Of a stretch of DNA of 64,000 bases, positions 1 through 64,000 are shown piece by piece. The translations under genes and the position numbers were made by a program. Numbering within the stretch: the stretch's first letter is position 1; every line of letters begins with the position of its first letter. Where the stretch lies: the NCBI GenBank assembly GCA_016208305.1, contig JACQYI010000006.1:124001-188000 (forward strand), written 5' to 3'. Source of the stretch: Oscillatoriophycideae cyanobacterium NC_groundwater_1537_Pr4_S-0.65um_50_18. GTDB lineage: Bacteria > Cyanobacteriota > Cyanobacteriia > Elainellales > Elainellaceae. Under the pieces are notes generated by a model, which saw nothing but the letters and a program-made list of their open reading frames with translations, did not search any database and was not told the DNA's origin.

Positions 1-741
1 CGCCGGACTGGGGGCTTCCTCTAGCAGCTTTTGGTGCCGTCGCTGAATCGAACAGTCCCGTTCGCCCAGGTGGATAACGTTGCCATGACTATCGGCCAAG
101 ATCTGAAACTCAATGTGGCGAGGGCGCTCCACAAACTTTTCTAGATAAACCCCCGCATTGCCAAAGGCGGCTTCTGCTTCGCCTTGGGCAGCCAAAAAAG
201 ATTTAATTAGCTCTTCTTCATGCCGCACCAGCCGCATACCGCGCCCGCCGCCGCCCGCCGTAGCCTTAATGATGACGGGGTAGCCAATCTTACGGGCGAT
301 CGTCAATACCTCTTTCTCGTCGGTTAGCAGACCATCGCTACCGGGCACCGTGGGCACGCCAATCCGGATCATTGTCTCTTTGGCAGTCGATTTGTCACCC
401 ATCGCTCGAATGGACTCTGGCGAAGGGCCAATGAAGGCAATTTGATGGTCGGCACAAATTTCGGCAAAGCGGGCGTTCTCCGCCAGAAAGCCGTACCCTG
501 GATGAATCGCTGCCGCATTGCGGGTCAACGCCGCCGCAATGATATTAGGAATGTTGAGATAACTTTTGCTGCTGGGGGGTTCTCCAATACAGACCGCCTC
601 GTCCGCAAGTTGGACATGAAGGGCATGGCAGTCTACTGTCGAATATACGGCCACCGTGGCAATGCCCATCTCTTCACAGGTGCGAAGAATTCGCAACGCA
701 ATCTCTCCACGGTTGGCAATCAAAATCTTGTCGAAGCGCAT
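1..741 (-). CDS. accC: Biotin carboxylase subunit of acetyl-CoA carboxylase (N-terminal 247 codons, cut by window edge)
   Basis: Biotin carboxylase uses ATP and bicarbonate to carboxylate biotin on the carrier protein, the first half of the acetyl-CoA carboxylase reaction in fatty acid synthesis. The ATG at 741 opens with [18 protein letters not shown], the family's classic N-terminus. It is followed by the biotin carboxylase N-domain ([13 protein letters not shown]) and the start of the ATP-grasp domain with the glycine-rich loop [12 protein letters not shown]. The frame is open to base 1, so roughly the last 200 residues lie outside the window. The identity is secure. The neighbour to the right (ho1) reads the same way, but the 172-nt gap suggests a separate promoter. 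Confidence 0.95.
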
Positions 742-913
742 TTCAAAGAGTAGGGGTGAGGGATGAGATGAGGAGATTGAAGACTGGAAAGTAAGAAACC
801 AGTGTTTTGAATTTTACGCTGAATTGATCAACTCAAAACATCTAGCTTGCTCCCCAATCTCCAATCTCCTCTACCCACAACCAACTCAAGATCGACTCAA
901 GGCTGCCCAAGAC

Positions 914-1630
914 CTACTCAGCCGTTGCCAATTCAGTGCTGCCGCGCGTCCGTCGGCGGGTTAGCGAATTAAACAACATTTGGCCGATCGCCTTGATCAG
1001 ATTGCCTTCTAGCTCATTAAACATCTTCATGTTCATGCCAAAGGCTGCATTGGCCTCATCCACAATGCGATCGGCAGTCGCATCATCGATCGGCAACTCA
1101 TCCAAAGACTGACGATACTTGGCTTTGAAAGCCTTTTCGTCAGGGATTTCTTTGAACTCATAAAAAGCGGTGCCTTCGCCCTCACTCAGGTTCATGCCGC
1201 GCTGAGCAATACCCTTAAGGATTTGCCCTCCCGACAGATCGCCCAAATAGCGCGTGTAGGAATGTGCCGCCAATAGCTCAGGCTGGGTTGCCGAGATTTC
1301 GTGAATGCGAGCTACATAGGCTTTTGCCGCTTCCGAAGGGGCGATCTGCTCCCGCCAGTTGCTGCCATAGTAATACTGCAAATCCTGCTCTAGGCTGGCT
1401 TTGCGGTTCAGTTCAGCAAAGTAGATTTTAGAAACGATGGGATGGCTACGCAGCTTCTCCATCTCTTCTTCCATTGCCGAATAGACAAAGTAGAGATTAG
1501 AGACTAGCTTGCGATAGGAGTTTTTTTCTACCACCCCTTTCAAAAAACATTTTACAAATCCGACGTTCTCAGCCATCGAGTGAGCTTTTTTGGTGCCCTC
1601 ACGCAGCTTGCTTGCTAAATTACTGGTCAT
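914..1630 (-). CDS. ho1: Heme oxygenase 1 (biliverdin-forming)
   Basis: It cleaves heme to biliverdin IXalpha with ferredoxin electrons, the entry to phycobilin synthesis. I place the start at the ATG at 1630 because AGGA sits just upstream and the product is then 238 aa, close to the usual 240. An upstream in-frame ATG at 1753 would add 41 low-complexity residues unlike the family. With this start the proximal heme ligand is His17 in the context KKAHSMAE. The distal-helix motif YLGDLSGGQ is present. The extra C-terminal stretch TRRRTRGSTE is short and polar. The gene stands alone, with a 16-bp tandem duplication in its leader (1660-1692). Confidence 0.95.
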   Translation of the reverse strand: MTSNLASKLREGTKKAHSMAENVGFVKCFLKGVVEKNSYRKLVSNLYFVYSAMEEEMEKLRSHPIVSKIYFAELNRKASLEQDLQYYYGSNWREQIAPSEAAKAYVARIHEISATQPELLAAHSYTRYLGDLSGGQILKGIAQRGMNLSEGEGTAFYEFKEIPDEKAFKAKYRQSLDELPIDDATADRIVDEANAAFGMNMKMFNELEGNLIKAIGQMLFNSLTRRRTRGSTELATAE

Positions 1631-1659
1631 GCTAATGTTCCTAGTTAAAGTCCCAATAC

Positions 1660-1692
1660 TTTTTGCTTGAGCTTGTTTTTTGCTTGAGCTTG
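1660..1692. repeat. 16-bp tandem duplication in the ho1 leader
   Basis: TTTTTGCTTGAGCTTG occurs at 1660-1675 and again at 1677-1692 with one base between. It lies just upstream of the preferred ho1 start, so it would be in the 5' leader. Function unknown. Confidence 0.7.
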
Positions 1693-1880
1693 ACTTTGAT
1701 GCCTGAGAAAAATTCGCGATTACAGACAGCAAAACGTGCATCTGTAGATGCACCTAAATTGTTACAGTAGACTGATTTGATGAGAGTTTGTGTTAAAAAT
1801 TCTTACGTGGAGCGATCGCGCTTCAGCCCAAAAATAGCACGCTGCCCAGCCCAGAATTCATATTGCCATGACGGATTGCC

Positions 1881-2681
1881 ATGACTGAAACCGCCCACAG
1901 CTCAAGCTTGAGGAGATGGAGCCAGCGACTTCTGGCTGCCCTTTTACTGGGAGGACAAGTGATCGTTCACTTAATCCGAGGTAACATTCACCGTCGCAAT
2001 ACTTTAGAACAGATGGTGCTGGTGGGGCCAGAATCCCTGCTAATTGCCCTCGTCACCGCCACCTCTGTTGGCATGGTGTTTACCATTCAGGTCGCGCGTG
2101 AATTTATTAGTTTGGGCGCAGGCGCAACCGTAGGCGGCGTACTGGCCTTGGCGCTAGCCCGCGAACTCTCACCCGTCCTCACTGCCGTCATTTTGGCAGG
2201 GCGCGTCGGTTCAGCCTTCTCTGCCGAAATTGGCACCATGCAGGTTACAGAGCAAATTGATGCCCTCTACATGCTGAAAACCGACCCGATCGACTATCTG
2301 GTGATTCCTCGCCTGCTGTCTTGCTGTCTAATGCTGCCCTTCTTGACCATCCTTTCCTTCGTGGCAGGCATGAGTGCAGGCATGGTGATTGCCGATTCGC
2401 TCTATGGCATTTCTCATGTCATCTTCCTAAATTCAGTGCGAAATTTCTTATCGGGCTGGGACTTAATCAGCGCTGTGATTAAGAGCGTTGTGTTTGGCGG
2501 ACTAATTGCCATTATTGGCTCAAGCTGGGGCTTGACCACCACAGGCGGAGCCAAGGGAGTTGGGCAATCGACCACGACTGCCGTCGTCACAGCTCTGTTG
2601 GCTATTTTTATCAGCGATTTCTTTCTTTCCTGGCTGATGTTTCAGGGAACAGGCGGAGCGGTAACGCGAGGCATCGGCTAA
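1881..2681 (+). CDS. MlaE-family ABC transporter permease
   Basis: This 266-aa protein is a permease of the MlaE family, which moves phospholipid or other lipid between membranes together with an MlaF ATPase and MCE-domain (MlaD) protein. About five hydrophobic segments are visible. The family signature around residues 100-135 (ALARELSPVLTAVILAGRVG followed by SAFSAEIGTMQVTEQIDAL) is clear. No ATPase or MCE gene is adjacent, so its partners are elsewhere. A seven-codon upstream ORF (ATG 1868, stop 1886-1888) overlaps the start codon. It is followed by DUF3119 and DUF3086 genes in the same direction, an arrangement consistent with co-expression. Confidence 0.9.
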   Translation: MTETAHSSSLRRWSQRLLAALLLGGQVIVHLIRGNIHRRNTLEQMVLVGPESLLIALVTATSVGMVFTIQVAREFISLGAGATVGGVLALALARELSPVLTAVILAGRVGSAFSAEIGTMQVTEQIDALYMLKTDPIDYLVIPRLLSCCLMLPFLTILSFVAGMSAGMVIADSLYGISHVIFLNSVRNFLSGWDLISAVIKSVVFGGLIAIIGSSWGLTTTGGAKGVGQSTTTAVVTALLAIFISDFFLSWLMFQGTGGAVTRGIG

Positions 2682-2832
2682 GGCGTGATGTTTTGCCAGG
2701 GGACGCTGTGCTCCTTTCAAAACATCATCAGCCCCATCCATCCTCTAAACATCCATCCTCTAAAATAGAGATGTTCTGACCTTGCCCTCTACTTTTAGCC
2801 CTCTACTCCGCTTGGACGGGAGAACCGATCGC

Positions 2833-3234
2833 ATGACTACTACTCCCACAAATTTGCCCCCGACAGCGCCCACCGAGACGGTACAGTTGTCCCCTAGCTA
2901 TGCCTTGCCGATTGCTCTTATGCTACTGGCGATACCGCTGGGCTGGTTGCAACTTTGGGCAGGGGGAGCGATCGCCCTATTTGGCGTATTTTTGCTTATC
3001 CAAGCGATCACACTACGGCTGCTGTTCACTGAAACAGCCCTAGAGATCTACCGAGGCGATCGCCTGATTCGCAACTTCCCCTATTCGGAGTGGCAGAATT
3101 GGCGCATTTTTGGGTCAGGCGCACCTATTCTGTTCTATTTCAAAGAGATTAACAGCATTCACTTCTTACCCATCTTGTTTGATCCCAAGATGTTACGCAT
3201 CTGCCTGGAACAACGCTGTCCCTTTATTCCCTGA
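2833..3234 (+). CDS. DUF3119-family membrane protein
   Basis: This is a conserved cyanobacterial protein of unknown function matching the DUF3119 family. I prefer the ATG at 2833 (133 aa), preceded by GGGAGA at a good distance, over a TTG at 2782 that would add 17 residues. Two hydrophobic segments lie at about residues 24-62 (ALPIALMLLAIPLG and GGAIALFGVFLLIQAI). They are followed by a soluble tail with LEIYRGDRLIRNFPYSEW and ILFYFKEINSIHFLP, which resembles a PH-like fold. It lies between an MlaE permease and a DUF3086 gene, so an envelope role is a reasonable guess only. Confidence 0.8.
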   Translation: MTTTPTNLPPTAPTETVQLSPSYALPIALMLLAIPLGWLQLWAGGAIALFGVFLLIQAITLRLLFTETALEIYRGDRLIRNFPYSEWQNWRIFGSGAPILFYFKEINSIHFLPILFDPKMLRICLEQRCPFIP

Positions 3235-3309
3235 GCTAGGGGTGTTCTAGATCTCTCGATCGACTAGCAGAATACTCGACCTAAGTTTATCCCTCCCTTC
3301 GGACAATTC

Positions 3310-4446
3310 ATGACTTCAGACCCTTCCTTCATTCCTGACTCGCTGAATACCTCAGCAGATCGCCCTTACTCCTCTAGCAACAATGCCCTTGATCTAGAAC
3401 GCCGCGTTGCTGAGCTACAGCAGCAAGAAAAGGCGCTACGCCAAGAGATTGCGGCATTGCAAAGCTCTCATAGCAGCCTGCTGCAAAAGCAAGTTGCCGA
3501 AACTCAGGCGGCGATCGGGCGAGTCGTAAAGGAAGGACTTAGCGACCTAGAACAACGCAAGCAAACCCTGCAAGTGGCCGTAGACCAGCTAGAGCGGCGG
3601 CAAGAGCGCATTCGCAACGAGATGAGAACCACCTTTGCAGGCGCATCGCAAGACCTAGCCATCCGCGTGCAGGGGTTTAAAGACTATCTCGTGGGCAGTT
3701 TGCAAGACTTGGTCACGGCTGCCGAGCAGTTGCAGATGGCTCCGCCACCAGAGCCACAGCGATCGCCCAATCCCTCCTCCAGTTCAGCCTCTGGCACACC
3801 CAGCCGCTTCGCCGAATCTCGATCGGGTGAACCTAGGGTCGATGAGAGACGATCCGCCGAGGGGCGATCGATCGAACCCAACCGAGAGTCTGAAGCAGCT
3901 CCCAAATTTGCCGAATCCGCTTTTCAAGAGCAAGCCAAACGCATTCGCAAACTCCTAGACCAATATCGCATCGCACCCGATTACTACGGGGCACCCTGGC
4001 ATCTGCGACGCACCTTTGAGCCAATTCACGCGGAACGAGTCTCTAACTGGTTTTTTACCCAGGGTGGACGCGGAGCGCTGAAAACAATGGGTTCAAGGCT
4101 GCAAAACATCTTAATCGCCTCCGCAACCATTTCAATCTTGAAAGATCTATACGGCGATCGCCTGCGTGTTTTGGTCTTAGGTAATTCTCCTGAGCGCTTA
4201 GGCGAGTGGCGGCGAGGCTTACAAGACTGCTTAGGCGTCTCCCGCGTTGACTTTGGAGCCGATCAAGGCATTATGTTATTTGAAGCCCCTGAGCCTTTAG
4301 TACAGCGAGCCGATCGCCTTGTCAAGCAAAAGCAGATGCCCCTCGTGATCGTTGATGAATCTGAAATTGTCATAGACATAGCCCTGCTCCAGTTTCCCCT
4401 CTGGCTAGCCTTTGCAGCCGATCCCGCCAATCCCGCCCTGTATTAG
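3310..4446 (+). CDS. DUF3086 protein with N-terminal coiled coil
   Basis: The 378-aa product has three parts: a long Q/E/R-rich coiled coil (about residues 28-115), a disordered S/P/R/E-rich linker (about 145-200) in which the EPR/ESR/EGR motif repeats several times, and a globular C-terminal domain (about 205-378) matching DUF3086, with NWFFTQGGRGALKTMGSR and VIVDESEIVIDIALLQFPLW. Function is not known. It has no signal peptide or membrane segment. It is the last gene of a + strand set with the MlaE permease and DUF3119, and ends at a strong hairpin at 4467. Confidence 0.85.
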   Translation: MTSDPSFIPDSLNTSADRPYSSSNNALDLERRVAELQQQEKALRQEIAALQSSHSSLLQKQVAETQAAIGRVVKEGLSDLEQRKQTLQVAVDQLERRQERIRNEMRTTFAGASQDLAIRVQGFKDYLVGSLQDLVTAAEQLQMAPPPEPQRSPNPSSSSASGTPSRFAESRSGEPRVDERRSAEGRSIEPNRESEAAPKFAESAFQEQAKRIRKLLDQYRIAPDYYGAPWHLRRTFEPIHAERVSNWFFTQGGRGALKTMGSRLQNILIASATISILKDLYGDRLRVLVLGNSPERLGEWRRGLQDCLGVSRVDFGADQGIMLFEAPEPLVQRADRLVKQKQMPLVIVDESEIVIDIALLQFPLWLAFAADPANPALY

Positions 4447-4466
4447 ACGTATTGCAAGTTTAGGTT

Positions 4467-4487
4467 AAGGGAGGCTGCGCCTCCCTT
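4467..4487. terminator. Hairpin between convergent genes
   Basis: A perfect 9-bp stem (AAGGGAGGC, loop TGC, GCCTCCCTT) lies 20 nt after the DUF3086 stop and before the convergent cobD-like stop. Two more GC-rich hairpins follow (4525-4542, stem GGGGAC/GTCCCC, and one around 4546-4568). They probably end transcription from both sides. Confidence 0.6.
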
Positions 4488-4578
4488 CCCAATCCCACAA
4501 TCCAACTCATCTGGAGGGGGTTCGGGGGACGCAGCCGTCCCCTGACGGGGGTTTGGGGGAGACCCCCAATGATTGCCG

Positions 4579-5655
4579 CTACACCTCAGCCAACCCCCGC
4601 AACAGCCGCCGATTCTCCTCAACCGTCCGTACCGCCACCCGAAAAAAGCGATCGCTCAGCTCAGGAAAACTCCTACAGTCCCGAATCAAAATGCGGCTGG
4701 CCTGTAACAACTTCAGCTGTAGCTCCACAGCCGATCGCTCAGACTGCACCAAAAAATAGTTAACCGCACTCGGAATCGGGCTAAGCCCCGGCAGCGCCGC
4801 TAAACCCTCAAACAAAGGCGTATGCGCCTCCGCCAGCCATGCCCAAGTGCGCCGCTGAAACTCCACATCTCGCAATCCAGCAACCCCCGCCGCAGCCGCC
4901 AGCACATTGACCGACCAAGGATCACGCCACTGCCGCCAGCGCCGCAGCCGATCGGGATGGGCGATCGCATACCCCAAACGTAGACCCGCCAAACCGTAAA
5001 ACTTCGTCAGCGATCGCAAAATCACCAAATTAGGGTAGTCCACAACGCGATCGATCAGGCTCTGCTGCTGCTCAGGCAACAAGAAATCCATAAAGGCTTC
5101 GTCAATCACCACCAAAGCAAACCGATCGAGCAACGGCAAGATCGCCTCTGCCGCGAATAGCCGACCCGTAGGATTGTGAGGATTATTAAGCAGCAGCCCT
5201 GTGGCCTTAAAACCTGTAGCCTCAAGAAAGTCCGGCAAAGACTTTGGTAAAACCGTTTGCCCCTCTAGCCTCATCGGGCAACGTATCACCTTAGCGCCAA
5301 AAGCCTCTAGCGATCGCAAGTAATCGCCAAAGGCAGGCGTGATCAAATAAGTTGAATTCAACTCAGCCAGTTCCCGACTTGCCCAAGTCAACAGCTCAGC
5401 AGAGCCATTTCCAGGCAAGATCCACTCCGGTGAAACGGAGTGAACCTCGCTCAAAACCTGGCACAGCTCCCGACAATCTGGATCAGGATAATGCGCCAGA
5501 TCTCCCAGATGAGCTTGAATAGCGGCGATCGCAGATGAAGGAGTGCCCAACGGACTAATGCTGGCAGAAAAATCTAGTATTTCATGAGGGGAACAGCCTG
5601 CCAGCGATGCCGCCCAAGCCAAATTCCCCCCATGTGCTTGAAACAATGGTTGCAC
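4579..5655 (-). CDS. cobD: PLP-dependent threonine-phosphate decarboxylase / histidinol-phosphate aminotransferase-like enzyme
   Basis: This 358-aa fold-type I PLP enzyme matches the CobD (L-threonine-O-3-phosphate decarboxylase) branch of the HisC family, which makes the aminopropanol linker of cobalamin. Support comes from the N-terminus with HGGNL and LDFSASISPLG, the cofactor loop NNPHNPTG (157-164), DEAF (185-188) and the PLP lysine K218 in LRSLTKFYGLAGLRLGY. HisC itself lacks the HGGN start. It begins 11 nt after the hupB stop on the same strand, so the two are probably co-transcribed despite unrelated roles. CobD versus another HisC-like activity cannot be fixed by eye. Confidence 0.8.
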   Translation of the reverse strand: MQPLFQAHGGNLAWAASLAGCSPHEILDFSASISPLGTPSSAIAAIQAHLGDLAHYPDPDCRELCQVLSEVHSVSPEWILPGNGSAELLTWASRELAELNSTYLITPAFGDYLRSLEAFGAKVIRCPMRLEGQTVLPKSLPDFLEATGFKATGLLLNNPHNPTGRLFAAEAILPLLDRFALVVIDEAFMDFLLPEQQQSLIDRVVDYPNLVILRSLTKFYGLAGLRLGYAIAHPDRLRRWRQWRDPWSVNVLAAAAGVAGLRDVEFQRRTWAWLAEAHTPLFEGLAALPGLSPIPSAVNYFLVQSERSAVELQLKLLQASRILIRDCRSFPELSDRFFRVAVRTVEENRRLLRGLAEV

Positions 5656-5666
5656 GCAGCAGCTCG

Positions 5667-5945
5667 CTATTTAGGAGCCACCATTTCTTTGAACAGCTTG
5701 CCCGCCGAAAAAGCAGGCACCTTGGTAGCCGGGATTTCCATAGCTTCTCCAGTCTTGGGGTTGCGTCCCTCACGCGCCTTACGCTCACGCGGCTCAAAAG
5801 AGCCAAAGCCCACCAGCGTGACCTTATCACCCCCGGAGACGGCTTCCATGATGGCATCAATTGCCGCTGTAAGCACAGCATCTGCCTGTTTCTTAGTCAC
5901 ACTTGCCTTCTCAGCAACCTTATCTACCAATTCACCTTTATTCAT
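5667..5945 (-). CDS. hupB: HU-family DNA-binding protein
   Basis: This is a 92-aa nucleoid protein of the HU/IHF family that bends DNA as a dimer. The whole family pattern is visible: MNKGELVDKVAEKA, the FGSFEPRERKAR hinge, and the DNA-binding arm GRNPKTGEAMEIPA with the conserved proline. A strong AAAGGAGA lies 6 nt before the ATG. Length is standard. It is followed at 11 nt by the cobD-like gene. Confidence 0.97.
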   Translation of the reverse strand: MNKGELVDKVAEKASVTKKQADAVLTAAIDAIMEAVSGGDKVTLVGFGSFEPRERKAREGRNPKTGEAMEIPATKVPAFSAGKLFKEMVAPK

Positions 5946-6273
5946 GGGTATCTCCTTTCAATGTTCACAGTAGAGTTCATTTTTCGATCAGGGGCTGGGA
6001 TCGATCCAGGAATTTCCGAGGCATGATTTGAGATGCTTTTAAATCCATCCAACTGTCATTAAGCCATAAAACAGCTGAAAGCCTTGTGCACTCGTACTTT
6101 TCAATGTTTTATTCTAAGCACAAGATCAGGGTAATGGATCGCCGAAACCTTTAATTTATGTGGATTTCGGGCATTTTTTGGGGAAATCTTATCAATACCG
6201 ACAGATTTAAGATCAATCTAGTAGGTAGATATTCCTGATCAGGGCTTTCTGAGCCAGCTCCATGACTCTGCTG
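5946..6273. other. Gap between hupB and pilQ, with an orphan terminator-like hairpin
   Basis: This holds the promoter region of hupB (minus strand) and the 3' end of pilQ. At 6142-6170 arms CCGAAACC/GGATTTCGG (one bulged base) are followed on the plus strand by GCATTTTTT. That is the layout of a plus-strand intrinsic terminator, although no plus-strand gene ends here. Otherwise no gene is visible. Confidence 0.4.
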
Positions 6274-8520
6274 CTAACGAGGTCGTTGCAAAAGCTGCTG
6301 AGCTTCCGACGAAGGCGTATAGCGGTAGCCAAACGCAGAATTATCAGAATCATCCAGAATCTGAGGCGTCAGCACCACAATGACCTCTTGGCGGCTATTG
6401 GTTCGTGCTGTGCGTCTAAACAAAGCTCCCAGAATCGGGATGTCTCCCAAGATGGGTATTTTGGTCACTTCTGCCCGATCGCTATCCTGGATAATTCCAG
6501 ACAAGATCAGCGTCTGCCCATCTCGCACCCGAATCTGCCCTGAAGAAACTCGGCGAATCGCCAACAGCGTAATCACCTGGTCAATTCCCTGGATGTTAAT
6601 CGTTTGCGTTGTTGCAGGTGACGAAATAGCCGGAGCCACAGACAGAGCCACAAATCCATTGTCATCAATGCGATCGACCTGGACTTGAAGAATCAGACCA
6701 GCCGGAGTTCTTTCAACCGTCACCGTTTGCGTCCGATCTTCTCCTGTGCCAGTCGTTTCAACCTCTAAGTTAGTCACTACATCCTGCGTCAGCTGCACCT
6801 CAGCCTGCTGGCCTTCCTGCACCACCAGCGTCGGATCAGTCAAGATTTTGGCATTCCCGGTCGTGACTGCAATTTGCAGCTGCGCCAAAAACTTATTGAC
6901 AAACTCAAAGTTGCCCGGTCGAGTTACAGCACCCAAAACCGTACTACCAATTGAGCCAGCATCTAAACCTGTGTTGGCAGGCGTACTGTCGCCAAAGTTA
7001 ATCACCCCAACGCCATTGCCGCTTGCGACTCGGTTGTTCCCTAGCCCAAAGGAAAAGCTGGTAGAAGCGCGATCGGTACTCAACAAGTTGACATCCACCA
7101 CGCGCACGTTTATGGCGACTTGGCGACGGCGAATATCCAACTGAGAGAGCTGAGAAACCGCCACTTCGACCGCATTGGGGTTACCAATCAACGTCACAGC
7201 ATTGGTTCGCTCATCGCCCACAACCTGCAAGCCCCTCAAAATGGGAGTCGAGTCTTGATAATCAACCCGCTGCACATTAATCGTTGACTCCGTACTCTGC
7301 TGCGTTTGGCGCGCTTGAGCCGCTTGCCCAGACGAATCTTCAGCCACAATCCCTTCTTCTGTGGTGATGGGAGTCGCCGTTACCGTCGTCACCAATCGTT
7401 CGCTGCTTACCGCTGTCTCAGCGCCCAAACCCACCAAAAAAGAAACTGCCGATCGCACCGGAACCTGGTTTAAGCGCAGTGTCCGAGAAATGACCTGACG
7501 GGCAGAATTGGGTAAGCGTGGCCCCACAAAAATGGTGCGCCCAGAGCGGTTTGCCTCCAGTCCGGTAATCCGTAGCACGTAATTAAATACGCTGGCGACT
7601 GGTTCATTCTCAATGTCGAGTGAAACCTTAACGCCGTTATCGCTCTCTGCCTGTCCCTGTGCCGCATCAGGCGGGGTGTCAGTCGGGTTGCCTTGAGCAT
7701 CCACATAGGCAATGTTTAGTCCTGCCGCGCGAGCCAGCAGGGACAACACATCTCTCGCTGGCGCATCTCGCAGCACCAAACGGGGCACAACCTCATTTGA
7801 CCCCAGATCGATCGACGGACTAGAGACATCAACATTAGAGAACGAAATATCACCTAAAGGAGGGGGCACAGCCCGCGTTTGCAGCGGAGGAACGTAGGTG
7901 TTACTGGGAGTCAACACAGGCACCCCATCGATCGTCACCCCTGGATTAGGCACCAACACATCACCCGTGTTTTGAGCCACGACGGCAGGGGCAGGCGGTG
8001 TAGCTGGAGCAGCCTCAGCTGGAGGTGCTGCAATAGGAGGAGCCGTGACCGGAACCTGAGCCACCGGAGGACTCTGAGGCGCAGCTTCCGGCTGGCTAGC
8101 AGACTGAGCCGTAGCCCCGCCAGCAGGACTTACGCTCAATACAATGCCGCTACTGCCGCGATTCACCTGAGCCGAAGGAGCATCGCTGCCGCCGCTAATG
8201 GTGACCCGCACGCTGTTGGTATCTAGCTGAGCCACAGTCACCGAGCTAATGCCGGGTGCCGGATCATTTTGTGAGAAGCTGCCCTGTGGCAATTTGAGCT
8301 GAGCGTTAACGATGTCAGCCACTAAGGCATTGCCCCGCTGAACCGTGAAAACCTGCGGCCGATCGCCACTGCTCGTCTGTAAGACAACATTGACCTTACC
8401 TTCGCTGGGGTCAACCTGTACGCTAGTTATTTGAGTTGCGGCAGCACTTGCGGGCTGAGCCGCGATCGCCAAGATCGCCACACCGCCGATGAGACCGCCA
8501 ATTCCGAGATGCCGTTCCAC
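6274..8520 (-). CDS. pilQ: Type IV pilus outer-membrane secretin
   Basis: PilQ forms the multimeric outer-membrane pore through which type IV pili extend, needed for motility and DNA uptake. The start is a GTG at 8520, set by a strong AAGGAGGAG 6 nt upstream. The 748-aa product has a signal peptide ending near ASAAAT, an AMIN domain (about 28-130), a P/A-rich linker (about 135-200), an STN/N0 domain (about 245-335), secretin N-domains (about 340-470) and the secretin barrel (about 530-735). The barrel carries the signature KIPILGDIPILGALFRR near the end. It lies downstream of pilMNO but is separated from pilO by about 880 nt that include a MITE, so it probably has its own promoter. Confidence 0.95.
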   Translation of the reverse strand: MERHLGIGGLIGGVAILAIAAQPASAAATQITSVQVDPSEGKVNVVLQTSSGDRPQVFTVQRGNALVADIVNAQLKLPQGSFSQNDPAPGISSVTVAQLDTNSVRVTISGGSDAPSAQVNRGSSGIVLSVSPAGGATAQSASQPEAAPQSPPVAQVPVTAPPIAAPPAEAAPATPPAPAVVAQNTGDVLVPNPGVTIDGVPVLTPSNTYVPPLQTRAVPPPLGDISFSNVDVSSPSIDLGSNEVVPRLVLRDAPARDVLSLLARAAGLNIAYVDAQGNPTDTPPDAAQGQAESDNGVKVSLDIENEPVASVFNYVLRITGLEANRSGRTIFVGPRLPNSARQVISRTLRLNQVPVRSAVSFLVGLGAETAVSSERLVTTVTATPITTEEGIVAEDSSGQAAQARQTQQSTESTINVQRVDYQDSTPILRGLQVVGDERTNAVTLIGNPNAVEVAVSQLSQLDIRRRQVAINVRVVDVNLLSTDRASTSFSFGLGNNRVASGNGVGVINFGDSTPANTGLDAGSIGSTVLGAVTRPGNFEFVNKFLAQLQIAVTTGNAKILTDPTLVVQEGQQAEVQLTQDVVTNLEVETTGTGEDRTQTVTVERTPAGLILQVQVDRIDDNGFVALSVAPAISSPATTQTINIQGIDQVITLLAIRRVSSGQIRVRDGQTLILSGIIQDSDRAEVTKIPILGDIPILGALFRRTARTNSRQEVIVVLTPQILDDSDNSAFGYRYTPSSEAQQLLQRPR

Positions 8521-9400
8521 GGTTCACTCCTCCTTAAAAAATTCCTGAACTTCCCAATTCAACTCAACGGGGCAAGGCAAATGCCAACTGTCAAACGAGC
8601 AGCTCAACAAGCCGAGCTAAGCAACTTTAATCGCATTAATCCCAAATGGACGCAAATCTGTGCGATCGCCCACCTTAAGTTATATGTAGCGTCTTAAACA
8701 TAGATACACCGACTCTAGCGCTATCCGTAGCGTAATTCTAAGTTATCTAGCCTTCAATAGTATCGTTTTCTCAAAAAAAAGCCACATTTTCTAGTCTGCG
8801 AAGCGAATTTCTAGTTAATGAGGCAAAATCTATGAGAAAAACTTGTTAGAGAATGTTTGAAAAGTGGTCGGCTGTTGATTTTAAGCACCTGTTGATCCCC
8901 CCTGCCCCTACCCTGCGGGAGGCCGCTTCGCGTCTAGAAAAAGGGGGGAAATGAATTCAAAGTCCCCTTTTTTTAAGGGGGATTTAGGGGGATCTGAAAC
9001 TTTTCACTACCCACAGTTGGACTTTTCAAACATCCTCTAAGCCAGCTCAAAGCTGAATGGCTAATTTTGAGGAATAACCCACATTCCCCAAAAGATTTTT
9101 GGGAGAGAAGCTTACCCCCAAAAACCCAACAGACTGCAAACAAGGTGGCAGCCTTTAGAGCATGAGGCAAATTCTAGAGCTTTCTGCAAAAAGTGGCGGT
9201 TTCTAGTTTGGAAAAAAGAATCCGAAGCATGTTTTTAGCGCGGCAAAAATCCAGATCTCTAACCAGAAACCCTATCTCAGCTTTTGCATTCATCATTTTG
9301 CATCCATCAGATGAATGGCAAAAGCTGCCTTGCGGTCAGCTTTTTCGCCGCAGCTAGCCGCAACTGAGCAAAAATCTATAGGGCGATCGCCCCATCACGC
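8521..9400. other. Long pilO-pilQ gap
   Basis: These 880 nt separate pilO from pilQ, although pilM, pilN and pilO are packed with 1-nt or overlapping junctions. A MITE-like element occupies 8849-9037. Short open frames in the rest lack start signals and homology that I can recognise. The part nearest pilQ should carry its promoter. Confidence 0.6.
8849..9037. mobile_element. MITE-like element with 18-bp terminal inverted repeats
   Basis: The left end GAGAATGTTTGAAAAGT and the right end, whose reverse complement is GAGGATGTTTGAAAAGT, differ at one base. Both are flanked by TA (8847-8848 and 9038-9039), the target duplication expected of IS630/Tc1-mariner-type elements. Inside is a second inverted pair, GATCCCCC at 8894 and GGGGGATC ending at 8994, and a hairpin made of CCCCTTTTTTTAAGGGG. 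There is no transposase frame, so it is a non-autonomous element. The family assignment is inference. Confidence 0.75.
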
Positions 9401-10159
9401 TTACGGAGCCGCAGGGCTAGGGGTTGCCGTTGTAGCGGAGTCCTTCACAGGAACTAGCGCATCCATCCGAAAAGAGGTCGTGACGCGCGTATCAGGCTGA
9501 TTAGCAGGAATCAATCTGCCCTGATTGTCGAGCACGAGCTTATGCGCAGGCGAATCTGATTTAAAATCGCTGATGATCAGCAGAGGCTGCAATCGCTCAA
9601 TGTTGCGAATAATAGAAGCCGTCTGCGGAAAAGATCCTTGCAGCTCAACTTGATAGGAAGCTCGCTCAAGGCGATTATTGACCGCTGCCCCCAATGAACT
9701 ATCGGTGACTACACCCGATTCTTCACTGTTGACAGAAAACTTTGAGAGAACCGCGCGCTTCTCTGGATCTTGAATTCCAGCATTTACAGCATTGACTCGC
9801 TCATTCACGTCAAGCAACAAAGTGCTGACGCTCTGGTCAGAAGCAAACAGCCCCAACACATCAGCCTGAAGCTGCTTGGCCTCCTGAAGCTTGATGCGGG
9901 CTGCGTCAATTCGCTTCTGGGTTTCTTCCTGCGCCAAAAGCTGCTGCTCCTTTTCGGCAATTTCCTGCTTGAGCTGCTGGTTTTTGTCGAGCGTAGGCTG
10001 TACAAAATTACTCCAGAGCAAAAAAGCGCCAACCGCACCCAATAGCGCAATCAAAACACCCAGAACAGTAGGGGTTAAGGTAATCCCAAAAAACTTGGGG
10101 TAGGTCGTCCCCTCCAAGTTACCGTCTCCATTGGAAACGAAATCTCCGCTCGCGGTCAT
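9401..10159 (-). CDS. pilO: Type IV pilus inner-membrane alignment protein PilO
   Basis: PilO pairs with PilN in the inner-membrane alignment complex linking PilM to the PilQ secretin. The 252-aa product has a short cytoplasmic N-terminus, one membrane segment (about residues 29-52, LGVLIALLGAVGAFLLW), a long coiled coil (about 58-100, QQLKQEIAEKEQQLLAQEE) and a periplasmic domain ending in an A/P/T-rich tail. Its ATG overlaps the pilN stop by 4 nt (ATGA), indicating translational coupling. Confidence 0.92.
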   Translation of the reverse strand: MTASGDFVSNGDGNLEGTTYPKFFGITLTPTVLGVLIALLGAVGAFLLWSNFVQPTLDKNQQLKQEIAEKEQQLLAQEETQKRIDAARIKLQEAKQLQADVLGLFASDQSVSTLLLDVNERVNAVNAGIQDPEKRAVLSKFSVNSEESGVVTDSSLGAAVNNRLERASYQVELQGSFPQTASIIRNIERLQPLLIISDFKSDSPAHKLVLDNQGRLIPANQPDTRVTTSFRMDALVPVKDSATTATPSPAAP

Positions 10160-11010
10160 GGTTTAAGAACTCCTCTATCCCGAAGTGCCTGAATTCTAGC
10201 TGCCAACCCGACAGACAATGTACGCTCTAAATCTTGCAGTAACTCAGAAGCCGTCATATCGCTAAAGTCGCCCTCAATGGTGTATTCCACCACTTTAGGT
10301 AGCTCAACCTTAATTTCACCGCCAGCGGCTTGTCCCGTAAATTCGACTTCGGTTGGGTTTTCAATCAGCTCTGACTTAACGATCGTCAAGTTCTCGCCCT
10401 TGAGAAAAGGCGACTGCTGCAAGGTTAGCAAAAAGTCGTTGACATCATTGAACGATCGCGCCTTACCCGAAAGGCTAATCCGAGGCTGCGGAACGGGCGC
10501 AGCGGCTGGCTGAACGGCAACCGGAGAGGCTTCCCCCGTTGGGCTAGCGGTGGCGCTAGGAGAGGGGCTGGGAGCAGGAGCAGGAGCCGCCGCACCCGCA
10601 GGCACAGTCGGAGTCAATTGCGCAATGCTATCGAGCTGAATACCGTTAGGTACGCGATCGCGCACATCTTGCAAAACGGCTGACCAGGGTCTGATTTGGT
10701 CAAATACCGTTGCCAACGCCTGGTTCTCTGCTTCAATCTGGTTGACCTGCTGGTTAAAGTTTTGCTCTTCGCCCAGCTTGAGTTGCAGCGCTGCCAATTG
10801 TCCATCTAGCTCGACACGGCGCTGTTCCAGTTCAGCATTTTGACCGTTTAATAAAAACCAAGCTCCGCCGACCGCAGCCAATAGCGCCACTGCAATGCCG
10901 CCGCCAATGTAGTAAGGTCTTGGATCATCCTTGACTACTGTGGGTCTAAGACCCGCCTCACTTGGCCGCTGAGTTCGATCGTTGAGAAAATTGACATCTA
11001 AGCCGTACAT
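10156..11010 (-). CDS. pilN: Type IV pilus inner-membrane protein PilN
   Basis: PilN inserts in the inner membrane, binds PilM through a short cytoplasmic N-terminal motif (MYGLDVNFLNDR, the conserved N-terminus) and pairs with PilO. It has a membrane segment at about residues 33-54, a coiled coil (about 56-100) and a periplasmic ferredoxin-like domain. A P/A/S-rich insertion (about 135-175) enlarges it to 284 aa compared with about 180-200 in proteobacteria; such linkers are common in cyanobacteria. It starts 1 nt after pilM and overlaps pilO. Confidence 0.93.
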   Translation of the reverse strand: MYGLDVNFLNDRTQRPSEAGLRPTVVKDDPRPYYIGGGIAVALLAAVGGAWFLLNGQNAELEQRRVELDGQLAALQLKLGEEQNFNQQVNQIEAENQALATVFDQIRPWSAVLQDVRDRVPNGIQLDSIAQLTPTVPAGAAAPAPAPSPSPSATASPTGEASPVAVQPAAAPVPQPRISLSGKARSFNDVNDFLLTLQQSPFLKGENLTIVKSELIENPTEVEFTGQAAGGEIKVELPKVVEYTIEGDFSDMTASELLQDLERTLSVGLAARIQALRDRGVLKP

Positions 11011-11011
11011 A

Positions 11012-12124
11012 TCACCAAGCCTCCCGTAAGCCTAAGCCCAGCACCACACCCAAACCCACTCGCTGCACCGGGGTCAACTCCTGATTCACTTCTAGAGACA
11101 GTGCAGAAACGGGGTCAACCTGACTGGTCGGCAGACTCAGCCGCTGCGAAAAGAACTCGTCTAATTGACCGATCGCTCCACCCGGCCCTGCCAGTAAAAG
11201 CTGTGCTACCTCCATATTCTCACCCTGGTTGTGGTAAAAGTCGATGGAGCGTCGTAGCTCATCCGCCAGCTCTCCCAGCACGCGCAGCATAGCGGCGGCT
11301 CCGGGATTGGTGCCGCCCATTTTGGGCATTACGCCCATGCTATCCATCGGCGTAATGGGTACGGTCATGCCTTGCAGCAGGTCGGTGTTGCGAGAGGGCG
11401 GTAAATTCATTGAGCGGCTCAGGGCCGTCTGCACTTGGTAAGTTCCAATGGGGACTGTGCGAGAAAATTGGGGTACGCCATCGACCACGATGGAAATCTC
11501 GGTGTTTTCAAATTCAATATCGACGATCGCTGCGGCTTCTTGCGGAGTGAATTGGCGCAACTGCTGCCGAATCGTGCGAATCAGCGAAAAGCTGCTGATT
11601 TCCAAAATATCTACGAGCAGTCCGGCCTGCCGAAACGTTTCTAAATAGGTGTCGGTCACTTCTTTGCGGGTGGCAACCAGCAATACCTGCACCTTTTCGA
11701 TGCCGTCATCATCGACAAAGAAACCCAACTTTTGGTAGTCAACATCGGCCTCTTCTCGAGGAAAGGGTAAATACAAACCCGCTTCTTGGTTTAGCACCAT
11801 TTCCCGGAGTTCGCGATCGTCCAATTCTGCCGGAACAGGGATAATGCGCGTTACCGTATCTCGACCGCTAGGAATGGCGGTGGCAGCGTGTTTCACCTTT
11901 AGCTTACTTTCAGTCAGAACGGACTGGATGATCTCTGCCATTGCCCCGGAGTCGATAATCTGCCCTTCTTGAAAGATGCCTTCGGGCACTTCGGCAGAGG
12001 CAAGGGTCGTCACTTGAAACCCCTGTCCTTTCTTTTTCAATCGGGCAACATTAACCCGGTCAGGAGTCAATTCGACACCAATTCCCTTCGGCTTTTTTGA
12101 GAATACGTTTTTGAGGCTAACCAC
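11012..12124 (-). CDS. pilM: Type IV pilus assembly ATPase-like protein PilM
   Basis: PilM is a cytoplasmic, FtsA/actin-like protein that binds the N-terminus of PilN. The 370-aa product matches the family throughout: GIGVELTPDRVNVARLKK near the start, IPSGRDTVTRIIPVP, DVLEISSFSLIRTIRQQ-like helix, AAIVDIEFENTEISIV, and LLLAGPGGAIGQLDEFFSQRL. It is the first gene of pilMNO; the promoter must lie in the 12125-12560 region. Confidence 0.94.
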   Translation of the reverse strand: MVSLKNVFSKKPKGIGVELTPDRVNVARLKKKGQGFQVTTLASAEVPEGIFQEGQIIDSGAMAEIIQSVLTESKLKVKHAATAIPSGRDTVTRIIPVPAELDDRELREMVLNQEAGLYLPFPREEADVDYQKLGFFVDDDGIEKVQVLLVATRKEVTDTYLETFRQAGLLVDILEISSFSLIRTIRQQLRQFTPQEAAAIVDIEFENTEISIVVDGVPQFSRTVPIGTYQVQTALSRSMNLPPSRNTDLLQGMTVPITPMDSMGVMPKMGGTNPGAAAMLRVLGELADELRRSIDFYHNQGENMEVAQLLLAGPGGAIGQLDEFFSQRLSLPTSQVDPVSALSLEVNQELTPVQRVGLGVVLGLGLREAW

Positions 12125-12830
12125 GGTATTTGTCCGTTAACTCAAGATATAGGGAAACAAGAGAGACAATTCGAGGAAAGGTAGCCTGTCTAAATAGATT
12201 GCGATCGCAATTCAGAGAAGCGTTTCTTCACTCAGCATAGCCAATCTCAATAAACTCAGACGAGGCTTTAAAGTTAAATCAATGAATGGCGCTCTCATTA
12301 ATCTAATTAAAATACCTTTCGATCTTTTAATTAGGATACAAAGCTTAAGAGATAATTACCACCATAAACCCCAACGGTAGCGGAAATTGCTATTTAGCTC
12401 CGCTAGATTTGGGGTCAAGCCGTAAAATCTCTGTTTTCAGTGTGCCCAAAATCAAATGCCGTCATTACGATAACAGAGCTGTATAAAAACGGATCATTTC
12501 TCCTTAGCGTTGCTCACTTGCGGCATGGCTGAGCGATAGGCTCGTACAAGCCCAGCGATCGCTTTTGTGAATGGGAGAAAGGATGTCTTTAAAAATAGAG
12601 AACGAGGCAACGGATTAGCGATCGCCGCACAAAGAAATATTTACACCCATCACCCGCAGGGGCGTGGCATTCGGCAAGAAACCTCTTGCATCCCCCCAAA
12701 AAGGATCGCCCGAATGCCGCGCCCTTACACGTCGATCGTCCCATCCACAGCGCCCAAAAATCGGGAGCAACGATCGCCAAGGTTTGCACCCGCCTTTACC
12801 CTGGGCATAGAAGTGTCCCATGAGCTGGCT
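12125..12830. other. Gap upstream of pilM, ending in the accessory island
   Basis: The part next to pilM (12125-12500) is AT-rich and should contain the pilM promoter. No -10/-35 pair stands out. From about 12540 the base usage changes and the first copy of a hairpin repeat appears (12656-12728). Open frames here are antisense to each other with no recognisable product. Confidence 0.5.
12656..12728. repeat. Hairpin repeat, copy 1 (left of NACHT island)
   Basis: The left arm GCAGGGGCGTGGCATTCGG (12656-12674) pairs with the right arm CCGAATGCCGCGCCCTTAC (12710-12728) over 19 bp with a few mismatches. The loop is 35 nt. The same arms recur at 15670-15743 with an unrelated loop, so the arms and not the loop are conserved. 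Confidence 0.85.
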
Positions 12831-13055
12831 TTAGCGATCGCCTGAATCACTCTCATCCTCATTACCCGAAGAAAAGTTGCGACCGCCCACCAAACCCGCG
12901 ATCGCGCCGACGCAAATTTTCCAGGTGTCGGTGCAGGTGTTGATGATGCCGATTTGCTGCTCGGAGGGGTTGGATTGGTTGGCGATCGAGACTGAGGTTC
13001 CCCCGGAGAGGAGAGCGATCGAGACGAGAGCAGAGAAGACGATGTTGAAGTTCAT
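12831..13055 (-). CDS. Small secreted protein of unknown function
   Basis: This 74-aa frame starts at an ATG preceded by GAAGGTAAAGG. It has a clear signal peptide (residues 1-25: charged-free N-terminus, hydrophobic core VFSALVSIALLSGG, then SVSIAN). The mature part of about 48 residues holds two cysteines six residues apart (CTDTWKIC), a short glycine-zipper-like segment GAIAGLVGG and a very acidic tail (GNEDESDSGD). I do not recognise a family. It diverges from the NACHT gene with 149 nt between the starts and sits within the same hairpin-bounded island, which hints at a connection but proves none. Confidence 0.6.
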   Translation of the reverse strand: MNFNIVFSALVSIALLSGGTSVSIANQSNPSEQQIGIINTCTDTWKICVGAIAGLVGGRNFSSGNEDESDSGDR

Positions 13056-13204
13056 GACCTTTACCTTCAGGGTTATTTTGATGCTTCTATCGTCTTCGAG
13101 AAGGCTAAAAAGATCAGGAGCCTGAACAGGTCAACTTTGGGTCACTTTTAAGTCAACTTCCAGTGCGATCGCTACAATAAGCACAGTGTCTTGGTTGTAG
13201 AAAT

Positions 13205-15574
13205 ATGGCGCGATCGATCGCAGTATCTCAAGAAGGGATTGAACGCATTAAAGCGGCGCTACCTTGCAGCCAAGAAAAATTTGCTCAAAAGCTAAACATT
13301 TCTCCAGCGACGCTGAAGAAGATTTTTAGAGCAGAACCTATTGATCGAGCAATCTTCTGCAAAATCTGCGGTGAAGTGCAAATTGACTGGCATGAGGTTG
13401 TTCAGCCGTCAGATATTGCTGATGAGATAGAGGAGAGCATCAATACTCTGGTGCAATCTACCCGATCGCGCCTGCACGACGACGTAAAAAAGCGATGCGG
13501 CTGGATGAAGGTCTTAAATATGACCTATCCGATCGAGAGCAGCGCAATTTATACCGATGTCAACTTGTTGGGGAAGCCGCTGCATCTGCGGAGCTTCAGG
13601 GAATTGGAGCGATCGCTGCCGGAATTTGCCGCCGGAAATTTTGATCGGTTTTGGCTGGGTCAGGCGATCAGAGATCAGCGGCGGGATGGGATCGAGACGG
13701 TGCAGGAGACAAATCTGCTGATGATTTTGGGTGCTCCAGGAGCGGGAAAAAGCACTTTCATGAAGCGGCTGGCGATGCTGTGTTATGGCGAAGAAGCCGT
13801 TCATTTTCAGGCTTTAGTACCATTTTTTGTGACGCTGAAGGAGTTTGCCGAAGCAGAGGAACAGCCGAACTTGCTGAACTATCTAGCGAGTTTGGGCAAT
13901 GCTGCGGTGGATGCTGAGACGATCGCCACTCTCCTCAAAGCCAATCGCGGCTTGGTGCTGCTGGATGGGTTGGATGAAGTGCTGGAACGCGATCGCGATC
14001 GCACAATTGATCAGATTCGTGCTTTTGCCGATACCTACGATCGGAATCACATCATCATCACCTGCCGGATTGCGGCGCGGGAATATACCTTTACGCAATT
14101 TACAGATGTGGAGATCGCTAGCTTTAGCAATGAGCAAATTGCTGACTTTGCCCACAAATGGTTTTGTGCCAAAGAAGACAAAGGAACGGCAGCAGATTTT
14201 CTTGGCGCGCTGGAAGAACGCCCGCCGATCAAAGAATTGGCGATGAATCCGCTGCTGCTGACGCTGCTGTGTTTGGAGTTTGAGATCGATCGCGCCTTTC
14301 CTAGCAGTCGGGCAGAACTCTATGAGCGAGGGCTGGAGGTGCTGTTTACCCGCTGGGATACGAGCCGCAAGATTAAGCGAGAAGAGGTTTATAAAAAGCT
14401 GCCTGTGAAGCGCAAGAAAGAGCTGCTAGGACAGTTGGGCTATGCCACATTCGATCGCGGCGAGTATTTTTTTAAGCAACGGCTGGCGGAGGAGCAGATT
14501 AGCGGCTACATTGCCAATTTGCCGGATGCCCAAACTGACCCGGAGGCGTTGCTGGTGGATAGTCGTGCAGTACTGAAGTCGATTGAGGCACAGCACGGGC
14601 TGTTGACGGAACGCGCTAGCCATATTTACTCTTTCTCTCACCTAACGTTTCAGGAATATTTCACGGCACAGCAGATCGTTCAGGTACATAGTCTGCAAGA
14701 TCCGCAAGGGGCGATCGATCGGCTGTTGGATCATCTGCATGAACCGCGCTGGAAAGAGGTATTTTTTCTGGTGGTTGAGCAATTGCCCAATGCTGATTAT
14801 TTGCTGAAACAAATGAAGCACAGAATTGACGAGTTGCTGTTTGGTGATGAGAAACTTCAGCAGTTTTTGAGATGGGTGCAGCAAAAATCTGAATCAGTGG
14901 AAGCGCCTTACAAACCTGCCGCTGTCAGAGCTTTATATTTTGCCCGCGCCCGCGCCCGCGACCCCGCCCCCGACCCCGCCCGCGACCCCGCCCGCGCCCT
15001 TGCTCTCGACCTCGCCCGCGCTCTCGACCTCGCCCGCGCTCTTGACCTCGCCTGCGCCCGCGCTCTCGACCCCGCTCTTGACCGCGCCCTCGACCTCGAC
15101 CTCGCCCTCACCCGCGCTCGCGCCCGCGCCCGCGACCTCGACCCCGACCTTGTCCGCGACCCCGCCCTCACCCGCGACCTTGTCCGCGACCTTGCCCTGG
15201 CCCGCGCCCTCGCTCGCACCCGCGACCTTGCCCTTGCCCTGGCCCGCGCCCTCGACCTTACCCGCGACGATGAATTGAATCGAAAGCTTCAACAATTACG
15301 TGATGAGTTACCCGACACTTCCTGGGAAAAGCAAGGTCAGCTCAAAGAATGGTGGAAAGCAAACGGTAAACAGTGGACGGAGCGACTTCGAGAAGTAATG
15401 ATCGAACATCGCAACATTGGTCAGGACTGGCAATTCACCGATGAGCAGGAACAGGTGCTAACTCAGTATTATAAAGCCAACAAATTTTTGGTGGAATGCC
15501 TCAACAGCGAGTGCTACGTCAGCCGATCGGTTCGGGAAGAGATTGAGACAACATTGCTCTTGCCGATAGCGTAG
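13205..15574 (+). CDS. HTH-NACHT NTPase with hexanucleotide-encoded repeat and C-terminal helical domain
   Basis: This 789-aa STAND-type NTPase belongs to the bacterial NACHT (NLR-related) group, some members of which defend against phage. An N-terminal helix-turn-helix (about 8-70, QEKFAQKLNISPATLKKIF) is followed by the NACHT domain: Walker A GAPGAGKST (176-184) and Walker B LLDGLDE (252-258), then the arginine-containing segment IIITCRIAAREY and the winged-helix part with MNPLLLTLLCLEFE and FSHLTFQEYFTAQQI. Residues 580-688 are a low-complexity array alternating L/R/P with A/D/V/T. The last 90 residues, ending VECLNSECYVSRSVREEIETTLLLPIA split by helices, look like the NACHT-associated C-terminal helical domain. 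No effector nuclease is evident. The gene is flanked by two copies of one hairpin repeat. Confidence 0.9.
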   Translation: MARSIAVSQEGIERIKAALPCSQEKFAQKLNISPATLKKIFRAEPIDRAIFCKICGEVQIDWHEVVQPSDIADEIEESINTLVQSTRSRLHDDVKKRCGWMKVLNMTYPIESSAIYTDVNLLGKPLHLRSFRELERSLPEFAAGNFDRFWLGQAIRDQRRDGIETVQETNLLMILGAPGAGKSTFMKRLAMLCYGEEAVHFQALVPFFVTLKEFAEAEEQPNLLNYLASLGNAAVDAETIATLLKANRGLVLLDGLDEVLERDRDRTIDQIRAFADTYDRNHIIITCRIAAREYTFTQFTDVEIASFSNEQIADFAHKWFCAKEDKGTAADFLGALEERPPIKELAMNPLLLTLLCLEFEIDRAFPSSRAELYERGLEVLFTRWDTSRKIKREEVYKKLPVKRKKELLGQLGYATFDRGEYFFKQRLAEEQISGYIANLPDAQTDPEALLVDSRAVLKSIEAQHGLLTERASHIYSFSHLTFQEYFTAQQIVQVHSLQDPQGAIDRLLDHLHEPRWKEVFFLVVEQLPNADYLLKQMKHRIDELLFGDEKLQQFLRWVQQKSESVEAPYKPAAVRALYFARARARDPAPDPARDPARALALDLARALDLARALDLACARALDPALDRALDLDLALTRARARARDLDPDLVRDPALTRDLVRDLALARALARTRDLALALARALDLTRDDELNRKLQQLRDELPDTSWEKQGQLKEWWKANGKQWTERLREVMIEHRNIGQDWQFTDEQEQVLTQYYKANKFLVECLNSECYVSRSVREEIETTLLLPIA
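14942..15268 (+). repeat. In-frame degenerate hexanucleotide array (CNY-RNY)n inside the NACHT gene
   Basis: After a first GCC there are 54 consecutive six-base units. In each the first codon is CGC, CCC, CTC/CTT/CTG (one TGC) and the second is GCC/GCT, GAC, GTC or ACC. The encoded pattern is (R/P/L)(A/D/V/T) for 109 residues with almost no exceptions. Local near-exact repeats such as CTCGACCTCGCCCGCGCT recur, suggesting slippage or recombination as the source. Confidence 0.95.
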
Positions 15575-15918
15575 TGGTAGCGGCTGGATGGGAAAGCAGC
15601 GATCGCACTTTAGATTGTCGAGTTGTTGAGGGTCAGTCCGTGGGTCAGCGTTTCATAGAGGCGATCGGTGTAGGGGCGTGGCATTCGGCAGGCAATTGGA
15701 CGGTTTAGACCAGAGAGATAACTACCGAATGCCGCGCCCTTACCCTTCAGCGATCGCATTTAGAGATACCGCATTTTCAGAGGCGGCGATCGCCCTATCT
15801 CCGTTCCTCATCTGCGCCACCCTGCATCCTAGTCTTCACGTCTCCCGGCTTCAACCGTGACCAGATTAACCTAGAGTAGATAGATTAAACCGGAGATCGT
15901 AGAGGTGTTGCGTAACCG
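15575..15918. other. Gap between NACHT gene and lipoprotein gene
   Basis: It contains the second hairpin-repeat copy (15670-15743). The right part holds the lipoprotein promoter region, and GAGGT at 15901-15905 lies 14 nt before that gene's ATG. No other gene is seen. Confidence 0.5.
15670..15743. repeat. Hairpin repeat, copy 2 (right of NACHT island)
   Basis: The left arm GTAGGGGCGTGGCATTCGG (15670-15688) and right arm CCGAATGCCGCGCCCTTAC (15725-15743) match copy 1 at 12656-12728 almost base for base in both arms. The loop (36 nt) is unrelated in sequence. Confidence 0.85.
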
Positions 15919-17220
15919 ATGAAAGTGAGAACTTGGAAAAACATTGGCATCTTCGCCCTGCTCGGACTGTTTTTGAGTTGGGCGATCGCTAGCTGTAGCC
16001 CTACATCTGGCCCCGAACAAAATTCAGGGTCTAATGCCAATGCCGGGGGCGAAGTCGAATTCTGGACTATGCAGCTCCAGCCCCAGTTTACTGACTACTT
16101 CAATGCCCTGATTGCCGAATTTGAGCAAGAGAATTCGGGCACGAAGGTCAAGTGGGTGGATGTGCCCTGGGGCGACATGCAGAGCAAAATCTTGACATCT
16201 GTCTCTGCGGGCACCGCACCTGATGTCGTCAACCTCAATCCAGATTTTGCGGCACAGCTCGCAGGTCGCAATGCCTGGTTAGATTTGGATAGCAAGATTT
16301 CCGAGGGCGATCGCGCCCAGTATCTACCCAAAATCTGGCAGGCCAATACGCTAGACGGCAAAAGCTTTGGGATTCCCTGGTATCTCTCCACCAGCATCAC
16401 CATTTACAACCAGGATTTGCTGAAGCGATCGGGCATTAGCCAACCGCCCGCCACTTACAAAGAATTGGCTGAAGTTGCCAAGCAAGTGAAAGAAAAAACA
16501 GGCAAGTATGCTTTTTTCACCACTTTTGTAGCAGAAGATTCCGGCGAAGCTTTGCAATCTTTTGTCCAGATGGGAGCGCAATTGCTAACCCCCGAAGGCA
16601 AGGCCGCCTTCAATACGCCCGAAGGCAAAGCCGTCTTTCAGTACTGGACTGATCTGTATCAGCAAAACCTGTTGCCCAAAGAAGTGCTGACGCAAGGACA
16701 CCGCAGGGCGATCGAGCTATATCAGTCTGGAGAAACTGCCCTGCTGTCTACCGGATCGCAATTCCTCAAGACGATCGAGACAAACGCTCCAGCCGTCGCC
16801 AAAGTTTCTGCCTCTGCTGCCCAAATTTCGGGCGACACCCGCAAAAAAAGCGTGGCGGTGATGAATCTAGCGATTCCCCGCAACACCGACCAGCCCGACA
16901 TGGCTCTGAAGTTTGCCCTGTTTGTCACCAATAACGTCAATCAGCTCGCGTTTGCCAAAGCAGCCAACGTTTTACCCTCAACGGCTGAGGCGCTGCAAGA
17001 CAGCTACTTTACGAGCGTTGCCACAGATGCGCCTCCGCTCGATCAGGCGCGATCGATCAGCGCCAAACAGATGCAGGATGCTGAGGTGCTGGTTCCCAAC
17101 ATCAAAGACATCAAGGAGCTGCAAAAGATTGTCTATGACAACTTGCAGGCGGCAATGCTAGGGGAAAAATCGGTCGATCAGGCCGTGGCTGAAGCCGCAG
17201 TCGAATGGGACGAGCGTTAA
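15919..17220 (+). CDS. ABC-transporter sugar-binding lipoprotein
   Basis: This is a 433-aa extracytoplasmic solute-binding protein of the carbohydrate uptake (UgpB/MalE-like, SBP_bac_1) type. The signal peptide ends in a lipobox (AIASC, Cys26), so it is membrane-anchored. Family features include EFWTMQLQPQFTDYF, APDVVNLNPDFAAQLA, SFGIPWYLSTSITIYNQDLL and the C-terminal NLQAAMLGEKSVDQAVAEAA. No permease or ATPase gene is beside it, so its partners lie elsewhere. The sugar cannot be inferred. Confidence 0.88.
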   Translation: MKVRTWKNIGIFALLGLFLSWAIASCSPTSGPEQNSGSNANAGGEVEFWTMQLQPQFTDYFNALIAEFEQENSGTKVKWVDVPWGDMQSKILTSVSAGTAPDVVNLNPDFAAQLAGRNAWLDLDSKISEGDRAQYLPKIWQANTLDGKSFGIPWYLSTSITIYNQDLLKRSGISQPPATYKELAEVAKQVKEKTGKYAFFTTFVAEDSGEALQSFVQMGAQLLTPEGKAAFNTPEGKAVFQYWTDLYQQNLLPKEVLTQGHRRAIELYQSGETALLSTGSQFLKTIETNAPAVAKVSASAAQISGDTRKKSVAVMNLAIPRNTDQPDMALKFALFVTNNVNQLAFAKAANVLPSTAEALQDSYFTSVATDAPPLDQARSISAKQMQDAEVLVPNIKDIKELQKIVYDNLQAAMLGEKSVDQAVAEAAVEWDER

Positions 17221-17252
17221 GCTCAGCAAAGGTTTAGAGGGTCGAGTTTGAG

Positions 17253-17267
17253 AGGTGCGCTGCACCT
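17253..17267. terminator. Small hairpin between convergent genes
   Basis: The stem AGGTGC/GCACCT with loop GCT lies between the lipoprotein stop and the convergent DUF2288 stop. The following T run is short (TTT), so termination strength is uncertain. Confidence 0.35.
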
Positions 17268-17315
17268 TTCAAATGCAGCCCAGTTCAAATGCAGCTCAGT
17301 TCAAATGCAGCTCAG
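17268..17315. repeat. Three tandem 16-bp repeats
   Basis: TTCAAATGCAGCYCAG occurs three times in a row (17268, 17284, 17300). The last unit runs over the DUF2288 stop codon at 17312. It looks like a slippage product in non-coding DNA. Confidence 0.85.
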
Positions 17316-17665
17316 TGTGGCAAATCCTGCACCAAAACATAGGGCTGCACAATCAGCGCCTGAAACCGTCGGGTGCGATCGCCCGCCCAATCAGCCAATT
17401 GTTCTGGAGAGGGTTTACTCAATAGCTGCTCAGCAATCCAGCGCTGTACGGCTGTGGCATTGTCTTGCGCTAGAGCTTCGCCCACCTCTGCCAAATCCAG
17501 ATCTGGAGCCACGATCACGATCGCATCTCGCTGCGCATGGGGCATGAGCCATTCCCATTCGGCTTCATCTACCATTTGAGTCAATTCGTCTCGCAAAGTC
17601 GTCTGTGATTCAGACTGCGCTTCTGATGAAGGTTCAAGTGAAGGTTCGGGTGATGATTCTGGCAT
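17312..17665 (-). CDS. DUF2288 family protein
   Basis: The 117-aa product has an S/E/P-rich N-terminus (residues 1-22) followed by a domain that matches DUF2288: LRDELTQMVDEAEWEWLMPHA split by IVIVAPDLDLAEVGEALAQD, then QRWIAEQLLSKPSPEQLADW and the terminal FQALIVQPYVLVQ. The family is common in cyanobacteria and some proteobacteria and has no known function. It is read in the same direction as plsC and fabD, 60 nt downstream of plsC, and may be the last gene of that transcript. Confidence 0.85.
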   Translation of the reverse strand: MPESSPEPSLEPSSEAQSESQTTLRDELTQMVDEAEWEWLMPHAQRDAIVIVAPDLDLAEVGEALAQDNATAVQRWIAEQLLSKPSPEQLADWAGDRTRRFQALIVQPYVLVQDLPH

Positions 17666-17725
17666 CCGTTTTCTCGGTCAGGCTGAGTGGTGGGTGGTTG
17701 AGTGGTGAGGAGCAGAGATGAGCTG

Positions 17726-18394
17726 CTATCGTCCCAAATCATGCAGGGCATGAATGGCGATCGCACATTGTTGGGTGACGGCCTCCAAGTCGGCGCGATT
17801 CGTCGAGGCTGGAGGAGCAATCAGCTCTCCAATTCGCACTGTGACGGGTGCCGCATGGGGCAGTTTAGACCCTTGGCTCAGAATGGCTTGCGTACCCCAA
17901 AGGCTGACGGGCAGCAGCGAAACCTGAGCCTTGGCCGCAATCAGGGCAGCTCCTAGCTTGGGGTCAGAGATCCGCGCATCGGCAGTGCGCGTGCCTTGCA
18001 AAAAGATGCCCACCGCCCAGCCCTCCTCCAGCTGTTGCAGAGCAGCCCGAATAGCGCTGCGATCGGCAGCCCCCCGCTTAACGGGATAGGCTCCATAGAG
18101 CCGAATGGCTTGACTGAGGACGGGCACCTGAAACAGTTCTTCCTTCGCCATATAGGACACCGGACGTCCTACGCAGTTAGAGACGATCGGCGGATCAAAA
18201 TCGCTGGCATGATTAGCCACCACGATCAGCGCTCCCGTACGAGGCACATGCTCTACACCATAAATCCGACCCCGCAGGTAGGTGTGCAGCACCGGGCTGA
18301 CGACCGCCCACTTAAACAGGTGATAAAGCGCCAGACTAATGAGAGGTTCGCGTTGCCGCAGGGGCGGAGATTCTTGTAGCAGAGGAGAAGACAT
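17726..18394 (-). CDS. plsC: 1-acyl-sn-glycerol-3-phosphate acyltransferase (PlsC family)
   Basis: The enzyme transfers an acyl chain to lysophosphatidate, giving phosphatidate for membrane lipids. The acceptor motif HX4D is intact (NHASDFD). The third family motif, usually FPEGTRS, reads FLQGTRT, a Glu-to-Gln change at a normally conserved position. I use the ATG at 18394; a TTG at 18409 overlapping the fabD stop (TTGA) is an alternative and either way translation is coupled to fabD. At 222 aa it has normal length. Pairing with fabD fits a lipid role. Confidence 0.85.
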   Translation of the reverse strand: MSSPLLQESPPLRQREPLISLALYHLFKWAVVSPVLHTYLRGRIYGVEHVPRTGALIVVANHASDFDPPIVSNCVGRPVSYMAKEELFQVPVLSQAIRLYGAYPVKRGAADRSAIRAALQQLEEGWAVGIFLQGTRTADARISDPKLGAALIAAKAQVSLLPVSLWGTQAILSQGSKLPHAAPVTVRIGELIAPPASTNRADLEAVTQQCAIAIHALHDLGR

Positions 18395-18405
18395 TTGCCG
18401 AGCGC

Positions 18406-19320
18406 TCAAGCTAAATCGGTACTGGACAAACCTGTGGAATCTGTCGGTAAATCTTCCAGATTGCCGACATTCTCTAGCCGCAGTTCAGGACAGGTGCGCT
18501 TGATAATGCCCGTTAGCACCTTACCAGGCCCAATTTCAATCACACGCTCTATACCCTCAGCAGGCAGCCGCAGCGAAATTTCTCGCCACCGCACAGAGCC
18601 AGTCATTTGACGGCTCAGGCGAGCCTTCAGCACCTCTGGGTCGATCGCAGGGCTAGGTTCCACATTCGACAACACCGGAATATTGGCCGACTGGAACGTT
18701 ACCCCCTCCAAGACCTGCTGAAACTCTGCCGCTGCAGCCGCCATCAAAGGCGAGTGAAACGCACCGCTGACGTTAAGCTTCATGGCTCGCTTGCATTTGA
18801 CACTGGCAATCACAGTCTCGATCGCCTCTAGCGTGCCCGAAATCACCACCTGCCCAGCGTTATTGTCGTTAGCCATTACCGCATCTGGCGTTTGCGCAAT
18901 GACCGCCTCAAGCTGATCGCGATCGAACCCCATCAAAGCCGCCATCCCTCCTTGAGAGGCAGCAGCCATCAGCGCAGCCCGCCGCTTCACCAGCCGCAAA
19001 CCCGTCTCAAAATCCAGCACACCCGCTGCATAGAGCGCCACATACTCGCCCAGGCTATGCCCTGCCAGCAAGTCAGCCTTCTGCTGGCGTTCGTGCATTA
19101 AGTCCACCAAGATAGTCTCGATCGTATAGAGACAGGGCTGAGTGTACAGCGTTTTGGAAACCTGATCATCCGGGCTTTGGCAAATTTGCGGCACAGACCA
19201 GCCCAAAATTTGCTCTGCTTGAGCAAACTTGGCTTGAGCGATCGGCAAATCGCTGAGGTCGGCTCCCATGCCGATCGCCTGAGAACCTTGTCCGGGAAAA
19301 ACCCATGCAGTCTTAGTCAT
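18406..19320 (-). CDS. fabD: Malonyl-CoA:ACP transacylase
   Basis: FabD moves malonyl from CoA to acyl carrier protein, supplying extender units for fatty acid synthesis. The start ATG at 19320 gives 304 aa. A TTG three codons upstream is also possible. GQGSQ (10-14), the nucleophile in GHSLGEY (Ser89) and GAFHSPLM with the catalytic histidine are all present. The next gene, plsC, begins at or just after its stop. Confidence 0.96.
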   Translation of the reverse strand: MTKTAWVFPGQGSQAIGMGADLSDLPIAQAKFAQAEQILGWSVPQICQSPDDQVSKTLYTQPCLYTIETILVDLMHERQQKADLLAGHSLGEYVALYAAGVLDFETGLRLVKRRAALMAAASQGGMAALMGFDRDQLEAVIAQTPDAVMANDNNAGQVVISGTLEAIETVIASVKCKRAMKLNVSGAFHSPLMAAAAAEFQQVLEGVTFQSANIPVLSNVEPSPAIDPEVLKARLSRQMTGSVRWREISLRLPAEGIERVIEIGPGKVLTGIIKRTCPELRLENVGNLEDLPTDSTGLSSTDLA

Positions 19321-19475
19321 TTCACGCAATCTGAGTCGGTTGCAATATCAGTTGGGATTCTTATCTTACAAGTTTGTGGTGCAGATTGAAGCGATGCCGT
19401 GGGGTCAGTGGTCTATAGGATGCTACGCGCTTCAGCCCAAAGCCTGATAGTCATGGCTATACGTAACCCAAAAAC

Positions 19476-19540
19476 AAGCGCCGCTTTAAAGCGGCGCTTA
19501 GATTTAATTTATTGATGAGATTCATTTCAAAATGAATCTC
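19476..19540 (-). terminator. Double hairpin terminator after the alpha-oxoamine synthase gene
   Basis: Reading leftwards on the minus strand there is first an 11-bp stem (GAGATTCATTT/AAATGAATCTC, 19517-19540). Next comes a perfect 24-bp palindrome (19476-19499, half-site AAGCGCCGCTTT) and then TTGTTTTTGGG. The second unit is a textbook intrinsic terminator and isolates fabD-plsC from the upstream gene. Confidence 0.75.
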
Positions 19541-19604
19541 ACAGCCGGGTTAAATTCGTGATCCTAAGATCGCTAGGCATGAGATCACGAAACACTACAG
19601 ATCA

Positions 19605-20888
19605 CTAGGCACTAATGGTCGGCTTGTACATCACTTCCCGCACAGCAGCCATTCCAGCCACCAGCTTGTCTATTTCTTCGCGCGTGTGAATAGCGTTGAC
19701 CGTAATCCGGATACGCGGCTTAGCAATGAACCAGATCGGCGATACCCAAATGCCGTGATCGTAGATCAGCTTGCGCGCAAACAGTTTGGGATTGAGATCG
19801 GGCGGCAGCAGAACAGGAACCACGTTGGTTTCACCGATCGCCTCAAAATCATGCTCAAGCATCCGCGATCGCAAATACCGCGTGTTTTCTTGCAGGCGCT
19901 CAACGATTTCGGGACGACGACGCACCTGGCGAATGCTCTCTAGGGCAGCCGCAGCCAACGGTGGAGCCAGCGAACAGGTGCCGATCGAGGTAGGAGAAAC
20001 ATTCAGCAAGGGCTTTAGCTCTTCCACATGGGTGCTAATAGACGCACCCACCGATGCCCCAAACTTAGAGAAGGTCGTCATGATCAAAGGAATCACGCCA
20101 CGCTCAATCACCTGCTGCGGCAAGATGCCAAAGTGCTCATAAATGCCACGACCCGTAGCCCCAATTGAGCCGCTTGCATGGGCTTCATCCATCAACAAAA
20201 CACTGCCGGGGTAGTCAGAGAGAATGTCAATCATCTCAGGCAATGGGGCAATGTCACCGTCCATCGAGAATACGGCATCTGAAACCACCAAAATGCGATC
20301 GCCAGGGCGAACATAGCGCTGGAGTTTTCGGGTCAAATCCTCCATGTCGCAATGGCGATAGGCGCGCACCCGAACGCGAGGGCTATGGCCGAATAGCTTG
20401 CCCGATCGCGTTCCAGCATTGGCGATGGCCGAAACAATGCAACCATGATTCAAAACATCAGTCAGAATCAGCGTTTCACGCGTGTGCTGAAAACCAGGAA
20501 CCGGAATCGCTAGATGACAAAAAGCATCCATTAGAGCCTGCATTGCCATCCAAGCATTCAAAAAGAGCTGCGTATGGGGCAGATGCTTAAATGCTGATAT
20601 TTCCGCCTCAAGCTCCCGATGCAGGTCAATGCGACCGCTCAGAACTGACGTAGAACTATTGGAAGTGCCGTACTGCAAGATGGCATCGATCGCTGCCTGC
20701 TGCACCGCTTTGTTTTGAACAAGCCCTAAAACATCATTGGTACAAAAAGTTAAAACGGTTCTGCGGACACCCGTTTCGGCCTCTTCGATTTCAACTAGAT
20801 TCCCCTCCTTCATCCCATGACAGAGATATTCGTCGGGGGCTAGTCCGCTCTCATACCAGCGCTGAACATATTCCTTAACAACTTGCAC
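19605..20888 (-). CDS. Alpha-oxoamine synthase family PLP enzyme (BioF/KBL/SPT-like)
   Basis: Enzymes of this family condense an amino acid with an acyl thioester and release CO2. Examples are AONS in biotin synthesis, serine palmitoyltransferase and KBL. Visible landmarks are LNH (146-148), SDAVFSMDGD (203-212), DEAHASGSIGATGRG (234-248) and the PLP lysine K275 in TTFSKFGASVGAS. At 427 aa it is longer than BioF (about 385) and nearer serine palmitoyltransferase. The usual HND motif reads HCD (179-181). The start is a GTG at 20888, with GAGGAG about 11 nt upstream. It lies downstream of a Rieske oxygenase on the same strand and ends at a strong terminator. The substrate is unknown. Confidence 0.85.
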   Translation of the reverse strand: MQVVKEYVQRWYESGLAPDEYLCHGMKEGNLVEIEEAETGVRRTVLTFCTNDVLGLVQNKAVQQAAIDAILQYGTSNSSTSVLSGRIDLHRELEAEISAFKHLPHTQLFLNAWMAMQALMDAFCHLAIPVPGFQHTRETLILTDVLNHGCIVSAIANAGTRSGKLFGHSPRVRVRAYRHCDMEDLTRKLQRYVRPGDRILVVSDAVFSMDGDIAPLPEMIDILSDYPGSVLLMDEAHASGSIGATGRGIYEHFGILPQQVIERGVIPLIMTTFSKFGASVGASISTHVEELKPLLNVSPTSIGTCSLAPPLAAAALESIRQVRRRPEIVERLQENTRYLRSRMLEHDFEAIGETNVVPVLLPPDLNPKLFARKLIYDHGIWVSPIWFIAKPRIRITVNAIHTREEIDKLVAGMAAVREVMYKPTISA

Positions 20889-21251
20889 TGTAAACTACTC
20901 CTCTCACCTTCTCTTCAGGTCGCTTAATGTCCTCTAACTCAGTAGCAGATGCCTCGCTGGGGTGAAATCGCCCCGGTTGAGTTCAACGCTAGATGAGAGA
21001 GCGATGCACAACTGTGGTTTGCCACTGTCGTTTTGCTACGGGTGGTTTTGCTACTGTGGTTCCACCACTGAACCCTTGCCACCGAATCCAGCCTTCCTGA
21101 GACCTCTGGCATGAACCCATAAGCAGAAAATACATACCCCAGCCTCCCATTAATCAACCACTCCAGATAACGATGTTGGTACAGTTACGCCACAGTCACA
21201 TCCATAAACCCGACTCTCTCACCAGCCGTTAAACGACGGCTAAGCGCCTTG
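20889..21251. other. Gap between Rieske and oxoamine synthase genes
   Basis: These 363 nt lie between same-strand genes and carry short imperfect repeats (GGTTTTGCTAC-like, about 21030-21060). I see no gene. A promoter for the oxoamine synthase gene is likely here. Confidence 0.4.
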
Positions 21252-22409
21252 TCACCGCATAGAGCCACTAGAGATCTGCTCTTGTTCCGGTACGCCTTCA
21301 GCCAGGGTTGGAGAATCTTCTGCGGATCGGTGTTGCAGTGGACTAGATTGTTGCACTTTAGATTGTTGCACAAACTGCTCATATTGCCGGACGATCAATC
21401 GCTGAAGCGCAATGATAGCGGGATTAATCTCAACATAGCGGCGCTGACGATTCTTAAGATAGGTCTGCTGTTCGCTCTCCATCATGTCAATATCTTGATC
21501 GAGAAAGCGTTGCAGCAAAAATCTAGGAATAGCCCAGCTCAGGGCAGGTCTGAGCGTTCTCAGCACCCACTTGGGCAATCGCACCTTAAAGAAAAACAGG
21601 GCAAACGAGCGGCTCTCTACAGGGCTGACCGGAAGCCGCATCAGATAGAGCGCTGAGACTCCCTGAAGCGTTGTGGCGTAGTGCGGGTAGTTGTACTGAA
21701 TGGTGATGGGCAGCGTGGTCACTTGGTCTGCGCGATCGGTCAGCCCCAAAAACTTCGCCATATGCCCTTTATAAGACACCTGATATTCTGCACGAACCGA
21801 AGATTCTGTTTCTTTTAGGTCAGTCAAAACCGGATCAAACCAGCCTTGCAGTTCCTCATGCAAAAAGCCATGAAACACATCCATAGCATTCTCATTGCAG
21901 ATCGAGAAATGCGCCTTGAAGTGAGCCGTAACAGGAACCATCAGCCATTCTGAATCATCGAACTCCTTCGCCTCTAGAACTGGCTGAACTTGAGCCAGCG
22001 CTTGATCACCCGGAAAAATCCAAACCAGGCCATATTTTTCCTGCACCGCAAAGACGCGGGCTTGGGCACAGGGCAGCTTTTGGGTTTTGGGTAAGTAGGG
22101 GATGGTGACGCACTCTCCTGTACTGCCGCTAAATTCCCAGCCGTGGTAGGGGCAGGCCAAGTGCTTCCCGTGGATCTTGCCTTTGTGTAGCTCTACCCCT
22201 CGGTGAGGGCAGGCATTTTCTAAAGCATGCAGGTCGCCATCACTGTCTCGATAAACGGCGATCGACTGATGCCAGATCACCACGGGCACGATCTGATTAG
22301 GCTGGAAGCGATCGCTCCACCCCACTGGATACCAGTAGTTGGGATTGATTCCCACCTCCCGGATTTTGTTCTGAACAGTCTGCCCCTTGAGCGCGGTTGC
22401 CAATTCCAT
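21252..22409 (-). CDS. Rieske non-heme iron oxygenase
   Basis: This 385-aa oxygenase has a Rieske [2Fe-2S] centre (CPHRG with C67 and H69, CPYHGW with C86 and H89) and a mononuclear iron site (NENAMDVFHGFLH; D177, H180, H184). The overall form fits the ring-hydroxylating/PaO-like family found in cyanobacteria and plants. The C-terminus has a hydrophobic amphipathic stretch (about 285-315) suggesting membrane contact, and a disordered S/Q/E tail. It needs reductase or ferredoxin from elsewhere. It is divergent from the GH3 gene and upstream of the oxoamine synthase gene. The substrate cannot be stated. Confidence 0.88.
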   Translation of the reverse strand: MELATALKGQTVQNKIREVGINPNYWYPVGWSDRFQPNQIVPVVIWHQSIAVYRDSDGDLHALENACPHRGVELHKGKIHGKHLACPYHGWEFSGSTGECVTIPYLPKTQKLPCAQARVFAVQEKYGLVWIFPGDQALAQVQPVLEAKEFDDSEWLMVPVTAHFKAHFSICNENAMDVFHGFLHEELQGWFDPVLTDLKETESSVRAEYQVSYKGHMAKFLGLTDRADQVTTLPITIQYNYPHYATTLQGVSALYLMRLPVSPVESRSFALFFFKVRLPKWVLRTLRPALSWAIPRFLLQRFLDQDIDMMESEQQTYLKNRQRRYVEINPAIIALQRLIVRQYEQFVQQSKVQQSSPLQHRSAEDSPTLAEGVPEQEQISSGSMR

Positions 22410-22856
22410 GCTGTAACCTATATCTCACACGCTGTTCTAAAAATTCTGTAGCGCCAAAGGCTACAGCTCACCCTCTAATCCTTAAACAATTTAACCTTTG
22501 GACAACTCTAGACGGTCTGAGCCGATAATAGGTTCCGCATTACGCTAAGTCCCATACTGTAGCTCAACTACGAACGATCCCGTTAGTGCCCTAACTTTTT
22601 TAGACTTCCTCTGCAACTTGGCATTTTCTGCAACCCGGCACAATTGTGTAAACAATTGCTAATGGGAGACACTTTACTATGAAGAGTAGGAGTCTGAACA
22701 GGGGAGTTTGTCAAAAGCGTCAGGTGTAAGGCTTACAGGGGCAGGCCATTGCCAAGCGTTTGCCAAAACTTATGGTACGGTCTTGAAGGTTTTGAGGGTT
22801 GAGATCATTTTTAAGCCCCTTGTTTTTTAAGCCTCTGGTAAGGATTGAGATTTTGA
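22410..22856. other. Divergent intergenic region, Rieske / GH3
   Basis: These 447 nt hold promoters in both directions. An inverted GTAG-CTCAA-CTAC (GTA-N7-TAC) at about 22559 resembles an NtcA site but has the wrong spacing. No gene or RNA is recognised. Confidence 0.4.
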
Positions 22857-24605
22857 ATGACAAATTTACTGCTCTCGGCAATGGCTACGTTTGCCCAATC
22901 TGCCAAAAATAATTTTGTCCGCAAGACGCGTCAGCCCATGTCCATACAGGAGCAGTTTTTAAAGAAGCTGCTCAAAATCCAGCAGGGCACCGTTTTAGGG
23001 CAGACTTTTGGGTTAGCCAATATTCGGACGATCGACCAGTTTCGGGAACAGGTGCCGATCTGGTCTTATGCCGAGTATGAGCCATATGCGCAGCGAGTGG
23101 CAAAAGCCGAACCCAATGTCTTAACCGCCGATCCGGTGGTCTACATTAACCTGACAAGCGGCACAACAGGTCGGCAAAAGATGGTGCCTGTCACCTATCG
23201 GTTTAGTCGATCGCTAGGCAAAGCCAACACCGTCAGCTTAGGCTTTGCCATCGAAGCCATGCGATCGCGCTCTCAAAAATCTAAGCTCAATGCTGGGATA
23301 TCTGGTGTGGAGGAGCGATCGCATCCACTTGAATTTGGCAAGGTGCTGTCCACCAACTATGTCGGCATAGAGGGCACAACCGAGGGAGGTATTGATTTTG
23401 GCCCTGTGACCGTTGGCAGCTACCGCATCAATCGCTTTATCTGCGAACAGACCTTTGCTCAACCGTTTGCGGCAATGGAGATTGCAGATATTGACAGCCG
23501 TCACTATGTTTGCCTGCTATTTGCCCTGCGCAATTCTCAGATGCGGGGTATCAGCGCCAACTTTCCCATGCTGGTTTTGCGCACCTGCCAATACCTAGAG
23601 GAATATGCAGAAGCGCTCATTGCAGATATTGAAAAAGGAACGATCGCAGCTTGGCTAAAGATAACGCCTGAACTCCGTGCCGATTTAGAGCGACAATGGT
23701 CAGCCCAGCCCAAACGCGCTCAAGAACTGCGGCAAGTTTTGCGATCGCAGGGCAAACTCACGCCTAAACTTGCCTGGCCAAAGCTATCGTTTGTAGGCAC
23801 AGCCAGAGGCGGCACCTCCGACTTTTACTTCGAGCGCTTCCCAGACTACTTTGGTGACACGCTACAATTTGGCGGCGTTTATGGCACTGCCGAAGGCACC
23901 TTTGCCATTTGTCATGACTTCAATGCTGACGGCAGCATTTTGGCGCTAGAGAGCGGTTTTTATGAGTTCATTCCAGAAGACCAGTGGGAGGCAGAACACC
24001 CCAAAACGCTGCTGCCTGTAGAGCTAAAGGTGGGCGATCGCTACCGCATTCTCGTGACCAGCTACAGCGGCTTCTACCGCTATGACATTGGCGATGTGAT
24101 TGAGGTGGTCGGTTTTTACGAACAAACGCCCATGATCATCTTCCGGCATCGGCGGGGGGGATTGCTGTCTTCCGTGACCGAGAAAACGACTGAGTTTCAT
24201 GCCGTTCAGACCTTGCAAACCTTGCAGCAAGAGTTTGGCCTCAAGCTAGAGGATTTTTGCATCACGCTAGCAACCGATGCTTTCCCTTCGGGCTACTTGC
24301 TCAATATCGAGCTGTCGTCCGGTGAAACGCTGAGCGATCCGCAAGCTTTCCTGCTGCGATTTGATCACTGGATGGGCAAATTCAACAGTCGTTATGCGGT
24401 AATGCGCGGGTCGCAGATCCCGCTACCTCGCTTACAAATTTTGGCTCCGGGCAGCTTTGCGATCGTCCGGCAGCGCCAAGTTCAGCGGGGTACTTCCGAA
24501 TCGCAGCTCAAAATCATGCACATCAGCGAAGATCGCAAATTTTTAGAGGGCTTAACGATTCTGGAAGAGGTGAAAATGCCCGCGAACTCTCAAGCCACGC
24601 TTTAA
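22857..24605 (+). CDS. GH3 family acyl-adenylate-forming enzyme
   Basis: GH3 enzymes activate a carboxylic acid with ATP and join it to an amine or amino acid (plant GH3 proteins conjugate auxin or jasmonate). The 582-aa product has the ATP-binding motif INLTSGTTGRQKMVPVT (about 98-114), the family block FGGVYGTAEGTF and YRYDIGDVIEVVGF, and a C-terminal domain. Bacterial members occur in cyanobacteria, with no agreed substrate. The ATG at 22857 is preceded by AAGGA about 12 nt away. It diverges from the Rieske-oxoamine synthase pair. Confidence 0.9.
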   Translation: MTNLLLSAMATFAQSAKNNFVRKTRQPMSIQEQFLKKLLKIQQGTVLGQTFGLANIRTIDQFREQVPIWSYAEYEPYAQRVAKAEPNVLTADPVVYINLTSGTTGRQKMVPVTYRFSRSLGKANTVSLGFAIEAMRSRSQKSKLNAGISGVEERSHPLEFGKVLSTNYVGIEGTTEGGIDFGPVTVGSYRINRFICEQTFAQPFAAMEIADIDSRHYVCLLFALRNSQMRGISANFPMLVLRTCQYLEEYAEALIADIEKGTIAAWLKITPELRADLERQWSAQPKRAQELRQVLRSQGKLTPKLAWPKLSFVGTARGGTSDFYFERFPDYFGDTLQFGGVYGTAEGTFAICHDFNADGSILALESGFYEFIPEDQWEAEHPKTLLPVELKVGDRYRILVTSYSGFYRYDIGDVIEVVGFYEQTPMIIFRHRRGGLLSSVTEKTTEFHAVQTLQTLQQEFGLKLEDFCITLATDAFPSGYLLNIELSSGETLSDPQAFLLRFDHWMGKFNSRYAVMRGSQIPLPRLQILAPGSFAIVRQRQVQRGTSESQLKIMHISEDRKFLEGLTILEEVKMPANSQATL

Positions 24606-24647
24606 AGGCAGTCAGCGCCCAAGACCGTCTGCATCAATCTTTTTTTT

Positions 24648-24682
24648 GGGTTTTGGGCTGCGCGTAGCGCAGCCCAAAACCC
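24648..24682. repeat. Perfect 16-bp inverted repeat between convergent genes
   Basis: GGGTTTTGGGCTGCGC, loop GTA, and its exact complement lie between the GH3 and JmjC stops. A T8 run precedes the hairpin on the plus strand and would be A8 after it on the minus strand. It therefore lacks a proper U tract for either gene, although it may still end or protect transcripts. Confidence 0.7.
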
Positions 24683-24701
24683 CGTTGGCGATCGGCTATC
24701 G

Positions 24702-25685
24702 CTAAAACATTTGCAAAATAGCTTTAATCTTTTGCTGGCGATCGCGGCTAAGCATTGCCAAAGCTAGGCTCCATGCCACATGTGGCAAGGCACAGGCGCT
24801 ACCCAAAAATGCCCGCCATCGCGTCCAAGACAGCAGGGCGCGGCGCGGCGACACTCGCCAAAACCGATTGAGAGAGCACACCATACCCTCGCCCAATGCC
24901 GTGACCTCATGCCACCAGCCTGCCGGAATGTAAAGCGCCTCTCCTGGCTCTAGCACCAGCTCATAGCGATCGCTCAGAGCCTGTCGCAGCCTAGGAAAAG
25001 CCTCAAAATCAGGGCGATCGGGATAGACCCGACTAAACCAGGCACGAACCCGCATGCCATGCCGTAGATGCAAATAAAACGGAAAAGGGTAGAGATTTGC
25101 CGTTTGAGAGGGCGGAAACAGCAGCACACGCTTAGAGCCATGCATCTGGATCAACGTGCCATCTGTAGGGTCATAGTGCAAACATTCCATATGGCCGCTG
25201 CCGACCCAAAGATTTAGGGTGCTGACAGGCTGCAACCCCAAAGCATCCAGGTGAGTCGCGATCGCCTTTACGGCTTCAGACTCAGCCAGCGGCGTAGAAG
25301 CGATCGAACATTTGGCTAAGTATACATCTTGCTCATAGGCTTCTCCCGATCGCAACATCTCGGCATACTCCAAAAACGATCGGCTTTCAGGCGGTACTCC
25401 GCTGCCAATATCGGGCCAAGTGCGTTTATCTTGCTGATAGCGCTCTTTGCCATAGCGTCGCAGCAAGAATTTCTGCTGGTTTAACAAAGCCGATAGAGCG
25501 TCCAAAGTCCAATCTTGTTGCGATCCAGTTACACCTGTGAGGATGATTGGAACTCCGGGTATCTGGTAGCGTCGAGTAAATAGCTCAGGGGTTAGGGTTT
25601 CAATAGCCACTCTCGCAATCAGGCGACTGGGAGCAGAATGAGCTGGCGTAGCTGAAGATATCGACTGATTTGATTCCGTTCTCAT
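24702..25685 (-). CDS. Cupin-like / JmjC-domain 2-oxoglutarate oxygenase
   Basis: The product matches the cupin_8/JmjC (FIH-like) hydroxylases that use Fe(II) and 2-oxoglutarate to hydroxylate protein side chains or small molecules. The facial triad is visible: HYD in ECLHYDPTDG and the distal histidine in IPAGWWHEV. QMHGSKRVLLFPP is a further family block. I use the ATG at 25685 (327 aa). A GTG at 25772 would add 29 residues with no SD. It is convergent with the GH3 gene. Confidence 0.82.
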   Translation of the reverse strand: MRTESNQSISSATPAHSAPSRLIARVAIETLTPELFTRRYQIPGVPIILTGVTGSQQDWTLDALSALLNQQKFLLRRYGKERYQQDKRTWPDIGSGVPPESRSFLEYAEMLRSGEAYEQDVYLAKCSIASTPLAESEAVKAIATHLDALGLQPVSTLNLWVGSGHMECLHYDPTDGTLIQMHGSKRVLLFPPSQTANLYPFPFYLHLRHGMRVRAWFSRVYPDRPDFEAFPRLRQALSDRYELVLEPGEALYIPAGWWHEVTALGEGMVCSLNRFWRVSPRRALLSWTRWRAFLGSACALPHVAWSLALAMLSRDRQQKIKAILQMF

Positions 25686-26058
25686 AGAGAGTCTTGTAGC
25701 TGAGATAATCAAAGAAATTTTGGGTTCGCAAGGGGCGCTCAAACGCTTTCGGGTAGCGGAGATCAAGCGCACCCAGCACCAAAATATCGGAGAATTAAAC
25801 TCAATTTATGAGAGCCATCTGAGAGAAGTCAATTCTTCCTGAGAGAGGCATCAGAGAGGGATTCGCTTTAGGAGCGATCGCCCCTAAAGGTCGTAAACCC
25901 AGCCTCAACCAAAGCCTCAACCAAAGCCACTTCAAGCGACTGAAACCAGGGTGTTGGAAAACTGGCACATTTAGGACACCAACCGTCACTGTCCTACACT
26001 GCCTATTCCATTGACAAAGAATCGCGTATTTTTGAGATCTAGTGTTTAGGAATTCCAT
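25686..26058. other. Divergent intergenic region, JmjC / MFS
   Basis: It contains a 12-bp tandem duplication (AGCCTCAACCAA, 25901-25924) and a HIP1-centred inverted repeat (CTTTAGG-a-GCGATCGC-c-CCTAAAG, 25866-25889). No gene is seen. Promoters for both flanking genes must lie here. Confidence 0.5.
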
Positions 26059-27270
26059 ATGTCGCCTGTCATCGGGAGATTTGCCCCCCCAGTTATGAAA
26101 TTCGCTTCTCAGGAGCGGTTTCACCAATTTTTAATTCTGCTGGCAGCAGGTTGTCTCACCACCATGACAGGCGGCGTTGTCTCGCCTATACTGCCCGAAA
26201 TGGTGCAAGAGCTGCGGCTTGATCCCGAATGGGCAGGCACCTTAGTCAGCATCCATGCCCTCACCAGCGCTGTCATGACCCCCATCATGGGAATTGTCGC
26301 CGATCGCATTGGTAAGCTAAAGGTGATGATTCCCTGCCTGTTGCTCTATGCCTTATTTGGTGTGGCAACGGCCTTTGTCACTTCGTTTCCCTTGCTTTTA
26401 ATCACGAGAGGTTTGCTAGGTGCTGCCAGTGGTGGGGTTGCGGCAGCCACCATTGGCCTGTTGGGCAGCATGTATGACGGCGATCGCCGATCGCGCATTT
26501 TGGGTTACGCCACCAGCGTCATGACAACTTCGGCCATCTTCTTTCCGCTCATGGGCGGCTGGGTCGGCGGCTACGACTGGCACTATGCCTTCTATCTATA
26601 CGGGTTAGCCGTTCCGTTGGTCGTGTTTGTGCTGATGAATCTGAAAGAACCCCAGACTCCCTCAGATTCTTTGCTCGCGTTAGGGGAAAGCAATTCTCTG
26701 GGCAAAGTGCTGCTCAAGCCCAATATTTTGCAGGTTTATCTGTACATTGCGATCGCCGCCGTTACGGTTTATGCCGTAGTCATCTATACGCCGCTTTATC
26801 TTAAGGGTGCCATCAATGCCGATCCAGTCCTCAATGGCTTTGTGCTGGCAGTGCGGTTGGTAGGGGCGGCACTCGTCTCGGCCATAGGAGCCAGTCGGTT
26901 AGCGCGACGCATGGGGTCAAACTGGGCGATCGCGTTTGGCTTTAGCCTGATGGCGTTAACGGTGATCACGATTCCTTTTCTTACCAATATCTATCTGATT
27001 GTTATCACCGCCATTTTGTTTGGCATTGGCTTTGGTGTCATCACGCCCAACCTCTACGATGCTTTGGCAGAGCGATCGCCTGCGGAGTTACGAGCTAGCG
27101 TTCTGGCGATCGGCACAGGCTTTAATTCCCTAGGGCAATTCCTTTCTCCGGTTGCTTTGGGCCCCATCTGGAAATGGGCAGGTTTGCCTGCTGTATTCTA
27201 CGTGGCAGGAGGGTTTGCCATGATAGCCAGTATTCTCAGCATGATGCAGGGGAAAAAGCGATTGGTCTAA
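26059..27270 (+). CDS. Major facilitator superfamily transporter
   Basis: This 403-aa membrane protein has about 12 predicted helices, the MFS signature GIVADRIGKLK between helices 2 and 3, and a second-half counterpart around ASRLARRMGSNW. AGGA lies 7 nt before the ATG at 26059; an ATG at 26095 would remove 12 residues. MFS drug/metabolite exporters of this length (Bcr/EmrD/YceL-like) are common, and the substrate is unknown. It sits in the oxygenase-rich stretch and could export a product of it. Confidence 0.88.
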   Translation: MSPVIGRFAPPVMKFASQERFHQFLILLAAGCLTTMTGGVVSPILPEMVQELRLDPEWAGTLVSIHALTSAVMTPIMGIVADRIGKLKVMIPCLLLYALFGVATAFVTSFPLLLITRGLLGAASGGVAAATIGLLGSMYDGDRRSRILGYATSVMTTSAIFFPLMGGWVGGYDWHYAFYLYGLAVPLVVFVLMNLKEPQTPSDSLLALGESNSLGKVLLKPNILQVYLYIAIAAVTVYAVVIYTPLYLKGAINADPVLNGFVLAVRLVGAALVSAIGASRLARRMGSNWAIAFGFSLMALTVITIPFLTNIYLIVITAILFGIGFGVITPNLYDALAERSPAELRASVLAIGTGFNSLGQFLSPVALGPIWKWAGLPAVFYVAGGFAMIASILSMMQGKKRLV

Positions 27271-27381
27271 CCTGCATAATCCCAGGGGTGTGAGCTGATA
27301 AGTGGAAGATGTCTCAATCTCTGGAGCCAATAGAAATTGGTATCTCACCCCATAGACTCTCTTCAAGCTTTCGATTCGTAC

Positions 27382-27685
27382 CCTCTGCATCAGGCAGCGC
27401 GGCTTGGCGATATCGCCGCAAGGTAACAGCTTAGATTGTGTGCGTATTCTACTAGAGGCCGGAGCCGACCCTCAACAGCGCTATGCCCCCAACGCAACGG
27501 CTGCCAACGCCGAAACCTTTCAGGCATCATATGGGTTTGCAATCCCCGGTACAACTGCGATCGACCATGCTCTAGCCATTTATGATTATTGGCTCGATCG
27601 AAGTGCTACGGAAGAAGTCAATAGCGCCATTGTGGCAGCAACAGCAGAATGTCTCCGGCTGTTGCAGCAGTCAGCAAAGCTTTAG
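27382..27685 (+). pseudogene. Ankyrin-repeat gene remnant, frameshifted
   Basis: In one frame 27382-27423 reads PLHQAARLGDIAAR then a stop, the first half of an ankyrin repeat. In the next frame, from about 27421, the sequence reads GNSLDCVRILLEAGADPQQRY, the second half of a repeat, and continues with a helical tail to the stop at 27685. An internal deletion joining two repeats out of frame explains both parts. A TTG at 27404 could start a 93-aa frame, but that product would hold only half a repeat. Confidence 0.6.
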
Positions 27686-27708
27686 AGTGCTCTGCACATG
27701 CGTTGCGC

Positions 27709-28449
27709 CTATCGTGTTAGGGCTTCAAACTGTTTTTCCCAAGATTCGTGATTGCCTCTGGCAACCTGAATAATGGGCGAAAAGCCAATCAGCGTACAGA
27801 CCAGCCAGTTGACCAGATTCATCGGAAAGCGCATCGGACGGGCAATATCCAGAAATAGCACGACGCGATAATCTTCCGTTTCATTCCAGACTTCGTGGTA
27901 AAAGGTATCGTCAAAAATTAGGCTCTTGCCTTCTTCCCAATAGGCAATTTGATGATCCACACGGATGCGGCATTTCTCTCTTGGCTCCGGGACTTTCAAG
28001 CCTAAATGGTAGCGAATTAGTCCCTTATGCTTACCACGATGCTCTGGAATATGCTTTCCTGGAGCCAAAATTGAGAAAAAGGCCACCTTTAGGCCAGGAA
28101 TTTTTTGGAGTAACCGGGTGGTTTCGGGACAGCGATCGCAGTTTCCTTGAGCCTTAAAGCCAAAGGCATAGAAGAAGTAGGTCTTCCACAGATTGTCGTT
28201 GGCTATTCCCTGCTGTCGAGGCGAAATGTCCTGGAAGTTGGGCAAAACCTCAGCATGGAGCATAACCTGATCTAGCTCTTGACGAATTACCTGCCAGTTT
28301 GCCTCCAGCTCTGCTGCCCAAGGAAATTGCGCCTTGCTGAAAAATACCGAGTCTCCCACCTTAGAGGACTTTACCGCTAATTCCTCAATTTTTTTAACCC
28401 AAGACGCATTAGGACTAAAGTTCTCAATGTTTCTAGCTAAACCTTTCAT
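27709..28449 (-). CDS. Aspartyl/asparaginyl beta-hydroxylase family protein
   Basis: This 246-aa enzyme is of the AspH/LpxO-type Fe(II)/2-oxoglutarate family. The start ATG at 28449 is fixed by GAGGAG 5 nt upstream; an upstream in-frame start at 28539 has no such signal. Core motifs: ILAPGKHIPEHRGKHKGLIRYH, cut here at 20, with the metal histidine, then SLIFDDTFYHEVWN with the second histidine and RVVLFLDIARP. A C-terminal hydrophobic stretch (NLVNWLVCTLIGFSPII) suggests membrane association, as in LpxO-like enzymes acting on lipids. The substrate is unknown. Confidence 0.85.
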   Translation of the reverse strand: MKGLARNIENFSPNASWVKKIEELAVKSSKVGDSVFFSKAQFPWAAELEANWQVIRQELDQVMLHAEVLPNFQDISPRQQGIANDNLWKTYFFYAFGFKAQGNCDRCPETTRLLQKIPGLKVAFFSILAPGKHIPEHRGKHKGLIRYHLGLKVPEPREKCRIRVDHQIAYWEEGKSLIFDDTFYHEVWNETEDYRVVLFLDIARPMRFPMNLVNWLVCTLIGFSPIIQVARGNHESWEKQFEALTR

Positions 28450-28757
28450 GCACTCCTCAAGTGTGAATGTAGTGTGGCTGTAGCCATTTATTCCTACTCT
28501 ATCGGTGTTAGGGCAGCAACCTTGGGGTAGGAGCACCACAGAAGTATCCTAGTCATCATGACTACTGCCCATACCATCTTAAAGCTGCGTTTTAAATTGT
28601 GAAACCCTTTGCAGCAGCTCAAGAGCAGATCACAAGCAAACCATCCGCACGAAAGTTGGTATTCCCTTCCTCAGGTTCGCTCTGTTTTTTATCTATTTCT
28701 CTGCACATAGAGCTAATCCTGTGCTAACCTTATATTCGGTCTGATAAACCTGGCTTT
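28450..28757. other. Gap between hydroxylase gene and tRNA-Lys
   Basis: It holds the hydroxylase promoter on the minus strand and the tRNA promoter on the plus strand. Nothing else was recognised. Confidence 0.4.
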
Positions 28758-28829
28758 GGGTCGCTAGCTCAGTGGTAGAGCACTCGGCTTTTAACCGATC
28801 GGTCCTGGGTTCGAATCCCAGGCGACCCA
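28758..28829 (+). tRNA. tRNA-Lys (anticodon UUU)
   Basis: A complete 72-nt cloverleaf. The acceptor stem GGGTCGC pairs with GCGACCC. The D arm contains AGCTCAGTGGTAGAGC. The anticodon loop is CTTTTAA with TTT. The T arm is CTGGG-TTCGAAT-CCCAG, with discriminator A. CCA is not encoded, as is usual in cyanobacteria. A T5 tract follows within two bases of the end. Confidence 0.97.
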
Positions 28830-28852
28830 TTTTTAAGATAAGGATTGAGGTG

Positions 28853-29692
28853 CTAGTTGTGAGTGACGCCACTTGGCATGATAGTCCCTCTCAAATCAGC
28901 TTTGTTGAGATTGGTCTGGTTGATATTTGCATTAATCAAAACAGCCTCGCTCAGGTCACATTCGCTGAGGTTGGCCCAACTCAGATTGGCGCGATAAAGA
29001 TTGGCACGCCTCAGGTTTGCCCCTCGCAAAGATGTCCAGCTCAAATTAACGTTTCTGCCGTTAACTCGCCCCAAGTTGGCATTGATTAAGTTAGAGCTGA
29101 TAATGCGAGCGCGGCTCAAATCTGCCTCTCGCAAATCAGCTTCTTCCAAATTCGTTCCATGAACGATCGCCCCGACAAGACTGGCACCTTCTAAGATGGC
29201 ACCCCCCATAATGGCATTAGAAAGATTGACGCCCTCTAAGATAGCTCTGGTCAGATCTACGCCAATGAGCTTAGCGCGATGTAGGCTGGCATAACTGAGG
29301 TTAGCTTCGCACAAATTAGCTTGACTAAAATTAGCTTCGCCCAAATTAGATTCTGGTAAATTCACTCGGTTGAGGTTGGCAGAAATTAACCGAGCGCCCC
29401 GCAGCCCTGCCCGACTGAGATCGGCTTCGTAGAGATTGGCGTGACTCAGTTCTGCACCAATCAAGTTGGCTTCAATGAGTGTGGCTTGGCTTAAGTCTGT
29501 ATGGCTGAGCTTAGCTTCTCGCAAGTTTGCCGAACTGAGATCTGCACCTCGCAAAATCGCTTGACTGAGATCGGCTCGACGAAAGCTAATGCCTCTCAAG
29601 TCTTTGCCGCTCAAATTGACTCCAACTAGCGCGATTTCCTGAAAGTCTCTTTCTCCTGCGGCATAGCGGCTCAGTATCTCCTCAACATACAT
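28853..29692 (-). CDS. Pentapeptide-repeat protein
   Basis: The 279-aa product is almost entirely tandem A(D/N)LXX pentapeptides from about residue 26 to 270, for example ADLSQ, ANLRE and ANLIG. They fold as a right-handed quadrilateral beta-helix. The N-terminal 25 residues (MYVEEILSRYAAGERDFQEI) are the usual cap that starts many cyanobacterial members. There is no signal peptide, so it is probably cytoplasmic. Such proteins are abundant in cyanobacteria and mostly of unknown function. It is convergent with tRNA-Lys, 23 nt away. Confidence 0.93.
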   Translation of the reverse strand: MYVEEILSRYAAGERDFQEIALVGVNLSGKDLRGISFRRADLSQAILRGADLSSANLREAKLSHTDLSQATLIEANLIGAELSHANLYEADLSRAGLRGARLISANLNRVNLPESNLGEANFSQANLCEANLSYASLHRAKLIGVDLTRAILEGVNLSNAIMGGAILEGASLVGAIVHGTNLEEADLREADLSRARIISSNLINANLGRVNGRNVNLSWTSLRGANLRRANLYRANLSWANLSECDLSEAVLINANINQTNLNKADLRGTIMPSGVTHN

Positions 29693-30172
29693 GGGTTATA
29701 GGCTCTTTAAGGGTGATCAGTTCTAAGTTAATAAAGCTCATTAATACAGGGCATACTTCCCAAAAAAATGCTTGATCTTGTGCGCTGAGGTTAGAACAAG
29801 CGCAAAGATAGATTGTGGGTTTAGATTGCCCCAAATTGGTGGGGAATGTTCTTCACTTGCCGTTTATTTTTTATAAGGGGTTTATAAGCGCCCATTGCAA
29901 AAAGATAAACATCGTTTCTGAAACACCGCTACTGAGTCATCGGTTGCGTTTCAAATAGTGAGTAGTCGCCAATCTTACCCTATCGGTGCACTATTTCATC
30001 TGGATATGGCTGTTTATTTTAGGAAGGACACTCAACGCTCCTTCTCAAACAAAATTCAGGGCTGCAACTAGCAACCTCTTGCTTAGCTATTCATACAAAA
30101 GGGAATTTTTTTATTATCTGATGATTATCCGATTTTGCGGTTCATCTGCGATCGATAGCACTTGCGCCCAGC
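29693..30172. other. Gap between CDF and pentapeptide genes
   Basis: These 480 nt of AT-rich DNA include the pentapeptide gene promoter. A plus-strand frame at 29986-30219 has no RBS and overlaps the CDF gene end, so I do not call it. Confidence 0.4.
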
Positions 30173-31129
30173 TCATTTGCGATCGCCTTTTTTGTAACGC
30201 TTGTGACGCCCAGGATTGAGCGAATCTTGCCAAGGCCGTGAGGTATCAGCAACATTTTTGACGTAAATCTTGGCTCTGACTGCGCCGTATCGCTCTCGCA
30301 GAATATTTTCTAGCCGTTCGCCAATCAAGTGAGCCACGCCCATAAATTCTGGGTGTAGCAGCACATACATGCGGATAAAAAGCTGGCGACCAATCACGCC
30401 CTGAGAGCGTACTTTGGGACAGCCTGAAACGCCCTCTACCTGAGCCGCAATCTGCACCAGTGCCTCTGGCGCGATCGCCATTTGAGACACCAAAGAGGGT
30501 AATTGGCGCTCGAGAATGCGCCAGAGGCTAGGAGCCAGCATGAGCGTCAGGAAGACGGTCAGCAGGGGGTCAAGCCAGAGATATCCCTGCGAAATGCCGA
30601 TTAATCCGATGAGCATCAGCCCGGTTAGCCAAATATCTTGCAAAATATGATTGGCGTTGTCGCGCAACATGGGGTTGCCTAATATTGCCGCCTGGTTGCG
30701 CTCGAACAGTACCAGACAAATATGCACGGCAACGACTGTGCTCAGCAGCAAAACCAAGGATAAATCGACGGTCAGATCGGGTGCGGCAGCCGCAGATTTG
30801 ACAAAGTCCTGAAAATAGAACAGGCAAATTGCCAGAATTGTAAAGCCAATAAACCCCAAAAAAGCGACTAAGGCCAGCACTGCAACCGTATGGTGTGGCC
30901 GATGAGTTCGCAATTCTTGCCCTGCCGCCTGCCGCCTAGAAATGGTGGCAGTCAGGCTCAAAACGATGCTAAAGCAATCCAGAAGGGTATGCAGAAAGTC
31001 TGCCAAAATGCTGAGCGATCGCGTTGTCCAGCTCGCCCAAAATTTCACTGCTAGTACAAGCAGCGTTATCCACAAAGTAACCAGTAAAACCTGATAACTT
31101 GCGCGATACTGATTATCTACGTCGCCCAT
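30173..31129 (-). CDS. Cation diffusion facilitator family transporter
   Basis: CDF proteins export Zn2+, Fe2+, Mn2+ or similar ions by proton antiport. The 318-aa product has about six membrane helices and a cytoplasmic C-terminal domain. Metal-site motifs are visible in helix 2 (ILADFLHTLLDC, with D, H and D in register) and helix 5 (DNANHILQDIW). The C-terminal domain has LFIRMYVLLHPEFMGVAHLIG in place of the common HV-pattern, and the tail is basic (GRHKRYKKGDRK). Metal specificity cannot be read. Confidence 0.88.
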   Translation of the reverse strand: MGDVDNQYRASYQVLLVTLWITLLVLAVKFWASWTTRSLSILADFLHTLLDCFSIVLSLTATISRRQAAGQELRTHRPHHTVAVLALVAFLGFIGFTILAICLFYFQDFVKSAAAAPDLTVDLSLVLLLSTVVAVHICLVLFERNQAAILGNPMLRDNANHILQDIWLTGLMLIGLIGISQGYLWLDPLLTVFLTLMLAPSLWRILERQLPSLVSQMAIAPEALVQIAAQVEGVSGCPKVRSQGVIGRQLFIRMYVLLHPEFMGVAHLIGERLENILRERYGAVRAKIYVKNVADTSRPWQDSLNPGRHKRYKKGDRK

Positions 31130-31207
31130 GAGCCAGAGGCTAGCATAAAATCTGCTTGCACCTATGGGGGGGCAAAGCCCTCAATGCAGGCTTTCGAGTT
31201 AAAAAAT

Positions 31208-31242
31208 ATGGGCCTGGGCGTACAGTATGTACTCAAACCCAT
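31208..31242 (-). terminator. Possible terminator of the nitrate operon
   Basis: On the minus strand ATGGG and CCCAT, with inner GTAC/GTAC pairing, enclose an imperfect stem followed directly by ATTTTTT. It lies about 95 nt after the stop of the last gene of the operon. The stem is imperfect, so this is tentative. Confidence 0.4.
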
Positions 31243-31336
31243 GCCCTGTTTTAAACTTTTTAGAAATAAATTTTGATGGAATGAGCAATCCGCGCTCGTC
31301 TCACAAAAGATTTATCCTTCAACTAAGCAATAATCT

Positions 31337-31753
31337 TTAACGAGCCACTATCCAAAATTCAGTAAAAATTTTCCGAATGTTATGCACTTTGCTATAGATT
31401 CTCAAAGCAAAGGCAACAGACTTTCCCCACTGCCGAAAAGCTTCTAAGGTTTCTTGGATATGCCTAGATAAAATCTGGGAGGCCGTCTGCCACTGTTTTG
31501 CTAACGGAATAGGCTGGATGGGGTTAGCGATAGGAGATGCGATCGCCTTTATATCTGCGATCGCCTTCACTTGTTTAACGGCCTCCTTCTCTGTCTGCGG
31601 GAAGTAGGTTATCCAACGTCCTGTAACCGGATCGCGGGAGCATTCAAAAGGGCTGGTTTTCAGAGGTTTGTTGCAGGGTTTGGGCAAACCAGGTCTAGAA
31701 ACTAGAAGTCGGGCAGCAACGGGGGATTTTCTAGGGTTAGTCATGAACGACAT
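31337..31753 (-). CDS. Unrecognised 138-aa protein at the end of the nitrate operon
   Basis: Its start overlaps the 3' end of narB by 17 nt (ATG 31753) or 8 nt (ATG 31744), which implies translational coupling. The product is basic. Its N-terminal half is P/K/R-rich ([20 protein letters not shown]) and contains [20 protein letters not shown]. Its C-terminal half is predicted helical ([21 protein letters not shown]). There is no signal peptide. It does not look like NarM, the known nitrate reductase maturation protein. Position makes a role in nitrate reduction possible but there is no direct support. Confidence 0.65.
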
Positions 31754-33932
31754 CTCTAATTGCAGGGATCAGTTGGCTGGTCTTGCAGAAATCAGTAGAT
31801 GCAGTGTGAATAGGTGCGAGCTGAACCGCACAGGCTTTTAACTCAGGCTCTAACGAGTCGGGACAAGCGATTGGATGAGTTAAGGCGTTGACCTCCGCCT
31901 GCTCTGCCCAGAGCGCTCCCCAATGCATAGGCAAGAAAACGGTACCCGGCGCGATCGCCCGAGTCACGACAGCCGGACAACAGGCCGCACCCCGACGGGA
32001 GCGAATTTCTACCAAACCCTTATCTTCTATACCCAACTTTTGGGCATCTCGTGGATGAATTTCCACAAAAGGATTGGGATGCATTTGACGAATCTTTTCT
32101 ATTCTGCCTGTTCGAGCCTGCGTATGCCAATGCCCATAAAGTCTGCCTGTCGTCAGCACATAGGGGTATTCTGCGTCAGGTGGCTCTGCCAAACCTTTGG
32201 AATGGTAGGCTCCAAACCGAGCGCGTCCATCAGGCGTAAGAAAGTGGCGATCGGTATAAAGGCGCTGGGTGGGTTGACCCGCCTCAGAACAAGGCCACTG
32301 CGTCGGGCCATTTTCCTGAAGGTAGGCATGGCTAAGCGCCGACTGATCACAAGGGCGATCGCGCGTGAGCTGAATAAACTCAGAGCGGACATCGGCTGAA
32401 TTTGAAAACTGAAACTGCTCAGCAAACCCCAAGCGCCGCCCTACTTCAGCAAAAATTTCCCAATCCCCTTTGGCTTCGCCCATCGGAGAACGAAAAGCAG
32501 GGCAATAGGTCACCATCCGCTCGGAATTGGTCATCGTTCCTGCTTTTTCACTCCATTGAGTAGCAGGCAACAAAATATGGGCATAGGCAGCCGTTTCTGA
32601 AGGGTAGTAAGCATCTTGATAGACCGTCAGAGGCGATCGCCGCAGTGCTTTTTTTGTTCGCTCCAAGTCTGGCATACTCACCGCCGGATTGGTGGCAGCT
32701 ATCCAAAGAAAGTCAACTAATCCTGCTTCTAGACCTGTAATCATTTCCCAGGCCGATCGTCCAGCATGGGCAGAAATTTGACCGGAGGGTAAATGCCAGA
32801 ACTGCTCAACTTCGGCTCTGTGCTGCGAATTTTTGACCGATCGATACCCCGGTAATAAGTTGGATAACCCCCCTGCTTCGCGTCCGCCCATCGCGTTAGG
32901 CTGTCCGGTAAGGGAAAACGGCCCTGAACCTGGCCTGCCGATGCTGCCTGTCATCAGGTGAAGATTGATGATCGATCGCACCTTTGCCGTACCTTCGCTC
33001 GATTGGTTGATACCCATAGACCAAAGCGAAAGAATCTGCTGAGCATCGCGCCAGTAGCGAGCGGCAGCCTCTACATCTTCGGGCTGGATGCCGCAGAGGT
33101 GGGCGACTCTCTGGGGGGGATAATGCTCTAGCACCTTGGCATAGTCGGCAAAGCCGCTGGTGCATTCGTCAATGAAGGGAGAATCGATCGCTCCCCACTT
33201 TAGCAACAGATGACCAATGCCGTTGAGCAAGTCGATATCGCTGCCTGGATGGATGGCAAGGTGAAGATCGGCCACATCCGCTGTTGGCGTAGCGCGCGGA
33301 TCGACCACGATCATCTTGACGTGAGCGTTTTGCTTGTGGTGTCTGCGGAGGCGGTTAAAGGCGATCGGATGGCATTCTGCCATGTTTGCGCCAATGATGA
33401 AGGCGCAGTCAGTTAGCTCTAAGTCTTCATAGCAGCAGGGCGGGCCATCTGACCCCAAGCTTTGCACATAGCCTGCCACCGCCGAAGACATGCACAGCCG
33501 CGAGTTGGCATCAAAATTATTGGTGCCCAAACAGCCTTTCATTAGCTTTTGGGCAACGTAGTAGTCTTCAGTTTGAAACTGTCCTGAACCGTACATGCAG
33601 AGCGCATCTGCGCCGCTGGTTAGGCGCACAGTTTGGATGTGAGCCACAATTCGATCGATCGCCTCATCCCAGCTAGCCGCTCGAAACGGCTCATCTAGCG
33701 AGTCTCGCATCATCGGATGCAGCAACCGATCGCACCCCAACGGCTCGGCCACGGTGGCTCCCTTGACGCACACCATCCCCTGACTAGAGGGGTGGGAGCG
33801 ATCGCCCCGCACTTTCCATTTCTCGATGCCTTTCTCGGTTGATCCGTTAGAGGCAGAGGCTGCCACGGGAAGAATCTCTAGACCACAGCCGACACCACAG
33901 TAGGGACAAAGGGTTTTTACGGGGGCAGTCAT
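31737..33932 (-). CDS. narB: Ferredoxin-nitrate reductase
   Basis: NarB reduces nitrate to nitrite with electrons from ferredoxin, using a [4Fe-4S] cluster and bis-MGD molybdenum cofactor. The cluster cysteines are C9, C12, C16 and C55 (CPYCGVGC and MVCVKG). The [11 protein letters not shown] loop places the probable Mo-ligand cysteine, and the C-terminal molybdopterin-dinucleotide domain shows [17 protein letters not shown]. At 731 aa it has normal length for cyanobacterial NarB. It follows nrtD by 131 nt in the nirA operon. Confidence 0.97.
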
Positions 33933-34063
33933 GGGCTTTTAGAAAGATGAAGGATAGGGGAGGTGAAAGTGCGGCACTGCTGGGAAGAAATTTATGCCGC
34001 AGCGGAGCGCGCCATCCGAACATAAATACCTGCTAAAAAATGCCTGCCAAAAGTCAGCAATAC

Positions 34064-34912
34064 CTATTCATCGTCGTCATGGGCATAGCGACGGTAGAGA
34101 TAATCGAGCGCATGGTTGCGTAGCTCGTAGTAGCGGGGATCTTCCATCACCTGTGTGCGGTTGCGAGGCCGATGAAAGGGAATGGTCATGATTTCGCCCA
34201 CTTTGGCAGCAGGGCCGTTGGTCATCATGACAATGCGATCGGCCAAAAATAGCGCTTCGTCAATGTCATGGGTGATCATGAGGACGGTACAGCGGTGATC
34301 TTGCCAAATTTTGAGCAGTTCCTCTTGCAGCTCCTCTTTGGTAATGGCATCCAGCGCTCCAAACGGCTCGTCCATAATCAAAACTTCAGGCCGAATCGAC
34401 AGAGCACGAGCGATCGCCACCCGCTGCTTCATGCCGCCTGATAGCTGTGCCGGACGCTTGTGGGCAGCTTCAGTCAGTCCCACCATTTCTAGATGTTCCC
34501 AAACCTGAGCTGTGCGTTCTGCCTTGGACTTGTCTGGGAATGCCGCTTTTACCGCCAGATCGACATTTTCGTAAGCCGTTTTCCAGGGCAGCAAACAGTA
34601 GTTTTGAAACACCACCATGCGATCAGGCCCAGGCTTGGTAATCAGGCGATCGCCCACTCTCACTTCCCCCATTGAGGGAGTCGAAAACCCCGACACCATA
34701 TTGAGCAAGGTTGTTTTGCCGCAGCCCGAATGGCCAATCAGGCAGATAAACTCACCTTCATGAATGTCGAGATCGACACCATCTAGGACGGTATAAGGGC
34801 CTCTCGGCGTTTGGTAAATCTTAGAAACATTCTTGATGCTTAAGAAAGAGCTGGTTTCTAGACCAGGAGAAGCATCGAGAGTTTTGCTATCTAGAGCTTG
34901 CATAGGTTGCAT
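34064..34912 (-). CDS. nrtD: Nitrate ABC transporter ATPase NrtD
   Basis: NrtD is one of the two ATP-binding subunits of the nitrate/nitrite importer. Motifs: Walker A GHSGCGKTT, Q-loop VFQNYCLLPW, signature LSGGMKQRVAIARAL, Walker B VLIMDEPFGALD and H-loop MITHDIDEA. I choose the ATG at 34912 (282 aa); a TTG one codon earlier is the alternative. No SD is visible. The acidic tail AHDDDE is unremarkable. Confidence 0.95.
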   Translation of the reverse strand: MQPMQALDSKTLDASPGLETSSFLSIKNVSKIYQTPRGPYTVLDGVDLDIHEGEFICLIGHSGCGKTTLLNMVSGFSTPSMGEVRVGDRLITKPGPDRMVVFQNYCLLPWKTAYENVDLAVKAAFPDKSKAERTAQVWEHLEMVGLTEAAHKRPAQLSGGMKQRVAIARALSIRPEVLIMDEPFGALDAITKEELQEELLKIWQDHRCTVLMITHDIDEALFLADRIVMMTNGPAAKVGEIMTIPFHRPRNRTQVMEDPRYYELRNHALDYLYRRYAHDDDE

Positions 34913-34996
34913 CAAGGAGAATGGGTGAGTGGAGGGAGAGAGAGATCAGCGCGAAATGAGGTGAGAAATCAGACCGATGAGGATATTTGGGAAGGA

Positions 34997-35048
34997 CGGG
35001 TTTAGCGGTCAAATCCTTTGCAGGACGGCGATAGGTCTGCTAAACCCG
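34997..35048. repeat. Hairpin in the nrtC-nrtD gap
   Basis: CGGGTTTAGC (34997-35006) and GCTAAACCCG (35039-35048) form a 10-bp stem with a 32-nt loop. The arm sequence GGTTTAGCGGT recurs at about 57616 upstream of cysK, so this looks like a dispersed cyanobacterial repeat rather than an operon-specific signal. It could tune nrtD-narB levels. Confidence 0.6.
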
Positions 35049-35082
35049 CCCGTACAGCTTGCGGATTGATTCAATCCACCAT

Positions 35083-37104
35083 CTAAGCGGCCTTAAGTTT
35101 CTGAGAGATGGCAGGATCGAGCGGGATTTCCACCACGCTGTAGTCACGCCGAATCTCGAAGCTGTCGATGTAGGCCGTGGGATGGTCAGGATCAAACATC
35201 ACGCCATCAAACAGCGCAAAGGGTAGACGAGAGGGTTCGCTACGGGGCAGGTCTAGTTGCGTTGCAGCTTCCCAGAACAAATCAAGGCGGCGCACCCGTT
35301 CGATCACTTCAATCCAGTTTTTGGGGAAAGGGGTGATGCCCCAGCGGGCAAATTGGGTGAGAATCCACAGCGCCTCGCTGCGGCTGGGGAAATTGGCATT
35401 GTCCACAAAGAATTGGTTGAACCGCAGCATTTGCTGAGGGGGTTGATCGGTGCCAAATTGATAGGGATCGATGAAACCAGGTCGGGTAAAGACTGGGTCG
35501 GTGCCCAAATATTCTGGACGACACAGGATCTCAAGGACGCCTTCGCGGTTGCGGCGATCGTCGCAATATTCGCAAGCTTCAATCAGGGCTTTTACCAGCG
35601 CAATATGGGCTTTAGGATATTTTTCTGACCAGTCTTCCCGAATACCCAACACCTTTTCGGGATGCCCTGCCCACAAATCGAGATCGGTACGCACGACAAA
35701 GCCTGTGCCCTCATGCACCGAGTAAGAGTTCCAAGGTTCGCCAGAGCAGTAGCCATCAATGTTGCCCGCCTTGAGGTTAGCCGCCATCTGCGGTGGAGGA
35801 ATCATTTTGAGGGTGACATCGTGATCGGGATCGATGCCGCCCGAAGCCAGCCACTGCCGCAGCAGCAAGTTATGCATGGAGGTAGGATGCACCATGCCGA
35901 GCACATGGGTTTTGTCGTGGGTCTGATCCAGAATGGTCTTGAAGTCTGTAACCGATCGCACCCCTTGCTCATATAGACCTTTGCTCAGGGTGATGGCATT
36001 GCCGTTGCGGCTCATGACCATCGCGGTAATCGTTGGCATCGGAGCAGCGCCCCCGGCTCCCAAGGTTAGCGCTAACGGCATACCTGCAACCATTTGGGCA
36101 GCATCCAGGCGATCGGATGCAATGCCTTCTATGATCGCTTTCCAGCTAGGTTCGCGGCTGAGGGTAACTTGCTCTAGCCCATGTTTTTCAAAGAAGCCCT
36201 TTTCTTTGGCAATGATCAGCGGGGCGCAGTCGGTCAACGGAATAAAGCCAAGGTTGAGATTGACTTTCTCTAGTCCGTTAGAAGCAATGACGGCTGGAGC
36301 TACCTTAACTCGCTTAGAAGCCCGTTTTTGCTGGTTGAGAAAATAGACAATCTCGTTGCGCATAGCGTAGTAAGTAGGGTGGTTAACCACTTCTAGACGG
36401 CGACGCGGACGCGGAATATCGACCTCTAGGATCTGACCGATGTGGGCTTCAGGGCCAGTGGTCAGCATGACAACGCGATCGGACAGCAAGAGCGCCTCAT
36501 CAACGTCGTGCGTCACCATGACTGCCGTCACCTCGTTTTCCTGGCAAATCTGCATCAGCTTTTCCTGCATGTTGCCTCTGGTCAGCGCATCGAGCGCCCC
36601 AAAGGGTTCATCTAGCAGCAGCAGCTTGGGTCGCAGCGCCAGCCCACGAGCGATCGCCACCCGTTGCTTCATCCCCCCTGACAGCTCATGGGGAAACTTA
36701 TCGGCGGCAGGCCGCAGGTTCACTAAATCGATGTGATGCTCGATAATCTCATGTCGCTCCTGCTTGGGCAGATGCTTGAGCGCCGCATCTACGGCTAGGG
36801 CAATGTTTTGTCGCACCGTTCGCCAAGGCAGCAGCGAGTAGTTTTGAAAGATCACCATGCGATCGGGTCCAGGCTGGGTGACTTCTTTGCCCTCTAAAAC
36901 CACCCCGCCTGAAGAAGCGCGATCGAGTCCGGCAATAATATTGAGCAGCGTAGACTTGCCGCAGCCTGAGTGCCCGATGAGCGAGACAAACTCGCCCTTC
37001 TGAATCTTCAGGTCAATGTTTCTGATGGCCACATACTCGCCGCCGTTTGGGAGAGCAAAGATGCGATCGACGCTATCAACTTCAACGAATGCAGGAGTAG
37101 ACAT
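35083..37104 (-). CDS. nrtC: Nitrate ABC transporter ATPase NrtC with fused substrate-binding-like domain
   Basis: NrtC has an N-terminal ABC ATPase (about residues 5-255: GHSGCGKST, LSGGMKQRVAIARGLAL, LLLLDEPFGALDALT, MVTHDVDEA). It is fused through a basic linker to an NrtA-like domain (about 290-660, starting LNLGFIPLTDCAPLIIAKEKG). In the known system this second domain serves inhibition by ammonium. I start it at the ATG at 37104 (673 aa) because MSTPAFVEVDSVDRIF is the normal beginning; an ATG at 37170 adds 22 unrelated residues. No SD. Confidence 0.95.
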   Translation of the reverse strand: MSTPAFVEVDSVDRIFALPNGGEYVAIRNIDLKIQKGEFVSLIGHSGCGKSTLLNIIAGLDRASSGGVVLEGKEVTQPGPDRMVIFQNYSLLPWRTVRQNIALAVDAALKHLPKQERHEIIEHHIDLVNLRPAADKFPHELSGGMKQRVAIARGLALRPKLLLLDEPFGALDALTRGNMQEKLMQICQENEVTAVMVTHDVDEALLLSDRVVMLTTGPEAHIGQILEVDIPRPRRRLEVVNHPTYYAMRNEIVYFLNQQKRASKRVKVAPAVIASNGLEKVNLNLGFIPLTDCAPLIIAKEKGFFEKHGLEQVTLSREPSWKAIIEGIASDRLDAAQMVAGMPLALTLGAGGAAPMPTITAMVMSRNGNAITLSKGLYEQGVRSVTDFKTILDQTHDKTHVLGMVHPTSMHNLLLRQWLASGGIDPDHDVTLKMIPPPQMAANLKAGNIDGYCSGEPWNSYSVHEGTGFVVRTDLDLWAGHPEKVLGIREDWSEKYPKAHIALVKALIEACEYCDDRRNREGVLEILCRPEYLGTDPVFTRPGFIDPYQFGTDQPPQQMLRFNQFFVDNANFPSRSEALWILTQFARWGITPFPKNWIEVIERVRRLDLFWEAATQLDLPRSEPSRLPFALFDGVMFDPDHPTAYIDSFEIRRDYSVVEIPLDPAISQKLKAA

Positions 37105-37202
37105 AAGATCAGGAGAGGAATGAAGGATGTAAGCGACGCCAATGTAGGCTAGGCCGCGATTAGAGACCAATGAAGAGAGCGGAGAGAACGATGTTCTGCC
37201 CT

Positions 37203-38042
37203 CTATCTCTGCTCACCCGGAGCAACCAGGCGACCCACCCAAGCCACAATCTTGTCGAGCAGTAGCCCCACCAAGCCAACGACCACGATCGCCAGAATAA
37301 TTTGGCTGGTGCTGTTATCGTTTCCGGCGTTGTAGGCATCCCAGATAAAGAAGCCAATGCCACCATCTGCCTTCAGCATTTCTGCCGCAACGATCGCCAA
37401 CCAAGATAGACCGATGCCAATCCGCAGCCCCGAAAACACATAGGGAACCGTCGCCGGAACCAAAATGTTCATGACATACTCTGGCAAAGAGAGTTGCAGT
37501 ACCCGTGCCACGTTTTTGTAATCGCTGGGAATCTGCTGTACGCCTAGCGCCGTATTGATAATGATTGGCCAGACGGCAGTGATGAAAATGACATAGATCG
37601 CCGCGCGATCGTTGTTTTGGAAAAACAACAGCGCCAGAGGCATCCAGGCGAGAGGAGGCACAGTCCGCAAGACCTGGATGATGGGGTCAAGCCCTTTGCG
37701 GACGAAAGGAACACCTCCGACCACGGCTCCGACAGCCACGCCTACAATGGCGGCGAGTGCATAGCCCATCAATACCCGCTGGAGACTGATCAGAATTTGC
37801 CAGCCCAATCCTTTATCGGTGCCCCCATTATCAAAAAATGGGTTAATCAAATAAGGATCGATGGTTTGAGCGATGACCTTGATCGGCCCTGGCAAAGCTG
37901 AGTCTTCGCTGAGACAAAGCAGTTGCCAAACAGTGAGCACTACTCCAATGAAAAGGGCGGGTGGAAAGATGGCCTGCCAAACTTTGCCAAGTGCCAGCGA
38001 AGTCTTAGAGGGAGAACTAGGTCGGGAGATCGTCGTTGTCAT
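37203..38042 (-). CDS. nrtB: Nitrate ABC transporter permease NrtB
   Basis: This 279-aa inner-membrane permease of the NitT/TauT class, working as a dimer with NrtC/NrtD, has about six membrane helices. It contains the EAA-like loop (VARVLQLSLPEYVMNILVPA and the G in VPYVFSGLRIGIG). It lies between nrtA (157 nt upstream) and nrtC in the operon order known from other cyanobacteria. Confidence 0.95.
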   Translation of the reverse strand: MTTTISRPSSPSKTSLALGKVWQAIFPPALFIGVVLTVWQLLCLSEDSALPGPIKVIAQTIDPYLINPFFDNGGTDKGLGWQILISLQRVLMGYALAAIVGVAVGAVVGGVPFVRKGLDPIIQVLRTVPPLAWMPLALLFFQNNDRAAIYVIFITAVWPIIINTALGVQQIPSDYKNVARVLQLSLPEYVMNILVPATVPYVFSGLRIGIGLSWLAIVAAEMLKADGGIGFFIWDAYNAGNDNSTSQIILAIVVVGLVGLLLDKIVAWVGRLVAPGEQR

Positions 38043-38199
38043 GTGTAAAACTTCCGGGTAGTAAGCTTGCGAAGTCGGATCTGAAGCCTTCTCTCTAGGC
38101 TAGGGTCTTAATTTCAGCGCTATGGTTGCCAAAGCTACTTTTTTACGTGCGTGTTGACAGGCAGGGATAGCGTGTTGTCCTATCCCTGCTGCCATAAAC

Positions 38200-39525
38200 C
38201 TAAACCTTCTTGATTTTGAGTTCTTTCAGATAGTCTGCGGGCTTCTCATAATCAAACTTGGTGCTGTTGAAGAAGGTTTCAACGCCTCGCGTGTCTTTGG
38301 CTGGAATAGCATCCGATTGGCCGATCGCTTTAGCCGCAGCCTTCCAGATGTCTTCGCGGTTGACAGTATCTACCAGCTTCTTGACATCAGTGCTTTCGGG
38401 CATTTTGCCCCAGCGGATATTTTCTGTAACAAACCAGGTGTCATGGCTCTTGAAGGGGAAAGAGGCTGATTCGCGCCAGAACTTCATCAGCAAATCGCTC
38501 TTTTCTAGGGTGCGCCCATCGCCAAAATCAAAATTGCCTTTCGATCGCTCTAGAATGTCTTTTACCGGAGCTTTGACATATTTATCTTTCGAGAGAATCT
38601 CACACATCTCTTGCTTGTTGGCATCGTCATCGCACCAAATTTGGGCTTCTTGAACGGCCATTACCATCGCTTGGGCAGCCTTGGGATTTTTGTCTACCCA
38701 GTCAGCCCGCATCGTGAAGGCTTTCTCAGGATGCCCTTTCCACAGTTCACCCGTTGTCAACGCGGTATAGCCCAACTTTTTGGTGACTAGACGACCCGGC
38801 CAAGGTTCTCCCACACAGAAGGCATCCATCGTCTTCGATTCCATGTTGGCCACCATCTGCGGCGGTGGAATCACGACGATATCCACATCCGTTTCTGGAT
38901 TGATGCCGCCTGCTGCTAGCCAGTAGCGCATCCATAAGTCATGGGTGCCACCTGGAAAGGTGACAGCGGCCTTAAACTTTTGTCCGGCAGCTTTGCGTTG
39001 ATCCACCACGGATTTCAGCACAGCGCTATCTACCCCAACCTTCAGGTCTTTGAACTCATTGGAAAGGGAGATACCCTGACCATCTGTGTTCAACCGCGCC
39101 AAAACGTACATGGGTAGAGGTTGATTGTTTTTGGTTTTGCCCGAAGACAAGTGGTAAGGCATGGGTGACAGAATATGGGCACCATCAATGCCACCATTGG
39201 CTGAACCCAACTCCAAATTGTCTCGGGTGACAGCCCAAGAAGTCTGCTTGGCAACAGAAACATCGGTCATGCCATATTTGGCAAAGTAGCCCTTTTCTAG
39301 AGCCACCACCAAAGGAGCGCAGTCTGTAAGAGCAATGAAACCCAGTTTTGCCGTAGCGGTTTCTGGCACATCGCCATTTGAAACAGGGCTAGGAGAGGCT
39401 CCGCCCGATGCTGCGGGACTAGCAGATGTGTTGGATGCTGTAGAGGTGCAGCCATGCATAAAAGCTGTGGCGGCTGTAGCGGCTCCGGCAGTGACTAAAA
39501 AATTGCGTCGGGTCAGTTTTGACAT
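38200..39525 (-). CDS. nrtA: Nitrate/nitrite-binding lipoprotein NrtA
   Basis: NrtA captures nitrate and nitrite outside the inner membrane. The 441-aa product has a Tat-like N-terminus (TRRNFL at 5-10) ending in a lipobox, FMHGC (Cys26), and an S/A/P-rich linker (27-50). The binding domain begins AKLGFIALTDCAPLVVALEKG and includes VVIPPPQMVANMESKTMDAFCVGEPWPG, quoted here in parts: PPPQMVAN and FCVGEPWPG. It resembles the C-terminal domain of NrtC. It is the second gene of the nirA operon. Confidence 0.96.
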   Translation of the reverse strand: MSKLTRRNFLVTAGAATAATAFMHGCTSTASNTSASPAASGGASPSPVSNGDVPETATAKLGFIALTDCAPLVVALEKGYFAKYGMTDVSVAKQTSWAVTRDNLELGSANGGIDGAHILSPMPYHLSSGKTKNNQPLPMYVLARLNTDGQGISLSNEFKDLKVGVDSAVLKSVVDQRKAAGQKFKAAVTFPGGTHDLWMRYWLAAGGINPETDVDIVVIPPPQMVANMESKTMDAFCVGEPWPGRLVTKKLGYTALTTGELWKGHPEKAFTMRADWVDKNPKAAQAMVMAVQEAQIWCDDDANKQEMCEILSKDKYVKAPVKDILERSKGNFDFGDGRTLEKSDLLMKFWRESASFPFKSHDTWFVTENIRWGKMPESTDVKKLVDTVNREDIWKAAAKAIGQSDAIPAKDTRGVETFFNSTKFDYEKPADYLKELKIKKV

Positions 39526-39671
39526 AGATAATTTACCGCTTCTCAGTTGAATAGGTGGCTAAGGGATGGTGTTAAGGCATGAAACTCTGGGGAGCGATCG
39601 AGATCTCAGACTTACGCCTGTTTCTCTCAAATCGACCTGGGAGAACGTAACAATTGCACCGTTCTAAAACT

Positions 39672-41210
39672 TCAGCTCTTGCTGCGAGCACCAAATTGCT
39701 CAATCAGCAAATCTTTGAGGACAGGCTTGAGGTCGTCGCAGGCAATTCCTTTCTGAACACAGGTGCCTAAGTGAGCCTCTTTGCCCACCTTGCCGCCCAT
39801 GAATAGATCGACACCTTCAGCCGCTTTGCCATCCTTGCGGACTTTTGTGCCCATGAAGCCAATATCGGCTACTTGTGGCTGTCCGCAAGAGTTAGGGCAC
39901 CCCGTCCAGTGAATGCGCACAGGTCGAGTCAACTCCACTTCGGTCTCTAACTCTCGAATCAAGGCAAGCGCCCGATTCTTAGTTTCAATCAAGGCGAAGT
40001 TGCAGAACTGAGCACCTGTGCAAGATACAAGCGATCGCGCTAGAGAAGTAGGGGCAACAGAAAACTTCTCCAAAATCGGCTCTTGCAGCAATGCCTCTAG
40101 TCGAGAATCTGGAACATTAGGAATGATGAGATTTTGCTCAACGGTCAGGCGCATCTCGCCATCACCATAAACTTCTGCCAGTCGAGCCAGCTCAAACATA
40201 TCGTCGGCAAACAGCCGCCCTACAGGTACATGCAAGCCTACGTAGTTGAGTCCAGACTGCTTCTGGGGAAACACGCCTATATGGTCGCGCTTGTCCCAAT
40301 CCATTTCGTCTTTTTCAGCCGCTGTTGGCAGGGGGGCACCGAGCCGCTGCTCGACCTCCGAGCGGAATTTTTCTAAACCCCACTCGTCAATCAGCCACAT
40401 CAAGCGTGCTTTTTGGCGATTGGCACGCAGACCGTGGTCGCGATACACTTCCAAAATGGCGCGGCAGAGTGTAACCACTGCTTCGGGAGCTACCCAGACA
40501 TTCATAGGAATGGCGGCTTCGCAGCGTTTGGCAGAAAAGAACCCGCCAACTAAGACGTTAAAGCCAAACTGCTCCTCCTTAAAGGCGGGCACAAAGGCAA
40601 TGTCATTGATTTCGGCGTGAATGGAGTTGTCGCGCCCGCCTTCGATCGCAATATTGAACTTGCGCGGCAGATTGGTAAACTCTGGATTGCCTTCGCCATG
40701 ATTGGTAATCATGTCTTGCACCTGTTGAACCAACTGACGCACATCCATCAGCTCATCGGCATCCAGCCCTGCGATCGGCGAGGTCGTAATGTTGCGAACA
40801 TTATCCATACCCGACTGAATGCTGGTCATCTCAACCGCTTTGAGGCGGCGGAAGATATCTGGCACATCTTCAATACGCACACCGCGAAGCTGAAAATTTT
40901 GGCGTGTCGTAATGTCAGCATTGCCGTCTTCGCCGTAGCGTTGCACGATTTCTGCCAATACCCGCATTTGCTGGCTGGTCAGAATGCCTGCGGGCAGCCG
41001 CAGCCGCATCATAAACTTGCCAGGGGTGACAGGGCGAAAAAAGATGCCCAACCATTTGAGGCGGTGATCGCGATCGGTCTCATCCATGGCTTCCCAGCCA
41101 ATCTGAGCAAAGTGGTCTAGTTCTTGCTTGAGCGCCAGACCATCTTTCTCAGCTTTGAGCTTTTCAAACTTATTCAGACTGGCAGTTTGGTTAGCTATCA
41201 CACTAGTCAC
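39672..41210 (-). CDS. nirA: Ferredoxin-nitrite reductase
   Basis: NirA reduces nitrite to ammonium with six ferredoxin electrons, using siroheme and a [4Fe-4S] cluster. The shared cluster/siroheme cysteines lie in SCTGAQFCNFA and GCPNSCGQPQ. Both nitrite/sulfite reductase ferredoxin-like half domains are present (GIFFRPVTPGKFMMRLRLP near residue 55). At 512 aa it has the standard cyanobacterial length. It is the first gene of the operon, with an NtcA-type promoter 57-98 nt upstream of its ATG. Confidence 0.97.
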   Translation of the reverse strand: MTSVIANQTASLNKFEKLKAEKDGLALKQELDHFAQIGWEAMDETDRDHRLKWLGIFFRPVTPGKFMMRLRLPAGILTSQQMRVLAEIVQRYGEDGNADITTRQNFQLRGVRIEDVPDIFRRLKAVEMTSIQSGMDNVRNITTSPIAGLDADELMDVRQLVQQVQDMITNHGEGNPEFTNLPRKFNIAIEGGRDNSIHAEINDIAFVPAFKEEQFGFNVLVGGFFSAKRCEAAIPMNVWVAPEAVVTLCRAILEVYRDHGLRANRQKARLMWLIDEWGLEKFRSEVEQRLGAPLPTAAEKDEMDWDKRDHIGVFPQKQSGLNYVGLHVPVGRLFADDMFELARLAEVYGDGEMRLTVEQNLIIPNVPDSRLEALLQEPILEKFSVAPTSLARSLVSCTGAQFCNFALIETKNRALALIRELETEVELTRPVRIHWTGCPNSCGQPQVADIGFMGTKVRKDGKAAEGVDLFMGGKVGKEAHLGTCVQKGIACDDLKPVLKDLLIEQFGARSKS

Positions 41211-41266
41211 AGAGGTTTTCTCCTGGTCTAGGACGACGATTGCCGCATTAGATCCGATTTGTTGTT

Positions 41267-41308
41267 AGGTTAGGGATATTCAAGAGAAGTATTCGTAGCG
41301 TTAGTTAC
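41267..41308 (-). promoter_or_regulatory. NtcA-activated promoter of the nirA operon
   Basis: On the minus strand GTAACTAACGCTAC (41295-41308) is a perfect GTA-N8-TAC NtcA site. It is followed after exactly 22 nt by TAACCT (41267-41272), a TAN3T -10 box. This is the layout of class II NtcA-activated promoters. It predicts induction under nitrogen limitation and repression by ammonium. Confidence 0.85.
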
Positions 41309-41773
41309 AAAAGTTTAAGACTTATACTTTTTTCGTATAGGAAAATGTAGATTTTGCATTCAATTGGGTTAGAAAGCCTAAGTGCGTAGCCATTAGGGAT
41401 TTCGGTCAGGGATTTCGGACTGTAGAATGCTGATCAAGCCAATGGTTTCGGCAGTTCAGCCATCCGCCCTTCGCTCTGTGTAAAATTACGAATTTAATTT
41501 AAGAATTCTTGCAGGGCTTTTATTCCTGATTCTTAGCTGCTAAGCATATTTCGGAGATGCACTTTAGGCAGGAATGCACTTTAGGCAAGAAGAATACTTA
41601 GGGAGCATGGATTAAATCAAATCCAGTGTTTTTTTAGAAGTGCTGCGTTTCTAAGAACCTAGTGCAGGTTAATTCGCGATCCTATGTAGAACCTGCCAGC
41701 CAGAAGCGTGCCAGCCAGAAAGCCATAAAAGTCCTATCTTGTACAACCCGTCAGCGTGCAAATCGTCAACTCC
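41309..41773. other. Divergent region between nirA promoter and HEAT gene
   Basis: It contains short direct repeats: ATGCACTTTAGGCA at 41557 and 41574, AGGGATTTCGG twice near 41397-41420, and GCCAGCCAGAA twice near 41695-41720. No gene is seen. The HEAT gene promoter must lie here. Confidence 0.5.
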
Positions 41774-43054
41774 ATGTTCGATGAATCCGATCGCTCTACC
41801 CTGCCCTCTGCCTCGCTCTCTACTGCTTTAGCCCACCTCAAGCTAGGTGACTTCCAGCGGCGCTGGGACATAGCTAAAACCATCCCTGATTTTGGCGAAG
41901 CGGCGATCGCCCCCCTCGTGAGCCTTTTGCAAGCGGAAGCCGAAGAAGACTGGGAGCTAACCTGGTTCATTGCGCGCATCTTGGGCAGCCTCAAACATCC
42001 TGAAGCTATGGCAGCCTTGGTTGACCTCATTCGCACAACTGCCAGCGAAGACGTGGCAACCACAGCAACCGCTGCACTGACACAAATGGGGACTGAAGCG
42101 ATCGCCCCTTTGCAAACTTTGCTCAGCCAACCCTCAACCTACTGCTTAGGGGTGCAAGCTCTGGCTCAGATTCGCCATCCTGATGTGGTGCCGTCGCTGC
42201 TAGAAGCCATGCAGCACGAGTCAGTGGCTTTGCGGGTGGCAGCGATCGATGCCCTCAGCCATTTTCAACATCCTCAAATTTCGGCGGCTTTGCTCAAAGC
42301 GCTGCATGACTCTGCTGCCAAGGTGCGTCAGTCAGCTGTAACGACGCTAGGACTGCAAGCTGCCCTTTATGAAAACCCTCAGGAGCTAGCCGATCGGCTC
42401 AAGCCCTTGCTCTGGGATGTGAACTTAGAAGTCTGTCAGCAGAGTGCGGTCGCTCTAGGGCGCATTGGCACTGAGTCTGCTGTAGTCGCATTGTTTGAGG
42501 TACTGCGATCGCCCCATGCCCTGCCCCTGCAAATAGAAGCCGTTCGGGCATTAGGCTGGATTGGCACCCCAGATGCCTTAGATCGTCTCCAAGAATTTTT
42601 AAATTTGCAGCGTGATTTACTCTGCCAAGAGAGCTGCCAAGAGAGCCTTACCGTCTTGGGTCGGGTAGAGTCTGCTGAGGCCAAGAGACAAGCGACCCAA
42701 ATCCTTTTAAACCTGCTGCAATCTGCCCATGCAATTGCCCAAACCGATCGAGGCAAGCAGGCGATCGCGCTGAGCTTAGGGCAGCTCAAACAGCCCCAGG
42801 CTCTAGAGGCTCTGATTCAGCTTTTGGCAGACGCTAGCGCTAGCGTCAGACTCCATGCGATCGCGGCTCTCAAGCAGCTAGACACTTTGGGCGTTCTGCA
42901 CCTCGATCATCAGCTTTTTCGACCCATCAAACCACTTGAGCCGCAAACGACCCAGGAAATCCTACGGGCGATTGCGGCTCAAAAAAACTTAGATGCAGAT
43001 TTACAAAGAGGTGTGGCGATCGCTCTACAGGAATGGGGCAACTCAGCGGATTGA
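41774..43054 (+). CDS. HEAT-repeat protein
   Basis: The product is built of tandem PBS-lyase/HEAT-type helical hairpins from about residue 20 to 425. Examples are MAALVDLIRTTASEDV..TAALTQMG, VVPSLLEAMQHESVALRVAA and ALEALIQLLADASASVRLHA. Such alpha-solenoids bind other proteins; some cyanobacterial relatives are phycobilin lyases, but no lyase-specific feature is clear. I use the ATG at 41774 (426 aa); a GTG at 41756 is the alternative. It is divergent from the nirA operon, which is the only contextual clue. Confidence 0.85.
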   Translation: MFDESDRSTLPSASLSTALAHLKLGDFQRRWDIAKTIPDFGEAAIAPLVSLLQAEAEEDWELTWFIARILGSLKHPEAMAALVDLIRTTASEDVATTATAALTQMGTEAIAPLQTLLSQPSTYCLGVQALAQIRHPDVVPSLLEAMQHESVALRVAAIDALSHFQHPQISAALLKALHDSAAKVRQSAVTTLGLQAALYENPQELADRLKPLLWDVNLEVCQQSAVALGRIGTESAVVALFEVLRSPHALPLQIEAVRALGWIGTPDALDRLQEFLNLQRDLLCQESCQESLTVLGRVESAEAKRQATQILLNLLQSAHAIAQTDRGKQAIALSLGQLKQPQALEALIQLLADASASVRLHAIAALKQLDTLGVLHLDHQLFRPIKPLEPQTTQEILRAIAAQKNLDADLQRGVAIALQEWGNSAD

Positions 43055-43092
43055 GCGCTAGCGACTCAAAAGTATAGAGGCAAGAGATTGGG

Positions 43093-43701
43093 CTAGGCTG
43101 AGCCTTTGGCTCGCAGTCCATCCGCCATCTCATCCGATTCATTCGAGCTGGCAGCAAGCCGCTCTTTCTCTAAACGGCGCTTGCGAGCATAGAGCTGAAT
43201 GATCGCTGCCATAGCCACGATCATGCCAAACACACTCCAAGATGCGGCAGAGGTTGGGAAGCTGTTCTTGAACACTGCCAACATCACAATAATGACAAAT
43301 AGCACCGTTGGGAATTCATTGAACCAGCGAAACTGCTGCCCGGTAAACCGAAACTGACCTGCCGCCATTTCTTTCATCAACCGAGCGCAAAAGTGATGAT
43401 ACCCCAGCAAAACCACTACCAGCCCCAGCTTAATGTGCAGCCAGGGTTCTTTCAAAAGGTCGGGAGCCACAATCACCATCGCGATCGCCATCGCTACGGT
43501 TAGCACCATCGCAGGCGTCATGATAATGCGGTAGAGGCGCTTTTCCATGATTTGATACTGCTGCTGGAGTACAGTGCGAACTGCCTCTGGCTGCTCGTTT
43601 GCCTCTGCATGGTAAACAAACAGCCGGGGCAGATAAAACAGTCCTGCAAACCAGGCAACCACACCCACAAGATGAAATGCTTTGAACCAGAGGTATGTCA
43701 T
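43093..43701 (-). CDS. hemJ: Protoporphyrinogen oxidase HemJ
   Basis: HemJ oxidises protoporphyrinogen IX to protoporphyrin IX for heme and chlorophyll synthesis and is the form used by most cyanobacteria. The 202-aa membrane protein has four to five helices, the conserved N-terminal histidine H10 in FKAFHLVGVVAWFAGLFYLP (the expected heme ligand) and WLHIKLGLV with the second conserved block. The C-terminus is a charged extension (ARKRRLEKERLAASSNESDE). Confident call. Confidence 0.93.
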   Translation of the reverse strand: MTYLWFKAFHLVGVVAWFAGLFYLPRLFVYHAEANEQPEAVRTVLQQQYQIMEKRLYRIIMTPAMVLTVAMAIAMVIVAPDLLKEPWLHIKLGLVVVLLGYHHFCARLMKEMAAGQFRFTGQQFRWFNEFPTVLFVIIVMLAVFKNSFPTSAASWSVFGMIVAMAAIIQLYARKRRLEKERLAASSNESDEMADGLRAKGSA

Positions 43702-43943
43702 GGATCGAACTCTTGTTAAACGGCTCTCTCATCTGTAGAACGAGAGATCTGAAGTACCGGAAGATCTTAAGCTTTTTCGACCCGTAGCCAGCCAGGAATT
43801 TTACAAGTCGTTAGGAATAGGCGGATCGAATGTCGATCGGGTGCTGTCTTGAATTCCTATTCACTATCTCTTCAGCAGGCGGATTCTAGGGTTGTCTGAG
43901 CGGCGGCTTCTGGAGCGAGGCTTCTGGATCAACGCTTCCGGGC

Positions 43944-44168
43944 TTAGACCGCATGTTTGAACAGCGTGTCTAGATAAACTCTAGCCGCCCGACGGTAGCT
44001 GCGGGAAGCATCTGGCGTATTGCTGCTGCCGTTTTGCAGCAAAAACAGGGAAAGGGCAGCGCAAAAAACGCGATCGTGATCCCAATCAGGATGGGTTTCC
44101 AGGTAGCTCTGGAGCGACTCGTGGAGTTCTTCAGGAATTTCTGCCAGGATGCTGACGGTTGCGTGCAT
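43944..44168 (-). CDS. DUF2811 family small protein
   Basis: This 74-aa protein matches DUF2811, a short cyanobacterial family: MHATVSILAEIPEELHESLQ, SYLETHPDWDHDRVFCAALS, and RRAARVYLDTLF near the end. The start ATG at 44168 has GAGG 8 nt upstream; an in-frame ATG at 44225 would add 19 residues outside the family. The form resembles a ribbon-helix-helix-sized protein but DNA binding is not established. Confidence 0.88.
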   Translation of the reverse strand: MHATVSILAEIPEELHESLQSYLETHPDWDHDRVFCAALSLFLLQNGSSNTPDASRSYRRAARVYLDTLFKHAV

Positions 44169-44837
44169 GAGAACCTCGTATTGGGCGAATGACTGACTAT
44201 AGGGCAAATGGCGATCGAACAGCATGTTCTAAAGCCGTTGTTTATTTTTGGAAAACATAACCCGGTTGAACGGGGCAGCTATGCGATCGCTACAGCAGCA
44301 AAAGCAGCGCTAAATCTAACACCAGCCTTAACCCATCCGTTGGCCCGTGAGGCTTGGGGAAGGGTGACTTAAGTTAGAGCGCTTTCAATATAGTAGGTCG
44401 CATGATTTTGCGCCATTAGGAAGAAGCGTTATGACCGCCACAACTGTAGAAAATCCTGCGGAAGTGTAAAGGGCACCCACGAAAGAATCAGGGTTTGAGG
44501 GCAGTTTTCTTTACAGAACTTAACAAAGGCGGAGGGGTTTAAGCGCTGAGTTCGCCAGAGGCAGGTATTCCCCAATAAGTCTGCAAGCATAGGCTGTACC
44601 GTCATGCCCTGTGGAAAAGTCTGCCCTACCCTGTGGAAAACTTTTAGTCACCTGTGGAAAGCATGTGGAATCCTGCGGAAAACCTCTCTAAGATATAAAT
44701 TTTTGTAAAGTTTTTGAAAATTGTCAGAATCTCTGACATTGAAATTGCAGGTTAGTCCCATAGAAAATGCGCCCGTCCAAATGGATGAATGGGCACTGTA
44801 ATCAGCTTGTAGTCTCGCTTTCGCTAGCTTGGGTTGG
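44169..44837. other. Non-coding stretch with DnaA-box cluster
   Basis: These 669 nt lie between the DUF2811 start and the stop of the GGDEF-EAL gene, both on the minus strand. The left part holds the DUF2811 promoter. A 12-codon frame with a strong SD (AGGAAG) starts at 44430. The right part holds a run of DnaA-like boxes (44610-44682) followed by AT-rich DNA (about 44688-44745). Confidence 0.6.
44610..44682. promoter_or_regulatory. Cluster of five DnaA-box-like motifs
   Basis: TGTGGAAAA occurs at 44610-44618 and 44632-44640. This is the complement of TTTTCCACA, the DnaA box described at cyanobacterial origins. Weaker copies follow at 44653 (TGTGGAAAG), 44664 (TGTGGAATC) and 44674 (TGCGGAAAA). 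All five point the same way with spacings of 10-22 nt. AT-rich DNA follows directly. Confidence 0.6.
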
Positions 44838-47240
44838 CTAAGGACCTTCTGTCATGGCACCGCCAAACGGCTGCTGACGCTCTAATAATTGGGTAATGGC
44901 TCTTACATCCAGAGGCTCTGAAAAGAAGTATCCCTGTCCGAACTCGCACTGCATGGCCAAAAGCTGATCCTGCTGCTCTTGCGTTTCTACTCCTTCTGCC
45001 GTGACGTCAATGCCCAAATTGTGAGCCAATATTAGAATAGTACGAATGATCTCCAGACTGTCAATGCAGCTATCCATTTGGCTGACAAACGATCGATCGA
45101 TTTTCAAAGTATTAATCGGAAAGCGAGGCAGATAGCTGAGGGAAGAATAGCCTGTGCCAAAGTCATCGATCGCGATACTAATCCCTAAGGCTCGCAGCTG
45201 ATAGAGCATATCCACAACGCAAGATGCATTTTCCATCACCATGCTTTCAGTTAGCTCTAGCTTGAGGTTGGCGGGGTTTAGCTTAGTCTCACGTAGCACC
45301 TGCCGAATTTGCTCTGTCAGACCTGGCATGGCGAACTGGCGGCTAGAAAGATTGACGCTGAGCGACAGGAAGCTTTGCTCTGGAAAAGCAGTAAGCCACT
45401 GCTGCATCTGATGGCAAGCCGATCGCAAAATCCACCAGCTCAAAGGAATAATCAATCCGCTTTCCTCTGCTACAGGAATAAACTGAGCAGGCGGCAAGAA
45501 TCCGCGTTCTGGGTGTTTCCAGCGGACTAGCGCCTCAAAGCCAACAATCAGCCCAGTGGTTAAACAGATAATCGGCTGGTAGAAAAGCTGTAGCTCTTGA
45601 GCGACGCCTGCCAGATCGGCCTTTAGCTCTGATGGCAGCTCTGATGGCAGCTCTGAAGCTAGCGATCGAGACTCAGGGAGAGCCTCTTGCCAAGGACTCC
45701 CCTGCCAGGCGCTGGCTGGAGCCGGACTTTTTTGCCAAGTGCTGGCCTGAGCTGAATCATCCTGAAACCAGGGTGGAGACAAATAAGTTGGGGCAAAATG
45801 GGCGGGGGCAATACCCATCATATTGGCTCGTCGTTCCCCTTGGGCGATCGCCCGACGCAGGTCGTTTTCCAACTGAAGTTTTAACAGCATTCGCGTCCGC
45901 ATCGTCTGTTCAAAGACTTGGTACTGGGCTTTGCCCAAGGCTTTAGCCCGATGCATAGCTGTATCAGCATCGCGCAATAGCGGCTCGGTTTGGGTGTAAT
46001 GTGCCGAGCTGAGAACAATACCGATGCTCACTGTAATAAAAACTTCGCGCCCGTCAAGATTAAACGGCAGCGCCAAAAGCTGCTGGAGTCGCTCTGCCAG
46101 GTGAGTCGCCTCGCTAGCGTACTGAACGTGAGACAGCAGGACGGCAAACTCATCGCCCCCCAGCCGAGCCACAGTGTTTTCGGGCTGCAAAAAAGACTTG
46201 AGCCGTTGGGCAGCAGATGCTAAGAGGCGATCGCCCAAAGCATTTCCCAGGCTATTGTTCACCAGTTTGAACTGGTCAATATCTAGCCATAGGACGGCAA
46301 ACGATGTGTTTGAATGCACCTGAGCATCCTCGATCGCCTGCTGCAAGCGATGAATAAAGCCTGCCCGATTGGACAATTCTGTTAAAGCATCGTAGAAGGT
46401 GCTGCGGTGCAGCGCTGCCTCAGCCTCGCGGCGATCGGTGATGTCAGTCTGAAAGCCGACAATACGTTCGAGCTTGCCCCAGCGATTGCGAACCACCAGA
46501 CCTCGGTTGTGCATCCAGCGATAGGTGCCATCGCGATGCAATAGCCGATACTCACATTCTAGGTGCGGCATGATTCCTTGGCGATGTTCGGCTAGGACAA
46601 ACTTGACGGCTTCAACATCAATGGGGTGAATGCGGCTGAGCCATTCGGCGGGGCGATCGCCAATCTCAGTTTCGGCATAGCCCAGCATTTCTTTCCAGCG
46701 CGATGAAAAATCAATGCGATCGGTGCGCAAATCCCAATCCCACAATCCTTCATTGGTGCCGCACAGGGTCAAGGCATAGCGTTTTTCACTCTGACGTAGC
46801 AGCAGATAGGTTCGCACAGACTCTGCCAAGGTGACGGCGCTGCCACATAGTCCAAAGAGCAGCATCGGAGGCGTGACTGGAATAGAATAGCCGCTCGTTT
46901 TTAGCAGCCATCCCAGCCCACCCCAGCCTACACACAAAGACAGCCAAGTCATGAGCTGATAGCGAAATCGCCATTGCGGTAGCCATCCGCCCAAGCCCAG
47001 ACCCAGCAACAGCAGCGCTACCCAAAACCATTCTTGTAGCGCTCGCGGCTGAGACGGGTCAAAGTGCAGTGCCTTCTGCACAAACATTTCTAGGGGCTGG
47101 CAAATGCCCGACTGAAACAGAGTGACGACGATCAGGGTTGCTAGCCCTGCTGGAAGAAACTGCCACCAAAATTTTTCAGTTAGTGGCTTTAGGGTGAACT
47201 GAGAGCGCAATCCCTGCTCTGGGATGGATTGGGTGATCAT
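44838..47240 (-). CDS. Membrane PAS-GGDEF-EAL protein (cyclic di-GMP turnover)
   Basis: The 800-aa product has an N-terminal membrane region with about four hydrophobic segments (residues 27-45, 72-88, 97-115, 122-140), a PAS/PAC domain (about 150-275), a GGDEF domain with intact RLGGDEF (361-365) and an EAL domain with EAL (569-571), ELTES, DDFGTGYSS, KIDRSF and AEGVET. Both catalytic activities look possible. Residues about 471-548 are an S/P/W/E-rich insertion between the first helix of the EAL domain and its first strand (QLFYQPI), partly built from tandem SEL-P repeats. No partner gene is adjacent. Confidence 0.9.
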   Translation of the reverse strand: MITQSIPEQGLRSQFTLKPLTEKFWWQFLPAGLATLIVVTLFQSGICQPLEMFVQKALHFDPSQPRALQEWFWVALLLLGLGLGGWLPQWRFRYQLMTWLSLCVGWGGLGWLLKTSGYSIPVTPPMLLFGLCGSAVTLAESVRTYLLLRQSEKRYALTLCGTNEGLWDWDLRTDRIDFSSRWKEMLGYAETEIGDRPAEWLSRIHPIDVEAVKFVLAEHRQGIMPHLECEYRLLHRDGTYRWMHNRGLVVRNRWGKLERIVGFQTDITDRREAEAALHRSTFYDALTELSNRAGFIHRLQQAIEDAQVHSNTSFAVLWLDIDQFKLVNNSLGNALGDRLLASAAQRLKSFLQPENTVARLGGDEFAVLLSHVQYASEATHLAERLQQLLALPFNLDGREVFITVSIGIVLSSAHYTQTEPLLRDADTAMHRAKALGKAQYQVFEQTMRTRMLLKLQLENDLRRAIAQGERRANMMGIAPAHFAPTYLSPPWFQDDSAQASTWQKSPAPASAWQGSPWQEALPESRSLASELPSELPSELKADLAGVAQELQLFYQPIICLTTGLIVGFEALVRWKHPERGFLPPAQFIPVAEESGLIIPLSWWILRSACHQMQQWLTAFPEQSFLSLSVNLSSRQFAMPGLTEQIRQVLRETKLNPANLKLELTESMVMENASCVVDMLYQLRALGISIAIDDFGTGYSSLSYLPRFPINTLKIDRSFVSQMDSCIDSLEIIRTILILAHNLGIDVTAEGVETQEQQDQLLAMQCEFGQGYFFSEPLDVRAITQLLERQQPFGGAMTEGP

Positions 47241-47711
47241 GCTTTGGGCTTAGAAGGCTGATGAGGGAACGGCGGACTGAATTCATGTAGATGCCTAACT
47301 CCCAACAAAAGATGTAGATCGAGGTGTAGATGAAAGAATGATGCGGATGAAGCTGGAAGACCCTAATGGAACTGAGGTTGCTACTGTCGCTAAAGGCGAT
47401 CGATCATCATTTGGGACATCTCCCAAGAACTACTTAAAACCATATTGACATTAGCCTGTATAAAGGAACAGACTACTTGTCAAAAGATTAGATTTAGATG
47501 ATCAGTCAGTGACATTGCTTAATTTGAATGTAAATTTTTGAAGGTGGGCAGAGTGAACTTCCCCCCAGTTTATTTGTGAGCCATCTGAGCCATAAACCTG
47601 CTCCATAAAATTTGACTGCGCCTGGGCGATCGAAGGGACGCTAAAGGGGAGGGAGAGGAGTGATACTCTGAGACTTGACACGCTAGAATTTATGCTCTGG
47701 AATTTACGACG
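47241..47711. other. Divergent intergenic region
   Basis: These 471 nt lie between the GGDEF-EAL gene (leftward) and the hydrolase gene (rightward). A 141-aa minus-strand frame (47502-47927) runs into the hydrolase gene and has no recognisable features, so it is not called. No other signal stands out. Confidence 0.4.
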
Positions 47712-48656
47712 GTGACATCTCGGCTCCTTTCTATTCCTTATCAGCAGCTCACAGAACCTACCTCGATCGCAATTGCCCAGCAGATAGAGTGTCAAGACAT
47801 TTCTACGCCGCTCAGCGAAAGCCCGATTGCGACGGCCTATCTTCACTTCGGCAAAGTCCATCGGGATAAAAAAGGACAGGGCAAAGAGGGACAGGGTAAA
47901 AGCTGCGCGCCAATACTCCTGCTGCATGGATTCGATAGCTCAATCTTTGAGTTTCGCCGCCTCATCCCACTGCTGGCAGAGCAAGCTGAAACCTGGGCGA
48001 TCGATCTTCTAGGATTTGGCTTCACGGCGCGATCGCCCCAGATTGCCGTTACCCCGCTTGCCATCAAAACTCATCTGTATCACTGCTGGAAAACGCTCAT
48101 TGCAGAGCCTGTGGTTTTGGTGGGGGCATCTATGGGAGGTGCGGCGGCGATCGATTTTGCCCTCACCTATCCCGATGCGGTTCGACAGCTTGTGCTCATT
48201 GACAGCGCTGGATTTAGAGGTGGATTTCCCCTCAGCCAGTTGATTACTCAACCGATTGGCAAATGGGCTACGGCCTTTTTGCGCAACCTCAAAGTCCGGC
48301 AAAATATTAGCCTCAAAGCTTATCACAATCCCAGCTTGGCTTCAGCCGATGCGCTCCACTGTGCGGCGCTGCATCTAGAGGAAGCAGGCTGGCAGCAGTC
48401 GCTAATTGCTTTTACGCAAAGCGGTGGCTATCAATCGTTCAAAACGAAGCTGTCGCAGCTTCAGCCGCCAACGCTGATTTTGTGGGGAGAGAACGATCGG
48501 ATTTTGGGCATCCAAGATGCTCAGCGTTTGCATCAGGCTATTCCGCGCAGTCAGCTTATTTGGATTGCTCAATGCGGTCATGTGCCTCATTTAGAGCAGC
48601 CCCAGCAGACTGCGGCTCATATTTTAGAGTTTGGTTATGGTGCTCCTCTGCCCTAA
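47712..48656 (+). CDS. Alpha/beta-fold hydrolase
   Basis: This 314-aa alpha/beta hydrolase has the oxyanion region LLLHGFDSS, the nucleophile elbow VGASMGGAAA, the acid in LILWGENDRIL and the catalytic histidine in CGHVPHLEQP, so the triad is complete. A K/G/Q-rich tandem (DKKGQGKEGQGKS) interrupts the first strand loop. The start is a GTG at 47712 without a clear SD; no nearer ATG gives a full domain. The substrate is unknown. Confidence 0.85.
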   Translation: MTSRLLSIPYQQLTEPTSIAIAQQIECQDISTPLSESPIATAYLHFGKVHRDKKGQGKEGQGKSCAPILLLHGFDSSIFEFRRLIPLLAEQAETWAIDLLGFGFTARSPQIAVTPLAIKTHLYHCWKTLIAEPVVLVGASMGGAAAIDFALTYPDAVRQLVLIDSAGFRGGFPLSQLITQPIGKWATAFLRNLKVRQNISLKAYHNPSLASADALHCAALHLEEAGWQQSLIAFTQSGGYQSFKTKLSQLQPPTLILWGENDRILGIQDAQRLHQAIPRSQLIWIAQCGHVPHLEQPQQTAAHILEFGYGAPLP

Positions 48657-48743
48657 ATCTGAGGCAGCAGTTGCCGCATTTGCAGTATTAAGCAAATATG
48701 GCTCAAGTTTTTTTTCTCAGGCATGTCTCTAAGGAGTAGTTCT

Positions 48744-49421
48744 GTGGTGCGATCGCCGGTCTCCTCAAAAGTTCTCCCCCAGATTTCTCCCAAAATTCTG
48801 GTAGTGTTCAACGGTAAAGGTGGCGTTGGCAAAACAACTACTGCCGTTAATCTGGCGGCAGCCTTTGCCGAAACCGATTCTGTGCTGTTGGTCGATGCCG
48901 ATCCACAGGGTTCGGCCTCTTGGTGGATCGATCGCAGCCCTAAACCTATGGGGTTTGATTTAACCAAATCAACTGATCCGCTGTTGCTGGGTCATCTTCG
49001 GCAAATCACCGACTATCAGCTCATTGTGGTTGACACTCCCCCTGCCCTTAGCTCTAGTGCATTGGCTGCTGTCTTGCCAATGGCCGATTATCTGCTGCTC
49101 CCCAGCCCACCCGCACCTATGGACTTATCGGCTCTAATCGATACCGTTAAGCAAGTGGTTCTGCCTTCAGGCGTTTGCCATCGGGTGCTGCTCACACGAG
49201 TTGATCCGCGCAGCTTGGCAGAGGCTTCAGAAGCCCAAAAGACTTTGCAAGAAGTAGGAGTTCCAGTTTGCCAAACCTTCGTGCGCTCTTACAAAGCCCA
49301 TGAACGCTCTGCTCTAGAAGGCACCTCTATTTTTCAATGGCGTGGCAAAAATAAAACAGAAGCTATGGCAGATTATCGGCGAGTTGTCGAAGAAATCCAA
49401 CAAGACTGGAAGACAATATAA
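48744..49421 (+). CDS. ParA/MinD-family ATPase, possible McdA
   Basis: This is a ParA-type ATPase with the deviant Walker [13 protein letters not shown] (signature lysine present), switch [15 protein letters not shown] and switch [13 protein letters not shown] place the start at the GTG at 48744 because AAGGAG lies 7 nt before it, giving 225 aa. The ATG at 48723 precedes that SD and adds seven residues. No ParB gene follows. Instead a Q/A-rich coiled-coil protein gene begins 186 nt downstream, an arrangement like carboxysome-positioning McdA-McdB pairs. Chromosome or plasmid ParA is less likely without parB/parS. Confidence 0.85.
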
Positions 49422-49607
49422 GCTGAAAGACAGTATTTAAAAAGGACACTGTAGAAGGAAGATAAGGATAAAGGGGCACTGTAAAGCAAGACGCTACAGA
49501 GAAGCGTAACTTTGAGGGTTCTTAGGCAAATAGGCTAACGGGCGATCGACCAAGGTTTCCCGATCGCCTTTTGAGTTGGCAGCATATTACCAGGAGCAGA
49601 AAGATCA

Positions 49608-50507
49608 ATGGCGCGGAAACGATTGTCAGACTTATTACGGGAAGAGGCGAAAAAGCCTACGGCAGCATCTCAGGAGGCAGCCGAAACCCTTCCAGAGGCA
49701 GCCCCAGCATCTTCAGATGCGGCTTCAGAAACAGTGGCAACCCCAGAAGCAGCGACAACACCAGAAGCGGCGGCAACCTCAGAAGCGACAACCGCTCCGA
49801 CATCGGCACCCTCGCCCACCGTGACCCCTGAAGCAACGCCAGAGTCTCCCGAAGTTGCCGCTGCTCCTAACCGACGAGGCACTCCCACAAAGGCTGACTT
49901 AGAAGAAACGATCGCCCAACTGCAAGCAACTCTCCTCAGTGACCAGCAAGCGGCGCAGCAGCAGATGCAAGCGCTACAGCAGGAAATTGCCCAACTGCAA
50001 ACCAAGCTGCAAGACCAAGCTCAAGCCCAAGCTAAGATCAGCCAAACGCTGAAGGATGAGGCTCAGGCTGCACCACAGATCCATCAGCTTAAGGCTGAGC
50101 TAGAAGAAGCCAGAACTGTAATTTTGCAGCTATCAGAAGAAAATCAGACGCTCAAGGCTAATAAGGCTAAAGCTCAGACAGCCGCCGCTGCACCGCTCCA
50201 GGCTGCGCCACTTCAGACTGCACCTTCTCCAGCGACGCGTATGCAACCTGCGGCTCAAGCGGCCAAACCTGCGGCGCTTAAGCCCCTGCCTCAGCCCAAA
50301 GCTCCTGAGCCAGGTCTAGAAAGCTACGCGCAAACTCAGCCTGCCTCACGGGGAATTGTGCCTATGCCGGGACGCGATCGCCCCCAGCACGAACGCGCCC
50401 TCCGGAAAATCTTGGAGCACCCGACTCAACCCAGCGGCCTACCCGATATGTCTTCTGAGAAACCGAGCGGTAAGATTGCCGAAGTGGATATTGGCTGGAT
50501 GGATTAG
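49608..50507 (+). CDS. Disordered/coiled-coil protein downstream of ParA, possible McdB-like partner
   Basis: The 299-aa product begins MARKRLSDLLREEAKK. It continues with an A/T/E/P-rich disordered region (about 18-90), a glutamine-rich coiled coil (about 94-185), a second A/P/Q-rich stretch (about 187-245), and a conserved-looking end (ERALRKILEHPTQP and IAEVDIGWMD with a tryptophan third from the end). McdB proteins share disorder, a Q-rich coiled coil and a C-terminal tryptophan, so the pairing with the ParA gene is suggestive. AGGAG lies 12 nt before the ATG. I do not recognise a named family with certainty. Confidence 0.7.
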   Translation: MARKRLSDLLREEAKKPTAASQEAAETLPEAAPASSDAASETVATPEAATTPEAAATSEATTAPTSAPSPTVTPEATPESPEVAAAPNRRGTPTKADLEETIAQLQATLLSDQQAAQQQMQALQQEIAQLQTKLQDQAQAQAKISQTLKDEAQAAPQIHQLKAELEEARTVILQLSEENQTLKANKAKAQTAAAAPLQAAPLQTAPSPATRMQPAAQAAKPAALKPLPQPKAPEPGLESYAQTQPASRGIVPMPGRDRPQHERALRKILEHPTQPSGLPDMSSEKPSGKIAEVDIGWMD

Positions 50508-50559
50508 AGTCAAATTGATTAAGATAGTTGAAGAAAGTTTCGGTCACCCTAATAATTGC

Positions 50560-51855
50560 ATGACCTCTACCCTAACGGAGTCTCCTGTTTCTCGCCTGAA
50601 TGCGCCCACGCTGCATCGCCTCCCCAATGGGCTGACGATCGTTGCTGAACAGATGCCCGTTGAGGCAGTCAATCTCAGCCTCTGGCTGGCTGTGGGTTCC
50701 GCCGTTGAAACAGACGAAATCAACGGCATGGCGCATTTCTTAGAGCACATGATCTTTAAGGGCACTGCCCGACTGCAAAGTGGAGAGTTTGAGCGGCGAA
50801 TCGAGCAGCGCGGCGCAGTCACTAATGCCGCTACTAGCCAAGACTACACGCATTACTACATCACGACAGCACCTCAAGACTTTGCAGCCTTGGCACCGCA
50901 TCAAATTGAGGTTGTCCTCAATGCGGCCATTCCTGATGAGGCGTTTGAGCGAGAGCGATTTGTGGTGCTGGAAGAGATTAGGCGATCGGAAGATAATCCG
51001 CGTCGGCGCACTTTTTATCGCTCTATGGAGGCAGCCTTCGAGCACCTCCCCTATCGTCGTCCTGTGTTAGGCCCTGCTGCGGTGATTGAAAGCCTCAAGC
51101 CTCAGCAGATGCGAGATTTTCATAGCATTTGGTATCGGCCTCAGTCTTTGACGGCAGCAGTTGTCGGCAACCTCCCGGTCGAGCGCTTAATTGAAATTGT
51201 TGCAGAAAGCTTTGAGACAGCACAGTCTCATCGTAATCATTCTGCGGCTCATTACGTCGAGCTACCGGACGTTAGTCCAGAAGCGCCATTTACTCAAATC
51301 TGCCGTTCTGAATACATTGACGACAGTTTGCAACAGGCACGACTTGTGATGATGTGGCGCGTTCCAGGCATGGCAGATCTGCCGCAGACTTATGCTCTGG
51401 ATGTGCTGTCTTCTGTCTTAGGACGCGGACGCACGGCTCGCATGGTTCGGGATCTGCGGGAAGAGCGTAATCTGATCTCTTCCATCTCCGTCAGCAACAT
51501 GACCTATACGCAACAGGGACTGTTCTACATCGCAGTACAGTTGCCTAGCGAAAACCTGGCTGTCGTAGAAGCGGCGATCGCGCAGCATATTCGAGATCTT
51601 CATACCGAGTTGATTTCTGAACTTGAGCTAGAGCGGGTGCGGACGCTGGTCGCAAATCGCTTTGTTTTTGGTAACGAAACCCCTAGCGATCGAGCCAGTA
51701 TTTATGGCTACTACCAGGCCGTTATAGGAGATTTGACCCCTGCGATCGAATATCCATCCCGCATTCAGGCGCTCAGCACGGCAGATCTACAGGCCGCTGC
51801 TCGTCAATATCTATCGCCCGATGCCTATAGCGTTGTCACGCTCAGACCTAGCTAA
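50560..51855 (+). CDS. M16 family zinc peptidase
   Basis: This processing-peptidase-like enzyme of 431 aa has the inverted zinc motif HFLEH (H59, E62, H63) and a downstream glutamate in VVLEEIRRSED (E138/E139) about 75 residues later, so the metal site is complete. The C-terminal half holds the second M16 domain (LGRGRTARMVRDLREER). I start it at the ATG at 50560. Extending to an upstream start at 50356 would overlap the preceding gene and add non-homologous sequence. Typical substrates are short peptides. It starts 53 nt after the coiled-coil gene. Confidence 0.92.
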   Translation: MTSTLTESPVSRLNAPTLHRLPNGLTIVAEQMPVEAVNLSLWLAVGSAVETDEINGMAHFLEHMIFKGTARLQSGEFERRIEQRGAVTNAATSQDYTHYYITTAPQDFAALAPHQIEVVLNAAIPDEAFERERFVVLEEIRRSEDNPRRRTFYRSMEAAFEHLPYRRPVLGPAAVIESLKPQQMRDFHSIWYRPQSLTAAVVGNLPVERLIEIVAESFETAQSHRNHSAAHYVELPDVSPEAPFTQICRSEYIDDSLQQARLVMMWRVPGMADLPQTYALDVLSSVLGRGRTARMVRDLREERNLISSISVSNMTYTQQGLFYIAVQLPSENLAVVEAAIAQHIRDLHTELISELELERVRTLVANRFVFGNETPSDRASIYGYYQAVIGDLTPAIEYPSRIQALSTADLQAAARQYLSPDAYSVVTLRPS

Positions 51856-51933
51856 AGATCGCGAATTAGGCTGGAATAATTTTTTGGCAGGATCACGCTC
51901 CGCGGAACCCTGCCAAAAAATTATTCGATTGGC

Positions 51934-53280
51934 TTAGCCCAAGAACTTCAGCACCAGTGAAATTAGACTCAAGAAGGTCAAGAACCCGACAGAATCGAGT
52001 GTAGTCGTAAGTAATGGCCCGCTAATGAGCGCCGGATCTAAACCTAACCGCTTTAAGCCCATAGGCAGCAAGGTTCCCAGACTGGCGGCCACCACCACGT
52101 TAATCATCATAACCAGACCCGCAATTAACGCGACCCAGCGCTCAGACGGCACTGCCCAGATCAAAGAAAGCAGGCTCAAGGCTAACCCTAGAGCGATCGC
52201 CGTTCCCATACCTGCCAGTAGCTCTTTGCGGAGAATCTTTAACGTGTCTGCTACAGTCACCTCTCCAATTCCTAAGCCTCGCACTGTCACCGATAGCGCC
52301 TGAATGCCGACTGTGCCACTGGCATTCGACAAAATGGGCATGACCACAGCCAGTACAGGCACTAGAGCAATCACCTGCTGGAAAGGGGCGATCGCACTTG
52401 CTGCGCCGATATAAAGCGCCATGTTAGCCATCAGCCAGGGAAGCCGCTTGCGGAGCGTCACGCCCGGAGGAGATAGCGCCGCTTCATCTCCGCCACTCAC
52501 CCCCGCTAGTTTTTGGATATCTTCAGTGGCTTCTTCTTCCAGAATGTCCACCACATCATCGATTGTGACAATGCCAACCAGGCGATCTTCGCGATCGACC
52601 ACAGGTAGGGCGATGAGGTCATAGCGCTTCATCAACTGCGCCACTTCTTCCTGCGGGGTTTCGGTATAGGTTTTCAGGACGCGTTCGCTGGCAATATCTT
52701 TAATCAGCGCAGTCGGGATAGAGAATAAAAGCTGTCGCAAAGAAACCACTTGCACCAGCTTACGTTTGTCATCAGTGACATAGGCGTAATAAATAGTTTC
52801 TTTATCCTGTCCGGTCTGCCGAATTTTTTCGAGTGCTTCGCCCACCGTCAGCCCTTGGCGCAACTGCACATACTCGGTGGTCATGACCCGTCCTGCCGTA
52901 CCCTCTGGATAACCCAGAATAATGGCAGTCACCTCTCGCTCAGTCGGACTAATTTGTTCTAGAAGGCGGCGAACGATGCGAGCGGGCAACTCATCGAATA
53001 GCTCAGCCCGATCGTCAGGTCGCATGGTGTCGATCAGCTGCCGCACATCCGCAGCATGCAGCGAGCTGATTAACTCTTCTTGAATGTCAGGCGGTAAGTA
53101 CTCAAAAACATCAGTAGCTTTGTCTTTTTGCAGTAGCCGAAAGGCGATCGCCCTTTGCTCTGGTGGCAGTTCTACAATGTAGTCGCCTAAGTCAATCGCT
53201 GGAAGCTGAGTCAGCTCCCACTTCATTTGATTTAAGCCAGCCAATTCTGTCAGGTAAAACTGTTTTTCCTGGGTAAGCAC
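51934..53280 (-). CDS. mgtE: Magnesium transporter MgtE
   Basis: MgtE is a Mg2+-gated Mg2+ channel. The 448-aa product has the MgtE N domain (about 30-130), a CBS pair (about 140-255, with YAYVTDDKRKLVQVVSLRQL and ALPVVDREDRLVGIVTIDDV) and five membrane helices (about 280-448) with ASGTVGIQALSVTVRGL. The start is a GTG at 53280, set by a strong AGGAGG 5 nt upstream. It is convergent with the M16 gene. Confidence 0.95.
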   Translation of the reverse strand: MLTQEKQFYLTELAGLNQMKWELTQLPAIDLGDYIVELPPEQRAIAFRLLQKDKATDVFEYLPPDIQEELISSLHAADVRQLIDTMRPDDRAELFDELPARIVRRLLEQISPTEREVTAIILGYPEGTAGRVMTTEYVQLRQGLTVGEALEKIRQTGQDKETIYYAYVTDDKRKLVQVVSLRQLLFSIPTALIKDIASERVLKTYTETPQEEVAQLMKRYDLIALPVVDREDRLVGIVTIDDVVDILEEEATEDIQKLAGVSGGDEAALSPPGVTLRKRLPWLMANMALYIGAASAIAPFQQVIALVPVLAVVMPILSNASGTVGIQALSVTVRGLGIGEVTVADTLKILRKELLAGMGTAIALGLALSLLSLIWAVPSERWVALIAGLVMMINVVVAASLGTLLPMGLKRLGLDPALISGPLLTTTLDSVGFLTFLSLISLVLKFLG

Positions 53281-53562
53281 GACGACCTCCTATTGTCTCC
53301 CCCGCGCTGGGAGGCAATGTTCACTGAGGCGTAAAGCTCATTGAGACAAGACTCACCAGGTTAGGGAGTGAATTTACTGTGGATGAATAACCTGTGGGGT
53401 AATGGACTTTGGTCCATGAGAAGCATTAATTCAACATCAATACTTGGACATTGCGAAGTATTGCTAATATTTATGTTAACCCGCGTGAGTGGCGATCGGC
53501 AGTAGCTAAAGGAATTTTCACACTAAAAGAATAAAAAAATAAGAAATAAAGGCAGTCATGCG

Positions 53563-56223
53563 CTAAGTTTCTGGGCACTTTTCTCCTCGCGCTTGACTCA
53601 TCAATAAATCGGTTGCGGCTTGAGCTGGCAGAGGACGGCTAAACAAATAGCCCTGCATCACTTCACAGTCAAGAGACAGCAGCGAATGCTTCTGAGCCTG
53701 CGTTTCCACGCCTTCGGCCACAAGCTGAAGATTGAGCACTTTACCCATCGCCACGATTGCTGCGACGATCGCCTTATCGTTAGGGTCAGTATTCAAATCT
53801 CTGACAAAAGACTGATCAATTTTGAGCGTGTGAAACGGGAATTTTTTTAAGTATCCCAATGAGGAATAACCTGTACCAAAGTCATCCATTGCGGTAGAAA
53901 CTCCCATTCGCCGCAGTTCTTGCAAAATCGTACAGGTGCGTTCCACATTTTTCATCACTGTCGTCTCAGTAATCTCTAGCTCTAGATAGCGTGGATCAAG
54001 TTGAGTCTCTTGTAGCACTCGCTCAACCATATCGAGCAGCTTGGGTTCGCGGAGTTGTCGGGCTGACAAGTTAACGGCCATGCCGATAGATGGCAGCCCC
54101 GCGGCTTGCCAAGCGCAGGTTTGAGCGCAAGCTGTACGCAGCACCCACTCCCCAATCGGCACGATCAGGCCGTTTTCCTCAGCGATCGGGATAAACTTGC
54201 CTGGAGAAACAATACCTAGCTCAGGATGCTGCCAGCGGAGCAGTGCCTCCATCTGGATAATTTTTCCCGTCACCACATTCACCTGAGGCTGATAGTAGAG
54301 CATTAACTCTTGTCGCTCTAAGGCTCGATGCAGATGATTTTCGAGGGTAAGCCACTCAGAAGCCTCTGAATTGAGGGTAGAAGTGTAAAGGTGATAGCCG
54401 TTGCGACCGCCGTCTTTCGCCCGATACAGGGCAGCATCAGCATTCTTTAAGAGCGTCTCGGCTGTTTCGCCATCATTGGGATAAACTGCAATGCCGATGC
54501 TGCTGCTGACATGCAGTGTATGGCCTTCTAGCTCATAGTCAGGCCTTAGCGCTAAGAGAATCTTTTGGGCGATCGTCGTGGCATCTTCAATGCTGTGCAG
54601 GTTGGGTAACAGCAGCGTAAATTCGTCGCCAGCCCAGCGCGCCACCATGTCGCTCTCGCGCAAACAGGCTTTTAGCCGTCGCGCCACCTCCTGCAAAAGC
54701 TGATCGCCTGCGGCATGGCCTAGAGAGTCATTTACTAGCTTAAACCGATCCAAATCGAGAAACATGACTGCCAGACGGCTCAGGTTTTGGGCTGCCTGAA
54801 AGAGGGTATCTGCCAGGCGATCGCTAAACATCATGCGATTGGGCAATCCGGTCAGCAAATCATGGGAAGCCTGATAGCGAATTCGGGCTTCGGTAAGCTG
54901 GCGCTCGGTGACATCTTGAAAGCTCCAAACCCGACCAATAACCTGATCATTCATACGCTGAGGACGCGATCGCCCCTCTAAAAAGCGCCCGTCCTGTAAC
55001 TCTAGAATGTCGTGGCTTTCGGCTGTGGGCTGAGCATAGAGATCTTGAATGCGATCGGTAAACCCCTCTGAATTCTTGAGAAATTGCGCCACATACTTAA
55101 AAATTTGCGGCTCTTCCTGCATCACCAAGTCAGCATCCTGAATTTGCCACAAATTGACGAATTTTTGATTGAAATTGAGGGTATAGCCTCTGGTATTGGT
55201 GACTAAGATGCCATCAGCCGTTGCCTCAAAAGTGGCTTGAAACAGTGAGAGTGAATTTTGAGACTCTTCTTTGCCGAAGGTCGGCTTAGCGTATGCAGCC
55301 GATCGCTCAAGGGTGCGTGCCGAAAAACCATGCGCTTGAGCAGCATGGGCTTGAGAACCATAAATTTGGAAAACATAGTGTTTCAGTTGCCCCGCTTTGT
55401 TTTGTATAGGAAAAACAGTCGTTTCCTGAAGGCAAACGGAGCCATCTTTGTGCTTGCTCAGCAATCGCCCCTGCCACAGTTGTCCTAAGGCAACCGTCTG
55501 CCACATCTCTTGCTGCATCTCTGGGTGAGACTCTAGCTCAAACAGCGTCGCGATTGGTTGGCCTACAACTTCTTCCCGGCAGTATCCGGCGAGGGCTTCA
55601 TAAGCTCCATTAATCTTCAGCAGTTTGGTGGCATTGTCGGTAATGGCGATCGCATCGGCGGCTTGTTCAAACAAGGCAGCAAATAGCTCTGTTTGCGCTA
55701 GGGCAGACTGCCACGCTTGGCGCTGAGCCGCCATTTTGTCTGCCAGTCGTCGCAAGTCCGACAGAGGGGTCGTGCGGGCTTGCAGCAGCATCAAGTAGTC
55801 TGATGTGGCACTGCGGCTGGGCGGCGCAACTTTGACCTCTAGCGATCGCAGAATATTGAGATCGGTGATCTGCGGCGCACCCAAGAAAAAGATCAGTTCT
55901 AGCGAAGCAACATAGAGAGCCTGCCCTTGAAATTGCAGACCGCCATTCTGAGATTCCAGCAAAATTAGGGCATCTGCTTGTTCGCAAGCTGCCGCAAAAT
56001 CAGCGGCTATGTCGGGATATTTAATCGTGAAATAGTCTTCTAGAGCATTACCTAAGGTAATCGCAGGATAAAGCCTGTGCATCGCATCGCCGATTTGCAC
56101 AATCTGCATTTCTCGGTTAAATGCCAAGTAGAAGGGGAATAACTTGGTAAGCCAATCCGATGAGAAGATAGAACCCTCACAACTTCGACTGGACGAGTTG
56201 GCGATCAGTCGCAATTTTGTCAT
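53563..56223 (-). CDS. HNOBA-like/PAS-PAS-GGDEF-EAL protein (cyclic di-GMP turnover)
   Basis: Of the 886 residues, about 28-165 resemble the heme-NO-binding-associated (HNOBA) domain: FPFYLAFNREMQIVQIGDAM, FQGQALYVASLELIFFLGAP, and TDLNILRSLEVKVAP. Two PAS domains follow (about 180-290 and 325-440), then GGDEF (about 450-610, signature AGDEF) and EAL (about 620-880: MEALLRW, ELEITET, MDDFGTGYSS, AEGVET). The EAL site looks complete; the G-to-A change in AGDEF leaves cyclase activity possible. No membrane helix is seen. No H-NOX gene, its usual partner, lies in the window. Confidence 0.88.
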   Translation of the reverse strand: MTKLRLIANSSSRSCEGSIFSSDWLTKLFPFYLAFNREMQIVQIGDAMHRLYPAITLGNALEDYFTIKYPDIAADFAAACEQADALILLESQNGGLQFQGQALYVASLELIFFLGAPQITDLNILRSLEVKVAPPSRSATSDYLMLLQARTTPLSDLRRLADKMAAQRQAWQSALAQTELFAALFEQAADAIAITDNATKLLKINGAYEALAGYCREEVVGQPIATLFELESHPEMQQEMWQTVALGQLWQGRLLSKHKDGSVCLQETTVFPIQNKAGQLKHYVFQIYGSQAHAAQAHGFSARTLERSAAYAKPTFGKEESQNSLSLFQATFEATADGILVTNTRGYTLNFNQKFVNLWQIQDADLVMQEEPQIFKYVAQFLKNSEGFTDRIQDLYAQPTAESHDILELQDGRFLEGRSRPQRMNDQVIGRVWSFQDVTERQLTEARIRYQASHDLLTGLPNRMMFSDRLADTLFQAAQNLSRLAVMFLDLDRFKLVNDSLGHAAGDQLLQEVARRLKACLRESDMVARWAGDEFTLLLPNLHSIEDATTIAQKILLALRPDYELEGHTLHVSSSIGIAVYPNDGETAETLLKNADAALYRAKDGGRNGYHLYTSTLNSEASEWLTLENHLHRALERQELMLYYQPQVNVVTGKIIQMEALLRWQHPELGIVSPGKFIPIAEENGLIVPIGEWVLRTACAQTCAWQAAGLPSIGMAVNLSARQLREPKLLDMVERVLQETQLDPRYLELEITETTVMKNVERTCTILQELRRMGVSTAMDDFGTGYSSLGYLKKFPFHTLKIDQSFVRDLNTDPNDKAIVAAIVAMGKVLNLQLVAEGVETQAQKHSLLSLDCEVMQGYLFSRPLPAQAATDLLMSQARGEKCPET

Positions 56224-56528
56224 TGGCAGCGCCTACACCCCGATAGCTAAACATGTGAGCGTTGTGGGGGGCGATCGCCAAAATTGTTAATTTACAGACC
56301 TCTCACCCTTAACTTAATAAACCCAGGGTGCAAAAGTTTTGACAAGGGAAAATCTACAGATCGAAGCATCTAGATAAAAATTTATGCCTGTGTAATTCCT
56401 GAGTTGACCGAAAGTATGAGTGATTTTAGGGGTAAATCTGTCGGAACCTGCTCAGGTACCACAAATTTATCCCCCTTCAGTTTGCGTATCTCTACTCAGG
56501 GTCTACGTTACTTTGCTAGGGTGATTTG
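56224..56528. other. Gap between cysK and GGDEF-EAL gene
   Basis: These 305 nt carry the promoter of the sensor gene and the cysK 3' end. No gene or clear hairpin is recognised. Confidence 0.35.
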
Positions 56529-57503
56529 TTAAGCGATCGCTAACCCTTTAGAAGCCAACCATGCAGGATTAAACAGCCGTGACTGATAGCGTGCGCCACC
56601 ATCACATAGAATCGTGACGATCGTATGCCCTTTGCCCATTTGCTTGGCTAAGGCAACAGCAGCAGCGACATTAATCCCGACGGAGCCGCCCATAAACAGA
56701 CCATCTCGGCGCAATAGCTGATAGACCACTCGCAGAGCTTCTGGGTCTTCAATCTGAATCGCATCGTCGATCGGTACATTTTCCATATTTGCCGTGACGC
56801 GGCTGTTGCCAATGCCTTCGGTAATCGAGCTACCTGTAATAGAGATCTCTCCTGTCTTGGCATAGCTGTAGAGTGCACTGCCCATCGGATCGGCCAACAC
56901 ACACCGAATGTCAGGATTCTTCTCTTTCAACAGCATTGCCACCCCAGCATAGGTGCCGCCTGTACCCGTAGAGGCCACCCAAGCATCGACCGTACCGTCG
57001 GTTTGTCGCCAAATTTCGGCTCCTGTTGTCTCGTAGTGGGCACGCCGATTGGCGAGGTTGTCAAACTGGTTTGCCCAGATAGCGTTTTCCATTTCTGCTG
57101 CCACCCGGCCTGACAGCCTGACGTAATTATTGGGATCTTTGTAAGGTACGGCGGGCACTGTCCGCACTTCTGCTCCCAAAGTCCGTAAGAGATCAATCTT
57201 TTCTTGAGACTGGGTTTCGGGAATGATGATCAAGCACTTGTAGCCTTTGGCGTTGCAAATGTGAGCCAAGCCAATACCCGTATTGCCCGCAGTGCCCTCA
57301 ACTACAGTGCCACCTGGCTTGAGCAAACCGCGTTCTTCGGCATCCTTAATAATATAGAGCGCTGCCCGATCTTTGACCGAGCCGCCCGGATTCAAAAATT
57401 CTGCCTTGCCCAAAATATTGCATCCGGTTTCCTCGCTAAAGCTATTCAGCCGGATGAGGGGCGTATTGCCGATCGCATCTACAAAACTCTGCTTAATCTC
57501 CAT
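56529..57503 (-). CDS. cysK: Cysteine synthase (O-acetylserine sulfhydrylase)
   Basis: It makes cysteine from O-acetylserine and sulfide with PLP. The PLP lysine is K44 in NPGGSVKDRAA, the substrate loop reads EGTAGNTGIGLAH (EPTSGNTG in many CysK proteins), and the phosphate loop is TGTGGTYAG. The EGTAGNTG variant is typical of one cyanobacterial/plant-like subgroup and may differ in substrate preference. The ATG at 57503 (324 aa) has GAGGG close upstream; a TTG at 57512 is the alternative. Confidence 0.92.
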   Translation of the reverse strand: MEIKQSFVDAIGNTPLIRLNSFSEETGCNILGKAEFLNPGGSVKDRAALYIIKDAEERGLLKPGGTVVEGTAGNTGIGLAHICNAKGYKCLIIIPETQSQEKIDLLRTLGAEVRTVPAVPYKDPNNYVRLSGRVAAEMENAIWANQFDNLANRRAHYETTGAEIWRQTDGTVDAWVASTGTGGTYAGVAMLLKEKNPDIRCVLADPMGSALYSYAKTGEISITGSSITEGIGNSRVTANMENVPIDDAIQIEDPEALRVVYQLLRRDGLFMGGSVGINVAAAVALAKQMGKGHTIVTILCDGGARYQSRLFNPAWLASKGLAIA

Positions 57504-57903
57504 ATCCCTCAACCCTTACTCCATAACCCAAACGGATTGATCTACAAAAGTGACTTTGCGCAATCAATGCCAAATTTCAATTCAAACCACCTTAATTGTG
57601 ACTTGAATTGAAGCAGGTTTAGCGGTTCATCCTGCCGTTTATGGGACTTCAGGAGACTTTGTGGGCTGTACGGGACTTGTCCCATAAGCCCCTTAAGATG
57701 TTTCATCTCAACCGTCCCGACAGGAGCGCTTGTGAAAGTGCCGCCATTAGGGATTTGTAAAGAAATAAGTTATTTCATTGAGATCTTTATCTCTAGATTG
57801 CGTCTGAGTAACCTTATGTCGTCTTGTGTGTCGGGGGGTTTGCGCCGAAAGAGAATAAGGGTATCTTGAGAATATAAAGAAAACCTTAAAAGCAGAGACC
57901 GCT
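57504..57903. other. Upstream region of cysK and small-protein gene
   Basis: These 400 nt lie between divergent genes. GGTTTAGCGGT at about 57616 repeats an arm of the hairpin at 34997. CAGGTTTAGCGGTTCATCCTG and the paired GGGACTT-GTCCCATAAG segments near 57640-57690 suggest a folded repeat element. No gene is seen. Confidence 0.4.
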
Positions 57904-58113
57904 ATGAATCCGACGATGATGCAACGGTTTTGGGCGCTGATTGAGACAGTTCGGACAAATATGCCGTTAGCGCTTGATGACGGAAGCTTAAGGCAGTGGT
58001 TAATTCGTCAAGTGACTGTCCAAGGAACCTTTGACACCCGTGAAGCCGCTATCCTGAGCGATTACATTGATGCGAGACTGCCTCTAATTCGGGACATGGC
58101 GCAAGAGCACTAG
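57904..58113 (+). CDS. Small conserved-looking protein of unknown function
   Basis: This 69-aa cytoplasmic protein has a predicted all-helical character: MMQRFWALIETVRTNMPLAL, DDGSLRQWLIRQV, and DYIDARLPLIRDMAQEH at the end. The pattern with LSDYI..RLPLIRDMA looks like a short cyanobacterial family I have seen only as hypothetical. No signal peptide or cysteines. It stands alone, divergent from cysK. Confidence 0.65.
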   Translation: MNPTMMQRFWALIETVRTNMPLALDDGSLRQWLIRQVTVQGTFDTREAAILSDYIDARLPLIRDMAQEH

Positions 58114-58647
58114 ATGACTGCTTGATGAAGCTACCCAGCGGTTTAGTCTACGTTTGTGGGGCTCCGAATTTATTAGGGCTTCCAGAATATTCCTAAATTT
58201 CGTCGGCTTAGAATCTAGCTGACCTAAAGTTGAACTGGCTGACCGATCGCCTCTTAATTCTCCCCCGATCGCCCAGCCTCTAGACAAAATCTCTAGACAG
58301 AAATCTTCAGGCAAAAATCCTGCCAAACAATTTTTCCAGTATTTGCCTTCAGCCTCACGCTTGAATGGCGATCGCACTCAAAATACTTTTCTGTTGCGCA
58401 AGCCAAGTTTGCACAATAGAAAGCTATGCCTTTCAGGAACTCCTAAATTGGGAAGCTTCTTTTGCGCTTCATTATCTTGAGCAATAAAGTTTTGATATAA
58501 CCGTAGCCATTGCTCTTAGGCTCACGGACTCAATAAAACCCCATAGTTTCTTGGAGGTGCCGCACGGATTGCAGCACTTCTAATAAAAATTCCAGGTTGA
58601 TTGGCGATTCTGAGGACATCAATAATGACCTCCACAATTAATAACCT
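58114..58647. other. Gap between the 69-aa gene and the anti-sigma gene
   Basis: These 534 nt contain no convincing gene. A 97-aa minus-strand frame (58084-58377) overlaps the 69-aa gene's end and has no recognisable product. Confidence 0.4.
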
Positions 58648-59082
58648 CTACTCTGTAACCTCAACCTTTTGGGGTAGCTCAGCCTCCAGCGTCAGACAAT
58701 TGCGGCCATTGATCTGAAGACGATACTCTACCCTATCCATCAAGCGGTTCAGAATTAGCCAGCCGTATCCTCCTTCTTGCTGCCCTTGAGGCGTAGGCGG
58801 CAGATAGGTAGACAAATCATAGCCTTTGCCGTGATCCCATATTTCTAGGTGCAAATTGCGGTCTTTTAGCTCTAGCCGCACCAAGATCGGCAAATTGGGC
58901 TGTTCTCGATGGGCATGGCGCACCACGTTTGAGTAGGCTTCTACTAAAACCAAGCGCAGTCGGCTGGCCTGTCGTGACCAATCCACTTCATCCTGTAATT
59001 CTAGTTCTAGGGTGCCGAGTAGCCAGTTTTCTACGACAGCCAGAAACCTAAGGTCGCTGGGGACATGCAGTTCAGTTCTCAT
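58648..59082 (-). CDS. RsbW-like anti-sigma regulatory ATPase
   Basis: This 144-aa HATPase_c protein is of the RsbW/SpoIIAB kind, which phosphorylate an antagonist or bind a sigma factor. The N box VEAYSNVVRHAHRE, the G1 box WDHGKGYDL and the G2 region GGYGWLILNRLMDRVEY are visible. It starts 3 nt after the phosphatase gene stop, so the two are one unit. No STAS antagonist gene follows. Confidence 0.88.
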   Translation of the reverse strand: MRTELHVPSDLRFLAVVENWLLGTLELELQDEVDWSRQASRLRLVLVEAYSNVVRHAHREQPNLPILVRLELKDRNLHLEIWDHGKGYDLSTYLPPTPQGQQEGGYGWLILNRLMDRVEYRLQINGRNCLTLEAELPQKVEVTE

Positions 59083-59085
59083 AGA

Positions 59086-60879
59086 CTACAGTACCTCCAG
59101 AGAGAGCATGGTTTGGTCATCTTCTTGAATGGAATTATGAGCTTGAATATCTGCTAGCAGGCGGTTGAGATCTAGCCGATCCTGCTGCTGGAGCACCATC
59201 TGCCATAGGCCAGACTGCTGAAGCATAGCGCCACTAGAATGGTCTTCTGTAGAAACTTGAGGGATTGTGGCTTCGGTGATGCCGTCAGAGGTGAGGAGAA
59301 AAATATCGCCAGTGGCAAGATGCAAATTACCTGAAGTGGCTTTCCAGTGGGGCAAGATGCCTAGAGGGACACCTCGTACCTTAAGATATTCTGGCTCTGA
59401 ATGAGCTTCTGCTAGCTCCTGAGTATCCTGAGTCTCTATTGAGTGGAGCGATCGCTCATGTTGCCGAGACCAGACCATCGGATAAATATGTCCAGCATTG
59501 GCATAGCTGAGGTTGCCTGAGCTAGGCGTATAGCGAGCCAGCACCAGGGTAATAAAGCAATTGCTGCTTACCAAGTCTTCCCAAAGGCTCTGATTGAGAT
59601 GGTGCATAACCTCATGAGGTTCGGGAGAAATTTCTTGAGCTAGCTCTCGCCGCAGTAGCGAGATGCCGCTAGCCATAAACAGCGCTGCCGGAACACCCTT
59701 ACCAGAGACATCCCCGACTGCCAGCCAGATATCGCCTTGAGGATGCACATACACTTCAAAAAAATCGCCTCCCACCTGTCGAGCCGGAAAACATAGCGCT
59801 TGTACTATAACGTTTTCTAGCTGGGGTAAACTCTGACGCAGCAAATTGGTTTGAATCTGTCGCGCTACAGCCAACTCTGACTGCATTTGAGCCGATTGCT
59901 CTTGAATTTGCTGATATAGCTTAGCTTGAGAAAGGGCAAGAGCGGCCTGCTCTGCAACTCCACTCAGCAGTTGACTATCTTCTACTGTCCACAGTTCGGC
60001 ATCGGCAGACCGATGCAACATGAGTAGAGCCAACATTTCCTTCTGATAGGTCAACGGAACTTTGAGCTGAGTCTGGTTACTGACCTGAGCTTGAACGACT
60101 TGAGGCGTTGAGCACTGAGAAAATTGCTCTAAAGCAAGAGTGTCAAACCCCAACTGCTCTTGATCTTTTAAGTGGGGGTTGGGTAAGTGTGGGTTGGGTG
60201 AGCCTGTACTGGATGTACCACTGGATGAGTGAGTGGCCGAACTGAGTGGCGCGATCGCCGAATAGGTAAATAGCTCAGAAGAAAATCGGTAGGGCAGCGT
60301 AGATTCTCCCTCTGTTCGTTCTAAAGGACAGAGCGCGCAAATATCTGCTTCAAAGGCTTGTCCGATAGTCTCTACGACTCTTTGCAGCATATTGTCATAG
60401 TCAAGCGACTCGCGGATAGCCGTCGTAATGGTGTTAAATAGCGATTCTCGCCGCAAAGCGCGCCGTAGCTCATTGGTACGACGTTTTAACACCTGATAGG
60501 TTTCGGCTGCCTGCTGAATGGTCACTTTTAGCTCAGCCGGAGTCCAGGGTTTTGTAATGTACTTGAAAACTTTACCTGCGTTGATCGCTCCCACTAGATC
60601 TTCAACATCTGTGTAGGCCGTCAGCAAAATTCGGATAGTGTCGGGAAAGCGCTCGACTGTACGACCCAAAAATTCTGTCCCGCTCATCTTGGGCATGCGC
60701 TGATCCGAGATGATAATGGCCATTTCGCCCACCTGCTCTAGGATCTGAATCGCATTAGCGGCACTATCGGCTTTGTATATTTCAAAATCTTGCCGAAAGG
60801 TGCGATAGAGCAAGTCTAGGTTGTGTGATTCATCATCAACGACCATGAGTTTGAGCTTTCTTCCATTTAACTCACCCAT
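59086..60879 (-). CDS. Response regulator with PP2C (RsbU/SpoIIE) phosphatase domain
   Basis: Of 597 residues, the first 125 form a receiver domain (acidic D15/D16, phospho-acceptor D59 in SDQRMP, K in ITKPW). A GAF-like region follows (about 155-320), interrupted by an S/P-rich linker with a PNPHL duplication. A coiled coil (about 325-350) and a PPM/SpoIIE phosphatase (about 355-595: GGDFFEVY, VGDVSGKGVPAALFMA, SDGITEA, EDDQTMLSL) complete it. The ATG at 60879 has GGAAG 5 nt upstream; a GTG at 60891 is less likely. With the RsbW-like gene it forms a partner-switching module. Confidence 0.92.
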   Translation of the reverse strand: MGELNGRKLKLMVVDDESHNLDLLYRTFRQDFEIYKADSAANAIQILEQVGEMAIIISDQRMPKMSGTEFLGRTVERFPDTIRILLTAYTDVEDLVGAINAGKVFKYITKPWTPAELKVTIQQAAETYQVLKRRTNELRRALRRESLFNTITTAIRESLDYDNMLQRVVETIGQAFEADICALCPLERTEGESTLPYRFSSELFTYSAIAPLSSATHSSSGTSSTGSPNPHLPNPHLKDQEQLGFDTLALEQFSQCSTPQVVQAQVSNQTQLKVPLTYQKEMLALLMLHRSADAELWTVEDSQLLSGVAEQAALALSQAKLYQQIQEQSAQMQSELAVARQIQTNLLRQSLPQLENVIVQALCFPARQVGGDFFEVYVHPQGDIWLAVGDVSGKGVPAALFMASGISLLRRELAQEISPEPHEVMHHLNQSLWEDLVSSNCFITLVLARYTPSSGNLSYANAGHIYPMVWSRQHERSLHSIETQDTQELAEAHSEPEYLKVRGVPLGILPHWKATSGNLHLATGDIFLLTSDGITEATIPQVSTEDHSSGAMLQQSGLWQMVLQQQDRLDLNRLLADIQAHNSIQEDDQTMLSLEVL

Positions 60880-61157
60880 GCTCACTTCCACCTGCGCAAC
60901 TTAATCTTTACTTATGTTTAACTCTTTCGGCAAAAATTTAGTCTTCCCTGAGAAAAACTTAGCTTTTCTTGATCAAACTTGGAGAATTTTTCAATATTTT
61001 GGGTTGCCCTGCTTGATGGTTAAGGTACCCTAATTTCGTTAGAAACTACCATTTGAGTGCAGAAAAAGAGTTCACATAGACTAATTTGCCCAATTTTAGG
61101 AATCTCTAACCCTCAAAACGGCCTATGTCTAAACGTGAGTCTGAGAATGACGCGGCT

Positions 61158-62456
61158 TTACTTTCTGATCAAGCTTTTTTGAGCCTTTTTTTCTTGAAGT
61201 AGGTAAGTTGTCATAACGCCTTTGCCCTTAATCTCGATTCTGCCCCGCTCTTTGAGCAAGAAAGCATGATGGAGGCGATCGTAGGCGTCACTTGTCACCT
61301 GAATTTGGCCTGGAATACCTTGAGATTCCATACGACTCGCCACATTTACCGTGTCGCCCCAGAGATCGTAGATGAATTTTTTGGTGCCAATGACTCCGGC
61401 AATTACAGGCCCAGTGTTGATGCCAATCCGAATGCTGAAGGGTTGATTTTGCTCCATGCTAAATTGAGCGATCGCATCCTGCATATCTAGCGCCATTTGG
61501 GCGATTGCCTCGGCGTGGTCGGGGCGTTCTAGGGGCAAGCCGCCTACCACCATATAGGCATCACCGATGGTTTTGATCTTTTCCAGCCCATGTTTTTCAG
61601 CCAGTTCATCAAAAGTAGAAAAAATCTGGTTGAGGAGCGTCACCAATTCCGTTGCGGGAATGCTGGCACAGATGCGGGTAAAGCCGACGATATCGGCAAA
61701 CAGCACCGTCACTTCGGCAAAGCTTTCGGCGATCGTGCGTTGGTCTTGTTTGAGCTGTTGGGCGATCGCCTCTGGCAGAATATTTAGCAGCAGCTTTTCA
61801 GATTTTTCCTGCTCTCGCTCCAGGGCACAACGGGCAAAAAATTCGGCACGCTGGAGCCGCTCATAGAGAAACACTGAAAGATTGCAAATGCCGCAAAACC
61901 AGAACAGAAAAACCATCTGCACAGCATCCCAAAGTGGATACTGCACTGGGCGCAGTCCCAAGAGCGCATTGACGCCATAGTAGTAAATCAGCAGCCCTAG
62001 CTGAGAAATAAGGTGAAGTTGCCAGCGCACTGGAATCAAAGTCGCTAGGGTCATAAAAGCAAGCGTCCAGGCGTAAAGCCCTGGAAAGGCAATACCGCTT
62101 AGCGTTGCCCAAACCTGCTCTAGGATAGTGATTGACCAAGATCCAGCCAAAAATAGCAGCGCTGGGCGATCGCGTCCTATCTGGGTGCGGCTGAGCCATA
62201 AGCAGCCCACCAGACTGATTTCTGAGACAAACGCCATGAAAAACCAGACGCTATCCCATTCGTTAGGGTAGATCAGGCCGCGAATCAGCTTGACTCCCAT
62301 AAACGTGGGATAGGCAGCGATCGCAATCCGTAAGCCCCAGCGCAATCGCTGCTTAAAAAACTGCTGCTGCCAAGCTTGGTAGGCGATCGCATCAGGATTC
62401 AGTCTTGCGGTGGGTAGGCAGGTCAAACGAGTGCCGAGGGTGATTCTACTTGCCAC
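61158..62456 (-). CDS. Membrane class III adenylate cyclase
   Basis: The 432-aa product has about six membrane helices (residues 38-200), a short coiled coil and a class III cyclase domain (about 245-420). It has the metal aspartates in FADIVGFTR and GDAYM, the transition-state block DTVNVASRMES, and purine-selecting residues Lys in KIKTIGDAYM and Asp in YDLWGDTVN, the adenylate type rather than the Glu/Cys guanylate type. cAMP in cyanobacteria controls motility through SYCRP. The start is a GTG at 62456. Confidence 0.92.
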   Translation of the reverse strand: MASRITLGTRLTCLPTARLNPDAIAYQAWQQQFFKQRLRWGLRIAIAAYPTFMGVKLIRGLIYPNEWDSVWFFMAFVSEISLVGCLWLSRTQIGRDRPALLFLAGSWSITILEQVWATLSGIAFPGLYAWTLAFMTLATLIPVRWQLHLISQLGLLIYYYGVNALLGLRPVQYPLWDAVQMVFLFWFCGICNLSVFLYERLQRAEFFARCALEREQEKSEKLLLNILPEAIAQQLKQDQRTIAESFAEVTVLFADIVGFTRICASIPATELVTLLNQIFSTFDELAEKHGLEKIKTIGDAYMVVGGLPLERPDHAEAIAQMALDMQDAIAQFSMEQNQPFSIRIGINTGPVIAGVIGTKKFIYDLWGDTVNVASRMESQGIPGQIQVTSDAYDRLHHAFLLKERGRIEIKGKGVMTTYLLQEKKAQKSLIRK

Positions 62457-62701
62457 TGAACCCCTATATATTCAAAAATAATGCAACAAAAATTGGTAGA
62501 AGCCATTCAGCGTCAAGATTGTTGCCCGTCGGTCGATGACAGCAATCTTTTAGCGAATCAATCCAGTAGCGCACCCTTGTCTAGAGCTTAACATTGCCTT
62601 GAAGCTGAAGCACAGGCTACAGGTGGGACAGAGCGCATCTAGCGAAAGGAGTGAGTAGGCCAATTTAAGCGCAAATTTTCAGACACGACCGTTCAGGTGG
62701 G

Positions 62702-63424
62702 TCAGGGCGTTGCTAAACTCAACTGCTGCAATTCCATGAGTTCTTTGATGCCTTTCTCAGCTAAATCCAAAATTTGATTGAGCTGAAAGCGGCTAAAGCT
62801 GCCTTCTTCGGCAGTACCTTGGAGTTCAATGACTTCTAGCCGATCGTTGAGAACAATATTGCAATCTGTTGAGGCGGCAACATCTTCGGGATAGTTCAAG
62901 TCTAGGAAAGCCTCACCGTCTAGCAGCCCGATCGACACGGCAGCAATTTGGTGGCAAATGGGCGATCGCTCAAGCTCACCGCTTTGCAGAAGCTTGTCAA
63001 TGGCATCGCATAACGCGACATAACCACCTGTGATGGCTGCTGTGCGGGTGCCTGCATCAGCTTGCAGCACGTCAGCATCAACTGTAATCGTATGCTCGCC
63101 TAAGATTTCCATGTCGAGGGCAGCCCGTAAGCTTCGCCCAATCAAACGCTGAATTTCCTGCGTTCGCCCTGAGAGCTTCATAAATTCACGCGTTTGGCGA
63201 GGAGATGTAGCCGTGGGCAGCATCCGATACTCTGCCGTCAGCCAGCCTTGCCCTGTTCCTTCTAGAAATCTGGGCACTCCAGGCTGAATGCTGACCGTAC
63301 AAAGCACCTGGGTATCGCCGCAATGGGTCAGCACAGAGCCAGCCGCAAAGCGAGTAAAATTCCGCTCAAACTGAACGGGACGAAGCTGATCGGATTGCCG
63401 ACCATCTGGACGCTGCCAAACCAT
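62702..63424 (-). CDS. rph: Ribonuclease PH
   Basis: RNase PH trims tRNA 3' ends by phosphorolysis. The 240-aa product matches along its length: [48 protein letters not shown] in parts, [30 protein letters not shown] and [17 protein letters not shown]. Normal length; the start ATG at 63424 is clear. Confidence 0.96.
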
Positions 63425-63762
63425 GATGCTTTCCTCAAAACCCTCACTCAGGATACTCGGGATCGCTAACCAGGTCTAGAACATCCCCTGCTGCTGATCC
63501 TGATCGAGCCATTGGCGGTTATATTACATATAGTGTTTTCCAGAGGGGAGAATTGAGGAGTGGCGCTATATTTGCTCCATTAAATAAAATGGCGATCGTT
63601 TGGCACAGACCCAATCTTTGCCGCGCCCGATCGTCCTCATTTGTTGCCCTAAGGGTAATTTTGAAAACTATGCCGTTGATTTTTAGGGTGGGAGACATCC
63701 CTGCTCTAAAAAAGTAAGCCGCATTCTAAAACCTGTTCAGTCCTGTAGTTTGGAATAGCCCT
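63425..63762. other. Divergent region between rph and the CobO-like gene
   Basis: These 338 nt include promoters in both directions. No gene or RNA is recognised. Confidence 0.35.
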
Positions 63763-64000
63763 ATGGTTTCCCAACTTGAAGTCCCGAATCGTAGCCTGCC
63801 CATCGCTCTGCCTCATGCGATCGAAGGCATTATCCAAGTTTTTACTAGCACGCATCGCAGTTTTTTCACCACGGTCATGGCGCAGGCCCTACGGATTGCT
63901 GGCCAAGGAACCTCTGTCTTGGTGGTGCAGTTTCTTAAAGGCGGTATCGGGCAAGGCTATCAGCACCCTGTACAGCTCGGACAGAATCTAGACTGGATTC
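63763..64000 (+). CDS. CobO/BtuR-like P-loop protein (N-terminal part, cut by window edge)
   Basis: The open frame from ATG 63763 runs to the window end (79 codons). GIIQVFTSTHRSFFTTVMAQ followed by ALRIAGQGTSVLVVQFLKGG matches the start of cob(I)alamin adenosyltransferases of the CobO type, where the second block is conserved. The usual P-loop (GNGKGKTT) is replaced by TSTHRSFFTT, so ATP binding by the standard loop is doubtful. Cyanobacteria have such P-loop-like paralogs. It is probably not the active adenosyltransferase. Confidence 0.65.
   Translation, partial: MVSQLEVPNRSLPIALPHAIEGIIQVFTSTHRSFFTTVMAQALRIAGQGTSVLVVQFLKGGIGQGYQHPVQLGQNLDWI

Follow-up and report, generated by a model that had tools for sequence, protein, structure and literature searches.

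The window, the whole stretch of DNA analysed here (64,000 nucleotides, C4:124001-188000), belongs to a genome of 6.94 Mb in 85 contigs. A non-coding stretch separates a DUF2811 gene, starting at 44168, from a GGDEF-EAL gene whose 3' end is at 44838. It contains five co-oriented DnaA boxes, two exact, two with one mismatch and one with two, within 73 bp (44610-44682) at box-to-box steps of 22, 21, 11 and 10 bp. All five are on the minus strand. Box 1 (44610-44618), which is conserved in alignments with relatives, and box 2 (44632-44640), 22 bp from it, are exact copies of TTTTCCACA and read TGTGGAAAA on the plus strand. Box 3 (44653-44661; CTTTCCACA, plus strand TGTGGAAAG) has one mismatch and lies 21 bp from box 2. 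Box 4 (44664-44672; GATTCCACA, plus strand TGTGGAATC) has two mismatches and aligns with the position conserved in relatives as ATTCCACAG, and box 5 (44674-44682; TTTTCCGCA, plus strand TGCGGAAAA), with one mismatch, aligns with the relatives' TTTTCCCCA. The 5' side of the boxes is flanked by AT-rich DNA (44686-44735, minus strand; AGATATAAATTTTTG from 44691) with a GC content down to 0.23 over 44690-44749, and this flank carries a degenerate form of the TTTTGTAATTCTTATTATT motif that occurs class-wide. A preliminary description of this DNA had reported two exact and three near boxes of one orientation in non-coding sequence with AT-rich DNA beside them, and the coordinates given here bear out both points.

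The interval between array and gene contains a conserved, inverted and weakly box-like motif on the plus strand (44566-44575; TATTCCCCAA, or TTGGGGAATA on the other strand) and, in the window lineage, two further non-coding motifs on the minus strand. The first (44476-44530; AAG-TATGTAACAAAAAT..CTCAAACCCTGATTCTTTCGT in relatives) is kept across genera and has no match in Rfam, which gave zero matches to structured RNAs across 43000-46000. The second, upstream of the gene (44370-44425; TTGACA..GCGCAAAATGATGCGACC in relatives), is conserved and promoter-like, and we take it as the putative promoter. The same interval has a plus-strand ATG frame of 12 codons (44431-44469; MTATTVENPAEV) with a Shine-Dalgarno-like AGGAAGAAG, possibly a gene remnant. 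The DUF2811 gene itself (PF10929; 43944-44168, minus strand) encodes 74 amino acids counted from a conserved ATG, and is followed in the window lineage by hemJ (TIGR00701 protoporphyrinogen oxidase; 43093-43701, minus strand), the product of which is 89% identical to HemJ of Drouetiella hepatica. About 4 kb from the array are a gene for a ParA-like ATPase (48723-49421) and then an alanine/proline-rich gene with no family match (49608-50507).

The structural model of DUF2811 has three predicted helices (residues 13-25, 31-46 and 52-71) and a mean pLDDT of 71. A fold search against the PDB gave no significant match (best Foldseek E value 2.5), and the best VIA-align hits (Z up to 7.6) were scattered over unrelated chains, which is uninformative for a small helical model. 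On a reading of its sequence the protein resembles the ribbon-helix-helix family; comparison with the Pfam profiles of that family gave zero matches, and no other family was found. No mention of DUF2811 was found in the open-licence papers searched.

The array is not a product of chance. Sixty first-order Markov simulations of the window yielded at best one or two co-oriented boxes per 73 bp, against the four observed at no more than one mismatch. The exact box has 59 matches in the genome and its reversed control 56; the nine-mer is therefore not enriched genome-wide, and the signal is its clustering. Only two clusters of at least three co-oriented boxes were met in 800 kb of sampled sequence, one of them the origin region at dnaN. 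The comparison with random windows given below leads to the same rejection.

Conservation of the array across the class

A scan of the family for two boxes at a step of 20-23 bp found a match in each of 36 genomes; the control gave a single match overall. By neighbourhood these clusters fall into three classes. One is at dnaN (the origin), another at the 3' end of guaA, which faces a TIGR04376 gene, and the third, to which the window belongs, at DUF2811-hemJ; other neighbours vary between genomes. Among 49 named hemJ loci and the window, 38 loci have phased boxes upstream.

DUF2811 is present in 40 of 42 genomes representing one family of the class each; S. elongatus, a model strain, has the gene. 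In a panel of one dnaA-bearing genome per family (41 families), boxes were counted in the 650 bp preceding DUF2811. On the strand of the gene, 32 families have three or more and 38 have two or more, as against 0.1% and 0.3%, respectively, of random 650-bp windows; at least three boxes on the opposite strand are found in none of the 41. The panel genomes of f9, f14 and f31 have no box or one. The array lies about 250-590 bp upstream of DUF2811, on its coding strand, and the spacings between adjacent boxes peak at 11, 21 and 22 bp, that is, at one or two helical turns, which places the boxes on one face of the DNA. Aligned across families, the element reads TTTTGTAATTCTTATTATT, then TTTTCCCCA, ATTCCACAG, TTTCCACAG, AGTTTTCCACAG and GTTTTCCACAGG, then ACGA and TTGGGGATTT. 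In the 5' flank AATTCTTAT is near-invariant throughout the class (~90% conserved); its distance to the boxes is roughly constant, and it is possibly the site of a second protein. One DUF2811-linked array (G025:C6:309048-309225, L095) seems to be partly duplicated in tandem, with ~150 bp between the copies.

The array stays with DUF2811 even where hemJ sits elsewhere and the other neighbours change, which excludes hemJ as the general target. A mobile or recent repeat is likewise excluded, since synteny with DUF2811 is kept from family to family and the flanking genes are shuffled. Judged from these comparisons, the array is ancient, is conserved throughout the class and goes with the DUF2811 gene. 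Its boxes have a conserved place and orientation upstream of that gene, as is expected of a gene regulated by DnaA.

Loss of DUF2811 in genomes without dnaA

A search of 388 genomes of the class with a DnaA model identified 13 near-complete genomes that have no real dnaA, consistent with the free-living and symbiotic cyanobacteria already published as lacking the gene (PMC7198777). Ten of the 13 also lack DUF2811 and one more has it as a pseudogene with two stops. Of 321 near-complete genomes that have dnaA, only two, both multi-contig drafts, are without DUF2811 (Fisher's test gives p 5e-17, or 4e-15 with the pseudogene counted as present, the genomes being treated as independent and phylogeny ignored). 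By taxonomy the number of lineages that have lost dnaA is about six: f36, f42, two within f32, one within f31 and one within f35. Five of them include members in which DUF2811 is missing or damaged. In genus g97 two species have lost both genes and six have kept both. The neighbouring genes are retained: hemJ is kept in 12 of the 13 genomes, the exception (G172) belonging to a family whose members with dnaA also lack hemJ, and guaA is kept in 12.

Some of these cases carry less weight than others. G166 (f32/g99), a single contig of 3.8 Mb, has neither dnaA nor DUF2811 nor a match to guaA, and is a less clean case among the ten losses. The pseudogene (G353) counts for less, as the genome that bears it is small and comparable in size to that of a decaying symbiont. 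Two genomes without dnaA show what becomes of the boxes when DUF2811 stays. In G172 DUF2811 is intact and the boxes upstream are gone, and in G326, of the same genus, dnaA is present and the boxes number four; this points to DnaA, not DUF2811, as what maintains the boxes. In G383 DUF2811 is kept and the array is weakened. Taken together, the loss of DUF2811 along with dnaA suggests a previously unrecognised circuit in the control of DNA replication. In the window genome, where dnaA is at C47:52848, there is a second, weak match to the Bac_DnaA domain in an open frame of 228 amino acids on an 8.6-kb contig (G000:C72:3112-3468, L013).

Proposed DnaA control of DUF2811, and the arrays beside guaA

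On balance we incline to the view that the array is a DnaA-binding control element of DUF2811, distinct from the origin and conserved across the class. It is probably a DnaA-responsive switch for the gene, as suggested by the same-strand boxes (at least two in 38 of 41 families), their phasing, the alignment of AATTCTTAT and the co-loss with dnaA. With its boxes co-oriented and in helical phase, the array would bind DnaA cooperatively along one face of the DNA, and the bound DnaA would adjust transcription from a promoter lying between the array and DUF2811, both of DUF2811 and, in the window lineage, of hemJ downstream. The output of DUF2811 would then track the amount or the ATP state of free DnaA. 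DUF2811, a candidate protein of the DnaA pathway, may be a small regulator or cofactor of initiation that acts back and closes a feedback loop. The full proposal, in which DUF2811 is a DnaA regulator or cofactor specific to cyanobacteria and the array a class-wide switch, forming a circuit unlike Hda/RIDA, YabA or SeqA, is more tentative, and we hold it with slightly more doubt than confidence. Several observations count against a switch of this kind: a distance of 250-590 bp is beyond the usual operator of a promoter, G383 retains DUF2811 and a weakened array although it has no dnaA, the panel genomes of f9, f14 and f31 have at most one box, DUF2811 has no recognisable fold, and an array is also found where there is little for it to regulate.

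This last array, in the window genome (L009:9557-9674, G000:C47), lies 3' of guaA, between the convergent guaA and TIGR04376 genes, and comprises three exact boxes, spaced by 22 and 21 bp, plus inverted boxes. Arrays linked to guaA are found in 7 of 17 representatives of other families that have dnaA and in none of 12 genomes that lack it. No promoter is expected between convergent genes, and arrays of this sort may therefore have an action other than gene regulation, which favours titration or nucleotide switching of DnaA for at least one site. The array at DUF2811 might likewise titrate DnaA or switch its nucleotide and act in trans on initiation, its place beside DUF2811 reflecting a shared pathway or a need for DUF2811 at the site. 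Its intergenic, multi-box, phased layout with a conserved second motif does resemble that of datA and DARS2 with their accessory sites (PMC4585315). Such a function, however, needs neither the fixed same-strand orientation nor the distance of 250-590 bp from DUF2811 seen in nearly every family, and the distance to oriC differs from genome to genome: it is 896 kb in the window genome and 570 kb in G029, and the two arrays of G030 lie at 573 and 976 kb. We consider it unlikely as the whole explanation, though it is the main rival; transcriptional control of DUF2811 and titration or switching may both be true.

It is improbable that the main ligand of the boxes is a protein other than DnaA, be it DUF2811 regulating itself or a light or redox regulator such as RpaB, and that the match to the DnaA box is incidental. 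The flanking AATTCTTAT is as conserved as the boxes, and the HLR1 consensus of RpaB is matched with 0-2 mismatches in the 5' flank of the array in 11 of 39 relatives of the window lineage (e.g. L142, L146 and L150), compared with 0.1% of shuffles. The same boxes nevertheless mark the dnaN region, they are gone from G172 although DUF2811 remains there, and the guaA-linked arrays are missing from all 12 genomes without dnaA. An HLR1 site, confined to part of the window lineage and absent from the class-wide consensus, was rejected as an account of the element.

DnaA-box clusters outside oriC are of a kind already known. In E. coli, datA, DARS1 and DARS2 hold several DnaA boxes in non-coding DNA remote from oriC, and their accessory sites and spacing are conserved; datA and DARS2 require IHF, and DARS2 also Fis (PMC4585315). 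The array is like them in having multiple boxes at a conserved non-coding site away from oriC and a conserved accessory motif, but differs in its uniform co-orientation at 11, 21 and 22 bp, its tie to a gene and its variable distance from oriC. The boxes of the E. coli dnaA and mioC promoters, like those of the array, precede a replication-pathway gene (for DUF2811, a candidate), whereas those of the array lie 250-590 bp upstream and not in or near the promoter. Feedback by DnaA is known for the dnaA gene (PMC4585315).

Clusters in non-coding DNA outside oriC also occur in Bacillus subtilis, where they serve titration and mark DnaA-regulated genes. A ChIP study of the B. subtilis clusters is cited in PMC7198777. 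The likeness lies in the intergenic boxes outside oriC; the array differs as a single element of fixed internal geometry tied to DUF2811 throughout the class, known here from its sequence. In the open-licence papers searched we found no element that is shared by a whole class and linked to a single gene which disappears together with dnaA, and no report of a cyanobacterial DnaA regulon, or of DnaA binding or DUF2811 regulation at the array. The element is thus a predicted target of DnaA outside oriC and DUF2811 a candidate partner of DnaA, and both bear on how initiation is controlled in polyploid cyanobacteria and on why some lineages discarded dnaA (PMC6478999, PMC7198777). If the proposal is true, cyanobacteria have a replication-control circuit of their own, distinct from Hda/RIDA, YabA and SeqA.

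The box cluster at dnaN

The site in the window adjoins neither dnaN, which is on the same contig (C4:1065967), nor dnaA, unlike the origins of most cyanobacteria. The preliminary description had left a choice between an origin and a titration or regulatory site, and had proposed a scan for other box clusters. A separate cluster does exist at C4:1064.7-1064.9 kb, directly upstream of dnaN; there the boxes form inverted groups, after which comes CTACTACTACTA, and a tract of DnaA trios, CTACTACTA, adjoins a box. Trios beside a box are a hallmark of the basal unwinding system and are functional with the DnaA of S. elongatus (PMC8287927). Scored as strict CTA/TAC/ACT repeats 3' of a box (the published pattern, (.A.){3,}, is looser), they are found in the family at 13 of 15 dnaN loci, at none of 12 sites of the window type and at none of 16 guaA-linked sites. 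The origin option is thus unsupported, and the option of a DnaA regulatory site is strongly supported by the conservation of the array.

That the array is a replication origin, secondary or ancestral, is accordingly very improbable and was rejected: its boxes adjoin AT-rich DNA and some cyanobacteria use several origins (PMC7198777), but it is without trios, and its AT-rich DNA flanks the TTTTCCACA boxes at their 5' end where the trio tracts at dnaN loci are 3' of a box. GC skew, sampled along the contig and the complete genome of the relative G029, has no turn at the site but is irregular throughout, as has been reported for most cyanobacteria (PMC7198777), and so neither backs nor rules out an origin. 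Cyanobacterial origins beside dnaN have the box TTTTCCACA (PMC4674748), which they share with the array along with the 21-bp and 11-bp steps; in contrast to the array, they have inverted groups of boxes ~120 bp apart and, at 13 of 15 loci, the trios.
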